Positions 1-64,000 of a stretch of 64,000 bases of DNA are shown piece by piece. Positions within the stretch are counted from its first letter, which is position 1. The number at the start of each line of letters is the position of its first letter. Below the pieces are notes generated by a model that was given only the letters and a program-made list of their open reading frames with translations, searched no databases and was not told the DNA's origin. The position numbers and the translations under genes were made by a program. This DNA comes from Salinibacter grassmerensis (GTDB lineage Bacteria > Bacteroidota > Rhodothermia > Rhodothermales > Salinibacteraceae): NCBI RefSeq assembly GCF_947077765.1, contig NZ_CAMTTF010000007.1, positions 1-64,000 of the forward strand, written 5' to 3'.

Positions 1-932
1 AGGCGCTCCTTCTGGCGCTCGGACTCCTCGACGGCCTCCTCGACGCGGCGCTCGACGGAGGCCTTCTCCTCCTCGAGGGCCTCCATGGCGTCGGCGATCT
101 GGCGCTGCTGCTGGTTGAACGCCTCGGCCACGGCGGTAATCTCGTGGGCGCCCTCGACGGAGACGGTTACGTTCTCCTCTTCCCTGCTGCCAAGCTGCTG
201 GGCGAAGGACCGGAGGGGGGTGGTGACCCGGGTGCGCATGACGTAGAGGACCGCTCCCACCACCGCTGCAAGGAGGACGAAGATGCCGACCATTGTCCAC
301 CGGACGGTCGCCGACCAACGTTGATTTGACGCGACCTTCTGAGCGGCCTGCTCCTCGATGGTTCGGCGAAACTGCTGAGTCGGTGCCACAATCCTCTCTT
401 TTGCCGCCGCATACTCCTCCCCAAACATCAGGTCTTGGGCCTTTTCGCGTTTCTCTTCGGCGGCCAGAGCCTGATCTGCCTCGCTCAGCTTTGCCTTCGC
501 CACCGCACTGGGCATCTCTGCCTCCGACACGCCGTTGGCCTCCAGCACGAGGCGCATCGCTCGCACCTCGGTACTTACGAGGGCGTCGGACTCTTTCTTG
601 GCCTCCTTCAAGAACTGGAGCGCCTTTTCGGATGCGCCCTTCAGCTCCAACTCATTAACGGCCATCTTGCGGCGCTGCGTCTTCTGGACCTCCGTCCAGT
701 ACTTGTCGAGGTGCTCTTCATCGCCGGTGACCGCAAACAGGCGGGCCTGACGGGTCAGGTAGTCAGAGGCATTCGCGACCTGCTGGCCGAGGTCCTCGAA
801 GGCGTACTGCCGTTCGTACGATGATTTCAGAGCATCGGCGGAGCGGGCGTTGAAGTACAGCCCCACGCCAAGAATGAGCAGAAGCACCGTGAGCGTGACC
901 GCGGCCAGACGCGTGATCTTGGAAAGCTTCAT
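1..932 (-). CDS. HAMP-domain membrane sensor (chemoreceptor or sensor kinase), 3' end cut by window edge
   Basis: About 310 codons are visible and the frame stays open at the window edge. The protein starts MKLSKITRLAA and has a first membrane helix at residues 8-27. An Ala/Glu/Lys-rich extracytoplasmic helical region follows, with LARLFAVTGDEEHL-like spacing typical of four-helix-bundle ligand domains. A second membrane helix lies at about 212-231, then a HAMP-like segment with the expected TTPLRSF and EITAVAEAFN motifs, then a coiled coil rich in Glu. The signalling module lies outside the window, so it could be a methyl-accepting chemotaxis protein or a histidine kinase. It is transcribed alone, away from the next gene. 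Confidence 0.8.
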   Translation of the reverse strand, partial: MKLSKITRLAAVTLTVLLLILGVGLYFNARSADALKSSYERQYAFEDLGQQVANASDYLTRQARLFAVTGDEEHLDKYWTEVQKTQRRKMAVNELELKGASEKALQFLKEAKKESDALVSTEVRAMRLVLEANGVSEAEMPSAVAKAKLSEADQALAAEEKREKAQDLMFGEEYAAAKERIVAPTQQFRRTIEEQAAQKVASNQRWSATVRWTMVGIFVLLAAVVGAVLYVMRTRVTTPLRSFAQQLGSREEENVTVSVEGAHEITAVAEAFNQQQRQIADAMEALEEEKASVERRVEEAVEESERQKER

Positions 933-1613
933 GAGAACTGAGCGGAGTCGGTGAGATCAAAATGAGTGTCGCCTAAGCGGCTGGCGTAGACGAACCAACG
1001 AGAGTTCTACTTTTTCACATGTAGTCATCGGAGCGCTACGTTTGGGTTTTAAACCTACAGAAATTGTGAAGGGACTAAGCCTGTGGCTCCCCTTACGGAA
1101 AGACCTTTCGCACAGGATCTAACAGAAGACCGCAAGAGAACCACCGATCGTGATCTGGACAACGCCCACACGATCCGGTGACGAAAACCCTTGACCAGCG
1201 GCCCCTCACCTTTTCGTGGTGTCGTTCTAGACGAACTGTTCCTGACACAGAGGCGGACGCCCGGCCTTGCCTTGCAGGGTGCCCGGTGGTTCGGGACACA
1301 TCGTCAATGCCATCCAGAAACGTTCTTCACGCTCATCTGCTCTCCACTGGGCCAGGATGTGGTGGGGCCGCATGCGCGGGCTGAAGGAAAAACCCCGTAG
1401 AGAGTGGGAGTGTCGGAGGCGCCATCCCGTCAGGGGACGTGAAAAACTCCGAAACAGACGCGTGGCGTGGAGACCCTAGCCCGCCCGGCCCCGTTTATGG
1501 TCCCCATTATCGAACAATGCCCGGCCTGCGAAATCGCCTCCCTCCCCAGAAAGGGCGATACGGAGGCACTGGTATTTTCCCACAGGGTCCCACCCCACAG
1601 ACTGATTTCTTGT
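933..1613. other. Intergenic region, no gene seen
   Basis: These 680 bases separate two divergent genes. The stretch next to the minus-strand sensor (about 1000-1080) is AT-richer and probably holds its promoter. The rest is GC-rich with only short, compositionally random frames. I see no tRNA, riboswitch or strong terminator. An in-frame extension of the downstream gene to 1467 is possible but looks non-coding. Confidence 0.5.
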
Positions 1614-2435
1614 ATGCCCAATTCTTCCCCGCCCCCTTCCCGAGACGTCCCCAGTTCCGCCGATGCGGAAGGGCTGTCGTACCTCAAGACGTGTAGCCGG
1701 TGTGGACAACTGGTCCGGATGGCCCGCTCCGACGATGGGACCTGGCGCTCTCTGGAGCCGGGAGCAGAGGAGGGTTCTTCCGAGCGCCCACACGAGTGCG
1801 GGTCCGTCCCCAAGATCACTCAGAACTGGAGCCTCCAGGACCTGAACCACTCCCTTACCTGCAGGCTCGACTGCTGGTGGTGTTCGGAGGAGGTGTACCT
1901 GCACACCGACGGCAGCGGCGCCTTCACACTCTTTGAGGACCTGAGCTGGCCGTGGCCGACCCATGACTGCTGGCACCAGCAGCACGACGAGCGAGACCGG
2001 GCCCTCCTAAAGCTCGAGAGCGATCTTCGAGCCGGCGGATACCAGGGGCAGGGCCGCCTGATCAACCTCGCGCCCTCCTCAATTCCGGACTCGATTCCCC
2101 CAAAGGGACGAAAGAACCCACCGGTGCTCCAAATACGTCTTTCGAGCACGGATCACCAGATGGTAGACCGGGCCGTCCGTCAGATTACCCAGTTCGTGTC
2201 CGACCGTCAGCCCCGACCGCCGGTCGCGGTGCCCCTCCCGGTCGGCAAGAAAACCTCCGTGGACGAACGCCAAGGGGAGACGAATGGACAGTCGAGCAGC
2301 GATGAGCCCTTCACTCAGCACATTCACCACCGGGCAATTGAGATGTGGGAGGCGGGCCCCAAGCTGGTCGCTCAGCTCGGCCAAGTGCAGCTGCCGGAGG
2401 CCGTGGATGTCACCGTCCGACAAGCCAAAAGTTGA
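1614..2435 (+). CDS. Cysteine-rich putative zinc-binding protein, unknown function
   Basis: The protein is 273 residues with the chosen ATG at 1614 (MPNSSPPPSR); the frame is open upstream to 1467. Two metal-binding-looking blocks are visible. The first is CSRCGQLV at residues 27-34, followed by HEC near residue 61. The second is CRLDCWWCSEEVY near 83-95, followed by LFEDLSWPWPTHDCW. The second block resembles zinc-ribbon modules in which a CxxC is followed by a small hydrophobic domain ending PWPxHxCW. The C-terminal half is hydrophilic, with a segment (LQIRLSSTDHQMVDRAVRQI) that could fold as alpha/beta. No enzyme motif was recognised. Nucleic-acid or protein binding is plausible but only inferred. 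Confidence 0.6.
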   Translation: MPNSSPPPSRDVPSSADAEGLSYLKTCSRCGQLVRMARSDDGTWRSLEPGAEEGSSERPHECGSVPKITQNWSLQDLNHSLTCRLDCWWCSEEVYLHTDGSGAFTLFEDLSWPWPTHDCWHQQHDERDRALLKLESDLRAGGYQGQGRLINLAPSSIPDSIPPKGRKNPPVLQIRLSSTDHQMVDRAVRQITQFVSDRQPRPPVAVPLPVGKKTSVDERQGETNGQSSSDEPFTQHIHHRAIEMWEAGPKLVAQLGQVQLPEAVDVTVRQAKS

Positions 2436-2669
2436 CCTGCGGGGAACGATCGCTTTTGCCCCCAACACTTCTGATCCCCGAAAAGTTGATTCAAAAGCAA
2501 CTGTCGCGGAGCATGAAGCTCCGCGGGAACCCGTCGATTCCTCCTGGGCACATGGACCACGGCCGAAGCCGGCGGGGTGCAGTCCCGGGAAGCACGTACT
2601 GTGGGGACACCGTCTGCCGACGGGGTCCTCCACTAAAAGAGCGCTGCTCAATCCACTCACTGCCCAAAA

Positions 2670-3188
2670 ATGGACGTTTTTCTCGACACGGAGACCACCG
2701 GTTCGGGCTCCCAGGACGCCGTGATCGAACTCGGGGTCGTCACGGCTCAAGGGGAAGTGCTGGTGCACACCTTGGTGGCCCCCCTCGCCCCCGTGACCAA
2801 CGGCGCCCGCCGGGTGCACGGCATCACGGACGAAGAGCTGGCGGAGGCCCCCTCGTTCCCGACAGTTGCCGACCGGTTGGACACGGTCCTAGCCGATGCC
2901 GAGTGCGTGTGGACCTTTGGGCCAACCTACGACCGGCGGATGCTCTTGCAGACCGCAGCCTTGGCCGAGCGTCCCGACACCCACGGCCGGATTCAAAATA
3001 ATACGTGGAGGGACCTGCAACCCGAGGCGACCCGTGTCCTCGGTGACGCGGAACGGGTCGCGCTCACCGACGCTGCGAAGCGCCTGGACGTGGCAATTCC
3101 CACAGAGGGGCATCACCACCGGGCCCTCTACGACGCCAAACTTGCACGTCGGGTGTGGACGCGCATCCGCCGCCCTGCCGCTAGCTGA
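2670..3188 (+). CDS. DnaQ-like DEDDh 3'-5' exonuclease
   Basis: The 172-residue protein consists of a single exonuclease domain. The ExoI motif DTETTG gives the metal ligands Asp6 and Glu8. An HGIT-type motif (VHGITDEEL) follows near residue 50. ExoII is FGPTYDRRML near residue 90. ExoIII is HHHRALYDA near residue 148, with the catalytic His and the last Asp. This is the size of a stand-alone proofreading-type or RNase T-like nuclease rather than a polymerase III subunit with a tau-binding tail. It lies 170 bases upstream of ssb on the same strand, consistent with a DNA replication or repair role. The exact substrate cannot be told from sequence. Confidence 0.85.
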   Translation: MDVFLDTETTGSGSQDAVIELGVVTAQGEVLVHTLVAPLAPVTNGARRVHGITDEELAEAPSFPTVADRLDTVLADAECVWTFGPTYDRRMLLQTAALAERPDTHGRIQNNTWRDLQPEATRVLGDAERVALTDAAKRLDVAIPTEGHHHRALYDAKLARRVWTRIRRPAAS

Positions 3189-3358
3189 GAGCGGCTCGTG
3201 GCCAACCAGACGGCGCGGTTCAAAACGGGCTCCGCAACCAGAGCGGCCTCAATCGTTTAAACGATCACACACCGGGGCATGCCCCCACGCCCCAGCGACG
3301 ATTCGGACCGGACGCCCCCGCGAATTCGACACTGCTCCTAACAACTCCACTGAACGCC

Positions 3359-3871
3359 ATGGCTCGAAGCGTAAACAAAGTCGTTCTGATCGGCAACCTC
3401 GGCGACGATCCAGAGCTCCGGTACACCGGCAGCGGAACGGCCGTCTGCAACATGAGCCTTGCTACCAATGAGTCCTACACCAACAACGACGGAGAGGAAG
3501 TCCAGCAGACCGAGTGGCACGACGTGGTCGCCTGGGGCCGTCTGGGAGAGGTGTGCAACGAGTACCTCGAGCGAGGGTCGCAGGTGTATTTCGAGGGGAA
3601 GATCGAGACCAATCAGTGGGAGGATCAGGACGGCAACACCCGCTACTCAACGGAAGTGAAAGCCCTGGAGGCCACATTTCTCGGGGAGGGGCCAGACGGG
3701 GCCGTTCCGGGAGGCGGACAGCCGGCGCAGGGCCAGAGTCCTGCCCCCAGTCAGCGACGCTCCGGTGGACAAGGGGGATCTTCGGGCGGAGGGCCGCCGA
3801 GCCAGTCCGGCGGAGACGGGCAGCCGGGTGGAGACGAGACCTTCGAGCCCGACGATGACCTCCCCTTCTAG
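3359..3871 (+). CDS. ssb: Single-stranded DNA-binding protein
   Basis: The 170-residue protein starts MARSVNKVVLIGNLGDDPELRYT, the usual OB-fold start of bacterial SSB. The OB domain covers about residues 1-110, with the conserved HDVVAWGRLGEVCNEYL and GS/QVYFEGKI segments. It is followed by a Gly/Gln/Ser-rich disordered linker and the acidic tip ending DDDLPF that binds partner proteins such as exonuclease I and PriA. Length and layout are those of a normal homotetrameric SSB. The start is fixed by the conserved N-terminus. Confidence 0.97.
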   Translation: MARSVNKVVLIGNLGDDPELRYTGSGTAVCNMSLATNESYTNNDGEEVQQTEWHDVVAWGRLGEVCNEYLERGSQVYFEGKIETNQWEDQDGNTRYSTEVKALEATFLGEGPDGAVPGGGQPAQGQSPAPSQRRSGGQGGSSGGGPPSQSGGDGQPGGDETFEPDDDLPF

Positions 3872-4285
3872 GCGGGGAAACCGGTCTGATGACGCGTAGC
3901 CGACACGGAGGGACGCAGTTGCTTCTTCAGCGAGTGTTTGGGCGACGGCAGCAAGACCGCCGAACCGATCGGCCCCACCGATAAGTCGTCGGTGTGCGCA
4001 CCCTGACGCAGGCGTCCTGCCCCTGGACGCTGAGTGCGGTTTCCTGAAAGCGACAAGCGGCCCTGCTGAAGGAGGCCACTTCTCGTCGGTGAATCCCTTA
4101 GGAGCCGGCAACAGATCTGTCCCATGCGATGAGGCAGGGGGGCTTGGATCCTCGGTCAGCGTAGCGGTGTGCTTTGCAAGATCGGCGTGTCTCCCGTCCT
4201 GGTCCTGTTCTGGCCGGGCGCATCCACCCAGCCGTATCGCTCGGTGCTTCTTGCCATCAGAGTCCCTCCCAGTCGACGCCAGCCC
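3872..4285. other. Intergenic region with possible tRNA relic
   Basis: These 414 bases lie between ssb and the ammonia-lyase gene, with no credible gene on either strand. The only structured feature noticed is a tRNA-Ala(TGC)-like stretch at 4141-4215, listed separately. Confidence 0.5.
4141..4215 (+). pseudogene. Degenerate tRNA-Ala(TGC)-like remnant (weak)
   Basis: The stretch GTGCTTTGCAAG (about 4169-4180) matches the anticodon arm of common bacterial tRNA-Ala(TGC). D-arm-like (GGTCAGCGTAGCGG) and T-arm-like (TGGTCCTGTTCTGG) stretches lie at roughly the right distances. The 3' side of the anticodon stem does not pair properly, and the T-loop lacks the canonical TTCGA. The complementary strand reads as NRTRTGDTPILQSTPL, similar to the spurious peptides produced by reading tRNA genes backwards. 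It is either a tRNA relic or chance similarity, and not a functional tRNA. Confidence 0.22.
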
Positions 4286-5839
4286 ATGTCCACCTCCTCC
4301 GCGCCGGACACGCCTGCATTGCGGATCGGCCCCGACGTCACGCTCTCCTGTGAAGACGTTGAGACGGCGTCCCGGGACGAACACACGAGGCTCCGGACGA
4401 CCAGCGCGGCCGAGGCGGCCCTTGCGTCCTCGCGTGCGGCCCTGGAGCGTGCTCGGGAGGCCGGACGCCCCGTCTACGGTGTGACGACTGGCCTCGGGCC
4501 GCTCGTGGACGAGGAGGTGGGCCCTGAGGAAGAGTCGTCCTCAGGCTCCGAGGCTTCCTTCAGAGACGACCGTGGCCGTAAATTGATCGCCCATCTCGGT
4601 GCGGGAGCCGGGTCGTTCGCGCCTCCGCCGCTCGTCCGCGGTACGATGATCGTGCGGCTGCAGACCCTGGCGCAGGGGCATTCGGCCGTGCGGCCCGCCC
4701 TCGTGGACGCGGTGGCGGAGGTCTTTGAGTCCGGGCTGATCCCGGCGGTCCCCGAAATTGGGTCCCTCGGGGCAAGCGGCGACCTCACTCCGCTCGCCCA
4801 CATTGCCCGCGCCTGCACCGGAGAGGGGTCCGTAGTGACGAGCGACGGCGAGCTTCGGGACGCCGCTGAGGCCCTGGAGGCGATCGGGCGCGCCCCGGTG
4901 CGCCTGGGGCGCCGCGACGCCCTGGGACTGGTCAACGGCACGGCCTTCATGACGGCCTACGCGGCGCTCGCCGTGGCTCGCGGCCGGCGTCTGCTGGAGC
5001 GAGCCGAGGCGCTTACGGGCCTGATCTACCGGCTCCTGGGATGCTCGCGGGAGGCGTTGGGCGAGGGCCTACATCGGGCCCGCGGCCACTCTGGGCAAAT
5101 CCAGAGTGCCGCTGCGATTCGGGACGTGGCGACGCGGGAAGGAGCGCGTCCCTCCGCGGAGCGCCCCCTCCAGGAAGTGTATTCACTCCGGTGTGCCCCC
5201 CAGATCCTTGGGGCGGTCCGCGAACAGCTCCGGCACGCCCGTGATCTCGCCGAGGTGGAGCTGAACGGGGCCACGGACAATCCGGTGTTCGACACGGACG
5301 GGGCGGACGTGCTCCACGGGGGAAACTTCCAGGGCCAACAGATCGCGTTCGCCGCCGACGCCCTGAACGAGGCCCTCACCCAGGCGGGCGTGCTGGCCGA
5401 ACGCCAACTGGACGTCCTCCTCTCTCCGGACCAGAACGGAGGGGCCCCGCCGCTGCTGGCCTGGGAGCCGGGCCCCAACAGCGGGTTCGGCGGTGCTCAG
5501 CTTACCGCGACGGCCCTGGTGGCCGAGATGCGCAACGATGCACAGATGGCGGCCACGTCCTCGATCCCAACCAACGGAGACAACCAGGACGTCGTCTCCA
5601 TGGGCGCCCTTGCGGCCCGGCGAGCACACGGGCAGACGCGCCATCTCGCCACGATCCTGTCGATCCTGGGGTTGGCCCTGGGGCAGCTGATCCATCTCCG
5701 GGCGGAGGGGCGTGCGGACGGGCCGGCGCCCGACCTGCCTGGGTGGATGCCGGCGGTCGATCCCATTCGTGAAGACCGGGCCCTCCGGGCCGAGATTGAG
5801 GATCTGACCGACCGCTGGGTGGTGCCTTCTCCTTCGTAG
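4286..5839 (+). CDS. MIO-type aromatic amino acid ammonia-lyase or aminomutase (HutH/PAL/TAL family)
   Basis: The 517-residue protein (start MSTSSAPDTP, chosen because the upstream extension is not family-like) has the Ala-Ser-Gly triad of ASGDL at residues 163-165. That triad forms the MIO prosthetic group. YGVTTGLG (Tyr64), QEVYSLRCAPQ (about 296-306) and ELNGATDNP are also conserved. Automatic annotation would say histidase. However, the selectivity pair is His103-Leu104 (LIAHLGAGAG), as in tyrosine ammonia-lyase, where histidases have Ser-His. The later motif is NQD (433-435), not the NQE usual in histidases, and HGGNFQGQ replaces the histidase GGNFHGQ. No hutU, hutI or hutC is adjacent. 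Deamination of tyrosine or phenylalanine, or a 2,3-aminomutase reaction, is more likely than histidine catabolism. Confidence 0.85.
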   Translation: MSTSSAPDTPALRIGPDVTLSCEDVETASRDEHTRLRTTSAAEAALASSRAALERAREAGRPVYGVTTGLGPLVDEEVGPEEESSSGSEASFRDDRGRKLIAHLGAGAGSFAPPPLVRGTMIVRLQTLAQGHSAVRPALVDAVAEVFESGLIPAVPEIGSLGASGDLTPLAHIARACTGEGSVVTSDGELRDAAEALEAIGRAPVRLGRRDALGLVNGTAFMTAYAALAVARGRRLLERAEALTGLIYRLLGCSREALGEGLHRARGHSGQIQSAAAIRDVATREGARPSAERPLQEVYSLRCAPQILGAVREQLRHARDLAEVELNGATDNPVFDTDGADVLHGGNFQGQQIAFAADALNEALTQAGVLAERQLDVLLSPDQNGGAPPLLAWEPGPNSGFGGAQLTATALVAEMRNDAQMAATSSIPTNGDNQDVVSMGALAARRAHGQTRHLATILSILGLALGQLIHLRAEGRADGPAPDLPGWMPAVDPIREDRALRAEIEDLTDRWVVPSPS

Positions 5840-5935
5840 TCTTCTTCCACACGTTGTGGCGGACGATGTGGGGACACGTTCCCTGTGCCCCACACCGCCG
5901 CTTCCCAACGGCCGAGCCGAACCGGTACCCCTCCA

Positions 5936-8503
5936 ATGATTGCCCGCGATCAACTTACCGACGAGCAGGCCCGGATCGTCCAGCACGGCCGGGGGCCGGC
6001 CCTCGTGTTCGCCGTGGCGGGGGCGGGAAAGACCACGTCGCTGGTCCACCGCATTGCGCGCCTCGTGACGCAGGGGGGCGTGGCCCCGGCCGACATTCTG
6101 GCCAGCTCGTTCAGCCGGGCCACGGCCCAGGATCTAGAGAAGGGACTGACGGAGCTTGGGCTGCCGGGCGTGAACTGTCGCACGCTTCACTCACTGGGCC
6201 GACAGTTCTTGAAGTGGGCCGAGGCGGAGCACCACTGGTCGCGCCGCCTCGGGGACGAAGACCTCAACCCATCCCGTCTCGGCCCGGTCCTGGCCGGCCG
6301 TGCCCTCACGCGGCTCGCCCGCGAGCGGGACGTTGACGACCACGAGCTGGACATCGATCGCGGCGAGCTGGAGGACCAGGTCAGTGCCTGGAAGGCGCAG
6401 CTTTGCTACCCCGACCTTGAAGCGGCGGCCCTTCCGCCGGCGGCACGCGAAGAGGCCCGCCAGGCCGAGCACGACAACGAGGACTTTGTCACCCTCTACC
6501 GGTACTACGAAGAGGAGCGGATGCGAGAGGGATGGGTCACGTTCGACGACATGCTGCTGGAGGGGTGGGAGGCCCTCCTTCGGTTCGACGACCTGCGGGC
6601 GCGGGCGCAGCAGGCGTACGAGCACGTCCTGATCGACGAATTCCAGGACATCAGCCGCGTCCAGTATCAGATGCTCGACGTGCTCACCGAGCCGCACCGC
6701 AACTACATGGCCGTGGGGGACGACGACCAGTGCATCTATGAGTGGCGCGGGGCGGACCCGTCGTTCATTCTGGAGTTTCAGGAGGAGTACGACGCCGACG
6801 AGTACCTCATCCGGGATACGTTTCGGTCGCAGGCGCCCCATACCGTCCTCGCCAACGCGGTCATCGCCCACAACGACCACCGGCGCGAGAAGCATCTCAA
6901 TCTAACCCGTGGCTTCGGTGGAAGCACGCAGATCAACGCCGCCGACGGGACCGACGCCGAGGCCAATCGGGTGGCCGGCGCCATCGCGTCTCAGGTCGAC
7001 AAGGGGCGCACCCTGTCTGAGATGGTGGTGCTCGTCCGGCAGTACGCCCAGACGCCGTCCCTCGAGCAGGTCTTCATCGACCGCGACCTGCCCTACCGGA
7101 TCGTGGGGAACGTGCCCTTCTACCGCCGCCGGCCGGTCCAGGTGCTGCTCCGGCACCTGTTCTGGGGCACCCTTGAGGCGACGGTCCGCGAAGAGGACTG
7201 GTTCGACCACCGTCGCAACGCGCAGCGCTACGTCGACCGGTTCCAGAAGCTCATGCGGGAGCCGAACCGGTACGTTAGCACAGACCTCATCACACGCCTC
7301 TGCCGGGAGGCGGTCGGGGAGGAGACGTCGATTACAGACCTCCTGGCCGCCTCGACGGGCGCGATGCACGACCGGACCGCCGAGCGGGTGGAGCGCTTCC
7401 TGGACATGGCGGATCAGCTCGTGGACCGGCTCGACGAGCCGGCCCACAGGACCGTCGACTGGCTCATCAAGGCCCTCGGCTACGAGGACTACCTCCGGCG
7501 CTACAGCGCCTTCGAGGAGCTGGCCGACCGGCGCATCCGGACGGCCCGGTCGCTCGTCGACTTTGCGCGGGGGCATCCCGACGTCGCGTCGGTCCTCCGT
7601 CGGATCAAAGAGATTTCCGTCGACCGCCCTGAGCGCGAGTCCCAGGCGGACGTACTGGAAATACGGAGCATCCACCGGGCCAAGGGTCGGGAGTGGCCCG
7701 TCGTGTTCGTGCCGGGCTGCAACGACGGCACGATTCCCACGTCGCGGAGCGACAGCCAAACGGCTCTCCCCGACGAGGGGAATTCGACGGGGGCGTCCGG
7801 CGACTCCACGTCCGAGGACGCCGACCAGGACGAGGCCCCGCCCGCCCGCCGAGAGGAAGAGCGTCGCCTGTTCTACGTTGCCCTCACGCGGGCACAGGAG
7901 CAACTGCACCTGTCCTACGACCGCACCGAGCCGCCGTCGCCCTTCCTGGCGGAGGCCGACGCCGAGCACCGTCTCGCCCTGTGCGACCGCGTGCGGCAGG
8001 TGCCCCACCGGCCGGCCGACGACTGGGCGGCCGCGGACGTGGCCTGGCTCTGCATTGGGGCCGGGGCATTGCAGCTCCGCCGCTACCTGAAGACGTGGTG
8101 GGCCCCCACAGACGAGCAGCGGCGCGCCCTGGCATCCCACCTCGATCGTGAGGACACACTCCGAGAGGCGGCGGACGCCGAGATCGCAGCGTACGCCCGC
8201 CAACCCGGTGCCCAGGCGGACGAGGCGCACGATGCCGATGCCCCCGAGAAAGACGGGAGCGATTCCCCTGAGCTGAACGGGCACGACGGACAGACGACGG
8301 CAGGCGACACCGATGCCTCCACGGAGGCGCCGGCAGACGAGGCGACAGTCCAACAGCTGCGGGCGGCGTTCGAGGACGGTCGTGAGGTGGTGGAGGACGC
8401 CCTCGGGCGGGGCCACGACGCGGCCGATGCCGCCAACGCCTCCGACAAAAGGCCTCACGGCGCCCCGAACGATGACGGCGAAGAGGGCACCGTGGTGGAA
8501 TGA
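5936..8503 (+). CDS. UvrD/Rep-family superfamily 1A DNA helicase with acidic tail
   Basis: The 855-residue protein is read from MIARDQLTDEQ, because the Q-motif (LTDEQARIV) directly follows. Walker A AVAGAGKTT is at about 26-34, Walker B DEFQD at 234-238, and motif III GDDDQCIYEWRGA follows. Motif V is SIHRAKGREWPVVFVPG and motif VI is EEERRLFYVALTRAQ. Between V and VI lies a roughly 40-residue Asp/Glu/Ser-rich insertion (about 600-640). The last hundred residues are an acidic, low-complexity tail without a nuclease motif. It is an ATP-driven 3'-5' DNA helicase of repair type. It is slightly longer than typical UvrD/PcrA and diverged enough that the symbol is withheld. Confidence 0.93.
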   Translation: MIARDQLTDEQARIVQHGRGPALVFAVAGAGKTTSLVHRIARLVTQGGVAPADILASSFSRATAQDLEKGLTELGLPGVNCRTLHSLGRQFLKWAEAEHHWSRRLGDEDLNPSRLGPVLAGRALTRLARERDVDDHELDIDRGELEDQVSAWKAQLCYPDLEAAALPPAAREEARQAEHDNEDFVTLYRYYEEERMREGWVTFDDMLLEGWEALLRFDDLRARAQQAYEHVLIDEFQDISRVQYQMLDVLTEPHRNYMAVGDDDQCIYEWRGADPSFILEFQEEYDADEYLIRDTFRSQAPHTVLANAVIAHNDHRREKHLNLTRGFGGSTQINAADGTDAEANRVAGAIASQVDKGRTLSEMVVLVRQYAQTPSLEQVFIDRDLPYRIVGNVPFYRRRPVQVLLRHLFWGTLEATVREEDWFDHRRNAQRYVDRFQKLMREPNRYVSTDLITRLCREAVGEETSITDLLAASTGAMHDRTAERVERFLDMADQLVDRLDEPAHRTVDWLIKALGYEDYLRRYSAFEELADRRIRTARSLVDFARGHPDVASVLRRIKEISVDRPERESQADVLEIRSIHRAKGREWPVVFVPGCNDGTIPTSRSDSQTALPDEGNSTGASGDSTSEDADQDEAPPARREEERRLFYVALTRAQEQLHLSYDRTEPPSPFLAEADAEHRLALCDRVRQVPHRPADDWAAADVAWLCIGAGALQLRRYLKTWWAPTDEQRRALASHLDREDTLREAADAEIAAYARQPGAQADEAHDADAPEKDGSDSPELNGHDGQTTAGDTDASTEAPADEATVQQLRAAFEDGREVVEDALGRGHDAADAANASDKRPHGAPNDDGEEGTVVE

Positions 8504-8562
8504 CGGGCATCTGGGCTTCCCGGATGTGGACAGCGCCCGGTTCCGTCGAGAACAGCCCGGCG

Positions 8563-8814
8563 TCAGGAGGTTCCGGTCGCATCCTCGCGGGGCCGGTCCG
8601 TCGTGGAGCGCTTGCCCCACATCCACCTGCCGAACGCAGCACCCCCGACGGTCCAGATCGCCATAAAAATGACCACCTCGGTCAACGACCCGAACCGCGG
8701 AAGATGCAACCCAGGGGGCCAGAGCTCAATCGATTTCGCGATCAGGCCCGTCGGGTAGCCCCAGAAGAGGACACCCCGGATGAGGATGAACGACCATTTG
8801 CTATCTGTCTGCAT
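8563..8814 (-). CDS. Small membrane protein, unknown
   Basis: The 83-residue protein starts MQTDSKWSFILIRGVLFW and has two hydrophobic stretches (about residues 8-30 and 44-64). It ends in a charged tail after FGRWMWGKR. Composition and the positive-inside pattern look like a real small two-helix membrane protein. It lies on the minus strand, 45 bases downstream of another membrane protein gene, and may share its transcript. No family was recognised. Confidence 0.55.
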   Translation of the reverse strand: MQTDSKWSFILIRGVLFWGYPTGLIAKSIELWPPGLHLPRFGSLTEVVIFMAIWTVGGAAFGRWMWGKRSTTDRPREDATGTS

Positions 8815-8859
8815 GCCTGCTGAGAGTAGCGTTTTGTTTGGCGGAGGAGGCGATGGCCC

Positions 8860-9294
8860 TTAGGCCCCCAGGCCCCGACCGGTCATCCAGCACACGAGTC
8901 CCGCCCGGAGCGCCCAGGCGGCCGTGCGGAGCCAGTTGGTCGCGACGAGGCGGCGGTGGGCCGTGGCGTCGAAGCCCCGTGTAAGCCGTGCGTGGAGGGG
9001 CACCTGCACGAGCCCCGTGGTGGCCCAGATGACGAGCACGAGCGCCAGGCCCGTCCAGCCCATCCACGAAGGCAGGCCCGGCGGCGGGGCCCAGGCGATC
9101 CACCCCGCCGTGGCAAGCTCCACCGCCATGGCCGGGCCCACGATCCAGGTGATGCGCCGCATGTGGGCCGCCTGAAACTCTTCGTAGTCGGCCGCCCGGA
9201 CGTAGCGGAAGAGGGGGTAGTGAACGCGCTGAACAATGAGGATCACCCCGAACATGACCAGGGTGGCCGCGGCGTGGAGGGGAAGGAGGATCAT
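8860..9294 (-). CDS. Four-helix integral membrane protein, unknown
   Basis: The 144-residue protein has about four membrane helices (residues 5-22, 48-68, 78-98 and 120-140). Between helices 1 and 2 is an HYPLFRYVRAADYEEFQAAHMRRI segment, which carries conserved-looking aromatic and basic residues. The layout resembles small DUF-type membrane proteins (DUF1772-like spacing), but I could not identify the family. It follows the FAD oxidoreductase gene by 10 bases on the same strand, so co-transcription is likely. Confidence 0.65.
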   Translation of the reverse strand: MILLPLHAAATLVMFGVILIVQRVHYPLFRYVRAADYEEFQAAHMRRITWIVGPAMAVELATAGWIAWAPPPGLPSWMGWTGLALVLVIWATTGLVQVPLHARLTRGFDATAHRRLVATNWLRTAAWALRAGLVCWMTGRGLGA

Positions 9295-9304
9295 GACAGG
9301 GGGC

Positions 9305-10558
9305 TCAGTCCATGTGGTCCGTCCAGACGGCGTCGGCGGCGGCCCGGCCCGCGGCGAGGGCGCCGTTCAGCGACGCGGTGCGGCGATGGTCGCCGCACAT
9401 ATACAGCCCGGGACGTCGGCGTACCGACCGCTCGTGGGGGGAGAGGAACGGCGGGGCCTGCTCGGGAAGGGCGTAGGGAAGGTGCTGCGTTTGGAGATGG
9501 GTCCAGCCGCCCGCCTCCAGCCCAAACCAGTCGATCAGCTGGGCCCGCACCGACCGCTGGAGGGCCGCCTCGTCCTCTGCGGGCGTGCCCACCACCACGA
9601 CGGATACGAGGGCACGGTCGTCCGGCGCGTAACCGGGGGCCACGTCCGACGGCACCGCGAGGTTGTTGATGGGACCGACGCCCTCGCCGTTGAGGGCGAG
9701 AAACGGATCGTCGAGTGGAGACTGAGGAGCATTGTAGTAGAGACAGACGGTCGACCGGCCCTCGGTTGGAGACACGTCGCCCACGAGCCGATTCGCCTCC
9801 GGCGCCTCCGTCGCGACCACCACGTGGGGCGCCTCCACGGCATCGCCGGTTGCGAGCGTCACGGTCTGCTCGTCGATTGCCTCGACGCGTGTGTTCAGGC
9901 GAACGGCCTCGTCTGGCAGGTCGCGGCGCATCTGTGCTGGAATCTGGTCGATGCCGCCGGCGGGCAGTACCGTCCGGCCCTCCGCGAACATCTTGAAGAC
10001 GAACTCGAACATACGGCTTGACGCCTGCAGGGCCCGATCGAAGAAGATGCCACCGAGAAAAGGCCGGAAGAAGCGGTCGATCATGATGGAGGAGAAGCCC
10101 CAGCGCTCCCGAAGGACGTCAATTGTGGGGCGCTCCGGCTGCTCCATGATCTCCGGGATCGACCGGCCGGCGAGGGCCTGGCGCAGGCGCAGCACCCGCA
10201 GCTTATCGGCCAGCGTGCCGATGCGCGCTAAGACGGTGCGCGGGGCGTCCCACGGGTGTCGTCGGGGATCCGCGACGCGCTGGAAGCGGCCGTTGTAGCG
10301 CACCAGGGCGCCGTCGTGGAAGGGGTGGAGGTCGAGCGCGTCGTAGTCCAGTTCGCGCTGCGTCTCAGGGTAGGCCGTGAGGAGCACCTGAAAGCCCCGG
10401 TCGAGCCGAAAGCCGTCGACCGTATCGGTCCGGACACGCCCACCCACCCGGTCCGTGGCCTCTATCATCTGCACGTTGAGGCCGCGCTCGTGGAGGTGGC
10501 GCGCACAGTTCAAGCCGGCCAGCCCGGCCCCAATCACGAGAACGTCGGGGGTCGCCAT
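9305..10558 (-). CDS. FAD-dependent amine-oxidase/desaturase-type oxidoreductase
   Basis: The 417-residue protein starts at MATPDVLVIGAGLAGLNCAR; an upstream in-frame ATG at 10654 would add a non-homologous leader. The N-terminal Rossmann fold has GAGLAGL, then the acidic residue of the second strand (MIEATDRVGGRVRT), the classic amine-oxidase/protoporphyrinogen-oxidase/phytoene-desaturase signature. The C-terminal FAD-contact motif is near PGLYMCGDHRRTASLNGALAAGRAAAD. Members of this group oxidise amines, tetrapyrroles or isoprenoids, and the substrate here is unknown. It is clearly distinct from the CrtI protein at 29.8-31.3 kb. Confidence 0.85.
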   Translation of the reverse strand: MATPDVLVIGAGLAGLNCARHLHERGLNVQMIEATDRVGGRVRTDTVDGFRLDRGFQVLLTAYPETQRELDYDALDLHPFHDGALVRYNGRFQRVADPRRHPWDAPRTVLARIGTLADKLRVLRLRQALAGRSIPEIMEQPERPTIDVLRERWGFSSIMIDRFFRPFLGGIFFDRALQASSRMFEFVFKMFAEGRTVLPAGGIDQIPAQMRRDLPDEAVRLNTRVEAIDEQTVTLATGDAVEAPHVVVATEAPEANRLVGDVSPTEGRSTVCLYYNAPQSPLDDPFLALNGEGVGPINNLAVPSDVAPGYAPDDRALVSVVVVGTPAEDEAALQRSVRAQLIDWFGLEAGGWTHLQTQHLPYALPEQAPPFLSPHERSVRRRPGLYMCGDHRRTASLNGALAAGRAAADAVWTDHMD

Positions 10559-11010
10559 GAGGGAGCAAGGGTGCATGAGGTGAACATGGAGAACAAGCAA
10601 CGTCCCACCGGCCCGTCCGTTCGAGCAAGATCCCGAGCCAACGCGACGATCCACATCGTCTTCCTACATTTCGTCGAACGGGCTCTCGTCCTCCACACCC
10701 GCCGCCCGTCCCGACGCTGCGGTCCAGATCGAGTCCCCCCACGCCGACTTTGACACCCGAATCTGGGCACTCTGTGAGGCCCCGACCCTGCCGACCGATC
10801 TGCGGGCCCAGGCGGGATGCGCTAGCCGACGGGGAGGCGCATTGCGGCGTCAGCACCGTGGAGCAAAGAGCGCTTCCGGATCGAAGACAGGGGCGGCGTG
10901 CACGGGGGCAGAGCGTTGATCTGACCCACGAGACGGTCCGCGAGACGACTGCGCACCGGGAGGAGGACGCCCTGCCGGAGGACGACATCCGCGCAGTTAC
11001 GCCCCGCGAA
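10559..11010. other. Intergenic region, nothing recognised
   Basis: These 452 bases lie between two minus-strand genes. Frames cross it on both strands but have random composition and no conserved start. No hairpin followed by a T-run and no RNA motif was seen. It presumably holds the promoter of the FAD oxidoreductase. Confidence 0.5.
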
Positions 11011-12393
11011 TCACGGATCAGTCCGCCCCAGCACGTGGCGCAGGCCGCCCTCCAGCGCCGACGCTCCGAAGTCGTAGCCGGTGTCCTGCAGGCGCTGCGG
11101 CACGGCGCGGGTACTGGTGAGGAGCATTTCGTCCGCCATCTCGCCGCCGACGGTGCGCACGACGGACGACGGGACGTTCAGGAATGCCGGGCGACGCAGG
11201 ACGTCGGCCAGAGTGTTCGTGTACGCCTCCATCGTGACCGGGGACGGGGCGGTCAGGTTGACCGGGCCCTCCAGGGCGTCCGTCCAGAGGGCGTGGTAGA
11301 TCCCGCCAATCACGTCGTCGAGCGTGATCCAGGGAAAGTACTGGTCGCGCGCCCCCACCCGTCCCCCGAGGCCGAGCCAGAAGGCCGGAAGCATGAGGCG
11401 AAGCGCTCCGCCGGCGGGGGTCAGGACGATCCCGGTGCGCATCTGCACGGTGCGGATGCCGGCGGCCGCGGCGGGTTCGGTAGCTGCCTCCCAGGCCTCA
11501 CACACCTCGCTCAGAAAGCCCGCGTCGCGCGCCTCATCCTCTTCGATGATGCGGTCGGTCCCGTGGTCGCCGTAGTAGCCGACGGCGGAGGAGGAGACGA
11601 GCACGTCGGGCGGATCGTCGAGCCCGGCGAGCGCCTCGGCCAGCAGCCGAGTCCCGTCCGCCCGGCTGGAGTAGATGCGCTGCTTCTTTGCGGGCGTCCA
11701 AGGGCCGAACACGTTCTCCCCCGCCAGGTGAATCACCGCATCCACGCCCTCCAGCTTGTCGGTCTCCACCCGGTCGGTGCGCGGGTCCCACAGGATCTCA
11801 TCCGCGCCCGTGGGGGCGGAGCGCGTAAGGCGCTTCACCGCGTGGCCGCCCGTGGTGAGGAAGGGCCCCAAATTTGAGCCGACGAGGCCGGATGCCCCGC
11901 TCACGGCGATTGTCAAGGACTGCTCGTCGGGATTGTACTGCCGGTGCAGCGACAGGTCGCGGCGCGTGATGCGGTGGCGGTACGCAAACTGACGGCGCAG
12001 CTCGGCCTCCAGCCATGGGGCCGCCTGTCGGCCTAGAGCCCCGCCCGGCGGCTCGTACTCGACGCGGTCCGTTAGGGTGGCGCGCGCCGCATCGTCCGCG
12101 GTGGGCTCAAACCGGTGTGTGTGCTCCCAGTGGGGGAAGGGGCCCTGCACCTGCCGGTCGCAGAACTGCCGGCCGGGCTCCACGTCGTGGTGCTCGGCCA
12201 CCCACCGCACCGCCAGCGGGCCCGGGCCGATGCGCAGCACAGCCCGGTCGCCCTCCCCGATCCCCTCGAACGATTCGAGCCGCACCGGCGCCCACGGTGG
12301 CGTCAGACGCTCAAAGGCCCCTGGGCGGCTGTGCCAGGTGAACAGGGCGTCGGCGGACACGCCGAGCGAGCTGGAGGCGGTAAATGTGTTCAT
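11011..12393 (-). CDS. SRPBCC domain fused to SDR39U1 (YfcH/TIGR01777-type) epimerase
   Basis: The 460-residue protein starts at MNTFTASSSLGVSADALF. Residues 1-150 form an SRPBCC (START-like, polyketide-cyclase) lipid-binding domain, with the characteristic AFERLTPPW, HWEHTHRF and TDRVEYEPPGG segments. From about residue 160 an extended SDR domain begins with the nucleotide-binding GASGLVG. SSSAVGYYGDHG (catalytic Ser/Tyr region) and the YfcH-like PWITLDDVIGGIYHAL follow. Stand-alone TIGR01777 proteins are about 300 residues, so the N-terminal domain is a fusion. It may present a hydrophobic substrate to the SDR domain. The reaction is not known. Confidence 0.88.
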   Translation of the reverse strand: MNTFTASSSLGVSADALFTWHSRPGAFERLTPPWAPVRLESFEGIGEGDRAVLRIGPGPLAVRWVAEHHDVEPGRQFCDRQVQGPFPHWEHTHRFEPTADDAARATLTDRVEYEPPGGALGRQAAPWLEAELRRQFAYRHRITRRDLSLHRQYNPDEQSLTIAVSGASGLVGSNLGPFLTTGGHAVKRLTRSAPTGADEILWDPRTDRVETDKLEGVDAVIHLAGENVFGPWTPAKKQRIYSSRADGTRLLAEALAGLDDPPDVLVSSSAVGYYGDHGTDRIIEEDEARDAGFLSEVCEAWEAATEPAAAAGIRTVQMRTGIVLTPAGGALRLMLPAFWLGLGGRVGARDQYFPWITLDDVIGGIYHALWTDALEGPVNLTAPSPVTMEAYTNTLADVLRRPAFLNVPSSVVRTVGGEMADEMLLTSTRAVPQRLQDTGYDFGASALEGGLRHVLGRTDP

Positions 12394-12752
12394 CGCGGCG
12401 GAACGGCGTCGGCGAAGAAGAAAAACGGAAGCATGTAACGGACTCGTGGACGGCGGGGGCAGTTTCAGGCCGCCGCGGGACTGGGCGTCTCCTGAGGGAA
12501 TCGCGTCAGGTGACCACGGCTCAGACTGGAGGTTGATGCATGTGCGATCGATGCGCCCCCCCGCTCCGTCCGTGGGCGATTCCGGAATCCGAGCGATTCG
12601 CAACGCGAGGACGTGATTCGTCCGCAAAGCACATCGCCCGTCGAACCAAGAACCGCTCGCCGGGTAGGACTTTTTCTCCTATTCGTCTCTCGTCCCATCG
12701 TGTCCCCGATGCCCGCGGCAACGCGGGCCTCTCCGGATCATTTCTGCCCGCT
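12394..12752. other. Divergent promoter region of the RND efflux operon
   Basis: This 359-base spacer lies between the minus-strand SDR fusion gene and the plus-strand efflux operon. It has no gene but contains the 12-base palindrome at 12578-12589, listed separately. Confidence 0.5.
12578..12589. promoter_or_regulatory. Perfect 12-bp palindrome, candidate operator
   Basis: GATTCCGGAATC is self-complementary over its full length. It lies 164 bases upstream of the RND adaptor start and about 185 bases upstream of the divergent SDR fusion. TetR-type efflux repressors bind such sites, but no regulator gene is adjacent. A 12-bp palindrome can also occur by chance. Confidence 0.25.
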
Positions 12753-13868
12753 ATGAGCGACGCTTCCTCCTCCTCTGGCTCCTCACCGGATCCTGATCCC
12801 GAGTCCGGATGGACGTCCCGAACCAAGCGGTTCGTGGCACTTGGGGTGGTTGTGCTCGTGGTCGTGGGACTGGCGCTGCCCAAGATGAGCGGGTCCGAGT
12901 CGTCCGACGGCGGCGGTGGAGACGAGGCCCCGACGCGGGTGGACGCGACTACGCTCCAGCCCGGCGTCGTGACCGAGCGGGTTCGCACGAGCGGCGCCCT
13001 GCGCGCAGACGAATCGGTGGAGCTAACCGTGGAGTCCGGAGGCAAGATTACGGACATCCGATTTGAGGAAGGCGACCGCGTAGACGAAGGAGCACTCCTT
13101 GTGCAGATCAACGACGCGGAGCTGCAGGCCGAAAAGGAGCGACTGGAGCACCGCCTGTCGCTCGCCACCGATCGGGCGGAGCGCCAGAAGGAGCTGCTGG
13201 ACGAGGGCGGGGTGAGTCAAGAAGAGTACGACGCCACCGTCAACGAGGTGGAGGTGCTTCGGTCGGAGCTGGATCTCATGGAGGCCCGCATCGAAAAGAC
13301 CAAGATTCGAGCGCCCTTCAGTGGCGTCGTGGGGTTGCGGGAGGTGAGCACGGGGGCTTATGTGTCGCCGCAGACGACGATCGCGACCCTGCAGCGGACC
13401 GATCCGATCAAGCTCGACTTTTCGGTCTCCGAGCAGTACGCCTCCCGCGTACAGCCGGGCCAGTCCGTCACGTTCAGCGTGCGGGGCATGGAGCAGACAT
13501 TGGAGGGAACCGTCTACGCCAGCAACACGCAGGTCAATGCCGACACCCGCACGCTCCAGCTGCGGGCCCGTGCCCCCAACCCCGACGGCGCACTCCGCCC
13601 CGGCATGTTCGCCGACGTGACCGTTCCCCTCGGGCAGGTGACGGACGCGATCATTGTGCCGTCGTTTGCGGTGATCCCCACCCTCGACGGCCAGCGCGTC
13701 TTCGTGGCCGAAAATGGCGCTGCCCAGCCCCGCAACGTCACGCTCGGCGTCCGCACCGACTCGACCGTACAGGTGACCGACGGCCTTTCCTTCCGAGACA
13801 CGGTCATCACGTCCGGCATTCAGAGCCTGCGCACCGGCCTGCCCATCCGCATCGAAACCCTGGAGTAG
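12753..13868 (+). CDS. RND efflux periplasmic adaptor (membrane fusion protein)
   Basis: The 371-residue protein is read from MSDASSSSGSSPDP. It has an acidic cytoplasmic N-terminus, a membrane anchor at about residues 29-48 (VVVLVVVGLAL) and a lipoyl/barrel-sandwich domain with VESGGKITDIRFEEGDRV. A coiled-coil hairpin (about 125-180) follows, then the second lipoyl half (IRAPFSGVVGLREVSTG) and the beta-barrel and membrane-proximal domains. This is the AcrA/MdtA layout. It links the inner-membrane pump to the outer-membrane channel, both encoded next. It is the first gene of a three-gene operon, 121 bases before the pump. Confidence 0.95.
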   Translation: MSDASSSSGSSPDPDPESGWTSRTKRFVALGVVVLVVVGLALPKMSGSESSDGGGGDEAPTRVDATTLQPGVVTERVRTSGALRADESVELTVESGGKITDIRFEEGDRVDEGALLVQINDAELQAEKERLEHRLSLATDRAERQKELLDEGGVSQEEYDATVNEVEVLRSELDLMEARIEKTKIRAPFSGVVGLREVSTGAYVSPQTTIATLQRTDPIKLDFSVSEQYASRVQPGQSVTFSVRGMEQTLEGTVYASNTQVNADTRTLQLRARAPNPDGALRPGMFADVTVPLGQVTDAIIVPSFAVIPTLDGQRVFVAENGAAQPRNVTLGVRTDSTVQVTDGLSFRDTVITSGIQSLRTGLPIRIETLE

Positions 13869-13989
13869 CCCGGGGCGCCCCCCTGGCAACTCGTCGACCA
13901 CGCCATCCTGTGCCGGGCCCCTCAGCGCCCCAGCACACGTGCTCGTTTCCATCCCCGAACGCTCATCCGCCCGCTCCGCTTCACAATCC

Positions 13990-16900
13990 ATGAGCCTCTA
14001 CTCCCTCAGCATCCGGCGGCCCGTCCTCTCGACGGTCTTTGCGCTGCTCATCATGATTTTTGGGGCGGTGGGGTTTTACTTTCTGGGCGTGCGCGAGTAC
14101 CCGGCCGTCGACCCGCCCATCATCAGCGTGAGCACCCAGTACCGGGGCGCCAACGCCGACGTCATCGACTCGCAGATCACGGAGCCGCTGGAGGAACAGA
14201 TCAACGGGATCGACGGCATCCGCACCATCGAGTCCGTCAGCCGCGGGGGGCAGTCCACCGTGACCGTCGAGTTTGACCTGGGGGCCGATCTGGAACGGGC
14301 GGCCAATGACGTGCGCGATCGCGTCAGCCGTGCTCAGCAACAGCTCCCGCCCGACGCCGAGCCGCCCAGCGTGTCGAAGTCCGACGCCAGCGCCCCGCCG
14401 ATCGTGTTTCTGAACATCGAGTCGGGGACGCGGAGCCTGATGGAGCTGACTGAGATCGCGGACAAACGCTTCAAAGAACGCCTTCAGACGATCGAGGGGG
14501 TGAGCCGTGTCGACATTTGGGGCGAGAAGACCTATTCGATGCGTCTGGAGCTCGATCCGCAGCAGCTGGCGGCCTACGACCTGACGCCGCTCGACGTGCG
14601 CCAGGCGCTGGACCGGTCGAACGTCGAGTTGCCGTCGGGCCGCATCGAGGGCGAGACAATCGAGTTGACGGTGCGGACGAAGAGCCGCCTCGAAACCGTC
14701 GAGGACTTTCGCTCGCTCATCCTCAAGCAGAGCCCCGGCGGGCAGACTGTTCGGCTGGAGGACGTGGGGAAGGCCGACATTGCGCCGCTCAACGAGCGGA
14801 CGCTCCTGCAGCGTGACAATGTGCCCATGGTGGGGGTCGTGCTGCGGCCCCTCCCGGGGGCAAACTACATCGACATTGTCGACGAGTTCTACCGCCGGGT
14901 CGACAACATCGAGGCGGAGCTCCCGAGCGACCTGGAGCTCGGCATCGGCTTCGACAACACCGAGCCCATCCGCGCCAGCATTAGCGAGGTGCAGCAGACG
15001 ATCGTCATCGCGTTCCTCCTCGTGGTGTTGATCATTTTCCTCTTCCTCCGCGACTGGCGCTCTACAATCATCCCGCTCATCGTGGTGCCGATCGCGCTGA
15101 CCGGGTCGTTCTTCGTGATGTACGCGATGGGCTTCTCGATCAACGTGCTCACGCTGCTCGCGCTCGTCCTGGCCATTGGGCTGGTGGTGGACGACGCGAT
15201 TGTGGTGTTGGAGAACATCTACGCGAAGATCGAGGAGGGAAAGGACACGATGGTCGCGGGCTTAGAGGGCACGCGTGAGATTTTCTTTGCGGTCGTGGCG
15301 ACCTCCGTGTCGCTGGTGATTATCTTCGCGCCCATCATTTTCATGGGGGGGCTCACCGGCCAGCTCTTCCAGGAGTTCGGGATGGTGATCGCCGGGGCGG
15401 TGGCCTTCTCCTCGTTCGTGGCGCTCACGCTCACGCCGATGCTGTCGACGCGCCTGTTGAAGCAGCGGGACGAAAAGCCGTGGATCTACCGCAAGACGGA
15501 GCCGGTCTTCGAGTCCCTGACCGACGCCTACCGCCGCTCGCTGGAGGCGTTCATGGAGTACCGCTGGGCGGCGTTCGTCATCATGGCCGGGTGTGGCGTC
15601 GTCATCACGTCCTTCTACTTTACGCTGCCGCAGGAGCTGGCCCCGCTGGAGGACCGGAGCCTCGTGCGCATGAACGCGACGGCCCGGGAGGGGGCGACCT
15701 ACGACTACATGAGCCAGTACGTCGACCGGATGTACGAGGCGTTGAACGAGACCGTCCCGGCCGAGCACCAGCGGTCCACCATCTCGGTCACCTCGCCGGG
15801 CTTCGGGGCGGCCAGCTCGGTCAACTCGGCGTTCATGTTCACGCGCCTCGTGCCGCCCTCCGAGCGGGACGTCTCGCAGATGCAGTACGCCGACAGCCTG
15901 CAGGCAGCGCTTGGGGGGCTGGAGGGGGCGCGCACCTTCGTCTCGCAGGAGCCGACCATCTCGGTGGGCGGTGGGGGCGGCGGGCTGCCCGTCCAGTACG
16001 TGCTGCAGACCTCCAGCGTCGAGAACCTCCGCGAGGCGCTGCCGACCTTCCTGGAGCGGGCGCGCCAACAGGAGGAGCTGGGCGTCGTGGACGTGAACCT
16101 GAAGTTCAACAAGCCGGAGTTGCAGGTGGAGATCGACCGCAACCGGGCCGACAACATCGGCGTCTCCCCGCTCGACGTGGCGCAGACGCTGCAGCTGGCC
16201 CTCGCGGAGCAGCGGGTGGGCTACTTTGTGCGGGACGGGGAGCAGCGCCAGATCCTCGCGACGGTCGACGAGGAGGACCGCGACGAGCCGGTGGACCTGA
16301 CGAGCCTCTACGTGCGGTCCGCGAGTGGAGAGCCGGTGCCGCTCGACAACCTCGTGTCGGTGAGCGAGCAGGCCACGCCGCCCCAGATCTTCCGCTTCAA
16401 CCGTTACATGTCCGCCACGGTCAGCGCGCGCCCGGCGCCCGGCAACACAATTGAGGACGGCATCGGCGCCATGGACCGCGTGGCGGACGATGTGCTCGGT
16501 CCGGCGTTCTCGACCACCCTCACCGGCCAGTCGCGCGACTTCCAGGAGACGTCGAACCAGCTGGTCTACGTCTTCGGTCTGGCGCTCGTCCTGATCTACC
16601 TCGTCCTGGCGGCCCAGTTCGAGAGCTTCCGCGACCCGCTCGTCATTCTCTTTACCGTGCCGCTGGCCCTGGCGGGGGCGATGCTGTTCCTCTGGTACTT
16701 CAACCAAACGATCAACATCTTCAGCCAGATCGGCATGGTGATGCTGATCGGGCTGGTGGCGAAGAATGGCATTCTCATCGTCGAGTTTGCGAACCAACGC
16801 AAGGCCGCGGGCCTGTCAATCCGGGAGGCGATCGAAGAGGCGGCGGCGGTGCGCTTCCGGCCCATCCTCATGACCGCCCTCTCCACGATCCTCGGTGTGC

Positions 16901-17130
16901 TGCCGATTGCGCTGGCACTGGGGGCGGGGGCGGAGAGCCGCATCCCGATGGGGGTGGCTGTGATTGGCGGGCTCCTCGTGGGCACCTTTCTCTCGCTCTA
17001 CGTCATCCCTGCCACGTACACCTACCTCACGAGCGAGGACGCCGGCCCCGTACTGGTGGGCGACGGCGGGGCCGGTGGGGATGGGCTGCCCGACGAGGAG
17101 GCGGCGGCCCAGCAGCAGATGGCGTCGTAG
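13990..17130 (+). CDS. RND multidrug efflux pump, inner-membrane transporter
   Basis: The 1046-residue protein starts MSLYSLSIRRPVLSTVF, the normal AcrB/MdtB-type N-terminus, with helix 1 at residues 12-32. Porter-domain motifs such as the SQITEPLEEQINGIDGI region are present. TM4 carries LAIGLVVDDAIVVLENI, with the paired Asp residues needed for proton relay, and a second six-helix half starts near residue 860. Twelve membrane helices and two large periplasmic loops match the hydrophobe/amphiphile efflux family. The last residues are Asp/Glu/Gln-rich. It exports drugs, detergents or lipophilic metabolites using the proton or ion gradient. The substrate is unknown. Confidence 0.97.
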   Translation: MSLYSLSIRRPVLSTVFALLIMIFGAVGFYFLGVREYPAVDPPIISVSTQYRGANADVIDSQITEPLEEQINGIDGIRTIESVSRGGQSTVTVEFDLGADLERAANDVRDRVSRAQQQLPPDAEPPSVSKSDASAPPIVFLNIESGTRSLMELTEIADKRFKERLQTIEGVSRVDIWGEKTYSMRLELDPQQLAAYDLTPLDVRQALDRSNVELPSGRIEGETIELTVRTKSRLETVEDFRSLILKQSPGGQTVRLEDVGKADIAPLNERTLLQRDNVPMVGVVLRPLPGANYIDIVDEFYRRVDNIEAELPSDLELGIGFDNTEPIRASISEVQQTIVIAFLLVVLIIFLFLRDWRSTIIPLIVVPIALTGSFFVMYAMGFSINVLTLLALVLAIGLVVDDAIVVLENIYAKIEEGKDTMVAGLEGTREIFFAVVATSVSLVIIFAPIIFMGGLTGQLFQEFGMVIAGAVAFSSFVALTLTPMLSTRLLKQRDEKPWIYRKTEPVFESLTDAYRRSLEAFMEYRWAAFVIMAGCGVVITSFYFTLPQELAPLEDRSLVRMNATAREGATYDYMSQYVDRMYEALNETVPAEHQRSTISVTSPGFGAASSVNSAFMFTRLVPPSERDVSQMQYADSLQAALGGLEGARTFVSQEPTISVGGGGGGLPVQYVLQTSSVENLREALPTFLERARQQEELGVVDVNLKFNKPELQVEIDRNRADNIGVSPLDVAQTLQLALAEQRVGYFVRDGEQRQILATVDEEDRDEPVDLTSLYVRSASGEPVPLDNLVSVSEQATPPQIFRFNRYMSATVSARPAPGNTIEDGIGAMDRVADDVLGPAFSTTLTGQSRDFQETSNQLVYVFGLALVLIYLVLAAQFESFRDPLVILFTVPLALAGAMLFLWYFNQTINIFSQIGMVMLIGLVAKNGILIVEFANQRKAAGLSIREAIEEAAAVRFRPILMTALSTILGVLPIALALGAGAESRIPMGVAVIGGLLVGTFLSLYVIPATYTYLTSEDAGPVLVGDGGAGGDGLPDEEAAAQQQMAS

Positions 17131-17239
17131 ACGGGGTCCCTCTCACGTGTTGCGGTCAGATCGGCACCCGGTCCCGTAACCGGCGCAACACGATGTCCGC
17201 CACGCACATCACGCGTTACACGTCTCAAGATCCTCGCCC

Positions 17240-18589
17240 ATGATCCCTCGTTTTACGTCCGTCCCGGCTCTGTGTCTACTGCTTGGAGTCGTCCTCGGGC
17301 CCTCGCTCGCGTCTGCCCAGTCGTCCGCGCCGCGGGACACCCTCCGGCTGGCCGACGCGGTCCGGCGGGCGCTCGACGACAACCGACAGGCCCGCATTGC
17401 GCGTCGCGAGACGGATATCGCCGAGAACAACGTCTCGCTCGGGAATGCCGGCTTCCTGCCCACCCTCTCGGGACAGGCCAACTACTCAGAAACCCGCTCC
17501 AACTCGGAGCAGGTCTTTCTGTCCGGCGAGACGCAGAGCACAGACGGGGCGAAGTCGACACGGTCCGGGGCCGGGGCGGACCTGCGGTGGACCGTATTCG
17601 ACGGCCTGCGGCCCTTCGCGACGTACGACCGCCTCGGGGCGGAGCGCGACCGGCAGGCGGCCGCGACCGAAGAGCAGGTGGAAACCCTGGTGGCCGATGT
17701 CATCGAGGGCTACTACGATGTAGCACGGCAGCAGCGACGGCTTGAGGCGCTGCGGGAGGCTGTGTCCATCTCCCGCGAGCGGCTGCGCATCGTGGAGCTT
17801 CGGCGGGACCTCGGGTCGGCCTCCGACCTGGAGGTGCGCCGGGCGCGCGTGGACCTCAATGCCGACTCGACGGAGGCCCTGCGGCAGGCGGTGGCCCTCA
17901 CCAACGCGAAGAGCCAGCTTAACCAGCTTCTGGCCCGCCCCGAGGACGCCTCCACCCGGTACGCGGTCGCATCCGCAATTGAGGTGGACACGAGCCTGCA
18001 GTATACGGCCACCCAGCAGACGGCGCTCCAGGAGAGTCCCGCCCTGGCCCAGGCCCGAGAGGCCTTGCAGGCAGCCCGGGCCGAGCAGCGGGAGCTGCGG
18101 GCCGACTTTTTCCCCACGGTCGACCTGACGGCGGGCCTCAGCTACTCGCAGCTCAACGCCGAGAGCGGCTTTGTGCAGGAGAACACGAGCACAGAGTTTA
18201 CCTACGGGGTCTCGCTCACGCTCGATCTCTTCGACGGGCTGAACCGGTGGCGCCGCACCCAGAACGCCGAGGTTCGCGCCACCAACGCCCGCCTCGCCGT
18301 GGAAGACGTACGGTCGCGGCTCGTCACCGAGCTTACGAACGCGTACGAGCGGTATCAGAACCGCCTCCGGCTCGTGGACCTCGAACGGCAGACCCTGAAG
18401 GCCGTGCGGGCGAACGTGGACGTGGCCCTGGAGCAGTTTGAGCAGGGCACCATCACGAGCATTGAGCTCCGCGAGGTGCAGGAGCAGTTCATCCAGGCCG
18501 AGAGCCGGCTCCTGACGGTGCAGTTCGAGGCGAAGCAGGCGGAGGTCGAGCTCCTCCGCCTCAGCGGCCAGCTGCTCGACCGGTACTAG
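17240..18589 (+). CDS. TolC-family outer-membrane efflux channel
   Basis: The 449-residue protein starts MIPRFTSVPALCLLLGVVLG and has a signal peptide cut near ASAQ-SSAPRD (about residue 26). Two OEP repeats follow, with the typical LADAVRRALDDNRQARIARRE start and long coiled-coil helices. The segments LDLFDGLNRWRRTQNAEVR and ELTNAYERYQNRLRLVDLERQ mark the periplasmic barrel. It completes the tripartite pump with the adaptor and RND gene, 109 bases downstream of the pump and on the same strand. Confidence 0.95.
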   Translation: MIPRFTSVPALCLLLGVVLGPSLASAQSSAPRDTLRLADAVRRALDDNRQARIARRETDIAENNVSLGNAGFLPTLSGQANYSETRSNSEQVFLSGETQSTDGAKSTRSGAGADLRWTVFDGLRPFATYDRLGAERDRQAAATEEQVETLVADVIEGYYDVARQQRRLEALREAVSISRERLRIVELRRDLGSASDLEVRRARVDLNADSTEALRQAVALTNAKSQLNQLLARPEDASTRYAVASAIEVDTSLQYTATQQTALQESPALAQAREALQAARAEQRELRADFFPTVDLTAGLSYSQLNAESGFVQENTSTEFTYGVSLTLDLFDGLNRWRRTQNAEVRATNARLAVEDVRSRLVTELTNAYERYQNRLRLVDLERQTLKAVRANVDVALEQFEQGTITSIELREVQEQFIQAESRLLTVQFEAKQAEVELLRLSGQLLDRY

Positions 18590-18616
18590 GAACGTACCGG
18601 GCCCCGAACGGAGAAG

Positions 18617-19468
18617 TCACATCCGGCAGGTGCGGATGTCGGTGACAATGATGCCCCGGGCGTCCAGTTCGGTGAGGTCGTCCATTACCTCATTCACCGC
18701 GTCGCGTGCGATCATCGCCTTCACGGCCACCCATCCGTCTTTGTTGAGGGGCGAGACGGTGGGGGACTCGATGCCCGGGGTGATCTCGCGGGCCTGGGGG
18801 AGATTTTCTTTCGGCAGGTCGTACTCCACGACCACGTACTCCCGGGCCACGATGATGCCCTTCACCCGCTCCGCGAAGTGCTGTGCGGCGTCCTTCTCCA
18901 TCGTGTGTCCATTCTGGGCGACCAGCACGGCCTCCGTGTCCAGGATGGAATCGCCGATCGTCATGAGCCCGGCCTCGTCAATGGTGCGGCCGGTCTGGAC
19001 CACGTCGGCGATCACGTCGGCGACCCCGAGTTGAATCGAAATCTCGACGGCCCCGTCCAGCGAGATCACGCGAGCGTCCACGCCCCGCTTCTCGAGGTCG
19101 CGGCGCACGAGGGTGTCGTAGGACGTGGCGATGCGCGTATCGGCGGTGAAGTCGTCGGGCGTCAGGGTACTGGACTTCGGCGCAGCGTAGCAGAATTGGG
19201 CCGCACCAAATCCGAGGTCCAGGACGCGGGTCACGTCGGCCCCGCTGTCGTAGGTGAGGTCAAGGCCTGTTACGCCCAGGTCGATGATGCCCCTGCTCAC
19301 GTACGTTGCGATGTCGCGGGGCCGCAGAAAGACGAACTCGACGCCGTAGTCGGGGTCGCGCACAGAGAGTTCGCGGCCGCGGCGGCGACAGTTGTAGCCG
19401 GCCTCGTCGGCCAGGGTCACGGCGCCGTCCGCGAGGGCGCCTTTGTTGGGGAGAGCGATTTGTAGCAT
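18617..19468 (-). CDS. hisG: ATP phosphoribosyltransferase, long form
   Basis: The 283-residue protein catalyses the first step of histidine synthesis, joining ATP and PRPP. It starts MLQIALPNKGALADGAVTLA and has the family signature in the YDSGADVTRVLDLGFG to FTADTRIATSYDTLVRR region. The PRPP-binding loop is near DGAVEISIQLGVADVIADVVQTGRT. A C-terminal ACT-like regulatory domain (about 205-283, ending DIRTCRM) marks the long form, which needs no HisZ and is feedback-inhibited by histidine. It sits 117 bases downstream of hisE on the same strand. Confidence 0.97.
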   Translation of the reverse strand: MLQIALPNKGALADGAVTLADEAGYNCRRRGRELSVRDPDYGVEFVFLRPRDIATYVSRGIIDLGVTGLDLTYDSGADVTRVLDLGFGAAQFCYAAPKSSTLTPDDFTADTRIATSYDTLVRRDLEKRGVDARVISLDGAVEISIQLGVADVIADVVQTGRTIDEAGLMTIGDSILDTEAVLVAQNGHTMEKDAAQHFAERVKGIIVAREYVVVEYDLPKENLPQAREITPGIESPTVSPLNKDGWVAVKAMIARDAVNEVMDDLTELDARGIIVTDIRTCRM

Positions 19469-19585
19469 TAGAAAAGTCGCTTAATGGATGAAAATGGCTT
19501 GTCGTCCGGGGCCTGCGCTACACAGGGGGTGCAGGGCAGCGCACCGAGGCGCCTGCGTACCCGATCGACACCGTGCGCTCCGGTG

Positions 19586-19849
19586 TCACAAGTGTTCGTA
19601 GACGTCTTCAAGGTCGAGGTCGCAGGCAATCATGAGAACCTGCAGGTGGTAAAGGAGCTGAGAAATCTCCTCGGCGGTGCGGTCGGGGCTTTCGTGTTCG
19701 GCGGCCATCCACACCTCTCCGGCCTCCTCGATCACCTTCTTGCCAATGGCGTGGCGTCCCTCCTGCACCGCCTGGACGGTCCCCGAGTCCGGGTCCTGTC
19801 GGTCGACCTTGTCGGCGAGTTCGGCAAACAGTTCCTCAAAGCGTTTCAT
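19586..19849 (-). CDS. hisE: Phosphoribosyl-ATP pyrophosphatase
   Basis: The 87-residue single-domain all-alpha MazG-like pyrophosphatase has the metal-binding [29 protein letters not shown] arrangement (Glu residues near 40-43 and the ExxD-type helix near 58). It performs the second step of histidine synthesis, converting PR-ATP to PR-AMP. It is a free-standing hisE rather than the usual hisIE fusion, and lies immediately upstream of hisG. The remaining his genes are not in the window, so the pathway is scattered. Confidence 0.95.
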
Positions 19850-20051
19850 AGCGTGAGAGAGTCGGGAGAGGACATCAACGATAGAATATGGGACGGGCCT
19901 GCCCTCGGAAACGACGTGATGAGTGATTGGCGAAGAATTCAGGGCCGTCTGTGTCCTAAATCGCCGACGGAGGCCGTAACGCTGTGGTCGTGGGAAGGAC
20001 TGCCCGAAAGGTGCACGACCGTAAAAATTCGGGAAGGGGAATTCGGTGGAC

Positions 20052-20081
20052 TTGGGGGTTGTCGGCCTGATTTGGTATACT
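20052..20081 (+). promoter_or_regulatory. Possible bioY promoter
   Basis: A good -10 element TATACT (20076-20081) is preceded after 18 bases by a weak -35, TTGGGG (20052-20057), 50 bases upstream of the bioY start. The surrounding DNA is AT-richer than average. No biotin repressor operator was recognised. A 10-bp palindrome ATAAGCTTAT (20109-20118) lies just before the ATG. Confidence 0.3.
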
Positions 20082-20130
20082 TCTTGGCCATAGAACTTTT
20101 CTCAATTGATAAGCTTATTCCACCGCACCC

Positions 20131-20730
20131 ATGTCCAATCTGCTATCGCTCCGGTCCTCGTACACGGCCCTCGTCGATACGCTCCGTGAGGAGCGGGCGT
20201 CTGCGCTTCTTCAGGTGGCTGGGGTAGTTGGCTTTGCCCTGCTGACGGCTGCCGCGGCACAGGTGAATTTCCGGGTCTATCTCTGGGAGGTGCCCATTAC
20301 CCTGCAGACGGCGGCGGTCTACGCCAGTGGGCTGTACCTCGGGTGGCGCAATGGACTACTTGCGCAGGCACTGTACCTGGGACTGGGTCTCTTTCTGCCG
20401 GTGTTCGTCGGGGACGGACACGGCACTAGCTACCTCTTCGGGGTCGCCACGTCCGGATACCTGCTGTCCTATCCGTTCGCCGCGGCAGTGATTGGGGCCC
20501 TCTCGAAGCGGTGGAAGGCGTTTTCGGGGAGCACGCTTGCCTCGATGGTTGGGGCCGGGCTCGTCTTCGTGTGCGGCGTCGTGTGGCTGCACTACGCGGC
20601 GGGCCATGGCACCTGGATGGAGTCAATCGACAAGGGCTTCCTTCGCTTTGCGGTGATCGACTTGGTGAAGGTGATTGGCGTCGGCCTTCTTTACAACGGG
20701 ACGCGGTACCTGGCCCGTGACGAGGGGTGA
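20131..20730 (+). CDS. bioY: BioY biotin-transport S component
   Basis: The 199-residue protein has five to six membrane helices. It carries the BioY signatures VYLWEVPITLQTAAVYASGLYLG and QALYLGLGLFLPVF, then the substrate-binding loop GYLLSYPFAAAVIGALS and the C-terminal KVIGVGLLYN. It binds biotin as the membrane S subunit of an energy-coupling-factor transporter. No ECF ATPase or T subunit is nearby, so it either works alone or uses a shared module. bioB lies 24 kb away. Confidence 0.93.
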   Translation: MSNLLSLRSSYTALVDTLREERASALLQVAGVVGFALLTAAAAQVNFRVYLWEVPITLQTAAVYASGLYLGWRNGLLAQALYLGLGLFLPVFVGDGHGTSYLFGVATSGYLLSYPFAAAVIGALSKRWKAFSGSTLASMVGAGLVFVCGVVWLHYAAGHGTWMESIDKGFLRFAVIDLVKVIGVGLLYNGTRYLARDEG

Positions 20731-20756
20731 TGCCTGAGCCGGGGTGGGGGGAGACC

Positions 20757-20779
20757 GGCGCGGACAAGACCTCCGCGTC
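20757..20779. terminator. Hairpin between convergent bioY and antitoxin gene (weak terminator)
   Basis: An 8-bp stem (GGCGCGGA pairing with TCCGCGTC, one G-U) with a 7-base loop lies in the 50-base gap between convergent genes. It may end both transcripts, but no T-run follows on either strand. Confidence 0.3.
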
Positions 20780-20780
20780 C

Positions 20781-20975
20781 CTACAGGTCGCTGAGGTCAA
20801 CCTGCTCCTTGATGGCCTTGTAAACGTCCCATGAGATGAGCACGGCGTGTGGCTCGTTGTTTTTCTGAATAAGCACGCCGTTGTTCGTCGACTGGACCTG
20901 CTCAATGAGATCGGAGGTCTCCGACCGCAACTCGGTGATGGTCGCGACGGCGTCTACGCCTTCAGTATTGTACAT
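20781..20975 (-). CDS. Phd/YefM-family antitoxin, no toxin partner
   Basis: The 64-residue protein carries the Phd/YefM fold pattern. ATITELRSETSDLIEQVQ forms the DNA-binding helix pair, and GVLIQKNNEPHAVLISWDVYKAIK is the beta hairpin with helix. It ends at VDLSDL, so the C-terminal toxin-binding extension is short. Such proteins neutralise RelE, Doc or VapC-type toxins and repress their own operon. No toxin gene lies within 1 kb on either side. It may be a solitary regulator, a plasmid-addiction safeguard or a degenerated system. Confidence 0.82.
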   Translation of the reverse strand: MYNTEGVDAVATITELRSETSDLIEQVQSTNNGVLIQKNNEPHAVLISWDVYKAIKEQVDLSDL

Positions 20976-22016
20976 TGGTGGGAAGGAGTTTGTATGAGAG
21001 GTGGTGATACAGGAAAGCGGGAGCGCAAATACAGACCCACATGGATGTCTGTTGGTTGAAGATGCAAAGTCTATCCCGCTATTCTAGCAGAAACTACTTC
21101 ACTACTTTGCAAAAGATCCCCGACCAGAGAAGAAAAAAGATGGGTTGGAAAAAGAACGGAGAATGCGTCGGTCATCGTGGAAGTGCGAAGAGAGACTTTT
21201 GGGAATGTTATAATGTACGCATCCCCCACTCACGTCTAAGCCGTTGGTCACTCTTGTCACACACGCCACTTCCAGAGGATGGAGCCGGTAGGCGTGAGTC
21301 CTTCTCAACCGGCATGAAGGGGGCGAGTTAAGCAACGAGAGCTGCTTCTTCTTTCTGCGATGACGGGTCTCCCTTGTCAAACCCGCCGACCAAACGACAC
21401 GAGTGTATCTATTCAACGAACGCTCGGTGCCCGGTGACTGATTTGCCCACACCCAGGCCAGCACCGGAACGCGGGTACCCAGAATGGGCCTGGTGTTCGG
21501 GGTTCGACCACCGATGCGGGCCTCCAACCCTGATCTTATATGATCCCATATCTCCCGGTTGGAATCCCTTCGGACACGTCCTCACTACGATTGGGCGAGG
21601 CAATGGCACGACGGTCGCACTACCACTCATGAGAGTGGGCCCGCAGCCTTACGGACAGCGTGGCACCTATCTCGGTGCCTCTGACTACGTCGATCTCGTC
21701 AAGCTCGGGATGCCAGAACTGACGGCTGTGAACGCCGTCCCCGAAGAACCTCGTGCGAAGGATGCCCTCGATGGAGCTGTGATTTACAAGCCTTGTGTGA
21801 AGGCTGGAGGCATGTAGGCGTCGCGCCTCGCGCCGTGGCCCTGTTCGGTGAGGGCGACGACGAAGTGCGGCAGGCCGCCGAGTACCACACGACGATGACG
21901 CTCTAAGCGGCGCAGCCGACCGATTGGGCGTCTGAAAGATGCTCGGCCGTACCGAGACGGGCATAATATTTGTTCAGTGGTACTGGGTAGCTCTCCCCCG
22001 AAGAAACCGCCACCTC
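20976..22016. other. About 1 kb AT-richer region, no convincing gene
   Basis: The first 400 bases are clearly AT-richer than flanking genes. Short frames on both strands lack family-like sequence. Around 21834-21906 a plus-strand frame reads VALFGEGDDEVRQAAEYHTTMTL and stops, which looks like a genuine acidic C-terminus without a gene in front of it. A neighbouring frame (21665-21817) ends DGAVIYKPCVKAGGM. The two frames could be relics of a broken gene. No transposase motif or flanking repeat was recognised. Confidence 0.4.
21834..21906 (+). pseudogene. Possible C-terminal gene relic
   Basis: The frame translates to VALFGEGDDEVRQAAEYHTTMTL followed by a stop. It is acidic and amphipathic like the host proteome and unlike the arginine-rich shadow frames around it. 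No start or upstream conserved domain was found in frame. It may be the decayed end of a lost gene, or coincidence. Confidence 0.2.
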
Positions 22017-22463
22017 ATGCCCCCACCGACTTCGTTTGCTTCCGGCACCGTGCGGTGCCTTCTCGTCCTTGCATCCATGGGAATGGTAGGATGCGCCACT
22101 CTTATTCACGGCTCCTCGCAAGAGGTTGTGGTGGAGTCTACACCCTCCGAGGCGGAGGTCGAGGTGAACGGCCGCCCTGTGGGGGAGACGCCCACGACGA
22201 CGGTTCTGGAGCGGAACCGCGAGTACTCCATCAGCATCTACCAGGAAGGGTACGAGCCCCACCACACCACCCTCCGTCCGGGACGCAGCCTCTGGGCCAC
22301 GGTCAACCTGCTAAACTTTTTCGTTCCGGGCCTTCTCGTGGACGCCTCCACCGGGGCGCTCTACTCCCTTGACCCCGGCACTGTGGCGCCCGAGCTGCAG
22401 CCCGTAGACTCAAGCGCGGTTGACCCACCCATGCCCGACGAGGAGGGAGGAGGAGCCCTGTAG
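22017..22463 (+). CDS. PEGA-domain lipoprotein
   Basis: The 148-residue protein is read from MPPPTSFASGTVRC. The signal peptide runs up to the lipobox GMVGC, so the mature protein is lipid-anchored on Cys. A PEGA domain follows (SSQEVVVESTPSEAEVEVNG, then GRPVGETPTTTVLERNREYSISIYQEGYEPH), which forms a small beta fold common in envelope proteins. A hydrophobic turn (LNLFFVPGLLVDASTGALY-like) near residue 105 may contact the membrane, and an acidic tail follows. A structural or binding role in the cell envelope is likely. Confidence 0.82.
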   Translation: MPPPTSFASGTVRCLLVLASMGMVGCATLIHGSSQEVVVESTPSEAEVEVNGRPVGETPTTTVLERNREYSISIYQEGYEPHHTTLRPGRSLWATVNLLNFFVPGLLVDASTGALYSLDPGTVAPELQPVDSSAVDPPMPDEEGGGAL

Positions 22464-22573
22464 CGCGTGCGCTGGACAGCCTCGCCCTCATGCGGAGAAC
22501 AAGGGCGTCGGGGGGCGCTTCGGGCCTGACGCTCGTGCCCGGGCGTCCTCAGAACGGAAACGCATCGGCAGGG

Positions 22574-22777
22574 CTAGTCAATCGACAGTTCGCTCACGCG
22601 CTGCTCGGCCTCGTCGAGTCGGTCCAGGCATTCGTTGGCCAGGGCCACCCCCTCTTCATAGGCGTCGAGGGCCTCGTCTAGCGAGGGGGCGTCGTCTTCG
22701 AGAGTGTCAACAATGTCTTCGAGGCGGTCCAGGGTGTCTTCGAACGTGCGCTCGGTGGGATCGGACGCGTCGGGCAT
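22574..22777 (-). CDS. xseB: Exodeoxyribonuclease VII small subunit
   Basis: The 67-residue helical protein has FEDTLDRLEDIVDTLEDDAPSLDEAL and the AYEEGVALANECLDRLDEAEQRV segment, the standard two-helix XseB signature. It binds the coiled-coil of XseA to make the active single-strand-specific nuclease. Unlike most genomes, xseA is not directly upstream. The two are on the same strand but 2.3 kb apart, separated by a YjbQ-like gene and an opposite-strand SDR. Confidence 0.93.
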   Translation of the reverse strand: MPDASDPTERTFEDTLDRLEDIVDTLEDDAPSLDEALDAYEEGVALANECLDRLDEAEQRVSELSID

Positions 22778-22954
22778 AGGGCGCTGGAATGGTACGGTGG
22801 TGCGAGCGGGAAGACGAAAGAATCAAGAAAGGATCCCTGTCCAAATGTATTGAAAGCCTGGTCGGTTCGGGAGAAAGAGATGGACGGGGACCGTGGCGGT
22901 GTCTATCCTATCCGGTGGGCATAGCTCTTTTCCCGCACAATTTCCTTTTCCGTC

Positions 22955-23728
22955 ATGGACCTCGGACTTCAGGATCGAACCGCCATCGTCACCGGCGCGA
23001 GCCGCGGCATCGGCAAATACATTGCGCAGGCCCTCGCCCGCGAGGGATGCGACGTGGCCATCTGTGCACGCACCGCCTCGGACCTTGAAGGGGCCGCAGA
23101 AGAGGTTCGGGACGAGGGGGCGGAGGTACTTGCTCTGCCCATGGACGTGACGGAGGCAGGGGAGCCGGAGCGCCTCGTTGAGGAGACCTACGACCGATTT
23201 GGACGCATCGATACGTACGTGGGCAACGTGGGCGGCAACCGACGGGGGAGCTTCGAGGAGCTGTCCGACGACGACTGGGAGGACCTGATGAACCTGAACT
23301 TCATGTCACACGTCCGCGTGAGCCGGGCAGCCGTCCCGCACATGCGGGAGGTAGAGGGCGCTTCGATCTGCTACATCTCATCCATCTTCGGGCGGGAGTT
23401 GGGCGGCGCAGGATTGTCCCTCTACAACACCACCAAGTCGGCCCTCATCAGTGTAAGCAAGGTGATGGCACAAGACCTTGCCCCCGAGATCCGCGTCAAC
23501 AGCGTGGCACCGGGGTCCATCCGCTTCCCGGGCGGCAGCTGGGACCGGCGTGTGAAGGAGAACCCGGAGGAGATGGAGCAGTTCGTCGAGGAGAACATCG
23601 CGATCGAGCGGTTTGGGCGCGCCACGGAGGTGGCCGACGCCGTCACGTTCCTCTGCTCCGAGCGAGCCAGCCTCATCACCGGCGCCTGTATCAACGTAGA
23701 TGGCGGCCAGAGCCAGTCGCTGATCTAG
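22955..23728 (+). CDS. Short-chain dehydrogenase/reductase (FabG-like)
   Basis: The 257-residue protein is a classical SDR. TGASRGIG at about 14-21 is the NAD(P)-binding loop. NVGGN replaces the more usual NNAG at about 90. The catalytic Ser is in YISSIFGRELGG, with the Tyr and Lys in YNTTK, and the C-terminal GACINVDGGQSQSLI follows. Many such enzymes are 3-oxoacyl reductases or glucose/sugar dehydrogenases, and the substrate is not determined. It is transcribed opposite to xseB and converges with the next gene with a 9-base gap. Confidence 0.9.
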   Translation: MDLGLQDRTAIVTGASRGIGKYIAQALAREGCDVAICARTASDLEGAAEEVRDEGAEVLALPMDVTEAGEPERLVEETYDRFGRIDTYVGNVGGNRRGSFEELSDDDWEDLMNLNFMSHVRVSRAAVPHMREVEGASICYISSIFGRELGGAGLSLYNTTKSALISVSKVMAQDLAPEIRVNSVAPGSIRFPGGSWDRRVKENPEEMEQFVEENIAIERFGRATEVADAVTFLCSERASLITGACINVDGGQSQSLI

Positions 23729-23737
23729 GATCGGCAG

Positions 23738-24814
23738 CTACTCGAAGCGGGTGAGGGTGGCCCGGACGCGACGGGTCTGCGGCTCGGAGGTGCGCCACTG
23801 CACGAGGATGGGACTTTGGTAGCGGCCCTGCTCAATCGTCCCTTCGCCGTTGGCCTCGTCCTCGGTCACGAGCAGGCTGACCGACCGCTTCATTCGTAGG
23901 AACCGCTCGGCCGGCACCGCGAGACACTTATCGATGATGCGCTCGATTAGAGACTCGCTCAGGCCCAGCGTGTCCACCACCTTGTTGACGAGCCGGACGA
24001 GGTCGTACTTCGCATAGTTTTTGGCCTTATTGGGGATGGCGCCGGGGTCGCGGAGCATGTTGCGGCCCTTCCGCGCCATGAACTGAAGTGGGTCCTGGAG
24101 CACCTCCACCAGGTCGTGCTTCATGAGGAGGGTTTCGTACTCGTTGACCGTGAGCCCCACATGCTTCTCCTCGGGAATCAACTCGAGATGGACGCGGCCT
24201 GTGCTGACCCCGTGTGCGGCCAATCGCTCGTGGAGCTTCTTGAAGACGCCGAGCCGAGGGTCGCGCAGGCTCACCGAATCGATGGAGTGGTCGGAGACCG
24301 GGACCTCGAGCTCCGTCTGGTCGACGATCCGTTCGTTGTCGTACCCAATGACCGTCGTGCGGCGCTCGCGGCGGTCCTGGTTGTCTTTGTTCACCCCGTC
24401 GAGGTCAATGAAGAAGACCGGTCGGGCGGGCGTGCTGGGGTACGTGACACAGTTTTCGAGCCCCGAGCCGATGAATGTGAGATGGGAGTCGGCGTTGCGG
24501 GGCTCCGTGCGGCGCTGTTTGGGGCTCAGCTCCTTCCGAAGGTGGAGTTGGTCATGCTGGTAGTCGGCTCCGTACGGAAAGAGCTCCTGGAATGGATCTA
24601 AGAACTCGTGTACCTGGTCCTGACACTGGTCAAGCCGGTTGCAAATGGTTTCCTCCAGGTAGCCGGCCGTCGTGTGGTACGAGCAGTAGAGGGCCTGTTC
24701 GTGGTCGCGCAAGAACCCTTCAGCCTCCTCCTCCACGTGCTGATTTACGTCAATGACGTCCACGCGCTGCTCCGGCTGGAACTGAATCGTAAGTTGGGTC
24801 GGATCCGAGGCCAT
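23738..24814 (-). CDS. YjbQ (UPF0047)-like protein with extra C-terminal domain
   Basis: The 358-residue protein starts at MASDPTQLTIQFQPEQ; an upstream in-frame ATG at 24964 adds a non-homologous leader. Residues 15-190 show the YjbQ pattern CSYHTTAGYLEE, then a YQHD element, NADSHLTFIGSG and FFIDLDGVN...RRERRTTVIGY. The conserved His, Asp and Glu positions of the YjbQ active site or metal site are present, but with insertions. The last 170 residues (from about RDPRLGVFKKL) are an unrecognised alpha/beta region. YjbQ is about 140 residues, so this is a large variant. The function is unknown. Confidence 0.7.
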   Translation of the reverse strand: MASDPTQLTIQFQPEQRVDVIDVNQHVEEEAEGFLRDHEQALYCSYHTTAGYLEETICNRLDQCQDQVHEFLDPFQELFPYGADYQHDQLHLRKELSPKQRRTEPRNADSHLTFIGSGLENCVTYPSTPARPVFFIDLDGVNKDNQDRRERRTTVIGYDNERIVDQTELEVPVSDHSIDSVSLRDPRLGVFKKLHERLAAHGVSTGRVHLELIPEEKHVGLTVNEYETLLMKHDLVEVLQDPLQFMARKGRNMLRDPGAIPNKAKNYAKYDLVRLVNKVVDTLGLSESLIERIIDKCLAVPAERFLRMKRSVSLLVTEDEANGEGTIEQGRYQSPILVQWRTSEPQTRRVRATLTRFE

Positions 24815-25102
24815 AGATCGCAGGACGTTGACAGTCGGGCCGGCCGTGGAGCAGAGAGGCGAGAAGGCGGTGGGCGTGCCGGGCCGTCGTCGGAGGAGAG
24901 AATAACGGTCCCCAGCGTAGAGCGGTCGGATGTACAGCCTACAAACAGGGCGGTTCCTGGTCAAGGCCTCGTGCTGTCTGCCCGCAATCGTCTCGTGCAG
25001 GCGGGACCTGGGACCTCGACTTTACGATGCCGTGACATCTTGGGTGGGGCAGTCGGACGTGTTGCCGACGGTCCGGGCACGTGCAGAGACGGACCGCCAC
25101 GG

Positions 25103-26332
25103 CTACTCGTCGTGCGGAAGCACCTCGGCGTCGCGGTGCCCGTCTTGGAAGTGCAGGCGCACGCGGTCGCCGTCCTGGAGCGACTCGGCCGATTGGACGG
25201 ACGTGCCGTCCTGGGTGAGGTGCACGTAGCCTCGGCGCAGGGGCTGCTCGGGGTCGAGGGCCTGCAGGCGGTCGCGGAGACGAGTGACACGACGACGAGC
25301 CTGATCGACGGCTCGGACGCCGCCGCGCTCCAGGCGGTCCACGAGGGTGTCGAGGCGTTGTCGGTGTTGCTCCAGGTGGCGGGTTGGGGTGTGGAAGGCC
25401 CGCGACGACACGAGCGCGTCGACGTGCTGACGGGCGGTTTGGAGGCGGCCCGTGACCCGAGAGTGGAGACGGTCGTGGAGGGCATGGACGCGCTCGGCCA
25501 CGTCTCGTCGGTCCGGCACCACGAGCTCGGCCGCCGTGGACGGCGTGGCGGCCCGTTCGTCGGCCACGAGGTCGGCGATGGTCACGTCCGACTCGTGCCC
25601 CACGGCGCTCACGACCGGCAGGCCGGACGCGTCGAGCGCCCGTGCCACCACTTCCTCGTTGAACGCCCACAGGTCTTCGGTGGAGCCACCGCCCCGTCCC
25701 ACAATTAGCAGGTCGGGCCGCTGAGCATCGCCGGCGGGCAGGTCGTTGAAGGCCGCCACCGCGTCGGCGATGGCTTGGGGGGCATCGAGGCCCTGCACCT
25801 TTACCGGGCACAGCACCACCTCGGCCGGTGGAAACCGGCGTGCCAGCCCCGACTGGATGTCGTGGACCGCCGCCCCCTGGCCCGACGTGACGACGCCGAT
25901 GGTATCGGGAAAAGCGGGCAGCGCCTGCTTGCGCTCGGGGGCGAAGAGCCCTTCCGCCTGCAGCTTCTGCTTAAGCTCCTCGAACGCCTTCTGCCGCGCT
26001 CCCTTGCCCGCCTCCCGCATCGCCTGCGCCTGAATCTGCAGGTCGCCCCGCCGCTCGTAGACGGAGGCGTGGCCGTTTACGCGAACCTGCATGCCCTCCT
26101 CGGGCTCGAAGTAGACGTACTGCGTGAGGTGCTTCCACATCACGCAGCGGATCTGCGCGTCCTCCCCCTTCAGGCTAAAATAGCAGTGGCCGGATGCGGC
26201 CCGCGTGAAATCGGACAGCTCCCCCTCCACCCATACGTCGTCATAATGATCTTCGACCAGGTCGCTGAGTCCCCGTGTCAGTTCGGCGACGCTGAGCACG
26301 GAGTCGTCGGCAGTGTTGTTCGTGGGGGACAT
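25103..26332 (-). CDS. xseA: Exodeoxyribonuclease VII large subunit
   Basis: The 409-residue protein has an N-terminal OB fold (residues 10-110, with VWVEGELSDFTRAASGHCYFSLKGEDAQIRCVMW) and the catalytic region GVVTSGQGAAVHDIQ. GGGSTEDLWAFNEE and SAVGHESDVTIADLVADERAATPSTAAE follow, then the coiled-coil arm (about 270-350) and a C-terminal RGYVHL. It forms exonuclease VII with XseB and degrades single-stranded DNA from both ends. Length and motifs are normal. Confidence 0.96.
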   Translation of the reverse strand: MSPTNNTADDSVLSVAELTRGLSDLVEDHYDDVWVEGELSDFTRAASGHCYFSLKGEDAQIRCVMWKHLTQYVYFEPEEGMQVRVNGHASVYERRGDLQIQAQAMREAGKGARQKAFEELKQKLQAEGLFAPERKQALPAFPDTIGVVTSGQGAAVHDIQSGLARRFPPAEVVLCPVKVQGLDAPQAIADAVAAFNDLPAGDAQRPDLLIVGRGGGSTEDLWAFNEEVVARALDASGLPVVSAVGHESDVTIADLVADERAATPSTAAELVVPDRRDVAERVHALHDRLHSRVTGRLQTARQHVDALVSSRAFHTPTRHLEQHRQRLDTLVDRLERGGVRAVDQARRRVTRLRDRLQALDPEQPLRRGYVHLTQDGTSVQSAESLQDGDRVRLHFQDGHRDAEVLPHDE

Positions 26333-26576
26333 CGGTTACGAGAACGGCTGCGGGAAAACAAAGTAGATCGTGGAAGCCGGAGCGTAGCGGCTCATGGAGG
26401 AATGTGGGGACGGGGCGGAGAGATTCAGTCCGATCGCCCCGATGAGGGAAATGTTACGTGAGAGGTTTTTGAACGCAGGGGCTTCCGGGGCCGCGCCGCC
26501 GGCACACCGTGTGTGCCGCCCCGTACAGCACACTGATTCCGTCCGTACGCTCCTCTCGACACATTGTGCAGGCTTC

Positions 26577-27101
26577 ATGTCCGACCCCATCCACATCCAG
26601 TTCGTGTGTCTCGGCAACATCTGCCGGAGTCCCCTTGCGAAAGCCGTCTTCCGCGACAAGGCACAGCAGGCCGGTCTGGAGGAGCACTTCGAGATCTCGT
26701 CCTCGGGCACCGGCAGTTGGCATGTCGGCGACAAGGCGGACGACCGGATGCGCAGGACCGCTCAGCGCAATGACCTGTCGCTGGAAGACCACCGCGCGTC
26801 GCAGTTTGAGGCCGAAGACCTGGCGCGGTTCGACCACATTTTTGTGATGGACAAGAGCAACCTGAACGACGTCCTTCACCTCGACGAGGACGACCAGCAC
26901 GGGGGTAAGGTGCGGCTCTTCCGCGAGTTCGATCCGAAACCGGACGACTACCAGGTCCCGGATCCCTATCAGGGGGGGCGCGAAGGCTTTGAGCGGGTCT
27001 ACGAGATCGTTGAGCGGACCGCGGACATGCTCCTCCACCGCCTCGCCGACGAGTACGATCTGGTGGACGTCGGGGACGAGCAGGAGGAGGCGAAAGAATA
27101 A
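26577..27101 (+). CDS. Low-molecular-weight protein-tyrosine phosphatase family
   Basis: The 174-residue protein is read from MSDPIHIQFVCLGNICRSP. The P-loop VCLGNICRSP (Cys11, Arg17) is intact and the general acid Asp lies in VPDPYQGG near residue 130. The C-terminus carries an acidic tail. The gene is followed after 90 bases by a fructosamine-kinase homologue. In bacteria such phosphatases next to ribulosamine kinases have been shown to act on ribulosamine-5-phosphate. A small-metabolite phosphatase role is therefore as likely as protein phosphotyrosine. Confidence 0.93.
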   Translation: MSDPIHIQFVCLGNICRSPLAKAVFRDKAQQAGLEEHFEISSSGTGSWHVGDKADDRMRRTAQRNDLSLEDHRASQFEAEDLARFDHIFVMDKSNLNDVLHLDEDDQHGGKVRLFREFDPKPDDYQVPDPYQGGREGFERVYEIVERTADMLLHRLADEYDLVDVGDEQEEAKE

Positions 27102-27191
27102 AGTGCGGACGCGGACCCGACCCCAGCTCGACTCGACGGTGCCATCCGTCGCGCTCTTTTCGTTCACGCCTCCAATCCTACACTCAGTAGT

Positions 27192-28073
27192 ATGCTGCCG
27201 GACGCGCTCCGTGACGCGTTGGAGGAGCGACTCGACGCAACGATTGAGTCGGTGGTGTCCGTGAGTGGCGGATGCATCGCGAACGCGTGCCGCCTCGAAA
27301 CCGACGCCGCACCGTTTTTTCTAAAGTACGGCCCCGACGAGGTGGCGCGCACCTTTCCCGGCGAAGCCGCCGGCCTGGAGGCCCTCGGCGCGGCCGATAG
27401 TCCCCTCGTGGTGCCGTCCGTCCACGACACTGCGCCCGCCACCGATGCCCGCCCGGGATTTCTCGTCATGGAATGGGTCAACCCAGGGCGCGAGGGACGA
27501 CGCTTCTGGGACCGGTTTGGGGAGGGGCTTGCGGCCCTGCACCGCTACACCGCCGACGCGCACGGGTTCGACCAGGACAACTTTATCGGCCGTCTGCCGC
27601 AGTCGAATGCGTGGACCGACGACTGGCCCACCTTCTTTCGGGAGCAGCGGCTGGCGCCGCAGGTGGACATGGCGCGGGAGCGCAACCGGTGGCGCGACGG
27701 CTGGGGGGAGGCCCTTAGCACCCTCTACCGGCGCCTTCCGGACATTCTCCCCAAATCGCCCGAGCCGTCCGTCCTGCACGGCGATCTCTGGAAGGGCAAC
27801 TACATGGTGACCGCCGTCGGCGACCCGGCCCTCGTCGATCCCGCTACGTACTACGGCCACCGCGAGGCGGACCTGGCCATGACCGAGCTCTTCGGCGGGT
27901 ACGACGATCGCTTCTACGATGCCTACCGGTCGGCGTGGGGGCTGGCACCGGAATACGAGACGCGCCGCGATGTCTACAACCTGTACCATCTCATCAATCA
28001 CCTCAATCTCTTCGGGGGCGGCTACGCCGCACAGGTGGAGAAGACCCTCCGCCCCTTCAGCGAGCTGAAGTGA
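27192..28073 (+). CDS. Fructosamine/ribulosamine 3-kinase family protein
   Basis: The 293-residue protein kinase-like fold has an ATP lobe with SVSGGCIANACRLET and FFLKYG. GLAALHRYTADAHGFDQDNFIG is the substrate region, and HGDLWKGNYM (about 197-206) is the catalytic loop. VDPATYYGHREADLAMTELFGG is the DFG-equivalent region. It phosphorylates ketoamines on glycated protein or amino acids so that they break down. It is preceded by an LMW-PTP gene, a pairing reported for deglycation, and converges with the ferredoxin gene 8 bases on. Confidence 0.94.
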   Translation: MLPDALRDALEERLDATIESVVSVSGGCIANACRLETDAAPFFLKYGPDEVARTFPGEAAGLEALGAADSPLVVPSVHDTAPATDARPGFLVMEWVNPGREGRRFWDRFGEGLAALHRYTADAHGFDQDNFIGRLPQSNAWTDDWPTFFREQRLAPQVDMARERNRWRDGWGEALSTLYRRLPDILPKSPEPSVLHGDLWKGNYMVTAVGDPALVDPATYYGHREADLAMTELFGGYDDRFYDAYRSAWGLAPEYETRRDVYNLYHLINHLNLFGGGYAAQVEKTLRPFSELK

Positions 28074-28081
28074 TCGGGGAG

Positions 28082-28393
28082 CTACAGGCGGACGGTCATG
28101 TCGTGATCGACCGTCACGAGGCAGGAGAGGCGTCCCATGCCCATGCCGCTGAGCGTGCTGTCGAGGGCCTGTGTGGGAGGAGGGGCACCCTCCGTGATCT
28201 CGACCACGCACAGGCCACAGTGGCCCCGCCCCCCACAGTTGGCGACGTCCGTAACGGCATTGTGCGGCGAATGCCCATGACGACGCAGGGCCTGGCGTAG
28301 CGTGATGCCCGGCTCGACCTCGATCTCGTGCCGGCCGGTCTCGGTTTGTACCGTGATTGTATGGGTGTCGGTTGCGGAGGCGGTTATGCTCAT
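28082..28393 (-). CDS. 2Fe-2S ferredoxin
   Basis: The 103-residue ferredoxin has cluster ligands in the NCGGRGHCGLC stretch (a Cys-x5-Cys-x2-Cys pattern) and a fourth Cys in LSCLVTVDHDM. The spacing is closer to the adrenodoxin type than the plant type. Residues 10-45 give the usual beta-grasp start (TVQTETGRHEIEVEPG). It is the last gene of the crtI-blh-small protein run on the minus strand, 45 bases beyond the third gene. It may supply electrons to a carotenoid desaturase, oxygenase or ketolase, but this is inference from position. Confidence 0.9.
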   Translation of the reverse strand: MSITASATDTHTITVQTETGRHEIEVEPGITLRQALRRHGHSPHNAVTDVANCGGRGHCGLCVVEITEGAPPPTQALDSTLSGMGMGRLSCLVTVDHDMTVRL

Positions 28394-28438
28394 GTCAATG
28401 TGGCAAGTGGGCCGGTATGATGAGGGGGAGTGTGGGCG

Positions 28439-28663
28439 TCAGGCCACCGTCTCGCTGGGCGGATCGGCCAGCTGGTACTGGACCCGGCGGTACAGCAGGG
28501 TGGCGGCGGTGCCCCACAGGAGTGCCCCGAGGGGCGCGGCGCCCCACCACGAGAGGCCGGTGAGAATGTGGACGGCGTCGGCGAGGCCGGCGGCCACGAA
28601 CAGGAGGGCCACGGCGAAAATAATGGAGTCGCGGACGATGATCTGGTCGGCATCCATGGACAT
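28439..28663 (-). CDS. Small two-helix membrane protein in carotenoid operon
   Basis: The 74-residue protein is read from MSMDADQIIVRDSII and has two hydrophobic helices (about 10-30 and 38-56). It ends in a soluble tail, VQYQLADPPSETVA. The loop contains GLSWWGAAPLG. It lies 58 bases downstream of blh and 45 bases upstream of the ferredoxin. No family was recognised. Its position suggests an accessory role in carotenoid or retinal metabolism. Confidence 0.65.
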   Translation of the reverse strand: MSMDADQIIVRDSIIFAVALLFVAAGLADAVHILTGLSWWGAAPLGALLWGTAATLLYRRVQYQLADPPSETVA

Positions 28664-28721
28664 AAGCGCGGGGTCGGTTGAGCAGGCAGTCGATTCGAGG
28701 AGGGCGCAACGGAGGATGAGG

Positions 28722-29771
28722 CTACGGCACGTACCAGATGCCCCGTACCGGGTCCAGCCACTCTCCCACGACAATGTGGGGCAGCGCCAGAAGGCAGACG
28801 AAGATGGTGTAGAAGGCCACCGCCCCGCCGAGCAGCCCGGCGCCGCCCAGGGGGTTCGGGACGAGCACGTAGAAGCCAGCCATGAGCCCGAACGTGACGA
28901 GCGCCCCCACGACCATCGCCGCCCAGGTGAGGGGGAGCGACAACCGATCCGGCGCCGGGTCGTCGGAGGCGACGGCCGTGGTGCGGGCAGTCTGACGCAG
29001 GGTGTACCAGAGCGGAAAGTAGAGCCCCACCGCTAGCATCATGGGGACGAACGTGAAGTAGACAACCAGGAGCGTCGTCTCGGCAAAATCCGTGAGCCAG
29101 TCCTTTGACACTCCCCCGGTATACAGCCCCCCGCCGAGATGAGCCACGAGGGCGAGGCCGTAGACCGTGCCCACCGCCATCTGGACGTCCGAGAGGCGCG
29201 TGGTCAGCGGGAGGGGGCCCGCCGCGCCGAAAATATGCACCATGTAGGTGGAGAACGTGACGTAGACGCCGGGCCAGGCCAGCAACGGCACCAGCATGAT
29301 GGCGCCGCCCCGCACGAAGGCCGCCAGGCCGCGCTGCCACGACGACTGTAGGTGCTCGGTCCCGCACAGGGCATCCATCACCTTCACCCCGCCGTGCCCA
29401 CCCTTCACGACCGCCGTGGAGAAGGCCAACCCGAGCGCCACGACGGGTGCTACGAAGAAGAACCCCACGAAGCCGACGAGGAAGGCAAGGTACAGCACGA
29501 CGTACCGCAGGCTGAAGGAGACGCGGCGGTGGCGCAGGTTCTCAAAGTGCTCGTAGCCGCCGTGGGGCAGGTTGAGGGCCACCATTCCGATGAGGTACCC
29601 GATCATCTGGGCCTCCATCGACAGCGACACGTTGAGCAACGCCGCAAGGACTCCCCCGACGGCCAGGGCCCCAAGGGCGATGCGCGAGCCCCAGACGGCC
29701 AGGGCCGAGGGAGACCGCGCCGAGGCCTGACTTCGGGGGGCAGAAACCGACGAAGCAGCGGGAGTAGCCAT
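28722..29771 (-). CDS. blh: Brp/Blh-family beta-carotene 15,15'-dioxygenase
   Basis: The 349-residue membrane protein has about eight helices and the histidines typical of Brp/Blh enzymes. These are LNLPHGGYEHFENL (about 69-82), KGGHGGVKV (about 125), YFPLWYTLR and the C-terminal ALPHIVVGEW. Those histidines bind the iron that cleaves beta-carotene to two retinals, the chromophore for rhodopsins. It lies 38 bases downstream of crtI on the same strand. An N-terminal acid-poor linker of about 25 residues precedes helix 1. No rhodopsin gene is in the window. Confidence 0.86.
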   Translation of the reverse strand: MATPAASSVSAPRSQASARSPSALAVWGSRIALGALAVGGVLAALLNVSLSMEAQMIGYLIGMVALNLPHGGYEHFENLRHRRVSFSLRYVVLYLAFLVGFVGFFFVAPVVALGLAFSTAVVKGGHGGVKVMDALCGTEHLQSSWQRGLAAFVRGGAIMLVPLLAWPGVYVTFSTYMVHIFGAAGPLPLTTRLSDVQMAVGTVYGLALVAHLGGGLYTGGVSKDWLTDFAETTLLVVYFTFVPMMLAVGLYFPLWYTLRQTARTTAVASDDPAPDRLSLPLTWAAMVVGALVTFGLMAGFYVLVPNPLGGAGLLGGAVAFYTIFVCLLALPHIVVGEWLDPVRGIWYVP

Positions 29772-29809
29772 GGGGTCGAAAAAGCCACTTGATAGAATGA
29801 GTGAGACGT

Positions 29810-31285
29810 TTACGCGGGAGTGTCGGCGGCAATGGCCTGGGCGGTCTGCCTGCCACTAATCAGGCACATCGGCAGTCCGACGCCCGGCTGCGTGTCCGCG
29901 CCGGTGTAGTAGAGCCCCGACGCCGTGTCGGCCCGGTGGCTGGGGCGCAGGGGCCCGGTTTGCCACAGCGTGTGGGCGAGGCCGAGGGCGTTGCCCTTCG
30001 GCTGCCCGAAGTGGTTCGCGAAATCCGAGACGCAGGCCTCGTGCTCCACCGTGATGCGGCCCCGAAGGTCGACCGCGTGCTCGGCCAGATCCTCCAGCAC
30101 CCGCTCACGCATCCAGGCGCGACGGGCCGGGCCATCGTTGAGCCCCGGCGCGATGGGGACCAGAATGAACACCGAGTGGTGGCCATCCGGGGCGTAGGAG
30201 CGGTCGGTCTTGGAGGGGACGTGAATGTAGTAGGATGGATCGGTGGGCCACCCGGGCTCGTCAAAAATCGCCTCGAAGTGCGCGTCCCAGTCCACGGGAA
30301 GCACGAGAGAGTGGTGGCGCAGTGGCTCGACATCCCCCTCTACGCCCAAGTAGAGCAGATAGGCGGACGGGCCGTAGGTCTGCCCGTTCCAGTATTCGTC
30401 GCCGTGATCACGCTGGTCGGGCGGGAGGAGCGTCCGTTCCACGTGGGCCGGGCTGGCATTCGCCACGACGCAGTCGGACGTCCGCGTGTCGCCATTCGTG
30501 CGCACCCGCACGCCACCGCCGTTCGAGTGGATTCTCGAAACGGGGGTATTGCGCTTGAGGGTGACCCCGAGGCGATCGGCGAGGTCCACGAGGGCGTCGA
30601 CGAGTACCTGCATTCCGCCCATCGGGTGGAAGACGCCTTGGTTGAAGTCGACGTGGCTCATCAGCGTGTACAGGGCGGGCGTGTTGTAGGGGGAGCCCCC
30701 GAGGAAGACCAGCTTGTACTCCAGAAGCTGGCGCAGCTTCGGGTGCTCCACATACCCCTTGACGTGACGGTCCATCGGGCGAAGCAAGGGCAGGGCCCAT
30801 GCCGCGCGCAGGACGTCCCCGTCGAGCCAATCTCGCAGGCGAGCCCGGCGGGGATAGACAAACCGGTCCATCGCGAGCTCATAAACGGCCTCGGCGTGGT
30901 CGAGGTACTGGTGGAATGCATCGGCCGCCCCATCCTCGTAGGCCTCGAGCTTTGGCGCGAGGGCGTCCGGGTCGGCCGGCACGTCGAGCCGGTCGCCGTC
31001 CTTCCAGAAGACGCGGTAGCTCGGGTCGAGGCGCTCCAGGTCGTACGCCGCGTCGACGGACGTGCCGAATGACTCAAAGAAGCGCTCGAACACCTCCGGC
31101 ATCAGGTACCACGACGGCCCCGAGTCGAAGCGAAACCCGCCGGACTTAAACGAGCCGGCTACGCCTCCAAGGTTGTCGTGTTGTTCGAGCAGGGTGACGT
31201 CGGCCCCGGCGTCGGCGAGGTGACACGCTGCCGAGAGTCCGCCGATGCCGCCGCCCACGATGGATACAGAGTCCGGAACCGTCAT
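29810..31285 (-). CDS. crtI: Phytoene desaturase family protein
   Basis: The 491-residue protein starts MTVPDSVSIVGGGIGGLSAACHLADAG, the FAD-binding signature, with VTLLEQHDNLGGVAGSF as second strand. GGMQVLVDALVDLADRLG and the C-terminal YYTGADTQPGVGLPMCLISGRQTAQAI are CrtI-type motifs. It introduces the double bonds that lead from phytoene to lycopene. It heads the minus-strand run crtI-blh-small protein-ferredoxin. No crtB or cyclase was found nearby. Confidence 0.93.
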   Translation of the reverse strand: MTVPDSVSIVGGGIGGLSAACHLADAGADVTLLEQHDNLGGVAGSFKSGGFRFDSGPSWYLMPEVFERFFESFGTSVDAAYDLERLDPSYRVFWKDGDRLDVPADPDALAPKLEAYEDGAADAFHQYLDHAEAVYELAMDRFVYPRRARLRDWLDGDVLRAAWALPLLRPMDRHVKGYVEHPKLRQLLEYKLVFLGGSPYNTPALYTLMSHVDFNQGVFHPMGGMQVLVDALVDLADRLGVTLKRNTPVSRIHSNGGGVRVRTNGDTRTSDCVVANASPAHVERTLLPPDQRDHGDEYWNGQTYGPSAYLLYLGVEGDVEPLRHHSLVLPVDWDAHFEAIFDEPGWPTDPSYYIHVPSKTDRSYAPDGHHSVFILVPIAPGLNDGPARRAWMRERVLEDLAEHAVDLRGRITVEHEACVSDFANHFGQPKGNALGLAHTLWQTGPLRPSHRADTASGLYYTGADTQPGVGLPMCLISGRQTAQAIAADTPA

Positions 31286-31342
31286 GACTGTTGGGGCACA
31301 GGGCGAGTCAACGTAGCACTATCTCTATTCGTGAGCGAAAAG

Positions 31343-31376
31343 AGAAGATTCCCTATTTCGGATAAAAACATCTTCT
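31343..31376. promoter_or_regulatory. Inverted repeat, candidate operator in crtI/ric intergenic region
   Basis: Perfect 7-bp arms AGAAGAT (31343-31349) and ATCTTCT (31370-31376) frame a 20-base spacer rich in A/T. The outer half resembles the NsrR half-site AAGATGYATTT (AAGATGTTTTT on the minus strand, 10 of 11). It lies 137 bases before the ric start and about 58 bases before crtI. An Rrf2-family regulator is encoded at the end of the downstream operon. Binding is inferred. Confidence 0.35.
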
Positions 31377-31512
31377 TTTCTCCAATGTAACGTTCTGCGC
31401 TGGGGAAGGCCGGACTCCTCCATTACCCTTGGTAGTGACGCGTCGGCGTCCACCCCGGCCGGTACTGCTTCTGAGTCTCGTTCGTGATCCTTCTCACCAT
31501 TGCTTCTGGCCC

Positions 31513-32217
31513 ATGCCTGCTCTTTCTCCCGATACGCTTCTCGTCGAACTCGTGGGCGAGCGGCCCACCCGTGCCCAAATTCTCGACCGACTCGGCATCG
31601 ACTGTGGCCGGGAGGGCGGACGTTCCCTTGCGGAGGCCTGCGAGGCGCAGGGGCTTGATCCCGAAACGGTCGCCCGGATGCTTGACGTTGCGGTCGAGAC
31701 GGTGCCCACCGAGGGCAATCCGGAGTGGCTATCCGTGTCCCTGCCAGACCTACTGGACCACATCCAGTCGACCCATCACGACTACCTGCGGCGGGCCCTG
31801 CCCCGCCTCGCAAGGCGCCTGAAAACGGCGGGCCGGGACCTGGGCGCGGAGACGCCCCAGTGGCTCGGGCGGGTCCAGGAGGCCTTCCAAATGCTAAGGT
31901 CCGACCTGGTGGCGGGCCTCCGGCGGGAGGAAGAGTACGTGTTTCCCGCCCTGCGGACCGTGGCCGAGGGACGGGTGCTGCCCGACGGGTCCACGCCGAG
32001 CCAAAAGACGCTCCGGGACATGGCCGACCAGCACGACGACACGAGGACGAAGCTGGAGCGTCTCCGAGCGCTGACGGACGGGTATCAGGCGCCGGAGGGG
32101 GCGGACCAGGTCCTCCAAGACGTACTGAATCGACTGCACGAGCTGGAGGTGGACCTGCGCCGACACCTCCACGAAGAGCTCCACATCCTCCTTCCCCGCG
32201 CGGAATCGCTCCTCTGA
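31513..32217 (+). CDS. ric: RIC-family (ScdA/YtfE) di-iron iron-sulfur cluster repair protein
   Basis: The 234-residue protein is read from MPALSPDTLLVELVGE. An N-terminal DUF542-type domain has GIDCGREGGRSLAEACEAQGLD (cysteine/glycine motif). A hemerythrin-like helix bundle follows, with candidate iron ligands in DHIQSTHHDYL, REEEYVFPAL, ADQHDDTRTK and HLHEELHILLP. These proteins repair or protect Fe-S clusters damaged by nitric oxide and oxidants. The downstream hemN, nitronate monooxygenase and Rrf2 genes on the same strand fit a nitrosative-stress operon. Confidence 0.92.
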   Translation: MPALSPDTLLVELVGERPTRAQILDRLGIDCGREGGRSLAEACEAQGLDPETVARMLDVAVETVPTEGNPEWLSVSLPDLLDHIQSTHHDYLRRALPRLARRLKTAGRDLGAETPQWLGRVQEAFQMLRSDLVAGLRREEEYVFPALRTVAEGRVLPDGSTPSQKTLRDMADQHDDTRTKLERLRALTDGYQAPEGADQVLQDVLNRLHELEVDLRRHLHEELHILLPRAESLL

Positions 32218-32260
32218 TCCCCGGCCGTGCACCCGCCTGCTTCTGCAGACTTTTCCCGCC

Positions 32261-33643
32261 ATGAATGTTGACCTCGATCTCCTTCGCCAGTACAACCAGT
32301 CGCTTCCCCGCTACACGAGCTACCCGACTGCTCCACACTTTGGAGAGGCCGTGGGGCCGGAGACCTTCCGGGCGGAGGTGTGGCGTGCAAACACGTCGTC
32401 GCCCGAAGCGCCGCTGTCGCTATACCTGCACCTGCCCTTCTGCCGACAGCTCTGCTACTACTGCGGGTGCCACATGAAGGTGACGCACGATCCGGAGCGC
32501 ATCGCGAAGTACCTCCGCTACCTGAAGCGCGAGATTGACCTGCTGGCCCCAATGCTGTCGTCGGCGCGGCCCGTCACCCAGGTGCACTGGGGCGGTGGCA
32601 CCCCCACCCTGCTGTCTCCGGAGCAAATTCGGGGGTTGGGACGGCATCTCCGCGACCGCTTCCGGGTGGCGCCCGACGCCGAGATCAGCATCGAGGCCGA
32701 CCCCCGCGGCCTGACGGAAGACCACATCGTGGCGGCCCGCGAGATCGGGGTGAATCGTCTGAGCCTGGGGGTGCAGTCCTTCGACCCCACGGTGCAGGAG
32801 GCCATCAACCGGGTGCAGCCGGAGCGGCTCACGCGAACCGCCGTGCAGTGGGCCCGAGACCATGGCATCGACAGCGTCAACCTCGACCTGGTGTACGGCC
32901 TTCCCCACCAGACGCCCGACACGATGGCCGAGACGCTCGGCGGGGTTGTTGATCTCGACCCGGACCGGATTGCGCTGTACAGCTATGCGCACGTCCCGTC
33001 CGTGCTGGAGCACCAGCGCCTCATCCCGGAAGAGGCGCTCCCGGCCCCGGCCGTTCGGCTGGGGCTCTTCAAGCAGGCGCTCGAGACGCTGACGACGAGT
33101 GCTGGCTACCGGTTCATTGGGCTGGACCACTTCGCGAAGCCGGACGAGGAGCTGGCGCTCGCGCAGGACAATGGCACACTCCGTCGGAATTTTCAGGGCT
33201 ACTCCACCCGCGCAGGGGCCGACGTCTACGCCTTCGGCCTCTCCGGCATTCACCAGCTCTCGGGGCTCTACGCCCAGAATACGAAGACCCTGCGCACGTA
33301 CTACGACCAGATCGACCAAGACGAGCTGACCGTCTACCGGGGCTATCGACCGACCCCGGAGGATCGCCTGCGGCGCCACGTCATCATGCAGCTCATGTGC
33401 AACGCCGAGGTGCAGAAGGCGGCGGTCGAGGCTCGGTTTGAGGTCGACTTCGACGCCCACTTCGGCGAGGCCCTCGACCGCCTGCACCCGCTGGAGCAGG
33501 ACGGGCTCGTCGCGCTGAGCCCAGACGCGATCCGTGTGCGTCCGCCGGGGCGCCTGCTGGTCCGCAACGTGGCCGCGGCCTTCGACGCGTACTTGCACGA
33601 CGCCGCTCCAGACACGCAGCCCGCCTATTCCGACAGCGTTTGA
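32261..33643 (+). CDS. hemN: Oxygen-independent coproporphyrinogen III oxidase
   Basis: The 460-residue radical SAM enzyme has CRQLCYYCGC (Cys61, Cys65, Cys68, Cys70), the HemN-type CxxxCxxCxC cluster motif. HWGGGTPTLLSPEQI, then the SLGVQSFDPTVQEAINRVQP segment and the C-terminal HemN domain with GLDHFAKPDEELA follow. It converts coproporphyrinogen III to protoporphyrinogen IX without oxygen, for haem made under low oxygen. It is 43 bases downstream of ric. Length is normal for HemN rather than HemW. Confidence 0.95.
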   Translation: MNVDLDLLRQYNQSLPRYTSYPTAPHFGEAVGPETFRAEVWRANTSSPEAPLSLYLHLPFCRQLCYYCGCHMKVTHDPERIAKYLRYLKREIDLLAPMLSSARPVTQVHWGGGTPTLLSPEQIRGLGRHLRDRFRVAPDAEISIEADPRGLTEDHIVAAREIGVNRLSLGVQSFDPTVQEAINRVQPERLTRTAVQWARDHGIDSVNLDLVYGLPHQTPDTMAETLGGVVDLDPDRIALYSYAHVPSVLEHQRLIPEEALPAPAVRLGLFKQALETLTTSAGYRFIGLDHFAKPDEELALAQDNGTLRRNFQGYSTRAGADVYAFGLSGIHQLSGLYAQNTKTLRTYYDQIDQDELTVYRGYRPTPEDRLRRHVIMQLMCNAEVQKAAVEARFEVDFDAHFGEALDRLHPLEQDGLVALSPDAIRVRPPGRLLVRNVAAAFDAYLHDAAPDTQPAYSDSV

Positions 33644-33691
33644 CGCCCACAGTCCACTCACGCTTCTGCTTCCACATTGACCTGATTCCCA

Positions 33692-35200
33692 ATGACCGCT
33701 TCCACCGCACTTGCCCCGTCCACCGCGCCCAACATCATTCAGGGCGGGATGGGCATCGGAGTTTCCAGCTGGCGCCTCGCCCGCCGCGTGGCCCGGCGGG
33801 GCGAAATTGGCGTCATATCCGGCACCGGCATCGACTCCGTGGTCGTGCGCGAGCTCCAGGAGGGCGACCCCCACGACCGGCGCCGAATGCTTGCCGAGTA
33901 CCCCGACGACGAGATCGCGGGTCACCTGATTGACCGGTTCTACCGGCCGGAGGGGATGCCGCCGGGCGAGTCCTACGACCTGCTCAATATGCAGGGCTTC
34001 GAGCCCTCCATCCGCGCCCAGCGCATCCTCGCGGCGGCGACCTACACGGAAGTCCGGCTCGCGGCGGAGGGGCACGAGGGAACGGTCGGCATGAACCTCC
34101 TGGCGAAGCTGAAGCGCTACACGCTGCCCTGCATCTACGGCGCGCTGCTGGCGGGCGTCGACATCGTCTCCATCGGGGCGGGGATCCCCCTGGAGGAGGC
34201 CCGTCAAATCCCGAAGCTGGCGGCGGGCGAGCCGGCGGCCCTGCGGCTGGACGTGGACACGAGCCAGGCGCCGGATGGCGAGGACACCGCCGACGACACC
34301 TATGTGTACCGGTTCGACCCGGCCGACGTGCTCGGGCCCGCGCCCCCGACCCTCGATCGTCCCCTGTTTCTACCCATCATCTCGTCCGACGCGCTGGCCC
34401 GCATCATGGACGCCAAGCTGCCGGACGAGCGCGTGGATGGATGGGTCGTGGAGGGCCCCGTAGCGGGCGGGCACAATGCCCCACCTCGAAACAAGAACTA
34501 CACCGAGGACGGCACGCCGCTGTACGACGAGCGCGACGAGGCGGACCTGGAGGCGATCCGATCCCTCGGCAAGCCGTTCTACCTCGCGGGCGGATACGGC
34601 TCGCCCGAGGGGCTCCGGGCTGCCCACGAGGCCGGGGCTGCCGGCATCCAGGTGGGATCGCTCTTCTCCCTCGCCGACGAGTCCGGCTACCCGCCCAGCA
34701 CCACGCGCCGCCTCATTCGGGGGCTGCACAACGGGGAGATTGAGGTCAGCACCGACGGGCGCGCCTCTTCCACCGGCTTTCCGTTCAAGGTGCTCACCGC
34801 CGACGGCACGTTGGCCGACGCGGAGGTACGCGAACGGCGGGCCCGCATCTGCGACCTCGGCTACCTGCGCGAGCCGTACCTCGACGAGGAGGGACGCCTG
34901 ATGGGCCGGTGTCCCGCGGAGCCGGTCAAAACCTATACCAGCCGCGGGGGCGACCGGGAGGAGACGGAGGGCCGGGCCTGCCTCTGCAACGCACTGATGG
35001 CCAACATCGGGCTTGGGCAGCAGCGCGGGACCCGTGCGGAGCCGCCCCTCTTCACCGGGGGCGACGCACTGGAAGACCTCCCGCTCGGGTCGGCGGAGGA
35101 TCCGCAGTACGACGCAGACGACGTGCTCAACTATCTGTACGAAGACGTTCGCCCCCCTCGTGTGTCGAGCCCGTTACGACGGCCGCAGCCGGCCGATTGA
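33692..35200 (+). CDS. Nitronate monooxygenase-family FMN enzyme with cysteine tail
   Basis: The 502-residue TIM-barrel flavoprotein of the 2-nitropropane dioxygenase/nitronate monooxygenase family starts near IIQGGMGIGVSSWRLARRVARRGEIG. It has GHEGTVGMNLL and the phosphate-binding AGGYGSPEGLRAAHEAGAAGIQVGS. The C-terminal 90 residues contain several cysteines (RARICDLGYL, GRCPAEP, GRACLCNAL), unlike the short NMO proteins of about 320-370 residues. These might bind metal. Its place after hemN suggests a role against nitro or nitrosative compounds. The substrate is not known. Confidence 0.83.
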   Translation: MTASTALAPSTAPNIIQGGMGIGVSSWRLARRVARRGEIGVISGTGIDSVVVRELQEGDPHDRRRMLAEYPDDEIAGHLIDRFYRPEGMPPGESYDLLNMQGFEPSIRAQRILAAATYTEVRLAAEGHEGTVGMNLLAKLKRYTLPCIYGALLAGVDIVSIGAGIPLEEARQIPKLAAGEPAALRLDVDTSQAPDGEDTADDTYVYRFDPADVLGPAPPTLDRPLFLPIISSDALARIMDAKLPDERVDGWVVEGPVAGGHNAPPRNKNYTEDGTPLYDERDEADLEAIRSLGKPFYLAGGYGSPEGLRAAHEAGAAGIQVGSLFSLADESGYPPSTTRRLIRGLHNGEIEVSTDGRASSTGFPFKVLTADGTLADAEVRERRARICDLGYLREPYLDEEGRLMGRCPAEPVKTYTSRGGDREETEGRACLCNALMANIGLGQQRGTRAEPPLFTGGDALEDLPLGSAEDPQYDADDVLNYLYEDVRPPRVSSPLRRPQPAD

Positions 35201-35315
35201 CGGGGGCTCAGGCGTCCTGGATGGGGAACGCTGACAGAGTGGACCGGTGCGTATCATGTTATGCACCCGTCCCGTGTCGACTCCGCAGCGCTCCTTTCAC
35301 GGCCCCAACGTCCAG

Positions 35316-35804
35316 ATGCTGCTCTCAAAAAGCTGTGAGTACGGATTGCGCGCGATGCTGTACCTGGGGACCCTCGATCAGGAGGCAGCAGAGGCGGATG
35401 AGGGCTCCGGCGCCACCCGTGAGTACGTCTCGATCCAGACCGTCAGCGACGACCTGGAAATCGGCTTCTCGTTCCTGACGAAGGTCTTCCAGCAGCTCAA
35501 CGATGCGGGGCTTCTGACCTCGAAGCGTGGCCCGGGCGGTGGGGTAGCCCTCACCCGTGCGCCGGGCGCTACCAGTCTGTACGAAATCGTGGTGGCCATC
35601 GACGGGAATGACCTGTTTCAGGAGTGCGTGCTGGGCCTGCCGGGCTGCGGGGAGGCCGAGCCGTGCCCCCTCCACGAGCACTGGACCGAGGAGCGCGACC
35701 GCATGAAGACAACCTTTCAGCGGACGACGCTGAGCGAGGTGCCGGACGTGCGTCTCACGCCGTTCATCGACGACCTGGCGGAGGCCGAAGAGGCCTCGAC
35801 GTAG
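35316..35804 (+). CDS. Rrf2-family transcriptional regulator with Cys triad
   Basis: The 162-residue protein starts at MLLSKSCEYGLRAMLYL; a longer frame starts at 35247 but adds a poorly conserved leader. The winged helix (residues 1-85, with LTSKRGPGGGVALTRAP) is followed by ECVLGLPGCGEAEPCPLH. Cys104, Cys111 and Cys117 give the IscR/NsrR-type ligand set for an Fe-S cluster. It probably senses NO, oxygen or Fe-S status and controls its own operon. It is the last gene of the ric-hemN-NMO run. Confidence 0.9.
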   Translation: MLLSKSCEYGLRAMLYLGTLDQEAAEADEGSGATREYVSIQTVSDDLEIGFSFLTKVFQQLNDAGLLTSKRGPGGGVALTRAPGATSLYEIVVAIDGNDLFQECVLGLPGCGEAEPCPLHEHWTEERDRMKTTFQRTTLSEVPDVRLTPFIDDLAEAEEAST

Positions 35805-35846
35805 GCCTGCCGCGTGCTTCGGCGGAGCCCATGTCTAGCCCGTGTC

Positions 35847-36593
35847 TCATACGAGCCGGTCGCGAATCTCAGAGGCGTAGGAGCGGCTCACCCGGACGGT
35901 GGTGCCGTCGTCGAGCACGGCCTTGTACCCACCCGAGCCGTCGCTGTAGAGGTGGTCGATGGCCGGGAAGGCAAGAATGTGAGAGCGGTGGACGCGCATG
36001 AATCGCGTTGGGGCAAGGCGGTCCTCCAACGCGCCGATGCCCATCGACGACAGGTGGGTCGTCTCGTCGGTGTGGAGCTTCGAGTAGTCGCCCGCCGCCT
36101 CCACCCATCGAACGTCGTCGGGGTCGACCGGGATGATTTTGTCGCCGCGGCGCACGTAGAGCCGCTCGGGCGGTTCGTCGGCGTCGGCCCTGGCCTCCTG
36201 CAGCAGCGTCGCCAGCTGATCGGCGTACGCGTCGTCGTCCCGGTCGTGGCGCTCCAGCGCCCGCTCCACGGCGGTTCGGAAGCGGGCCTTGGTGTACGGC
36301 TTCAAAAGATAGTCCACTGCCCCCGCCTCAAAGGCCTCGATCGCGTACTCGTCGTAGGCGGTGGAAAAGATGATGTCCGGCAGCGTGTCGACCCGTTCCA
36401 GCACGTCAAAGCCGTCGAGGCCGGGCATCTGTACGTCGAGGAAGACGAGGTCGGGGGCCTTCTCGTTGATGGCCTCAATGGCCGCCCGTCCCGTTCCGCA
36501 CTCGCCGAGGATTTCGATGCGGTCCACCTCCTGCAGGTACTCCTGAATCAGGCTGCGGGCGGGCGGTTCGTCGTCGACAATGAGGGTGCGCAC
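35847..36593 (-). CDS. LytTR-family response regulator
   Basis: The 248-residue protein has a receiver domain with VDDE (Asp7-8), FLDVQMPG (phospho-acceptor Asp53) and Lys near LLKPYT. It ends with a LytTR DNA-binding domain (about 140-248) containing FMRVHRSHILAFPAIDHL and TVRVSRSYASEIRDRL. It lies 50 bases downstream of its sensor kinase and is the last gene of the minus-strand operon. It is likely to regulate the adjacent ABC exporter and TonB receptor genes. Confidence 0.96.
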   Translation of the reverse strand: MRTLIVDDEPPARSLIQEYLQEVDRIEILGECGTGRAAIEAINEKAPDLVFLDVQMPGLDGFDVLERVDTLPDIIFSTAYDEYAIEAFEAGAVDYLLKPYTKARFRTAVERALERHDRDDDAYADQLATLLQEARADADEPPERLYVRRGDKIIPVDPDDVRWVEAAGDYSKLHTDETTHLSSMGIGALEDRLAPTRFMRVHRSHILAFPAIDHLYSDGSGGYKAVLDDGTTVRVSRSYASEIRDRLV

Positions 36594-36643
36594 AGGCTCG
36601 GGCGGAGACTAGAAAAAGGGAGGCGCGGTGAGGTGAGGAATGG

Positions 36644-37783
36644 TCAAGAATCGGTGGTGCCGTTTCGGGGGATGGAGAACCAGACCCTGAAGCCGGTCGG
36701 GTTGTTCTGGGCAGTGCGGAGGGCCGCGTCGGGGCCGTAGGTGTGTTCCAGTCGTGCGGTGGTGGTGGCGAGGCCGGTGCCATCCGTCGAGCCCGAGAGC
36801 GGGTCCTCGGCGTCGGGGCCCACGCCGGTGTCTGCCACGTGCACGTCGAGCTCGTCGTTCTCGGCGGTTACCTCCACCGTGACGGAGCCGCCCTCCTCGC
36901 TCGGGGCAATGCCGTGGCGGAGCGCATTTTCCACGAGGGGCTGCAGCACCATCGGCGGCACCGGCGTGTCCAGGGCGTCGGTGTCGGCGTCGACGTCCAT
37001 CCGGGCCCGCAGCCGATCCGAAAAGCGGTGCCGCTCCAGGTCGAGGTACCGGCGGGTGAAGGCGATTTCTTCCCGCAGCGGAACGAACTCACGATCCGGG
37101 CCCTCGAGGGCGTACCGCATCATGCCGGAGAGCTTCGCGATCATATTCCGGGCCTGCTCCGGGTCCCGGCGGAGCGTTGCGCTAATCGAGTTCAGGGTGT
37201 TGAACAGAAAGTGCGGGTTGACCTGGGCCTTGAGGGCGGCGACCTGTTGCTCGCGGGCCATGGCCAGAAGCTCGGTGGTTTGCCGCTCCTTCTGCCGGAG
37301 GCGCTGGACGTTCCGCACCAGGTGGTAGAGGGCAAACTGGATGGCGTAGACCGTCAGGTTGCCGAACAGGACCCATTGGTACTGGGCCCCAATCTCCGCC
37401 GCGATGCTGGGGGCAAACACGGCCCGAACGACGAACAGGTACGACTCGAGCCCGCCCCAGGCGTAGAGGGGGCCGAGGGTCAGGTGCGCGCCGAGCACCC
37501 ATCCCCAACCCGTACGATCCATTTCGCGCACCGTGACCCACCAGACCGGTACGCTGTAAAGGCCGAGGATAAGAACAAAGGCAATCTGCCCGGCGAGGAG
37601 GCCAACGAAGGGGGCGTTGGGCTCCTGCTGAGCGATAAAGAACGTGTAGAGGAGCGCGTAGAGCGTCCAGCCCACCGCGGCCAGTCCGATCCCTGTCCAG
37701 GTGATGTGCGGCTTGGGTGGGGCCTGGGTGTCGATGTCCTCCAGGGAGGCATCGAGGTCGGTTGAAGAGGGCACCGACGACAT
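36644..37783 (-). CDS. LytS/YehU-type sensor histidine kinase
   Basis: The 379-residue protein has four membrane helices in the first 150 residues. A coiled coil follows, then the His_kinase domain with QVNPHFLFNTLN (phospho-acceptor His191) and an HATPase domain with VENALRHGIAP, VADTGVGP and the TDGTGLATT glycine loop. It phosphorylates the LytTR regulator encoded next. The gene is preceded after 43 bases by the ABC permease gene, as in transporter-linked systems. Confidence 0.94.
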   Translation of the reverse strand: MSSVPSSTDLDASLEDIDTQAPPKPHITWTGIGLAAVGWTLYALLYTFFIAQQEPNAPFVGLLAGQIAFVLILGLYSVPVWWVTVREMDRTGWGWVLGAHLTLGPLYAWGGLESYLFVVRAVFAPSIAAEIGAQYQWVLFGNLTVYAIQFALYHLVRNVQRLRQKERQTTELLAMAREQQVAALKAQVNPHFLFNTLNSISATLRRDPEQARNMIAKLSGMMRYALEGPDREFVPLREEIAFTRRYLDLERHRFSDRLRARMDVDADTDALDTPVPPMVLQPLVENALRHGIAPSEEGGSVTVEVTAENDELDVHVADTGVGPDAEDPLSGSTDGTGLATTTARLEHTYGPDAALRTAQNNPTGFRVWFSIPRNGTTDS

Positions 37784-37826
37784 GTCTGCTCAGTGTATTG
37801 GGAGGGAGTCGTCTCGTCGAGGTGCG

Positions 37827-38564
37827 TTACGACCACCGGAAGGCCCACGCCGCCACGACGGCACTCGCGAGGCCCATTCCTGCAAGGACGAGCCCCGCCG
37901 TCCCGTTCCACTGGCCGTGGAGCCAGGCGTCCTGCAGGAGGCGGGTGACGTGGGTGAGTGGCAGGGCGAGGCTCACGGTCACCAGCCAGTCGGGGAAGAG
38001 AAACTGCGGAAGGGCCGCCCCCGAGAGGAACAGCATGGGGAAGAAGAGCGCCATGCCAACCGACTGCGCCGCGCGGGCTGTGGGCATCAGGGCACCGAGC
38101 AGGAAACCGAGGCTCAGGAAGGCGATGCCGGCGAACAGCAGCGCACCGATTGCCAGCAGAAAAGAGGACGGCAGGGGCACGGCGTACGCGATGGTGGCGG
38201 CGACGAGGAGCAGGGCCGTGCTCACGAGTAGCATCACGAGGTTCACGGCGGCCTGTGTCCCCAGCACGGTCGTCGGACGGAGCGGAGTTACGCGAAATCG
38301 GCGGAGAATGCCCTGGTCGCGCTGCGTCGCCAGCGTGATGGGCAGGCTTAGTAGGCCGAGGGAGCCGATCGTAAGGGCCACGTAGCCGGGAATAGCGCGC
38401 GTGGTATAGCCGACGTCGCCGGGGGCGGAGGCGGGGCCGTTGCCAAAGATGGCACCGAACGCGAACAGCAGGAGCAGGGGGAAGCCCAGCGTGAAAAACG
38501 TGGCGGACGGTTCCCGCAGAAAAAGTTTCGACTCGGTCCAGGTGAGCGTGAGGAAGGCCTTCAT
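37827..38564 (-). CDS. ABC-2 type transporter permease
   Basis: The 245-residue membrane protein starts MKAFLTLTWTESKLFLREPSATFF and has six helices. The ABC-2 signature region lies around QRDQGILRRFRVTPLRPTTVLGTQ. This is a Nod-J/DrrB-like exporter permease that pairs with the ATPase encoded 86 bases upstream. The substrate is unknown. Confidence 0.93.
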   Translation of the reverse strand: MKAFLTLTWTESKLFLREPSATFFTLGFPLLLLFAFGAIFGNGPASAPGDVGYTTRAIPGYVALTIGSLGLLSLPITLATQRDQGILRRFRVTPLRPTTVLGTQAAVNLVMLLVSTALLLVAATIAYAVPLPSSFLLAIGALLFAGIAFLSLGFLLGALMPTARAAQSVGMALFFPMLFLSGAALPQFLFPDWLVTVSLALPLTHVTRLLQDAWLHGQWNGTAGLVLAGMGLASAVVAAWAFRWS

Positions 38565-38650
38565 CGGCTTGAGCGTATCGGTTGGACGAGACTGCGGGTG
38601 GAGGGGGCAACTCGTCCCGATGGTTGAGGGGAGAGATGCGACATGATGCG

Positions 38651-39613
38651 TTACGAGGGGGGTGGAGTGAACCGCTTTTTTGTGTGTGCCTCAGAGGAGG
38701 AGAACGCGGACGAGTCGTCCGTGAGGGCGAAGAAAACGTCTTCCAGGGTGGCGCGCTCGGCGTGCAGGTCGTTCGGGAGGACGTCCGCGCTGGCGAGACG
38801 GTGCACGACGGTCGTTAGTAGGTCATCCCCGCCCCGCGCTTGCACGTGGCCGTCCACGACCTCCACGCTCTGCACGCCGTCCGTCGTGCGCAGGGAGTCT
38901 GGATCCAAATCGGACGGCGCGTCGAACCAGACCCGGTACGATGCGTCGAGCCGATCGATGAGGGCCTCCGGTGTATCGAGGGCGACACACTGCCCCTCAT
39001 CCATCATGGCCACCCGGTCGCAGAGCGCCTGGGCCTCGTCCATAAAGTGCGTGACGAGAATGACGGTGGTGCCGGATGCCTGGACCTCGCGCAGCAGCTC
39101 CTGCGTGCCCCGACGAGCCTCCGGGTCGAGCCCCGTCGAGATCTCGTCGAGCACCACGAGGTCGGGATTATGCACCAGCGCGAGGGCTACGAAGAGCCGT
39201 TGCTTCTGGCCGCCGGAGAGGGCGCCAAAGGCCGCGTCGTGCTTGTCCGTCAAGCCCCAGCGGTCGAGGAGTGTGGCAGGGTCGGTCGTCGTCGGGTAGA
39301 AAGAGGCAAAGAGATCGAGGGCCTCACGGACCGTGATGCGGTCGGGCAGGGCGGCCTCCTGCAGCTGAGCCCCAACCCGACGGTAAAACTGCTTGGGCGA
39401 CGCCTGCTGCGGGTCCATGCCGAGCACGCGCACGGTGCCCGTGTCGGGTCGGCGCAGGCCCAGGGCGCACTCGACGGCGGTTGTTTTGCCCGCGCCGTTG
39501 GGGCCGATGAGGCCGAAGATCTCGTCCGTCTCGACCTTTAGGGACAGGTCGTCGACGGCGACCGTGGAGCCGTATGCCTTTCGAAGGCCATCGATGGCGA
39601 GAGCAGTGTCCAT
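38651..39613 (-). CDS. ABC transporter ATP-binding protein (CcmA/DrrA type)
   Basis: The 320-residue ATPase has Walker A GPNGAGKTT (about 38-46), a Q-loop, the signature LSGGQKQRLFVA (about 130-141), Walker B DLVVLDEIS and H-loop VTHFMDEAQALCDR. The C-terminal 80 residues form a DUF4162-like extension found in drug-export ATPases. It powers the adjacent ABC-2 permease. The gene lies 43 bases downstream of the TPR lipoprotein gene on the same strand. Confidence 0.96.
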   Translation of the reverse strand: MDTALAIDGLRKAYGSTVAVDDLSLKVETDEIFGLIGPNGAGKTTAVECALGLRRPDTGTVRVLGMDPQQASPKQFYRRVGAQLQEAALPDRITVREALDLFASFYPTTTDPATLLDRWGLTDKHDAAFGALSGGQKQRLFVALALVHNPDLVVLDEISTGLDPEARRGTQELLREVQASGTTVILVTHFMDEAQALCDRVAMMDEGQCVALDTPEALIDRLDASYRVWFDAPSDLDPDSLRTTDGVQSVEVVDGHVQARGGDDLLTTVVHRLASADVLPNDLHAERATLEDVFFALTDDSSAFSSSEAHTKKRFTPPPS

Positions 39614-39656
39614 GGCAAGAACGATGAAGGACGAGAAGTGAGGGGCGAGAGGCTCC

Positions 39657-40499
39657 CTACCCGGTCTGTTCGTTGAGGCGAGGTAGGAGGACGGACTGCA
39701 CCCAGCCGTAGTCGGGATTGAGGTCGAGCGCGGTCTCGAAGGCCGTGCGGGCCTGGTCGTACCGCCCGGCCTCCAGATGAGCGAGGCCGATCCAGGCGTG
39801 CGCCTCGGCGTGGCCCCAGCTGGGCATCAGCGGGTCGTCGGCGGGCGCCTGCTCGGCGAGACGGGCCGCTTTCCTGAACTTCTCCAGGGCTCTCTCTTCA
39901 TCGCCGCCAAACATGCTGGGTGCGTAGAAATCCGATGTGCCGTCGATGATCCACACGCGCGGATTGTCGGCGCCGTGCTCCTTGGCCTGTTTCATGGCCT
40001 CGTTGGCCTTCGGGCCCAGCGACATGCCCTGCATCGGGTTCATGCCCATCATCTGCCCGTAGCACCCCGACAATAGCGCCCAGGCGTCGGCCATCGTGGA
40101 GTCGAGCTCCGTGGCGCGCTTGAGGTGGGTGAGGGCGTCTTGAAGGACCTGCTCGCGACGGTCCTCGGCGTCTTCGGAAAGCCGGTTCACGATCCGGTAG
40201 TCGGCGAGGGCGGCGTAGTAGTGGGCCAGCGCCGCGCGGTCGGCGCTGTTGGTGGCCTGCTTGGCCAGGGCACGAGCCTGCCTCAGGGAATCGATCGAGC
40301 CCGTGTCGGTGGCGCTACGGATTTGGGTCTTGACCTCTCGAAGGAGGGAGTCGGTTGCCGAAGGCCCGAAGGCAGGAGACGCTGGTGTCGTGGACGCCGC
40401 CGGCCCGCTCGCCCCGCATGCGAGAAGGCCGATGAGCAGAATGCAGGCGGTGGAGAAGAAGACCGAGGATTGGAGAGCGTTTGATGAGATCGGGAGCAT
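39657..40499 (-). CDS. TPR-containing lipoprotein
   Basis: The 280-residue protein is read from MLPISSNALQSS. The signal peptide carries a lipobox, LIGLLAC, so it is lipid-anchored. Helical tetratricopeptide-like repeats follow. One lies near HYYAALADYRIV, one around LTHLKRATELDSTMADAWALLSGCYGQ, and one in the C-terminal WIGLAHLEAGRYDQARTAFETALDLNPDYGW. It lies between the TonB receptor and ABC genes in one run. It likely assembles partner proteins in the envelope. Confidence 0.85.
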   Translation of the reverse strand: MLPISSNALQSSVFFSTACILLIGLLACGASGPAASTTPASPAFGPSATDSLLREVKTQIRSATDTGSIDSLRQARALAKQATNSADRAALAHYYAALADYRIVNRLSEDAEDRREQVLQDALTHLKRATELDSTMADAWALLSGCYGQMMGMNPMQGMSLGPKANEAMKQAKEHGADNPRVWIIDGTSDFYAPSMFGGDEERALEKFRKAARLAEQAPADDPLMPSWGHAEAHAWIGLAHLEAGRYDQARTAFETALDLNPDYGWVQSVLLPRLNEQTG

Positions 40500-40589
40500 G
40501 AGAGATTTGGGAGATGAGAAGGAAGGACACGTTGGTGCGTCGCGCGTGCCGATCGCGGTCGGATGCACGGTAGGAGGAGAAAAGCCGTC

Positions 40590-42803
40590 TCAAAGCGTGA
40601 GGGTGAGGCCGAAGTACACCGACCGGCGGAAGTCCGTCCGTCGGTACCGGCGGGTCGAATAGTCGGGCGAGTAGGTCACGTCGACGGCGTTGGCCCGGTC
40701 GAGGACGTTGTTGAGCGCCGCGTAGACGACCACATTTTGCTGGCGGTTGAAGGGCCAGAAGTAGCTTACCTGCAGGTCGAGGCGGTGGTAGGCCGGAAGC
40801 CGCTCGCTCCCCACCGGCCCGTCCACCGGCAGGACCGTGCCGGTTTCCAATTGCTCAGTACCCACGACCGGCGTGAAGGGCTGCCCAGTGGTATACCGGT
40901 ACGTGCCGCCAACCCGAATCTCGTCCACGACACGCACCTTCCCCACCGCCGTGATCTGGTGGGTGAGGTCGTAGGGGGCCGGTCCCTGTTCGAGCGTCAG
41001 GTCCGTCCCGCGGTCCCGGGGCTGGGTGCGATGGGAGCGAAGCAGGCTGTACGAGGTCCATCCGTTGAAGCGGGTCCCCAGAAACGATCCGTACTTGGCA
41101 AAAAGGTCGACGCCCCGCGCGGCCCCCGTTCCATCGGTTGCGTAGCGGGACGGCCCGGTGCGGACGACCAGGTCGCGGTACGGCTTGTGGTAGGCCTCGG
41201 CCCGCAGGAGCACGTTCTCTCGCTCGTGGCGCAGGCCCACCACCACGTGCTGCGCGCTCTGGGCGCCGAGCGTATTGTCGCCGGCGTGCTCGCCGTAGGT
41301 GCTGAGCTCCGGGAACTGGTGGTAGAGCCCCCAGGCGGCCCGCAGATGGGTGTTCGGCGCGACCCGCCAGGACAGGCCCACCCGTGGATCGACGACCGGT
41401 CGGCCCGCACGACTGTGGACGTCGGCGCGCAGCCCGGCCCGGGCGACGAGCGACGAAAGGACGCTGGACTCGATCTCGGCGTATCCGCCGGCCCGCGTGG
41501 CCGGGAGCGATTGATCAATCGAACGCGTGGGGGCGTCCGGGGTCACGACGTCCGGCTGCGTCGGAACCGTGCCGTCGAACCGGTACCGCCGCCGCTCGAG
41601 GGTGCCGCCGGCGCGGAGCGTCCGGTCGTCGGTCTTGCGCGTGGCGTCGACACGAAGCTTGGCGGCCTGGTCGGTCGGCGATAGGTTGAGCGCGCCGAGA
41701 CTCTTCGTCGACGTGTGTGCGTTCCAGGAGGCACTCGACTCCACGGTCCACCCGCGTATTTGGCTCGTCCACTGCAGGCTGTAGAGCTGGTTCGTGGTCT
41801 GGCCGCGGTAGACGCCGGAATAGGCGCCTTCCGTCGCCTCCACGCCGATGCGGTTGTGGCGGGTGAAGGCGAAGAGCTTGAGCTGTCCGGTGGGGCCGTA
41901 GTCCCAGGTCAGGCCTAGGTTGCCGTCCAGGCCCTGCGGGACGGTGGCGTAGTCCCCGTGCTGGCCGTTGACGCGGAAGAGAAGCCCGGTAAACGAGCGA
42001 TTGCCAGAGAGCCGCAGGCCGAGCGTATTCTCCACGAGCGGCTGATCGAGGGCGAGGGACGCGGCGGCGAGGCCGAGGTTCACGTACCGGCTGGACTCCG
42101 TCGGCCGATCCTTCGACTCCATCGCGAGGACGCCGGAGAGCGCGTCGCCGTACTGGGCCGAGAAGCCGCCCGTGGCAAGCGTGGTGCCGCCGACGAGGAA
42201 GGGGCGAACGGCGCCAAACGACCCGCCCGCCGGAGACTCGTAGCGGTACGGATGATGAACCGTCGCCTGGTCGAGAAGCGTTTTGGTCTCGGTCACGTCG
42301 CCGCCCCGCACGAAGAGGCCGGCGCCATCTCCCGGTGCAGCCACGCCCGGGAGCGACTGCAGCGCGCGGAAGAGATCCCCGGCGGCGCCCGGTGTCGTCA
42401 CCGCCTCGGTTGAGCCCAAGGTAGACTCCGTGGGCGATCCGGTCGAGAAGGCCTCGCCGGTCACGACGGCCCCGTCGAGCTCAACGCGCTCGGCCCGGAG
42501 GACGAAGCGAACGGTGGTCGTGTCGCCGGCCCGGAGGCGGAGAGAGTGCTCTACGGGATCGTAGCCGACGGCCGAAGCCCGCAGGACAACCGATCCGGTG
42601 CGTGTCGTTTCGAGACGAAAGCGGCCGTTCTCCCCGGCAGCGGTGCCGATGGTCGTTCCTTTGAGCTGCACGTTGGCGTAGGGCACACCAACGGCGTCGC
42701 GCCCGTCCTGCACCAGGCCCTTCACCACGGCAGGCTGGGCCGGGGCCACGGCAGGAATGAGCGTGAGTACGATGCCGAGTGCCCCAATGAGTCGGAGACG
42801 CAT
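40590..42803 (-). CDS. TonB-dependent outer-membrane receptor
   Basis: The 737-residue protein is read from MRLRLIGALGIVLT. Its signal peptide is cut near APAQ-PAVVKG. A carboxypeptidase-regulatory-like domain (about 25-105) follows, with GVPYANVQLKGTTIGTAAGENG. The plug domain contains LFVRGGDVTETKTLLDQATV and GDALSGVLAMESKD, and a 22-strand barrel ends in LTLTL. It imports a ligand, often a siderophore, glycan or peptide, with energy from TonB. It heads a probable six-gene run. Confidence 0.92.
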   Translation of the reverse strand: MRLRLIGALGIVLTLIPAVAPAQPAVVKGLVQDGRDAVGVPYANVQLKGTTIGTAAGENGRFRLETTRTGSVVLRASAVGYDPVEHSLRLRAGDTTTVRFVLRAERVELDGAVVTGEAFSTGSPTESTLGSTEAVTTPGAAGDLFRALQSLPGVAAPGDGAGLFVRGGDVTETKTLLDQATVHHPYRYESPAGGSFGAVRPFLVGGTTLATGGFSAQYGDALSGVLAMESKDRPTESSRYVNLGLAAASLALDQPLVENTLGLRLSGNRSFTGLLFRVNGQHGDYATVPQGLDGNLGLTWDYGPTGQLKLFAFTRHNRIGVEATEGAYSGVYRGQTTNQLYSLQWTSQIRGWTVESSASWNAHTSTKSLGALNLSPTDQAAKLRVDATRKTDDRTLRAGGTLERRRYRFDGTVPTQPDVVTPDAPTRSIDQSLPATRAGGYAEIESSVLSSLVARAGLRADVHSRAGRPVVDPRVGLSWRVAPNTHLRAAWGLYHQFPELSTYGEHAGDNTLGAQSAQHVVVGLRHERENVLLRAEAYHKPYRDLVVRTGPSRYATDGTGAARGVDLFAKYGSFLGTRFNGWTSYSLLRSHRTQPRDRGTDLTLEQGPAPYDLTHQITAVGKVRVVDEIRVGGTYRYTTGQPFTPVVGTEQLETGTVLPVDGPVGSERLPAYHRLDLQVSYFWPFNRQQNVVVYAALNNVLDRANAVDVTYSPDYSTRRYRRTDFRRSVYFGLTLTL

Positions 42804-42976
42804 GGTGAGATTGGCGGGTGAGGATGAGTTCGTCCACAATGGCATCCTCGCCTATTCACCGCCTGGGGTTCGCGTTTGGGGGATCTCGACGAGTCGCGTC
42901 TGCCCTCGTCGGGCCGCGAGTCGCGCCGACGAGCGAGCAGGAGGCTCGACGCTGAAAAGTGCCGTCAAAAAAGAAA

Positions 42977-43004
42977 GGCCGACCCGCCGGTTGACGAGTC
43001 GGCC
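42977..43004 (-). terminator. Rho-independent terminator of the small cysteine protein gene
   Basis: On the minus strand, GGCCGAC pairs with GTCGGCC around a 14-base loop. The minus strand then continues into a T-rich run (TTTCTTTTTT). It lies 25 bases beyond the stop of the gene at 43030-43239 and before the TonB receptor promoter region. Confidence 0.75.
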
Positions 43005-43029
43005 CAAAACAAGTTGGATGAATGCACAC

Positions 43030-43239
43030 TCAGGCGACGACCTCCGCCTGTTCTTCGGGGACCGGCATGGCGTCGAATCGCACGCCCTGGTCCCCCGGAT
43101 ACGGTTCGTGGTGGTCGTGCTGGTTTCGCCAGATCTCCTCGGGGATGCCCTCCGGAAAGGCTTCACAAACCGCCTCGTCGTCGCGGTCGCGGTCGAGATG
43201 CGTGCAGGACTTGCACATTGATTCGATATCGTGGGCCAT
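43030..43239 (-). CDS. Small cysteine-containing protein, unknown
   Basis: The 69-residue protein is read from [21 protein letters not shown]; an earlier in-frame ATG at 43278 adds 13 residues. CKSC (about 9-12) and a Cys in [15 protein letters not shown] could bind a metal. The rest is acidic and hydrophilic, with [10 protein letters not shown] as a His/Asp-rich patch. The gene has its own strong terminator and probable promoter. No function is known. Confidence 0.72.
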
Positions 43240-43329
43240 GGCTGCCGCTCCCTGTCTTTTGTGCGGATCTATCGACAAACTTCACAAGCCCGAACATCCC
43301 TGAGCGAGGAAGGGTCCACTGCAGACAAA

Positions 43330-43348
43330 ATTTAGAGTCGATCTAAAT
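43330..43348. promoter_or_regulatory. Candidate operator: inverted repeat ATTTAGA-N5-TCTAAAT
   Basis: ATTTAGA (43330-43336) and TCTAAAT (43342-43348) form a perfect 7-bp inverted repeat with a 5-base spacer. It lies in the intergenic region between two divergent small-protein genes. A third ATTTAGA half-site is at 43459-43465, 42 bases before the plus-strand start. The AT-rich site stands out in a GC-rich genome. The binding protein is unknown. Confidence 0.4.
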
Positions 43349-43458
43349 CCAGTTCCGACCGGTCTGTGCGTCGCCTGCAAAGCACAAAGCGTGGGGGAAG
43401 GGCCGGTCTCGTCCGAAATTTCACGGAGAGACGTTGTACGTTCTAGAGTGGGCGGTTT

Positions 43459-43465
43459 ATTTAGA
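43459..43465 (+). promoter_or_regulatory. Extra ATTTAGA half-site before the 43507 gene
   Basis: This is a single copy of the half-site found inverted at 43330-43348. It lies near the expected promoter of the next gene, within an AT-rich stretch that includes a TATACA-like element. Confidence 0.3.
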
Positions 43466-43506
43466 CTCTATACAAACAAGGCACGCCTTCAAAGCCAATG
43501 TTCGCC

Positions 43507-43815
43507 ATGCAACTGGAGGAAATCGAACGCGAGGCCCCCAGCGATTTTTCGGTACGCGACCGCCCCGGCCAGGCATGCTACAAGTACTGCCTTCGAGGGA
43601 AGGGGTGTACCTTGGGTGTGCTCTTCGAGACCTCGACCTGCGTCTGCTTTGAGTGGCTTACCGAGAACGGGCAGGCGGTGCCCTACCGGCCCGAGCTCCG
43701 CTACAAGGCGTGGCCGAAGCGAACGGTTGCCCGGCTTGTGGAAGACGGATGGTGGGAGCCGGAGCCGGCGGCGCCCGATGCAGTTCCTGCTTCGTCGCAG
43801 GCGCGGAGCGGGTGA
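43507..43815 (+). CDS. Small conserved-looking protein with Cys/Trp, unknown
   Basis: The 102-residue protein is read from MQLEEIEREAPSD. It contains CYKYCLRGKGCTLGVLFETSTCVCFEWL, a compact cysteine-rich core (about 24-50). RYKAWPKRTVARLVEDGWWEPEP and a disordered tail follow. The four to five Cys could bind a metal or form disulfides. It has its own AT-rich promoter region with ATTTAGA repeats. No family was recognised. Confidence 0.6.
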   Translation: MQLEEIEREAPSDFSVRDRPGQACYKYCLRGKGCTLGVLFETSTCVCFEWLTENGQAVPYRPELRYKAWPKRTVARLVEDGWWEPEPAAPDAVPASSQARSG

Positions 43816-43880
43816 GTCTGTTCGCCGCCGCCAGCGGAGAAGACGCGCAAAAGTGCAGGGACCGTCGAGTACGGAAGCAA

Positions 43881-44966
43881 TCAGTTGGCAGGACTCGTCG
43901 AAGGCTGATGCTTCCGGTGGGCCGTGTCGGGGTCCCCAGAAGATGTGCCATCGGCCTGTACGGGCACCTGCCGCTCCGGGCCGTCCTCGACGATCACAGG
44001 CTCGAATCCGGCCTGCTGGATCATCCGGTAGTCCTTCGATTCGCCCTGCCCTCCCGTGGTCAGGTACCCGTCGGTGAAGAAGGAATTGGCGGCGTACAGG
44101 GCCAGGGGCTGCATCTGATCGAGCACGACCTCGCGTCCGCCGGCCATGCGGATGTCTGCCTCCGGATGGACGAGCCGAAACATGGCGAGGGCCTTCAGGC
44201 ACTCTTGGGGGCGCACCTTCTCCACATCCTCCAGGGGGGTGCCGGAACGCGGGTTTAAGAAGTTCACCGGGACCGACTCCACGCCAATCTCGCGGAGCGC
44301 CATGGCCAGGTCGACCCAGTCCTTCGGGGCTTCGCCGAGCCCGATGATTCCCCCGCAGCATGCCTCCATGCCGGCCGCCTTGGCCCGGTTGACAGTCTCA
44401 ACCCGGTCACTCCACTCGTGCGTCGTCACCACGTTTTCGAAGTGGTCGCACGACGTCTCCAAGTTGTGGTTATACCGATCCACGCCTGCATCGGCAAGTT
44501 TTTCGGCCTGCTCCTCGTCGAGCAGCCCGAGGGAGGCGCACACGTCCATCGGATACTTCTCTTTGATGCGGCGTGTGGCCTCGCAGACGACGTCGACCTC
44601 GCTGGAGTGGGGGCCCCGGGTTGCGGTGACGATACAGTATGTCACCGCCCCTTTGTCCCAGGCGGCTTCGGCGCCCTCAATGATCTGGTCCACCTGTTGC
44701 ATCCCATACTGCTCGGGGTCGCTGTCGAACTTGAGGGACTGGCTGCAGAACGCGCAGTCCTCCGGGCACACGCCGCTTTTGGCGTTTTGAAGGACGTGAA
44801 TGCGCACGCGCCGCCCGTGATGATGCCGCCGGACGCGAAAGGCCGCGTCGAGCAGGGGGAGCAGCTCATCGTCGCCGGCGTGCACGACGTCGAGCGCCTG
44901 CGACGGAGAGAGGGGAGAGCCTTCGAGTACTTGGGTGGCCAGTGTTCTCCAGGCTGTCATGGGCAC
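43881..44966 (-). CDS. bioB: Biotin synthase
   Basis: The 361-residue radical SAM enzyme has CPEDCAFC (Cys67, Cys71, Cys74) for the 4Fe-4S cluster. YNHNLETSCDHFENVVTTH, a CCGGIIGLGE segment and FLNPRSGTPLEDVEKV follow. It inserts sulfur into dethiobiotin to give biotin. A disordered C-terminal extension of about 35 residues is longer than in E. coli. No other bio gene is adjacent, and bioY is 24 kb upstream. The start could be this ATG or MTAWRT two codons on. Confidence 0.96.
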   Translation of the reverse strand: MPMTAWRTLATQVLEGSPLSPSQALDVVHAGDDELLPLLDAAFRVRRHHHGRRVRIHVLQNAKSGVCPEDCAFCSQSLKFDSDPEQYGMQQVDQIIEGAEAAWDKGAVTYCIVTATRGPHSSEVDVVCEATRRIKEKYPMDVCASLGLLDEEQAEKLADAGVDRYNHNLETSCDHFENVVTTHEWSDRVETVNRAKAAGMEACCGGIIGLGEAPKDWVDLAMALREIGVESVPVNFLNPRSGTPLEDVEKVRPQECLKALAMFRLVHPEADIRMAGGREVVLDQMQPLALYAANSFFTDGYLTTGGQGESKDYRMIQQAGFEPVIVEDGPERQVPVQADGTSSGDPDTAHRKHQPSTSPAN

Positions 44967-45296
44967 CAGGGTGTTGTCCGTAAAAAAGCATAAGGGCTCG
45001 GGGGACGGCGTCCCTCCCGTGTTCTCCGCCGGGTCACGTTAAGGTCAGGAAACTTTGTTCGACCCTGTACTCCTGCCTCTAAAGAATCCCATTCTTACCA
45101 TTGGGATTGTGCCCAAAAAATACAACCGAATACGTGGGGCGGACGACAATTTCCCGTTGAAGTTTGAGGCCTGGCCGGTGCGATCCGGCGGTGGAGGAGG
45201 CCCGGGTTCTTTGTGTGAGAGAAGTGGGGACGAGACATCGATCGGCGCATCGGGCGTGCCGACGAGCCACACGGTGGAGACCGAAAGCGCCCGACG
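44967..45296. other. Region upstream of bioB with inverted repeat
   Basis: These 330 bases hold no supported gene. An inverted repeat at 45085-45108 (AATCCCA-N10-TGGGATT) lies in an AT-richer stretch about 125 bases before the bioB start. A nearby T-rich element on the minus strand (TTGTATTTTTTGGG, 45104-45120 region) may be promoter-like. Confidence 0.45.
45085..45108. promoter_or_regulatory. Inverted repeat upstream of bioB, candidate operator
   Basis: Arms AATCCCA (45085-45091) and TGGGATT (45102-45108) are perfect complements with a 10-base spacer. This is either a regulator site for bioB or the terminator hairpin of the upstream gene. It lacks a good T-run. It does not resemble the BirA operator I know from Gram-negative or Gram-positive models. 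Confidence 0.3.
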
Positions 45297-45959
45297 TCAC
45301 CCGATGGCGATCACAAACCCAATGGCTGCCGCGACGGCGGAGAGAATCGCGAGAAGCAGGAGTCGGACAAACGAGGGCGAATCGTTGATCGTCGCGTCGT
45401 CCGGCAGGTCTTCTTGTGAAACGGGGGGCGGGCGGTCGGATCCGGTATCGTCCACGACGAGGCAGCCGACTCGTTGAGGGTGGTCCTGCACCCAAGCGTC
45501 GGCGGGAACCCCCACGAGAATCCAGAGAATGAGAAAGTCCCCGGCCGCGGCCACCAACATCAAAAACCCGTAGAATGCTGGAAGCCAGATCCCCACAGCC
45601 AGTCCGATGGTCAACGGACCTGCGCCCAGCACCAGGCCGGGCAGGGCGAGCGTACGCCGGTACGAGCGGGCCCGGGTGGGAACGGTACACTGCGCGAAGG
45701 GGGTGAGGGCAGTCCAGTGCATGCCAAACCGGACGTCCGCCCAGGATGCCCCGCCCCACACGTGCCCGAGGCCGTGGAGGGCCTCGTGGAGCACCACGCC
45801 GACCGTGAAGGCAGAGAGGAACAGTAGAATGCCGGCCGCGCGGGTGGGGAACGGCGGATTGGGCGGGCCCCAAAGCGCAAGGTACGGCCCCAGCGAGAGA
45901 AGGGCGATGGGGGCGAGGAGGGCTGCGCCCCGGGCCTGGGCCTCAGTCGGGGGCAACAC
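45297..45959 (-). CDS. DUF3267/M50-type HExxH membrane protein
   Basis: The protein has about 220 residues from a GTG at 45959 (start uncertain; another in-frame GTG is at 46076). It has five to six helices. HEALHGLGH (the HExxH pair) sits near helix 2, followed by WGGASWADVRFGMHWTALTP. This is the pattern of putative zinc peptidases with the DUF3267 layout. GPLTIGLAVGIWLPAFYG and GDFLILWIL contain further membrane helices. The tail is acidic. It may cleave membrane proteins, but DUF3267 members are not well characterised. Confidence 0.72.
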   Translation of the reverse strand: MLPPTEAQARGAALLAPIALLSLGPYLALWGPPNPPFPTRAAGILLFLSAFTVGVVLHEALHGLGHVWGGASWADVRFGMHWTALTPFAQCTVPTRARSYRRTLALPGLVLGAGPLTIGLAVGIWLPAFYGFLMLVAAAGDFLILWILVGVPADAWVQDHPQRVGCLVVDDTGSDRPPPVSQEDLPDDATINDSPSFVRLLLLAILSAVAAAIGFVIAIG

Positions 45960-46259
45960 GGCGCGGCGCGGCTGATGCGGAGCGTCGGGGGACGAAAGCG
46001 GACCGGAGTCGCTAATGTAGACGAGCGGAGTGCGTGAGCGAGAACGAAGAAATCGCGTCGTCCCATGGCCGGACACTCTAGAACAGAATGGGGCAAAAAA
46101 TGCGCCAGACCGACGTCCTTCTCTCCTTCGGTGACGAGATTGGAACGACCGTGTCGCCGGGAATTTCGATGAGGGGTGCACACAATATCTGCGTGGCAAT
46201 CGCCGTGTCCGGCAAGTGCCTAGCCCCCATCTCTCTTCTCCCCACGCCTGTTTCGTCTG
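45960..46259. other. Intergenic, start of HExxH gene unclear
   Basis: These 300 bases lie between the HExxH protein and the C2-like gene. In-frame extension of the former has no ATG until a leader that looks non-coding. A T-rich minus-strand stretch near 46080-46100 could be a promoter. Confidence 0.4.
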
Positions 46260-46658
46260 ATGCGCGTGACCCTGACGCAAGTTGAAGTCCAGGTCGTTCC
46301 CTTCAGCCCCGGAGATCGTGACGGCCGCTGGGACCTGTTCTCGGGGCCGGACCTCTACTACGAGGTGTACGATCCCGACGGGACGTGCCTCTACACCAGT
46401 GCGGTGGCCGACGATGTGGGCCCGCGTGATCTCCCCGTGACCCTGGACGCCGAGTTCGCCCTGCGGGAAGCCGGGTGGCACGTCCTGCGACTGCTGGACG
46501 CGGATCTGATCGAGGACGAGGTCGTGGGGTGCGTAGAGTTTGCCCCGGATCGAATCCTCGACGGACGCCCCGCCTCCGCCCCGGCCCGCACCGTTCGGCT
46601 GAGCGACGGGGACCTCACCCTACAGCTACTGCTGAAGTGGACGGACGATGAGCTGTGA
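46260..46658 (+). CDS. C2-like beta-sandwich protein, unknown
   Basis: The 132-residue protein has a sequence pattern like a C2 domain. PDLYYEVYDPDGTCLYTSAVADD is followed by VTLDAEFAL, VLRLLDADLIEDEVVGCVEF and a last strand, TLQLLLKW. Several Asp sit where calcium-binding C2 loops would lie. No signal peptide is present, so it is probably cytoplasmic. It is transcribed alone. The function is unknown and the fold is inferred. Confidence 0.6.
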   Translation: MRVTLTQVEVQVVPFSPGDRDGRWDLFSGPDLYYEVYDPDGTCLYTSAVADDVGPRDLPVTLDAEFALREAGWHVLRLLDADLIEDEVVGCVEFAPDRILDGRPASAPARTVRLSDGDLTLQLLLKWTDDEL

Positions 46659-47000
46659 GTTCGGAACGGCCCGATGGTCGGTGGAAACGACGGGGCCACA
46701 GAGAGGGGTGGAATAGTACTTGCTCTCGGTGGTTTTCCACCCTTGGGTGTTTTCCGATTCGGTAGTTTCCACTGTGGGCAATCCACTGGCGTATCCTCGC
46801 CTCGTCTGGGGATCGATCCTGTTGCGCCTGGACGATTCGGTTCTGCGGGCGCATTTCCCTGGAAACGGGCATGCCTCGTCGAGAGATGCAGGCACTAGGA
46901 CGTCCGCGGGGGCGGATTCGGAGTGCCTTCAAATCAGAGCATGTGGATTCCTCCTGTAAGGAGAAATTCGTTCCGTTGTGTACCGTCGTAGATCCCGGCT
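46659..47000. other. Intergenic with clustered TTTCCAC motifs
   Basis: These 342 bases lie before the histidine kinase. GGTGGTTTTCCACC (46727-46740) is a hairpin or palindrome. Further TTTCC/TTCCAC copies lie at about 46745-46770, on both strands within 100 bases. They could be an operator cluster or chance. No gene was seen. Confidence 0.35.
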
Positions 47001-49235
47001 ATGTCTTTATCCGTTCCGTCAGGGGGGCCAGTGTTTTGGGGGTATCTGTTGGCGTTCGTTGCCGCGACCCTCGTATGTCTAGGGGCTGCCTGGCGCGCGT
47101 GGCACATCCCCTACGCCGGCACGCGGCACAGCCTTCTCGCGTTTTTCCTGACCAGTGCCGTGTGGGCAGGGTCGTACATCGGATTTCTCCTTCCGGTGTC
47201 TCCCCTGGCCAAACACTTCTTCTACCAGGTAAGTCTGGTTGTGGGATTTGGCACGGTGTGGGCGTGGCTGTGGTTTTGCTCCGCGTATACCGGACGGGCG
47301 ATCCATCGCAACGCCTCGGCCCAGTGGTTTGCGATTGTGGTGTACGGGGGAGTGACCCTGCTGAAGGTGACGAATCCCCTCCACCACCTCTACTACACGC
47401 TGGAGCCGGGGCAGGGAGGCGTCTTTGATCTCGTCGTCCGCCATGGGCTCTTCTACTGGGTCGTGATGGGCGTGGCCTACGCGTTAGCGACGGCCGGCTA
47501 CTTGATGCTGTTCGAGATGTTCTGGAAGACGGAGACCCGAACGGGGCCGCTGGCGGCGCTCACGGCGCTCACGGCGCTTCCGGCGGTGCTCAATATTGCG
47601 GGGCACGTCAACCCGACCCTGCAAGACATCACCCACGAGCCGCTGGGCGTGGCGGTGTTCGCCATCGGCGTCCTGTTCGTGTACAGCTACCAGTTTCAGG
47701 CCGTCCGGCTGGCAGGAAGCCTTTCGGCCCCCACCATCATGCTCAGTGCCGACGGGCGCATCAAGGACTACGGGCGGCGGATCATCGAACTGTTTCCGGA
47801 GATGGAGGACCGATCTGCGATCGGAAAGCCCCTGGGGGCGGCCCTGCCGGAGCTGGCACAAAAACTCAAAGCGGACCGTCCCCTGCTGGAAACCACTGAC
47901 GGATCGGCCCCGCGCTACTACCGAATCGTCGAGACGAGCCTGGGGGCCACTGGTGGGAGGGACGTGGTGGTGCTCTCCGACATCACCGAGCGGGAGCGGC
48001 GCGAGCGAGCCCTGCGCGACCGGCAGGAAAAGGTGGAGGCCCTCTACGCGGCCATCAGCCGGCTGCTACGGGCGCAGAACAGGGAGGAGGTGGGCGACGT
48101 CGTGCTTCGGCTCGTGAACGAGGTGTTTGGGTACCCGCTGGTGGGGGTGCGGTTTGTCGATGACGGAGCCCTCGTCCCGATTCGGCACTCCCCGAAGGTG
48201 TCGGAGCGCATGCCATCTCGGCCTCCGGTTGACCTTGAGGGAGATAGTCTCATCGCGGAGGCGTACGAGAACGAAGAGCCGAACATGGTCGACGATCTGC
48301 AGGCCGTGGACGATCCGGTGGACTACGGAGATGCCTGCACTGCGGCCTTCTTTCCGGTGGGGAGGCACGGCACCATCTCAGTCGGAGACGTGGAGCAGGG
48401 GGCCATCGATTCATTCGACGGCGGTCTCATTGAGGTGCTTGCGGCCCACGCCGCCGTGGTGCTCGATCGGCTCGACCAGGAAGAGGCGCTCCGAACGGCG
48501 AAGCAGGAGGCCGAGGAAGCGAGTCAGATGAAGTCGGCCCTTCTGGCGAACACGAGCCACGAATTCCGCACGCCCCTGACGTCCATCATCGGATTTGCGG
48601 AGGAGATCGCGACCATGGCCGAGGACGACGACTCTCCGATCGGCCGGTTCGCCGACCACATCGAAGACAGCGGGCATCGTTTGCTGAGTACCCTCGATGC
48701 GATCTTGAACCTGTCGCGCCTGCAGGGGGGGGACATGAGGCGCTCCGCGGAGCCCACCGACATGATTACTGTTGCGGAGGAGGCCGCCGACCAGTTCTAT
48801 CCCGAGGCCGTGGAGGAGGACATCACGCTCCGCACAAAGACGAACGGGGCACCGGTCTGGACGCATGCCGATCGCGAAGGGCTCCGGATCGCCGTACAGA
48901 ACCTGATCTCCAACGCGGTAAAGTACACAGAGCCCGGCGGCGACGTGTGGGTCCGCGTCCGGACGGGAGACGAGGCTGCCGTTCTGGAGGTTGAAGATAC
49001 GGGGGTGGGCATGGACCCGGCGCGGACCGAGAGGTTGTTCGAGCCCTTCCGGCAGGAATCAGAGGGCATGGGCCGTGAATACGAGGGCACCGGACTCGGG
49101 CTCGCAGTGACGAAGGAGGCCGTTGAGCAGATGGGCGGCGTGATTGAGGTGGAAACGGAGAAGGGACAAGGCTCGTGCTTTACCGTGCGGCTTCCGGAGG
49201 CGGATGCGCACGAGAAGGCCACGACAGAGACCTAG
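47001..49235 (+). CDS. Histidine kinase with N-terminal 7TM, PAS and GAF domains
   Basis: The 744-residue protein has seven membrane helices in residues 5-235 (HisKA_7TM-like). A PAS-like region (about 240-345, with a YYRIVETSLG segment) and a GAF domain (about 355-500) follow. The HisKA domain has TSHEFRTPLTS (His520) and the HATPase has NLISNAVKYTE, VEDTGVGMD and GTGLGLAV. No receiver is attached. The layout of 7TM plus GAF is one I associate with haloarchaeal sensor kinases. The partner regulator is not adjacent. Confidence 0.92.
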   Translation: MSLSVPSGGPVFWGYLLAFVAATLVCLGAAWRAWHIPYAGTRHSLLAFFLTSAVWAGSYIGFLLPVSPLAKHFFYQVSLVVGFGTVWAWLWFCSAYTGRAIHRNASAQWFAIVVYGGVTLLKVTNPLHHLYYTLEPGQGGVFDLVVRHGLFYWVVMGVAYALATAGYLMLFEMFWKTETRTGPLAALTALTALPAVLNIAGHVNPTLQDITHEPLGVAVFAIGVLFVYSYQFQAVRLAGSLSAPTIMLSADGRIKDYGRRIIELFPEMEDRSAIGKPLGAALPELAQKLKADRPLLETTDGSAPRYYRIVETSLGATGGRDVVVLSDITERERRERALRDRQEKVEALYAAISRLLRAQNREEVGDVVLRLVNEVFGYPLVGVRFVDDGALVPIRHSPKVSERMPSRPPVDLEGDSLIAEAYENEEPNMVDDLQAVDDPVDYGDACTAAFFPVGRHGTISVGDVEQGAIDSFDGGLIEVLAAHAAVVLDRLDQEEALRTAKQEAEEASQMKSALLANTSHEFRTPLTSIIGFAEEIATMAEDDDSPIGRFADHIEDSGHRLLSTLDAILNLSRLQGGDMRRSAEPTDMITVAEEAADQFYPEAVEEDITLRTKTNGAPVWTHADREGLRIAVQNLISNAVKYTEPGGDVWVRVRTGDEAAVLEVEDTGVGMDPARTERLFEPFRQESEGMGREYEGTGLGLAVTKEAVEQMGGVIEVETEKGQGSCFTVRLPEADAHEKATTET

Positions 49236-49478
49236 GCGCGCCCATCCCGATTACGGGCGAAACCGCGTCTTCCTGAACGTTCCGCCTCCCTCACACACGT
49301 GGGGGAACCAGTCCGGCTCCACTTCGATGACAGTCTCCTCCAAAGCAAAGCAGGGCCTACGGACTTGAAAGGCGAAAAATGGGTCGCCTTGTCATAGAAT
49401 TCGCACGCGGGACGTGTTGAGTATGCGGCCGCGTGGTTACATTTCGCCCTGTTCATAAGCCGTACAGAAGGATTCCAT

Positions 49479-50423
49479 TTGCCCGTGAGCATCCTTGCCG
49501 TAGGGACTGTTGCTTTTGATTCCATCGATACACCGTTCGGATCGGCCGAGCGTGTGCTGGGGGGCAGTGCCTCCTACCTAACGCTCGCCGCCCGTCACTT
49601 TTGCGACGACGTTCGCCTCGTGGGCGTCGTCGGGGGCGATTTTCCCGATGAGTACCGCCAGACGCTGGCCGATGGGGGGGTCGACCTCGAAGGCCTTGAG
49701 GTGGACGAAGACGGCGAGACGTTCTTCTGGCACGGCGAGTACCACTACGACATGAACGAGCGGGACACGCTCGACACACAGCTCAACGTCCTCGCTTCGT
49801 TCGAGCCGGACCTGCCCGAGAGCTACCTCGACAGCGACATCGTGTGCCTCGGCAACCTGGAGCCGGGCATCCAGCGCGATGTGCTGGACCAGGTGGACGA
49901 TCCCGAATTCGTGATGGCCGACACGATGAACTATTGGATCGAGAACACCCCGGACAGCCTCCGCAAGACCCTTTCGCAGGTCGACTGTTTTGTAATCAAC
50001 GACGCCGAGGCCCGCGAGCTGGCGGACGAGCCCAACTTGGTCCGGGCCGCGTCCCTGATCCGCGACATGGGCCCCGAGACGCTCATCATCAAAAAAGGGG
50101 AGCACGGCGCGCTTCTCTTCACCGACCACTCCGTCTTTAGCGCGCCTGCCTACCCGCTGGACGACATTCAGGATCCCACGGGGGCCGGTGATGCATTTGC
50201 GGGCGGCCTCGCCGGGCATGCGTATCAGTCTGGCGGCCTCGACCAGGAGGCCCTCCGCCGCGGGGTGATTTACGGAAGCGTGATGGCGTCCTTCGTCGTG
50301 CAGCGCTACGGCCCCGACAAGCTGCTCGACCTTACCCATACCGACATCACCGAGCGGGCCCGCTCGTTCCGCGAACTGGCTGCCATCCCCACCCTGGTGC
50401 CACTCGACAAGCAGCTGGTGTAG
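49479..50423 (+). CDS. PfkB-family carbohydrate/nucleoside kinase
   Basis: The protein has 314 residues and no ATG is available at the N-terminus. Start TTG 49479 (reading MPVSILAVGTVAFDS) or GTG 49485 is used. Gly-rich GGSASYLTLAARHF (about 29-42) and the C-terminal DPTGAGDAFAGGLAG are the PfkB signatures, with the catalytic Asp in the second. IIKKGEHGALLFT is typical. The sugar or nucleoside substrate is not evident. It lies 60 bases upstream of folB on the same strand. Confidence 0.92.
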   Translation: MPVSILAVGTVAFDSIDTPFGSAERVLGGSASYLTLAARHFCDDVRLVGVVGGDFPDEYRQTLADGGVDLEGLEVDEDGETFFWHGEYHYDMNERDTLDTQLNVLASFEPDLPESYLDSDIVCLGNLEPGIQRDVLDQVDDPEFVMADTMNYWIENTPDSLRKTLSQVDCFVINDAEARELADEPNLVRAASLIRDMGPETLIIKKGEHGALLFTDHSVFSAPAYPLDDIQDPTGAGDAFAGGLAGHAYQSGGLDQEALRRGVIYGSVMASFVVQRYGPDKLLDLTHTDITERARSFRELAAIPTLVPLDKQLV

Positions 50424-50482
50424 CGCGTGAAAGGGTCAAGCGGCCCGCTCCATTCTCGTCACTCCGTCGCATTCTGTCTTCC

Positions 50483-50929
50483 ATGTCTGAGTCTGCTCCC
50501 GACATTGAGTCTGCCCCCGACGTTACGTCTGAGGCATCTCCCTCGGCTGACCACACCACTACCGGTACGGTTCGTCTCGTAAATGCCGTCTTCTACGGCC
50601 ACCACGGCGTCATGCAGGAGGAGCATCGCATCGGCGGCCGGTACGAGGTGGACGTGAGTGTGGGGCTTGATTTCGAGGACGCAGCCCTGCACGACGACCT
50701 GGATCGCACGGTCAACTACGAACAGGTCTACGAGTTCGTCCGGCGGCTGGTAACGGAGAACAACTTCTACCTGATCGAGAAGCTGGCGTACCGCATCGCG
50801 CACAAGGTACTGGACACCTACCCCGACCTGGAGGGCGTGGAGGTCACGGTTCGGAAGCCGGATCCACCGGTCGGCGGGACGTGCGACCGGGCCGAGGCGA
50901 CCTACACCATCGACGATCCCGGCACGTGA
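50483..50929 (+). CDS. folB: Dihydroneopterin aldolase
   Basis: The 148-residue protein has an acidic, disordered N-terminal extension of about 28 residues. The tunnel-fold domain follows, with VFYGHHGVMQEEHRIGG. VNYEQVYEFVRRLV and FYLIEKLAYRIAHKVL hold the catalytic Glu and Lys positions. The VTVRKPDPPVGG strand is standard. It makes the pterin precursor of folate. The extension is unusual for FolB and could be shortened if a later start were used. Confidence 0.9.
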   Translation: MSESAPDIESAPDVTSEASPSADHTTTGTVRLVNAVFYGHHGVMQEEHRIGGRYEVDVSVGLDFEDAALHDDLDRTVNYEQVYEFVRRLVTENNFYLIEKLAYRIAHKVLDTYPDLEGVEVTVRKPDPPVGGTCDRAEATYTIDDPGT

Positions 50930-50936
50930 CGCAGGG

Positions 50937-51791
50937 TCATGCAGGACGCGGGGACGACCGGCGTCGGTCGGCGGAGGGGGCGAGGTCGAACGCCCCCGTG
51001 CTGTCCCTGGGGTGGAGGGTGACGGGGGCGACCGACGGATGGGGGCGGGCGACGAAGGTCACGAGGAAGTCGTAGAGCAGGTTGTCTACCTCCGTGGTGT
51101 CCGCCAAGGTGTCAAGCACGCGCTGCACGGTTTCTGCGTCGGGAAGGGCCGAGCGGTAGTACTCGCGGTACACGAGGATGCGCTCCCGCTCCCGCTTCGC
51201 GTCGAGCTCGCTGTGAAACTGCGTGCCGTAGACCGGCGCGTCGTCCAGGCGGAAGGCCTGGTGCGGCTGGTCATTGCGGGCGAGCTCCGTGCTGCCGGGG
51301 GGAAGCTCGACCACCCGGTCGTGGTGGCCCATGTTGGCCTGAAAGCGGGACGAGAACTGGCAGAAGAGGGCGTCGGCGGCCCCGGTCTCGGTGAGCTCCA
51401 CCCATCCACAGCCCAACTCGGAGTGGTCGGGGTCGTGAATCACACGCCCCCCGAGTGCACGGGCCAGCACCTGGTGCCCCCAGCACGACCCGAGTGTGGG
51501 CAGCGCCCGGTCGGCGGCGCGACGAATGAGGTCGTGCAGCCCTTCGGTCCAGGGGTAGGTCTGGGTGGCGGAGTACTTGCCGGCGCCGCCGATGAGAAGG
51601 GCGTCTACCTCGTCGAGCGGAATGGAGGTGGGGTCGTCGCCCCGGGCGACGTTGACGGTCCGCAACTGATCGGGATGGAGACGGGTCCGCTCCAGGAAGC
51701 ACGTTTGCTCTTGGGTCTCCATTCGGGGGGCACTGCGGCACTGGACCAGGAGAGCGCAGAGGGACGACGACGTTAGGGGCGAGTCCACCAT
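50937..51791 (-). CDS. Class I glutamine amidotransferase
   Basis: The 284-residue protein is read from MVDSPLTSSSLCALLVQC. The nucleophile sits in TLGSCWGHQVLARALGG (Cys near residue 122) and the catalytic His-Glu in GTQFHSELD near 217. This is the GATase fold of stand-alone GMP-synthase-like proteins. The C-terminal 60 residues are an extension. An upstream ATG extends the frame to 52352 by reading through shadow DNA of the maf gene, so it was rejected. The ammonia acceptor is unknown. Confidence 0.88.
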   Translation of the reverse strand: MVDSPLTSSSLCALLVQCRSAPRMETQEQTCFLERTRLHPDQLRTVNVARGDDPTSIPLDEVDALLIGGAGKYSATQTYPWTEGLHDLIRRAADRALPTLGSCWGHQVLARALGGRVIHDPDHSELGCGWVELTETGAADALFCQFSSRFQANMGHHDRVVELPPGSTELARNDQPHQAFRLDDAPVYGTQFHSELDAKRERERILVYREYYRSALPDAETVQRVLDTLADTTEVDNLLYDFLVTFVARPHPSVAPVTLHPRDSTGAFDLAPSADRRRSSPRPA

Positions 51792-51900
51792 GGGTGCGGT
51801 AGGCCCCTGCGGTGAAGGGCCCTCGATGAGCAAGAATGCGATGCGTTGTAATAGTACTTCATACGCCGCCCCCCGGAAAAGGTTGATGAAACGGGCATTG

Positions 51901-52515
51901 CTAGGCGGACGGGGTCTCCAAGAGGTCGGCAAAAGAGGAGTGGAGCATGCGGTAGAGCCGGCGAAGGGGAAGGCCCACGACGTTGTAGTAGTCGCCCTCG
52001 ATGCGCTCGACGAAGAACGGCGCGGTATGGTCTTGAATTCCGTAGCTCCCGGCCTTGTCCATCGGCGACCCGGAGGCGACATAGGCCTGGATCTCTGCGT
52101 CCGAGAGGGGCGCGAGCACCACGTCGGTGGCCTCCACTGCGGTGGCCGTCCGATCCGACCCGGCATGCATGAGAGATAAGCCGGTGTAGACGGCGTGAGC
52201 CGTGTCGCGGAGCCGACGGAGCATGGTTCTCGCGTGGGACGAATCTTCGGGCTTATTGAGAATTTCTCCGTCGTGGGCGACCACCGTGTCGGCGGCGAGG
52301 ACAAGGGCGGAGGGCCGGCCGGCCGCCACCGGACGAGCCTTCCGGCGCGCAAGGATCCGGACCGCCTCAGCGGGCGCCGCCGACGTCTCCAGCGTCTCGT
52401 CTGCGGGGCTCACCAGAACCTCGAAGGAAACGTCGATGCGATCGAGCAGGGCGCGTCGCCGTGGCGACTGGGAGGCCAGAAGAAGCGGGCAGGAAAGTTG
52501 CAGTAGTGGGTTCAT
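51901..52515 (-). CDS. Maf-like nucleotide pyrophosphatase
   Basis: The 204-residue protein starts at MNPLLQLSCPLLLASQSPRRRALL, the Maf signature SxSPRR. DTVVAHDGEILNKP and GSYGIQDHTAPFFVERIEGDYYNVVGLP are the other conserved blocks. Maf proteins hydrolyse dTTP, UTP or modified NTPs and affect septum formation. The gene precedes the amidotransferase on the same strand. Confidence 0.93.
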   Translation of the reverse strand: MNPLLQLSCPLLLASQSPRRRALLDRIDVSFEVLVSPADETLETSAAPAEAVRILARRKARPVAAGRPSALVLAADTVVAHDGEILNKPEDSSHARTMLRRLRDTAHAVYTGLSLMHAGSDRTATAVEATDVVLAPLSDAEIQAYVASGSPMDKAGSYGIQDHTAPFFVERIEGDYYNVVGLPLRRLYRMLHSSFADLLETPSA

Positions 52516-52619
52516 CGTACGTGTCGAAACTTGACCGGAAAAAGTACGCTGGGAGGAACGTGAAAGAGGCAAAAGTTACGCCCTCCTCTCACCAAGTCGG
52601 GCGAGGGCCCGCACTGGGG

Positions 52620-52648
52620 TTGACACCGGTCCGGAAAGCAGCTACTTT
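52620..52648 (+). promoter_or_regulatory. Strong sigma70-type promoter for the ParA-like gene
   Basis: TTGACA (52620-52625) is followed by exactly 17 bases and TACTTT (52643-52648). The start codon of the ParA-like gene is at 52681, which leaves a leader of about 25 bases. This is the clearest -35/-10 match noticed in the window. Confidence 0.65.
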
Positions 52649-52680
52649 TTTTTCCTCTACTTCCACCGGCCGTTTGTGCT

Positions 52681-53529
52681 ATGACCGTCCTGTCTGTCTG
52701 CAACCACAAGGGGGGCACCGGAAAGACCACCACGACCCTCCACGTCGCGGCGGCGCTGGGACTGTCGGGCTGGCGGACGCTCGTCATTGACCTCGACCCG
52801 CAGGGTTTTCTCACGCATACGATGGGCATTGAGGAGCCGTCTCCCGAACAGTCGGTGGCGGCCTTCTTCGACGCCGACGCGGATCCGGGGCGCATTCCGA
52901 TCCAGGAGGCCGCAGGCTTCGACCTCATCCCGTCCTCCAGTACCCTCACCCGTCGCATGCGGGACCTCAACAAGCCGACCGATGTCCTCTGGGTGCGGGA
53001 GTCCCTCCAACGGCTTGACCTGGAGTACGACCTGCTGCTCTTCGATACGGCTGCCGCCGTGACGGTCTACAGCCTCAACGCGCTCGTCGCGAGCCAGCAC
53101 GTGCTGATCCCTGTGCTGCCGGAGTACCAGTCCGTGGTGGGGGGCGAGCAGACCTACCAGACCACGCAACTCGTCGAGAACAAACTCAACCCGCGCCTCG
53201 ATACCCGGCAGTTCCTGTTCACGCAGGTCGACGCACGAAAGCGCATCCACAAAACCTACCGTGAGTACATCCGAGAGAAGTACGGGGAGGAGGTGCTAGA
53301 CACCATCATCCGCACCAGCACGTCGCTGGCAAAGACGCGAGACGGAGCGACGACGGTTTTCGACCACAATTCCAGTTCTCGCGGAGCGCTCGACTACGCC
53401 AACGCCACCGACGAACTTATGGCGCGCCTGCGGGCGGCCTCCGAAGAGGCGGGCCCGGAGGCGGCGGCCGCCCCGAACGACCTCTCGGCGGAGGCCGCCC
53501 CGGAGGTCAGTGAGATGCTGAACTCTTGA
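52681..53529 (+). CDS. ParA/Soj-family ATPase, orphan
   Basis: The 282-residue protein has the deviant Walker A KGGTGKTTT (residues 10-18) preceded by SVCNH. The Walker A' LVIDLDPQGFL and the Walker B-like DLLLFDTAAAV follow. The tail is Ala/Glu-rich. Such ATPases partition chromosomes, plasmids or large complexes. No ParB or parS-like palindrome was seen beside it. It may position a chemotaxis array, carboxysome-like body or the like. Confidence 0.92.
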   Translation: MTVLSVCNHKGGTGKTTTTLHVAAALGLSGWRTLVIDLDPQGFLTHTMGIEEPSPEQSVAAFFDADADPGRIPIQEAAGFDLIPSSSTLTRRMRDLNKPTDVLWVRESLQRLDLEYDLLLFDTAAAVTVYSLNALVASQHVLIPVLPEYQSVVGGEQTYQTTQLVENKLNPRLDTRQFLFTQVDARKRIHKTYREYIREKYGEEVLDTIIRTSTSLAKTRDGATTVFDHNSSSRGALDYANATDELMARLRAASEEAGPEAAAAPNDLSAEAAPEVSEMLNS

Positions 53530-53608
53530 TCCCGCAACGCCCCTCCCAGCGCAAAGCGCCTCCGAGGGACACACGCCGACCGGGGAACGGAAGCCCCGTC
53601 TCATGGCC

Positions 53609-53935
53609 CTAGAGCGTGTCGAGGCGGTCGATCTCGGCCCTCGACCAGCCGTAGAAGTGGCGGTCCGTGGAGCGGAGGGTGTCCACGCAGTCGTTGTAGG
53701 CCGACCGGGCCGCCTCCACGTCCGAATGAGTCGGATCTGGGTGGGTCTCGATCCAGTATCCGAGGTCATTCAACGCACGTGGAGAGTACGTATCGAGGTC
53801 GCTCTCGGTTTTGAGCAGAGCCATCTTCCGTTCCTCCTGACGGAGCGTGTAGATGAGCGTCAGGATCGAGACGCCGAAGAAGGCCAGGACGCAAAAGGCC
53901 ATCGTGGCCCACACGTCCGCGGGCAGTCCAAGCAT
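53609..53935 (-). CDS. Small membrane protein, probable partner of NSS symporter
   Basis: The 108-residue protein has one membrane helix (residues 12-31) and a polar, helical C-terminal region with KTESDLDTYSPRALNDLG. Its start lies 3 bases after the symporter stop on the same strand. In Corynebacterium, a small subunit (MetS) is needed beside the NSS-type transporter MetP. The role here is inferred from position and size. Confidence 0.72.
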   Translation of the reverse strand: MLGLPADVWATMAFCVLAFFGVSILTLIYTLRQEERKMALLKTESDLDTYSPRALNDLGYWIETHPDPTHSDVEAARSAYNDCVDTLRSTDRHFYGWSRAEIDRLDTL

Positions 53936-53938
53936 GGG

Positions 53939-55399
53939 TCATCGGGTGTTTTCGCGTGAGAAAGAATCGGAGCGGTCCCCCACGAGCGCAACGAGCACGT
54001 AGCTCAAGAGGGGGATCCCGAAGAAGACGGCGACCCCCCCGATCATTTTCAGCGTGCCGAAGTTGGTCCAGGCGTAGTTCGCGACGATCAAGAGCATCAC
54101 GAGCGGAATCACGTACTGCACGACCGGTCCCCAGATCGAGCCCACGTACAGCCCAGCGTTGCGGTTGATTTCTAGCACCCGGAGCTTTTCAGGGCCGAGG
54201 TGCCCCATCGACCAGCCGATGGCACCGATGATGGCAAGTGTGGAGAGGGGCAGGCCGAAGTTGCCAAACACGAAGTCGAGGAAATTCAGCACGCCGGGCG
54301 AGTACGCGCTCCCGAGCCCCAGAAGCCAGATGACCCCGCACACGCCCACCACCGTCTGCTCGCGGCTCAGGCTCGTTTCCTCGCTGAGGGTCGTCACGCT
54401 CACCTCCGTGATGAGGATGGCCGAGGTGAACGCGGCCAGGAAGAAGCCGAGGAAGAACAGGATGGCCCACAGTGCGCCCCCCGCCATCTGCGGAAAGACC
54501 TGGGGCAGCGACACGAACGTTAGGCTGGCCCCCGACCCCGGATCCAGGTCAAACGCGAAGACGATCGGGAAAATGGCGAACGCCGCCAGGATGCCAATGC
54601 TCGAATTCCCGATGACGGTAAAGACGCCCCCGCCGATCGGGATGTCGTCGTAGTCTGGCAGGTAGCTGCCGACCGTGAGGGCAATTCCCCACCCGAGACC
54701 GGTGGAGAAGAGAACTTGGCCGAGGGCGGTAATCCAGGTTTGGCCGAGCCCAAGTTTGCTCCACTCGATGCCGAACGTGAATGCGAGGCCTTCGGCTGCC
54801 CCGGGCAGCGTGAGCGCGCGGATCATGATTGCGACGAGGGCGAGCACGAGCCCCGGCACCGCGTAGATCACGAGCCGCTCTACGCCCCGCCGGATGCCGA
54901 GGTACAGAATGGCCGCGACCAGGCCCATGACGGCCGTGTGGCTGCCGATGGACAGGACGCCACTCGCGCGAAAGCCTTCCCAAAATGCCTCCGGCGCGAA
55001 GCCCGCCGATGTGAATGTAAAGAGCAGCGAGTGCACGGCGTAGTAGAGCGTCCACCCCACGACGGGCGCGTAGTACGACATCAGGGCGACGTTCACGATC
55101 AGCACCACCACGCCCAGCCCCACCACGCCTCGTGACGAGGCCACCTTGCGGAAGGCCCCCACCACCCCCTTCCCGGCGTAGCGCCCAAACGCGACTTCGG
55201 CGATGAGGCCGGGAATGGCGAGCACGAGCAGGAGCACAAAGTATGCGAGGAGAAAAGCCCCGCCTCCGTTTTCGCCGGTCACGTAGGGAAAGCGCCAGAT
55301 GTTGCCGGCCCCCACCATGGCCCCGAGCATCGCCATCAAAAACCCGAAGCGCGATCCCCACTGGGCGCGTGAGAGTTCAACGTCTTGGTCGGGCATCAA
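53939..55399 (-). CDS. Neurotransmitter:sodium symporter family transporter
   Basis: The 486-residue protein has 11-12 helices. It starts LSRAQWGSRFGFLMAMLGAMVGAGNIWRFP with the sodium-site region in the first helix. The gene carries the family AYSPGVLNFLDFVFG and a repeat of the LeuT-type core. It imports amino acids or related solutes with Na+. The small protein gene follows 3 bases downstream. It is divergent from the M20 amidohydrolase gene. Confidence 0.93.
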   Translation of the reverse strand: MMPDQDVELSRAQWGSRFGFLMAMLGAMVGAGNIWRFPYVTGENGGGAFLLAYFVLLLVLAIPGLIAEVAFGRYAGKGVVGAFRKVASSRGVVGLGVVVLIVNVALMSYYAPVVGWTLYYAVHSLLFTFTSAGFAPEAFWEGFRASGVLSIGSHTAVMGLVAAILYLGIRRGVERLVIYAVPGLVLALVAIMIRALTLPGAAEGLAFTFGIEWSKLGLGQTWITALGQVLFSTGLGWGIALTVGSYLPDYDDIPIGGGVFTVIGNSSIGILAAFAIFPIVFAFDLDPGSGASLTFVSLPQVFPQMAGGALWAILFFLGFFLAAFTSAILITEVSVTTLSEETSLSREQTVVGVCGVIWLLGLGSAYSPGVLNFLDFVFGNFGLPLSTLAIIGAIGWSMGHLGPEKLRVLEINRNAGLYVGSIWGPVVQYVIPLVMLLIVANYAWTNFGTLKMIGGVAVFFGIPLLSYVLVALVGDRSDSFSRENTR

Positions 55400-55422
55400 C
55401 GCGTTGTCACTGTGTAAAAAGC

Positions 55423-55471
55423 GTGAGCAGACCTAAGGTAGGAACAACGAATCGAAATTTCGAACGCTCAC
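55423..55471. promoter_or_regulatory. Nested inverted repeats in the symporter/amidohydrolase divergent region
   Basis: TCGAAATTTCGA (55452-55463) is a perfect 12-bp palindrome. It is flanked by GTGAGC (55423-55428) and GCTCAC (55466-55471), a 6-bp inverted pair. Both lie between the two divergent starts (55399 and 55592). A shared operator is plausible; no adjacent regulator gene was seen. Confidence 0.4.
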
Positions 55472-55591
55472 TAGGAGGGGGAACGAGCGGCCGCCCGCCC
55501 GCCGAGGGCGAACCTTTCGAGAGAAGCGTTGGTTGCCGGATACGTTGCGAATCAATACCGCGTCTCTCTGCCAACCATCCTGTCTGCCCTG

Positions 55592-56782
55592 ATGCTCGAC
55601 GCCGTTAAGTCTGACGCCGACGACGTGTACTCGGAGGTCGTCGAATTCCGCCGCACACTGCATCGTCGGCCCGAGCTGTCGGGCGAGGAGCACGAGACCG
55701 CGCGGCGCGTGGCGGAGCGGCTGACGGCCCTCGGCCTCGACATCCGCACGGGGGTGTACGACACGGGGGTGGTAGCCACCCTGGACGGGGGCGAGCCGGG
55801 GCCAACCCTGTTGCTGCGGGCGGACATGGACGCGCTCCCCATCCAGGAAGAGACAGGCCTCGACTTTGCCTCGGAGCACGACGGGGTGATGCATGCCTGT
55901 GGGCACGACCTCCACACGTCCTCGCTTCTCGGCACGGCCATGATTCTGGCACGTCACCGTGAAAGCGTGCACGGGCAGGTGCGATTCTGCTTCCAGCCCC
56001 ACGAGGAGCGGATTCCCGGCGGGGCCAAATTCATGATTGAGGAGGGCGTGCTCGACGAGACGGACGGCACGCCGGCCCCCGAGGTTGCCTTTGGGCAGCA
56101 TGTGAAGCCGAGTCTGCCCCCCGGCACCCTCGGCGTACGGCCCGGCGGTTTCATGGCCTCGACCGACGAGGTATACGTAACGGTGGAGGGCAAGGGCGGG
56201 CACGCGGCAAATCCGCACGAGGCAGTGGATCCGACCTACGTCGCCAGCGAAATCGTCGGCGCGCTCCAGTCGCTCATCAGCCGCCGGTGCCCGCCGGGGG
56301 TGCCGTCGGTGCTGACCATCGGGCGCCTAGTGGCGGACGGGGCCACGAACGTGATTCCCGAGGCGGCCCATCTGGAGGGCACCTTCCGGGCGATGGACGA
56401 GGCGTGGCGCTTTCGGGCACACGCCCTCTTCCGTCAACTCGTGCGCCGGACCGCCGAGGCGCATGGTGCGACCGCCGAGGTGGAGGTGCGTGAAGGATAC
56501 CCGGCCCTTCACAACCACGAGGCGCCGACGACGCTCGTCCAGGAGGCCGCCCGCGAATACGTGGGGCCGGAGCGGACCGTGGAGGCGGATCGGTGGTTTG
56601 CGGGCGAAGACTTTTCCTACTTCTTGCGCGAGTGCCCGGGCACCTTCTACCAACTTGGGGTGGGCAGCGAGCACGGCCTCCACACGTCTCGGTTCAACCC
56701 GGACGAGGAGGCGCTCCGCACCGGCACCGGATTCATGGCGTACCTGGCGTGGCGCTACGGTCGCGAGCACGTACAGGACTAG
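55592..56782 (+). CDS. M20-family amidohydrolase (N-acyl amino acid type)
   Basis: The 396-residue protein starts at MLDAVKSDADDVYSEVVE. HACGHDLHTSSLLG holds the metal-binding Cys/His and Asp, as in hippurate/indole-acetyl amide hydrolases and peptidase M20D. RRTLHRRPELSGEEHETA is the family N-terminus. VEGKGGHAANPHEAVDP is the dimerisation domain His motif and FAGEDFSYF the late Glu motif. It cleaves N-acyl amino acids or short amides. It is divergent from the Na+ symporter. Confidence 0.94.
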   Translation: MLDAVKSDADDVYSEVVEFRRTLHRRPELSGEEHETARRVAERLTALGLDIRTGVYDTGVVATLDGGEPGPTLLLRADMDALPIQEETGLDFASEHDGVMHACGHDLHTSSLLGTAMILARHRESVHGQVRFCFQPHEERIPGGAKFMIEEGVLDETDGTPAPEVAFGQHVKPSLPPGTLGVRPGGFMASTDEVYVTVEGKGGHAANPHEAVDPTYVASEIVGALQSLISRRCPPGVPSVLTIGRLVADGATNVIPEAAHLEGTFRAMDEAWRFRAHALFRQLVRRTAEAHGATAEVEVREGYPALHNHEAPTTLVQEAAREYVGPERTVEADRWFAGEDFSYFLRECPGTFYQLGVGSEHGLHTSRFNPDEEALRTGTGFMAYLAWRYGREHVQD

Positions 56783-56810
56783 GAGCACGCGCACCGAGAG
56801 GAAAAACGCC

Positions 56811-57467
56811 TCAGGCCGGCGCGACCAGCGCCCGCAAGGGATCGGGATCGATCCGGTGCCCGCCCTCGAACGTGTGCGTCGTCACCGGGATGTCGTGGGC
56901 CTGGAGCCGGTTCTGGACTGCGGCCCATCGGTCGTCGGTCACGTACGGGTCCTCTGTGCCGGCAACGAGGGCGAGGTCCAGGGCGCGCAGGGAGGCGGCG
57001 TGCTCGGCGAGGTCGAGGTCGTGGGCCGGGGCCCCGCCCCAGAGCACCAGTCGGTCGACGGCCGTGGTGCCCCACAGTGCCCACCGGCTGGCGGTGGCGG
57101 CTCCCTGCGAGAAGCCCAGCACGTGGAGGGACGGAGTGGTGTCGTCGGCAAGGTGGCGGACCGTAGCGTCGAGGGCGTTGACGTAGTCGGACATCTCGCT
57201 CTCGCGTGCCTCACGCGTCATCCAGGAGGCGCCCACCTGCTCATGCTGGTCCATCCCGTCCACGTAAAATCGGGACAGCCCCTCCGGCGCGACGACGCAG
57301 CGATCGGGGGTCACGATCGGCTCAAACGCCGACACGAAGTCGGGGGCGAGCTGGCCGTAGCCGTGTAGCACCACCCACCACGACGCGGCGGTTGCGGGCG
57401 TCCCGAGGGTCGCCACGCGGGCCGTGCGGGAGACCTCAAGTGTGTGGAGGCGGGGCTCGGCGGACAC
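56811..57467 (-). CDS. Phospholipase/carboxylesterase-type alpha/beta hydrolase
   Basis: The 218-residue protein has WWVVLHGYGQLAPDF (oxyanion loop), GFSQGAATASRW with the nucleophile Ser in GFSQG, and a late His in GGHRIDPDPL. Asp in GTEDPYV completes the triad. The family includes acyl-protein thioesterase-like esterases. It runs convergently with the amidohydrolase and 41 bases downstream of the LOG gene. Confidence 0.9.
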   Translation of the reverse strand: MSAEPRLHTLEVSRTARVATLGTPATAASWWVVLHGYGQLAPDFVSAFEPIVTPDRCVVAPEGLSRFYVDGMDQHEQVGASWMTREARESEMSDYVNALDATVRHLADDTTPSLHVLGFSQGAATASRWALWGTTAVDRLVLWGGAPAHDLDLAEHAASLRALDLALVAGTEDPYVTDDRWAAVQNRLQAHDIPVTTHTFEGGHRIDPDPLRALVAPA

Positions 57468-57508
57468 GGGCAGTTCGATTCGATGGGTGATGCGTTGAAA
57501 AAGGGAGC

Positions 57509-58072
57509 TTAGGTGACTTGGCCGTCGGAGGCCGCCACCCTCTCGATCCGGTCCAGCGCCGCCTCGGCGGATGATACCACCTCAACCAGGTCGGTCGCGG
57601 CGGCCCGGGCAAACCGGCCGTCCCGCAACTCTTCGAAGAAGGAGAAGAGCGTGTCGTAGAAGCCGTCCGCATTCAGAATGGCGATGGGGCGGTCGTGGTA
57701 GCCGAGCTGCTTCAGGGTGAGCACCTCCATGAACTCTTCGAGGGTGCCGTAGCCGCCGGGCAGCACGGCGAACGCGTCCGCGTTCTGGTACATGATTCGC
57801 TTGCGCTCACGCATCGTGTCGGTCACGATGAGCTCGTCGGCGTCGTAGGCAATGCCCTCGCGCGACTGCAGTTTTGAGGGGATGACGCCCGTTACCGTCC
57901 CCCCGGCCTCGTGGGCCGCCTCGGCCAGCACGCCCATCAGGCCCACCGCGCCGCCACCATAGACCAGCTCGTGGCCCCGGCGGCCCATCTCCTGCCCAAG
58001 CGCCTCCGCCACCGGAGGGTAGGCATCGGCGATGGCGTTGCTCGAGGAGCAGTAGACGCAGATGGAGGACAT
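57509..58072 (-). CDS. LOG-family (TIGR00730) Rossmann-fold protein
   Basis: The 187-residue protein has CVYCSSSNAIAD at the start, YGGGAVGLMGVLAEAA, and the hallmark PGGYGTLEEF with the Arg-containing MRERKRIMYQNAD helix. LOG proteins remove ribose 5-phosphate from cytokinin-like nucleotides or act as AMP nucleosidases. The bacterial role is unsettled. It is co-directional with the esterase and DinB genes. Confidence 0.94.
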   Translation of the reverse strand: MSSICVYCSSSNAIADAYPPVAEALGQEMGRRGHELVYGGGAVGLMGVLAEAAHEAGGTVTGVIPSKLQSREGIAYDADELIVTDTMRERKRIMYQNADAFAVLPGGYGTLEEFMEVLTLKQLGYHDRPIAILNADGFYDTLFSFFEELRDGRFARAAATDLVEVVSSAEAALDRIERVAASDGQVT

Positions 58073-58183
58073 GGGCGACCGTAAGGGAGAGTGAAGGGAA
58101 AGGGCGCGTGCTGAGGATGGAGCAGCCCGGCAAACTGACGACGGGCCTTGAAGGTCGCGACCCGGGTAGGCCGGAACGCCACG

Positions 58184-58744
58184 TTAAGACGAGTGGACGG
58201 TGCGCAGGGTCCGTCGGGCTTGCTCCAGGTGTCGGCGCTCGTGGGCCAGGGTGGACTCAAACCACGCCCCTAGGCTGACGCGGAGGAGGGGAACGGCAGG
58301 AGAGCCAAAACGAATTCGGCGCAGGTCCAGGCCCTCCGCGCCCTCTACACAGTCCGCAAACTGATCCTGCAGGCCCAAAAACTCGTCCACCGCCTCATTG
58401 GGGTAGAGCGTGTTGGGCGCGTCCGGCTCAAACAGGGAGGGCGCGTCGAAAGTCCAGCCCGAGGACGGCTCTAGAACGTGCGCGAACCAGCGACTGACGA
58501 CGCCATACTCGAAGGGCGGCGTGCCGTATGGCCCCTCGGCGTGTCCCCGTCGAATCTCGTCCTCCATCGACCGCAGCAGCAGCCACCCGGCCGTGTTCAG
58601 GTGATCGATACACTGGACGACAGACCACGCGTCCGGATCCGGTCGGCGCCGCATCGTGGCGGCGTCCACGTCGGTCACGAGCGCGGTCGCCTCGTCCTTG
58701 AGGTCGACGAATCCGGTGCGGTACTCGTCGAGCTGAGGGTGCAT
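58184..58744 (-). CDS. DinB-family four-helix protein
   Basis: The 186-residue protein has a DinB/YfiT-like helix bundle. WSVVQCIDHLNTAGWLLL has the first metal His, and the C-terminal LAHERRHLEQARRTLR contains the pair His-x3-His. Such proteins bind metal and include thiol S-transferases that use bacillithiol. The substrate is unknown. It lies downstream of the JmjC-like gene. Confidence 0.88.
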   Translation of the reverse strand: MHPQLDEYRTGFVDLKDEATALVTDVDAATMRRRPDPDAWSVVQCIDHLNTAGWLLLRSMEDEIRRGHAEGPYGTPPFEYGVVSRWFAHVLEPSSGWTFDAPSLFEPDAPNTLYPNEAVDEFLGLQDQFADCVEGAEGLDLRRIRFGSPAVPLLRVSLGAWFESTLAHERRHLEQARRTLRTVHSS

Positions 58745-58780
58745 CAGTGAGGGAAAAGAAAGGAGGCGATCGGTGGGAGC

Positions 58781-59965
58781 CTACGCCGCGTCCCACTCCA
58801 GAAGGCCGTCGTTGATCAAGTCCGCGAGCAGGTCAACGAACGCGTCGTCCTCGAGGTGAGGGGTGAGCACATCACTCGGAATCTGCTGGCGCCCCGTCAC
58901 GAGGCGGGCCGCGTAGGCCTGGTCGGGGGACAGGTCGATGGACGAACCGTTCGCGAAGAGCGTGGCCGACCCGTCGTCGTGCTCGATGAAGGCGAGCCGG
59001 GACACCGGTCCCGGCCGCAGCCCGCGACCGGCCCGGAGCGTATCGATGAGCTCGTCGTTCGCCACCGGCGTCTCCGGGGGCACGGCCTCACGGTCCCGGC
59101 CGGGGCGCGTCAGGTATTGTCCGAACCACTGATCGATGGCGGCGTCGTCACGCACGAGATCGCGAAGGAGGTGCCGCACCGTCCGACGGGCGTCGTCGTG
59201 GATTTCGCCGGGGTGGTCGACCGGCGACAGGTCGGGGTCGCTGTACCGCGCGTCCGAGCCGATCTCATCCATGGCACACTGCAAAAAGTTGCCTACGAGG
59301 TCCTGGTGCCGCGGGGCCCGGAAGCCGACCGAGTAGGTCATGCACTGGTCGTCGGTGGCGACGCCGTAGTGGGCCACGCGCGGCGGCAGGTACAGCAGAT
59401 CGCCAGGGCCGAGCACGAACTCCTCCTCTGCCTCAAAATCGGCAAGAATGCGCACGTCGAGGTCCGGCACGATCTCCTCGTCCTCCACCGGCTCGGTGCC
59501 AATCTGCCAGCGTCGGTGCCCCGCCCCCTGCAGTAGAAAGACGTCGTAGTTGTCGATGTGAGGGCCGACGGTCCCGTGCGTGGGGGCGTAGCTTACCATG
59601 ACGTCGTCGAGCCGCCAATCGGGCAGGAAGCGGAAGCGGTCGAGCAGGGCGCCGACCTCCGGAATCAGGCGGTCCACCTCCTGCACGAGAAGCGTCCAGT
59701 GCGTCTCCGGCAGGCCGAGGAAATCCTCCGACGCGAACGGGCCGTGCCGAAGCTCCCACGGGTATTCGCCCCCTTCTTCCAGGATCAGCCGGCTCGCGAC
59801 GCCGTCCTCGCAGGCCAGGCCGGCCAGTTCCTCGGGGGAAAGGGGCGACTGGAAGTTCGGCAGTGCATCGCGGACCACGAGGGGCCGTTCTTGCCAGTAG
59901 GTGTCGAGAAAGTCAGCGGGCGAGCGGTCGCCCAGTACGGACGACGTAGGAGTAGTGGGCTGCAT
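58781..59965 (-). CDS. JmjC/cupin-4 oxygenase, ribosomal-protein arginine hydroxylase-like
   Basis: The 394-residue protein shows the YcfD/RoxA layout. The cupin region has PHIDNYDVFLLQGAGHRRW (His-x-Asp of the iron site), a late His in YLPPRVAHYG, and a C-terminal winged-helix domain. E. coli YcfD hydroxylates Arg81 of L16. The N-terminus (DFLDTYWQERPLVVRDALPNFQSPLSPEELAGLACEDG) matches the family start. The gene is transcribed towards dinB with 36 bases between. Confidence 0.92.
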   Translation of the reverse strand: MQPTTPTSSVLGDRSPADFLDTYWQERPLVVRDALPNFQSPLSPEELAGLACEDGVASRLILEEGGEYPWELRHGPFASEDFLGLPETHWTLLVQEVDRLIPEVGALLDRFRFLPDWRLDDVMVSYAPTHGTVGPHIDNYDVFLLQGAGHRRWQIGTEPVEDEEIVPDLDVRILADFEAEEEFVLGPGDLLYLPPRVAHYGVATDDQCMTYSVGFRAPRHQDLVGNFLQCAMDEIGSDARYSDPDLSPVDHPGEIHDDARRTVRHLLRDLVRDDAAIDQWFGQYLTRPGRDREAVPPETPVANDELIDTLRAGRGLRPGPVSRLAFIEHDDGSATLFANGSSIDLSPDQAYAARLVTGRQQIPSDVLTPHLEDDAFVDLLADLINDGLLEWDAA

Positions 59966-60022
59966 GGAGACAAGGGGGTTTTGAACGGAGTGCGCGGGTA
60001 GGTCGAGTGCTGTCGTGCCGGC

Positions 60023-60208
60023 CTACCCGAACAGGTACATCAGGCCCTCAAGGGCGGGCCAGAGGAGGAGCAGTGCGAGGCCCCACGCGACCCACCGTAC
60101 GCTGGCACTGCGCTGTGGGAATTCGTAGCCGCAGTAGGGGCACTCTTTCACGTCCCCGGTGTCTTCAAATTCGAGGGCGCAGGCGGGACACTCCCGATGA
60201 GACGACAT
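60023..60208 (-). CDS. Small zinc-ribbon membrane-anchored protein
   Basis: The 61-residue protein has CPAC (about 8-11) and CPYC (about 23-26), the four Cys of a zinc ribbon. A single membrane helix (about 39-57) follows. It starts MSSHRECPACALEFEDTGD. The function is unknown. It is upstream of the JmjC gene on the same strand (57 bases). Confidence 0.72.
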   Translation of the reverse strand: MSSHRECPACALEFEDTGDVKECPYCGYEFPQRSASVRWVAWGLALLLLWPALEGLMYLFG

Positions 60209-60249
60209 GGTGGGGTGCCTTCAGGTTCGAGGCGTCGATCGGGGGTATG

Positions 60250-60438
60250 CTAAAGCTGCGAGGCCAACTCATTCAGCATCATCTCCACGTCCTCCTCAGC
60301 GATGTCGTCGGGGTTGGGGCCGGGGAAGCCGGGGTCCGGTTCCGGCGGGGCCGCATCGAGGTCAAGCGGGTCGAGAAGCAGGGCGGCCACCCCAGTGGCC
60401 GCGGCAGAGAAAAGAAGGGCCTTCGTGAACTTGGACAT
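60250..60438 (-). CDS. Small membrane or exported protein
   Basis: The 62-residue protein starts MSKFTKALLFSAAATGVAALLL, which serves as a signal or anchor helix. A Pro/Asp-rich linker (PPEPDPGFPGPNP) and an acidic helix ending NELASQL follow. No family was recognised. It precedes the zinc-ribbon gene on the same strand. Confidence 0.55.
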   Translation of the reverse strand: MSKFTKALLFSAAATGVAALLLDPLDLDAAPPEPDPGFPGPNPDDIAEEDVEMMLNELASQL

Positions 60439-60575
60439 GGCAATAGGCGAACAGAGCGAGAAACGATTGGGTGACATCAACGGGACGAGGGAGGGGGAGT
60501 TCTCCAGTCAAGCCGAACCTAACCGGGTCGTGCAGGTTCGTGAGGTCAAGTGATTCGGCATCCCATCGTCCGTCG

Positions 60576-61274
60576 ATGTTCATGTTGCGTCCTTTCCTGG
60601 TTCGCCTCCTGATTGTGGTCGGGCTCGGCCTCGCAGGGCTTGTCGCGAGTGCGACCGAAGCCCGAGCACAGGACGACGCGTCCATCCCCGTGGCCCGGGT
60701 CAAATACGACGGTGGGGGCGACTGGTACAGTGATGAGGAGTCGCTGCGAGAGCTCTTCGCGTTTGCGCGTCAGCACACGCTCCTTGACGTGGGGCCGCAG
60801 GAGGAGACGGTCGAGCTCACCACCGATAAGCTCTTTGCGTTTCCGTACCTGTACCTCACCGGCCACGGAAACATCACCTTTTCCGGGGCGGAGGCCGATC
60901 GCCTGCGGCGGTATCTGCGGCGGGGCGGCTTCCTCCACATCGACGACAACTACGGCCTCGACGAGCACATCCGTCCCGAGCTGACGAAGGTCTTCCCGGA
61001 GAAACAGCTCGTGGAGGTGCCCTTCGACCATCCCGTTTACACCACGCCCTACGACTTCTCGGACGGGCTTCCCAAAATCCACGAGCACGACGGTGATCCC
61101 CCGAAGGGATACGGCTATTTCGACGATAACGGCCGTCTCATGGTGTTCTACACTGTCGAGACGGACCTGGGGGATGGGTGGGAGCCGGCTCCGGTCCACA
61201 GCAATCCCCCAGAGAAGCGGCGGGCGGCCCTTCGGATGGGGACCAACATTCTGATGTATGCCATGACGCACTGA
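60576..61274 (+). CDS. DUF4159-family exported protein
   Basis: The 232-residue protein is read from MFMLRPFLVRLLIVV, which encodes a signal peptide ending near ATEARAQ. The mature region has VKYDGGGDWYSDEESLRELFAFAR. A core YLTGHGNITFSGAEADRLRRYLRRGGFLHIDD and FPEKQLVEVPFDHPVY follow. The fold resembles DUF4159 proteins of envelope complexes. The function is unknown. Confidence 0.85.
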   Translation: MFMLRPFLVRLLIVVGLGLAGLVASATEARAQDDASIPVARVKYDGGGDWYSDEESLRELFAFARQHTLLDVGPQEETVELTTDKLFAFPYLYLTGHGNITFSGAEADRLRRYLRRGGFLHIDDNYGLDEHIRPELTKVFPEKQLVEVPFDHPVYTTPYDFSDGLPKIHEHDGDPPKGYGYFDDNGRLMVFYTVETDLGDGWEPAPVHSNPPEKRRAALRMGTNILMYAMTH

Positions 61275-61326
61275 ACACAGAGATAGCTACCGTGCCGCTC
61301 CACTCGACTCGCCACTCCCAGTTGCG

Positions 61327-61653
61327 ATGAAAACGCTCCTCGTGTCCATCGTAGTGGTGGCGGGAGGGTTGATTGCCACAAACCCAGGCATGGAGGCCTT
61401 CCAGTCGTTCGTCCGAACCCAGGCGGCGGATCGCATCGAGCGCGAGCTGGGGGCGGGAGCGCTGGCGGATTTGCTGGGTGAGGCGGGTGGGGAGGTCCTT
61501 GCGGGCAACGCATCGGCGTTCACGAAGCGGCGCTCGTACCTCGTGGGCAGTGTCTACACCACGGACCTGGACCGGGACGGAGACGCCGACGGCCGGGTGC
61601 TCGGGGTGGCCCATCAGTTCATTGTGATCGACGAATTTGCGGTGGACGACTGA
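61327..61653 (+). CDS. DUF4359-like small exported protein
   Basis: The 108-residue protein starts MKTLLVSIVVVAGGLIATNPGMEAFQSFV, with a hydrophobic anchor of about 18 residues. The ALADLLGEAGGEVLAGN helix is followed by RRSYLVGSVYTTDLD and a short beta strand region VAHQFIVIDEF. The N-terminal pattern hydrophobic-TNP-x-Y/F fits DUF4359. It lies 52 bases downstream of the DUF4159 gene. Function is not known. Confidence 0.7.
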   Translation: MKTLLVSIVVVAGGLIATNPGMEAFQSFVRTQAADRIERELGAGALADLLGEAGGEVLAGNASAFTKRRSYLVGSVYTTDLDRDGDADGRVLGVAHQFIVIDEFAVDD

Positions 61654-61677
61654 ACAGTAGGCCTGCCGCCCGAGAAA

Positions 61678-61703
61678 AGAGGTCGGGGTGAACCCCGTCT
61701 TCT
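61678..61703 (+). terminator. Hairpin after the DUF4159/DUF4359 pair
   Basis: CGGGG-TGAA-CCCCG forms a 5-bp stem with a TGAA loop. After one T-T mismatch it is extended by another 5 pairs (AGAGG with CTTCT, one G-U). It lies 25 bases after the DUF4359 stop and 100 bases before glyA. There is no clear T-run. Confidence 0.45.
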
Positions 61704-61803
61704 CCATTCACGTTCTGTCTATGCTTCCATACGTTGAGAGGGCTCCGGCGACTGGTTGTCGGGGCCGCCCTGCATCGTTGCTTCCATAACTTTTCCTGTT
61801 CCG

Positions 61804-63102
61804 ATGAGCGCGCTCCGCAACCAAGATCCTGAGATCCACGACGTCATTCAGAAGGAGGTTCAGCGCCAGAACGAGGGGCTGGAGCTCATCGCGTCCGAAA
61901 ACTTCGCCTCCCGGGCCGTCATGGAGGCGATGGGCACGGCCCTCACAAACAAATACGCGGAGGGCCTGCCGGGCAAGCGCTACTACGGCGGGTGCGAGGT
62001 GGTCGACCGTGCCGAGGAGCTGGCCCGCGAACGAGCGACGGAGCTCTACGACTGCGACTGGGTGAACGTGCAGCCCCACGCCGGGGCGCAGGCCAACTCT
62101 GCGGTGTATCTGACCCTTCTCGATCCCGGGGATACCTTTCTGGGGCTCGACTTGTCGCATGGCGGCCACCTCACGCACGGCTCACCCGTCAACTTCTCCG
62201 GCATCCTCTACGAGGCCGAGTACTACGGGGTAGAGAAGGAGACCGGCCGCATTGACATGAACAGGGTGCGCGACCGGGCGAAGGAGGTGCAGCCGAAGAT
62301 GATCTCCATCGGGGCAAGCGCTTACCCGCGCGACTTCGACTACGAGGCCTTCCGCGAGATCGCCGACGAGGTGGGCGCATTCCTGTGGATGGACATGGCA
62401 CACACGGCGGGGCTCATCGCGGGCGGAGTCCTGAACGACCCGATGCCGCACACCCACGTGGTGACCACCACGACCCACAAGACGCTCCGCGGCCCCCGCG
62501 GCGGCATGATTCTCCTGGGCGACGACTACGAGAACCCGATGGGCAAGACGGCGCGCAAGAGCGGCCGTACGAAGATGATGAGCGAGCTGCTCGACTCGGC
62601 CGTCTTCCCCGGCACGCAGGGCGGCCCGCTGATGCACGTGATCGCCGCGAAGGCCGTTGGCTTCAAGGAAGCCCTCCGGCCCTCGTTCGCCGAGTACACC
62701 CAGCAGGTCGTCGACAACGCAAAGGCGATGGGGGCGGAGCTCCGAGAGCGAGGCTACGACCTCGTCTCCGACGGGACGGACAACCACCTCGTCCTCATCG
62801 ACCTGCGCAACAAGGGACTCACCGGCAAGGAGGCCGAGCAGGCCCTCGAAGCGGCCGGCATCACGGCCAACAAGAACATGGTGCCGTTCGATGACAAGAG
62901 CCCGTTCGTCACGAGCGGACTGCGTCTGGGAACGCCCGCGATGACCACCCGTGGCTTCGGGCCGGATGCGTTTGCTCACGTGGCAGAGATGATCGACCGG
63001 GTTCTCCAAAACCCTGAGGACGAGGACACGCGGGCGACGGTTGAGCGGGAGGTAAAGGCCCTCTGCGATCAGCACCCGCTGTACGACGTCGCCATGGCGT
63101 AG
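61804..63102 (+). CDS. glyA: Serine hydroxymethyltransferase
   Basis: The 432-residue PLP enzyme has [18 protein letters not shown] at the N-terminus. YYGGCEVVD and the PLP-Lys motif [14 protein letters not shown] (Lys226) follow. It makes glycine and methylene-tetrahydrofolate from serine. The start [10 protein letters not shown] fits the family. The gene is upstream of the phosphoribosyltransferase and is not visibly in an operon with the DUF genes. Confidence 0.98.
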
Positions 63103-63199
63103 GCGGGAACGACCCTGCGCGTCCGACGGTTCGAGATCCAGTACCAAATTCCCACACGAAATCGCCCGTTCCGTTCACCTGACGACTTGCGTGCGTCCC

Positions 63200-63808
63200 A
63201 TGCCGTCGATGGATCGCGGTACATTTAGCTCTTCCTCCCGAGCCGAGCTTATTGAAATCGGCCGCGAGCTCTACGAACAGGCCCTGGTGCGCCGGGAGGA
63301 CGAGCTGATCACCGATCCACGGGGGCAGCCAATCGGATGGCTCCTGGACACGCGCGTGCCGACGCTGGACGGGGATCTATTCACGGAGGTCGGGTCGGTG
63401 ATCGCCGAGCGGCTCCGGGAGCGGGACGCCCGGCAGGTGGTGGGATACGGGTTTGGGGCCCATCCCCTCGTCTGCAGCGTTCTGGCTGTGAGCGAGGGCG
63501 ACGAGTTCAAGGGCGGGCTCATCCGGGAAGAACGGAAGGAGCACGGGCGGCGTCGGCTCGTGGAGGGGCCCATCGACGCCGACCAGCCCGTCGTGATGGT
63601 GGACGACATCATTAACAGTGGCCGCAGTGCGTCCGAAGCCCTTCGCCTCGTGCGCAGTGCCGGGTTCGCGGTCGACGGGCTCCTGACGCTCTTCAACTTC
63701 ACGTGGAGCAACGGCCAGGACCGGATCGAGGCGGAGGGCCTCTGGGTCGACTCCCTGCTCGACCTCAACCTGCAGGAAGGCACCGGCAGCGGGTCCGACA
63801 GCGCATAG
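63200..63808 (+). CDS. Phosphoribosyltransferase, orotate PRTase-like
   Basis: The 202-residue protein has the PRPP loop VVMVDDIINSGRSASEAL (about 135-152), typical of type I PRTases. YGFGAHPLVCSVLAVSEGDEF is upstream, and GGLIREERKEHGRR resembles the orotate enzyme's flexible loop. It starts MPSMDRGTFSSSSRAEL; an in-frame ATG lies three codons earlier. A pyrE-like or purine/pyrimidine salvage role is likely, though the exact base is not shown. Confidence 0.8.
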   Translation: MPSMDRGTFSSSSRAELIEIGRELYEQALVRREDELITDPRGQPIGWLLDTRVPTLDGDLFTEVGSVIAERLRERDARQVVGYGFGAHPLVCSVLAVSEGDEFKGGLIREERKEHGRRRLVEGPIDADQPVVMVDDIINSGRSASEALRLVRSAGFAVDGLLTLFNFTWSNGQDRIEAEGLWVDSLLDLNLQEGTGSGSDSA

Positions 63809-63865
63809 AGAGGAGGCAACAACAGCTCAAGACGAACGCTTTCGCTGGATCGCAGTCACGGTCGT

Positions 63866-64000
63866 ATGCCCGAGGTTCCATCCTCACAGACGGACACGCC
63901 CGCCGGGGTGCAGGGGGACGGGGCCCCAGGCAACGGGGCGCCCCCGGACGAGAAAGGGGTCATGTCATTCCTGGACCACCTCGAAGAGCTGCGTTGGACC
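63866..64000 (+). CDS. tatC: TatC translocase, 5' portion only
   Basis: The frame is open to the window end (45 codons visible). MPEVPSSQTDTP is followed by a disordered acidic/Gly/Pro leader and then MSFLDHLEELRWT, the conserved cytoplasmic N-terminus of TatC. TatC is the receptor of the twin-arginine export path. Either ATG could be the start, and the longer leader is unusual. Confidence 0.82.
   Translation, partial: MPEVPSSQTDTPAGVQGDGAPGNGAPPDEKGVMSFLDHLEELRWT

Follow-up and report, generated by a model that had tools for sequence, protein, structure and literature searches.

The crtI/crtD-type desaturase gene and the brp gene of Salinibacter grassmerensis probably form a retinal module of haloarchaeal origin, which a small membrane protein gene and a ferredoxin gene most likely joined inside the genus. 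In the stretch analysed (the window, 64,000 nucleotides), the open reading frames at 28082-31285 agreed with the original prediction of four minus-strand genes with gaps of 38, 58 and 45 bases (Table 1). Comparison with the window's copies revealed purifying selection on all four genes, with dN/dS of 0.09-0.18 for the desaturase and brp, 0.07-0.29 for the small protein and 0.14-0.23 for the ferredoxin, and the last two are real genes. A terminator search of 27900-31600 returned a single terminator-like match, inside brp and not above chance, and none between the genes; inverted repeats at the locus gave nothing usable. We infer that the four genes are co-transcribed.

Table 1 Genes of the crtI/crtD-brp locus and class-related codons of brp, in window coordinates
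Feature	Position	Strand	Details
crtI/crtD-type desaturase	29810..31285	-	491 aa; TIGR02734 460.7 bits, NF058655 638.7 (cut-off 640)
brp, Brp/Blh-family membrane protein, Lys-Tyr-Gln (K) class	28722..29771	-	349 aa; PF15461, TIGR03753, alignment, tree
Small membrane protein	28439..28663	-	74 aa; no Pfam/NCBIfam family over cut-off
2Fe-2S ferredoxin (Fer2)	28082..28393	-	103 aa; PF00111 30.7 bits; C-x5-C-x2-C-x28-C
Brp Lys123 codon, position of Blh His78	29403..29405	-	Lys 61/61 K, His 108/108 H; class-defining
Brp Tyr256 codon, position of Blh His188	29004..29006	-	Tyr 61/61 K, His 108/108 H; class-defining
Brp Gln260 codon, position of Blh His192	28992..28994	-	Gln 60/61 K (one Gly), His 108/108 H
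Brp His211 codon, K-class-typical histidine	29139..29141	-	His 60/61 K; H mostly Thr/Ser/Ala/Val

The desaturase belongs to the CrtI family (TIGR02734, cut-off 238.1 bits) and is 61% identical to D1086 of Haloarcula japonica (the L065 gene), which is described as a bifunctional CrtI/CrtD next to a brp homologue (PMC11946383). All four d1086 primers tried matched L065 at the desaturase, three within the gene and one just beyond it, and neither of the two c0507 primers tried matched there. On NF058655, the model for bifunctional CrtI/CrtD (CrtID), the Salinibacter protein fell 1.3 bits short of the cut-off, and the L065 gene, minus its first residues, scored 697.6. The predicted desaturase and Brp/Blh-family protein are a conserved pair, which PMC11946383 describes in Haloarcula japonica as a retinal gene cluster. 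The desaturase adjoined brp in all ten genomes of the genus that hold a K-class brp. For haloarchaeal genes, flanks of about 1.5-2 kb were fetched, with wider ones in a few cases; a crtI-like gene lay in the flanks of 36 of the 48 genes of the K class and 0 of the 89 other Brp/Blh genes, counts for which the Fisher values ignore kinship.

Brp is a member of the Brp/Blh family (PF15461 BCD, 231.1 bits, cut-off 28; TIGR03753, 188.1 bits, cut-off 95.25) and shares 46-53% identity with haloarchaeal Brp. In a tree of whole sequences it nested within haloarchaeal Brp, with seven rows of the genus joining six haloarchaeal rows (100/95) and other haloarchaeal Brp outside, and a branch (100/100) separated all 43 non-redundant K rows from the others. 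The K class is one clade of 61 rows (59 different sequences) from haloarchaea and Salinibacteraceae. Four histidines are essential in marine Blh; three of them are replaced in this clade, by Lys, Tyr and Gln (the last in 60 of 61 rows), and all four are retained in 108 rows of ordinary Blh (H class). At the positions of His21, 78, 188 and 192 of 66A03, Brp carries His, Lys, Tyr and Gln, these positions being mapped by motif and spacing with the 66A03 sequence itself outside the alignment; the first and last spacings (57 and 4 residues) match those of 66A03, and the middle one differs (122 here versus 110). Lys-Tyr was the criterion for K rows and His-His-His at three positions that for H rows, which makes the counts at these positions true by definition. 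Leaving these aside, one of 170 rows fits neither class, Gln and His21 (58/61) follow the K class, and the whole-sequence tree reproduces the K/H split, with Lys123 and Tyr256 in 43/43 non-redundant rows of its K clade. The C-terminal IWYVP, present in 57 of 61 K-class rows, together with the Lys-Tyr-Gln signature and the single clade places Brp in the haloarchaeal Brp class. The native Blh of G161 stands twice among the H rows with different starts, G216 (below cut-off) was left out of both classes, and of two split matches, L326 (G236, HHRH) counted as neither class for residues and as H for flanks and co-occurrence, for which L327 (G247) was also counted as H. Two predicted models had mean pLDDT values of 88.6 and 92.1; a sequence search allowing E up to 1 and fold searches with both models at E 0.001 gave no solved relative, the best fold matches having E 0.64 and 0.49. 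As to the 'retinal-forming oxygenase' of the original prediction, the family held good, but the protein is of a class without three of the four histidines that Blh needs.

No experiment on a CrtI/D of Salinibacter, or on Brp within that host, was found in the literature searched. In S. ruber, SRU_0742 is probably the orthologue of the window's brp and SRU_2210 that of the native blh, because order on the G147 map and sizes fit; here the locus tags are presumed to run in the order of that map. The brp orthologue (L002) has a mass of 36.8 kDa, and BlhSR is given as 34.7 kDa (PMC7698207). Expression of SRU_0742, labelled 'brp', in E. coli is described as yielding mRNA, no protein band and no retinal (PMC7698207). 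This result, and the desaturase score below the NF058655 cut-off, were counted against a haloarchaeal retinal module. The brp gene of Halobacterium NRC-1 is reported to give 0.8 mg/L retinal at 24 h and 0.4 mg/L at 48 h in E. coli, where PMC3160355 describes retinal as absent without such a gene. In L066, which comes from a strain other than NRC-1, the forward brp primer of that paper matched where the K-class gene begins, and the reverse primer in its typed form matched nowhere exactly; the latter encodes GIWYVP and a stop, like the K-class ending. By analogy, the Salinibacter proteins would act like D1086 and Halobacterium Brp.

In marine Blh, exchange of essential histidines including His78, His188 and His192 for alanine is reported to cut activity below 5% (PMC9227343). 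Since three essential histidines are replaced in Brp and Halobacterium Brp nevertheless makes retinal, the Brp site would have to be rebuilt. Brp would be a diverged relative of haloarchaeal Blh. We put forward, as a tentative idea that could well prove wrong, that the membrane enzymes which cleave beta-carotene include a second class of distinct chemistry, represented by Brp, with a rebuilt iron site, and that Brp reached Salinibacter paired with its CrtI/D partner. Three histidines would have been lost for Lys123, Tyr256 and Gln260 after the split from haloarchaeal Blh and His211 gained, while the retained His70, His75, His332 and Glu74 may serve as ligands. In a bolder form, Lys123 might keep the newly formed retinal bound as a Schiff base until opsin receives it.

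At other loci the same genome encodes another CrtI and a further Blh, of the ordinary type, so crtI-brp is not the sole retinal route. The ordinary Blh of the genus sits at other genomic places than brp, and 11 second Blh copies were found in Salinibacteraceae genomes with Brp, five of them counted with the sequence unread. A complete phytoene-to-retinal pathway, as originally predicted, was not contained in the four genes; a lycopene cyclase domain protein is encoded outside the locus, adjoining a rhodopsin on contig C3 of G000. In the proposed two-gene carotenoid-to-retinal core, the desaturase would make lycopene and probably perform 3,4-desaturation as well, an enzyme from outside the locus, probably this lycopene cyclase domain protein, would cyclise the lycopene, and the membrane enzyme Brp would cleave the beta-carotene to retinal. 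Acting in addition to the ordinary Blh and the other CrtI of the genome, the module would probably increase the supply of retinal.

The third and fourth genes were only partly as predicted. The 2Fe-2S ferredoxin was confirmed by PF00111 (cut-off 21) and Cys 53, 59, 62 and 91, its best NCBIfam match being NqrF (28.9 versus a cut-off of 295) and its four PDB matches weak (E 0.0016-0.0048: NDH subunit, Ferredoxin, Ferredoxin VI, Terpredoxin). In adrenodoxin-type proteins the last cysteine lies about 36-37 residues past the third; with 28 residues between them here, 'adrenodoxin-like' was too loose a term. The small protein matched no known family, as foreseen, and shows one strongly hydrophobic stretch (above 1.6 for 19-residue windows with starts at 5-20) and a second, weakly hydrophobic one (up to about 1.2), so its description as a two-helix protein is not firm. 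It adjoined brp in 7 of the 10 genomes of the genus having the pair, and the ferredoxin stood beside both in 5 of 10; a search of 64 haloarchaeal loci with flanks of 1.5-10 kb found neither gene, the one match having E 0.85. Linkage with brp and crtI thus holds for part of the genus and is absent from those haloarchaeal loci, and the suggested partner roles are at best weakly indicated. With no match in haloarchaeal loci, an arrival of the two genes from haloarchaea along with the pair was rejected, as were generally conserved partners, given the missing linkage beyond close relatives. They look like lineage-specific extras that most likely entered the module inside the genus.

It is very doubtful that the two proteins are true Brp partners recruited within the genus, supplying electrons that keep the unusual metal centre of Brp reduced or aiding membrane assembly. 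Their same direction, gaps of 45-58 bases, purifying selection and partial linkage would suit such roles, as would the ferredoxin's presence in 5/5 genomes with at least two rhodopsins and 0/5 with one, and the missing protein of S. ruber Brp expressed alone (PMC7698207). Yet both genes are missing beside the pair in G160 (Salinivenus lutea), G162 and G166, and small-protein homologues in G148 and G149 adjoin unrelated genes. In E. coli, Halobacterium Brp formed retinal by itself, so neither protein is needed for the reaction there (PMC3160355), but E. coli has ferredoxins of its own. In G148 the ferredoxin lies away from brp, in the order NMO, ThiO, hemN, SDR, ferredoxin (all but hemN named by eye); brp is on a different contig, 8.7 kb long, where neither gene stands beside it and little sequence lies downstream. 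The ferredoxin probably came from this hemN neighbourhood, with a job of its own. This hemN argument comes from one genome, and the pattern with rhodopsin number points the opposite way.

Two other readings concern the pair itself. We consider it unlikely that Brp is non-catalytic in Salinibacter, a pseudoenzyme that would bind carotene or retinal and aid the ordinary Blh, or would sense retinal, possibly via Lys123. The replacement of three histidines by residues that show no drift within the clade would fit this, as would the ordinary Blh that accompanies the K class in 34 of 35 sampled haloarchaeal genomes; against it, deletion of blh alone is said, in work by Peck from 2001, to leave bacteriorhodopsin in liquid medium undiminished. 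The inactivity of S. ruber Brp in E. coli (PMC7698207) and the former description of Brp as a light sensor (PMC2020435) also favour it, but brp deletion is reported to raise beta-carotene and lower retinal (PMC2253796), and the retinal from NRC-1 Brp alone in E. coli (PMC3160355) lowered the case for a dead enzyme. The desaturase, in turn, might mainly serve salinixanthin (3',4'-desaturation) rather than retinal, which is unlikely; both CrtI and CrtD activities are reported for D1086 (PMC11946383), but in haloarchaeal loci this desaturase type stands beside Brp (36/48) and never beside ordinary Blh (0/89). Another CrtI already in the genome would also speak for this role, as would the 3',4'-double bond that salinixanthin carries. 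We retain the two-gene retinal module as the preferred reading.

The K/H signature separates Brp from Blh and agrees with Halobacterium naming; a statement of this split was not found in the literature searched, which covered few subscription papers. The puzzle is that histidines needed by Blh are missing from Brp, yet Halobacterium Brp makes retinal, and solving it would tell how a carotenoid-cleaving membrane enzyme can work with a different metal site.

Among known systems, the Blh of marine bacterium 66A03, a beta-carotene 15,15'-dioxygenase, shares its family (PF15461, TIGR03753) with the ordinary Blh here, and Halobacterium Brp gives the same product according to the literature; unlike the 66A03 enzyme, the Salinibacter Brp has Lys, Tyr and Gln in place of its essential histidines (PMC9227343). 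For the S. ruber pair, PMC7698207 describes SRU_2210 (Blh) alone as active in E. coli and SRU_0742 (Brp) as not. The brp of Halobacterium bop-brp-bat is likewise K class (L066/L224 and L069/L226; bat and bop named by eye), but its fetched flanks, unlike the Salinibacter locus, are without a crtI-like gene. Haloarcula japonica crtI/crtD (d1086)-brp (c1158) has the same two genes (identity 61% for the desaturase and 52% for Brp over the matched part), and its Brp is also K class (L065/L216). The genes are divergent there (PMC11946383), whereas in Salinibacter they share one direction and are followed by another two genes, the host being a bacterium with another Blh and CrtI.

The four genes lie on one strand with gaps of 38, 58 and 45 bases, exactly as originally described, on contig C7 of a 3.78-Mb genome. 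Profile searches placed the desaturase in the CrtI family, the product of the second gene in the Brp/Blh family and the ferredoxin in Fer2, and assigned no family to the 74-aa protein. The latter had been described as two-helix; one hydrophobic stretch is strong, but the second is weak. Codon comparisons spanning as many as eight members of the genus (in the analysis tool's grouping, which takes in Salinibacter altiplanensis, Salinivenus iranica and Salinivenus lutea) revealed purifying selection on all four genes, indicating that those for the 74-aa protein and ferredoxin are real.

Positions of the operon genes, neighbouring genes and related features elsewhere
Feature	Location	Positions	Remarks
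crtI (desaturase)	window	29810-31285	minus strand
brp	window	28722-29771	minus strand
74-aa protein	window	28439-28663	minus strand
Ferredoxin	window	28082-28393	minus strand
Iron-sulfur repair hemerythrin protein	window	31513-32217	divergent from operon
hemN	window	32261-33643	divergent from operon
Rrf2-type regulator	window	35247-35804	some 4 kb from crtI
Rrf2-type regulator	L058 (G160)	1-228	adjoins crtI
Rrf2-type regulator	L077 (G162)	12602-13114	adjoins crtI
CrtO-like protein, lycopene cyclase domain protein, rhodopsin	L193 (own genome)	7557-10936	in series
Extra rhodopsin (PF01036, 94.9 bits)	L127 (G167)	1456-2163	~4 kb from crtI-brp operon; flanked by NMO-like gene and Rrf2-like regulator (by eye)
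Relative of 74-aa protein (44%)	L097 (G148)	1468-1680	beside unrelated genes
Relative of 74-aa protein (34%)	L098 (G149)	305-505	beside unrelated genes

The part worth pursuing is the split between Brp and Blh. For Blh of the marine bacterium 66A03, an excerpt of PMC9227343 reports that changing His21, His78, His188 or His192 to Ala leaves activity below 5%. The native Salinibacter Blh equals 66A03 in its PH to YH spacing (57) and WHxLGH internal spacing (4), and differs in the middle spacing (122 vs 110). The four corresponding residues in Brp of the window are His, Lys, Tyr and Gln. We read Brp/Blh genes from 18 haloarchaeal genomes and a 116-genome haloarchaeal sample (79 with a match), with Salinibacteraceae added. 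Of the 170 rows, 61 carried Lys-Tyr, 108 kept a histidine at the Lys, Tyr and Gln positions alike, and a single split match fitted neither class. These residues define the two classes, and a whole-sequence tree served as independent test: a 100/100 branch, 1.09 in length, separated all 43 non-redundant Lys-Tyr rows, and none else, from the remainder. Within the Lys-Tyr class, Gln is found in 60/61, His21 is kept in 58/61, the ending IWYVP occurs in 57/61 and the class's own histidine, His211, in 60/61. Because the replacements are steady within the clade, they speak for a new role rather than decay. The Halobacterium member of this class is brp itself, beside bat and bop (both named by eye).

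Published experiments bear on whether Brp is an enzyme. According to the excerpted text of PMC3160355, beta-carotene-making E. coli yielded 0.8 mg/L retinal in 24 h with Halobacterium NRC-1 brp and 2.2 mg/L with blh, a trace with N. pharaonis brp2, and none without brp or blh. The NRC-1 brp forward primer matches the locus of another Halobacterium strain (L066) and the reverse primer reads GIWYVP, which together place NRC-1 brp in the Lys-Tyr class; as typed, the reverse primer has no exact match in L066. The N. pharaonis brp2 reverse primer reads LWRPGA, thus this gene is without the class ending. Deletion of Halobacterium brp raised beta-carotene and lowered retinal (PMC2253796, in part), and the relevant portion of PMC7698207 records no retinal from S. 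ruber 'brp' in E. coli, with the protein not visible either. Based on the E. coli assays and the deletion, and weighing the S. ruber result, we judge that Brp probably does act as an enzyme, using a different active site. Both classes gave confident AlphaFold models (mean pLDDT 88.6 and 92.1), and a fold search with them matched no solved fold.

The window's Brp was found in 11/27 genomes of the family (10 of its own genus plus G148) and in 2/148 of a phylum sample, both within the genus. The desaturase adjoins brp in all 10 genus members with Brp, the 74-aa protein in seven (G000, the window's own genome; G147, which probably holds the S. ruber type chromosome; G158; S. iranica, G159; G161; G167; G168) and the ferredoxin in five (G000, G147, G158, G161, G167). 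In S. lutea (G160), the gene that follows is convergent, its end two bases from that of brp, and the 74-aa protein is missing; G162 and G166 carry the pair in a different setting, without 74-aa protein or ferredoxin. The partner role proposed for these two proteins is weakly supported, by linkage to brp in 7/10 (74-aa protein) and 5/10 (ferredoxin), but with both lacking in G160, G162 and G166. Family members also carry a ferredoxin paralogue (35-42% identity to that of the window) in partly conserved clusters (L085, L086, L087, L088); in three of these four, by eye, it is accompanied by an FAD protein as well as a small membrane protein.

G148 carries brp on contig C113. Its nearest ferredoxin (54%) lies on C23 as the last of the series NMO, ThiO, hemN, SDR, ferredoxin (named by eye except hemN), the hemN being 66% identical to the window's. 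Since the ferredoxin sits with hemN apart from brp, this one genome makes it likely that the ferredoxin's place in a hemN locus is older than, or independent of, its link to the crtI-brp pair. Counting against this origin, in a small sample, all five genomes with at least two rhodopsins had the ferredoxin and none of the five with one did; this pattern is not confined to one lineage, as G167 splits from ruber-type rows in the Brp tree.

The operon had also been proposed as a possible pathway from phytoene to retinal, which is not complete: the lycopene cyclase domain protein sits elsewhere in the genome (L193), leaving the operon by itself without the cyclisation step. Another CrtI is encoded at L195 (TIGR02734, 632.7 bits). 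Across the 27 family genomes, PF15461 has two copies in each of the 11 with the window's Brp and one copy in 13/16 others, and all six second copies examined (L160, L161, L163, L187, L188, L189) are ordinary Blh. The window's hemerythrin protein is RIC/ScdA-like, under the NCBIfam cut-off; this divergent gene together with hemN hints that low oxygen or nitric oxide might control the operon. The Rrf2-type regulator may control the crtI-brp pair.

In the 116-genome haloarchaeal sample, 34 genomes had both classes, 43 ordinary Blh only and one, G209 (1.9 Mb), the Lys-Tyr class only (Fisher p 9e-7, kinship ignored). The fetched haloarchaeal flanks held a crtI-like gene for 36/48 of the Lys-Tyr class and 0/89 of the others, divergent at 23 of the 36 linked loci and in the same direction at 13. 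The nearest outside relatives found for the window's Brp are haloarchaeal (46-53% identical), and any desaturase at their loci shares 56-61% identity with that of the window. In a Brp/Blh tree of 82 non-redundant rows, seven genus rows grouped with six haloarchaeal rows (100/95), nested in other haloarchaeal Brp; native Blh was separated at 100/100, G148's Brp copy branched deeper and some deeper forks were weaker. That blh moved laterally between haloarchaea and Salinibacter's bacterial group was proposed earlier, in the excerpted text of PMC5877348. At the Haloarcula japonica locus L065, the desaturase matched 4/4 primers tried for d1086, the bifunctional crtI/crtD beside a brp homologue (PMC11946383), and 0/2 for c0507. 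The operon is a Salinibacter version of this known haloarchaeal pair.
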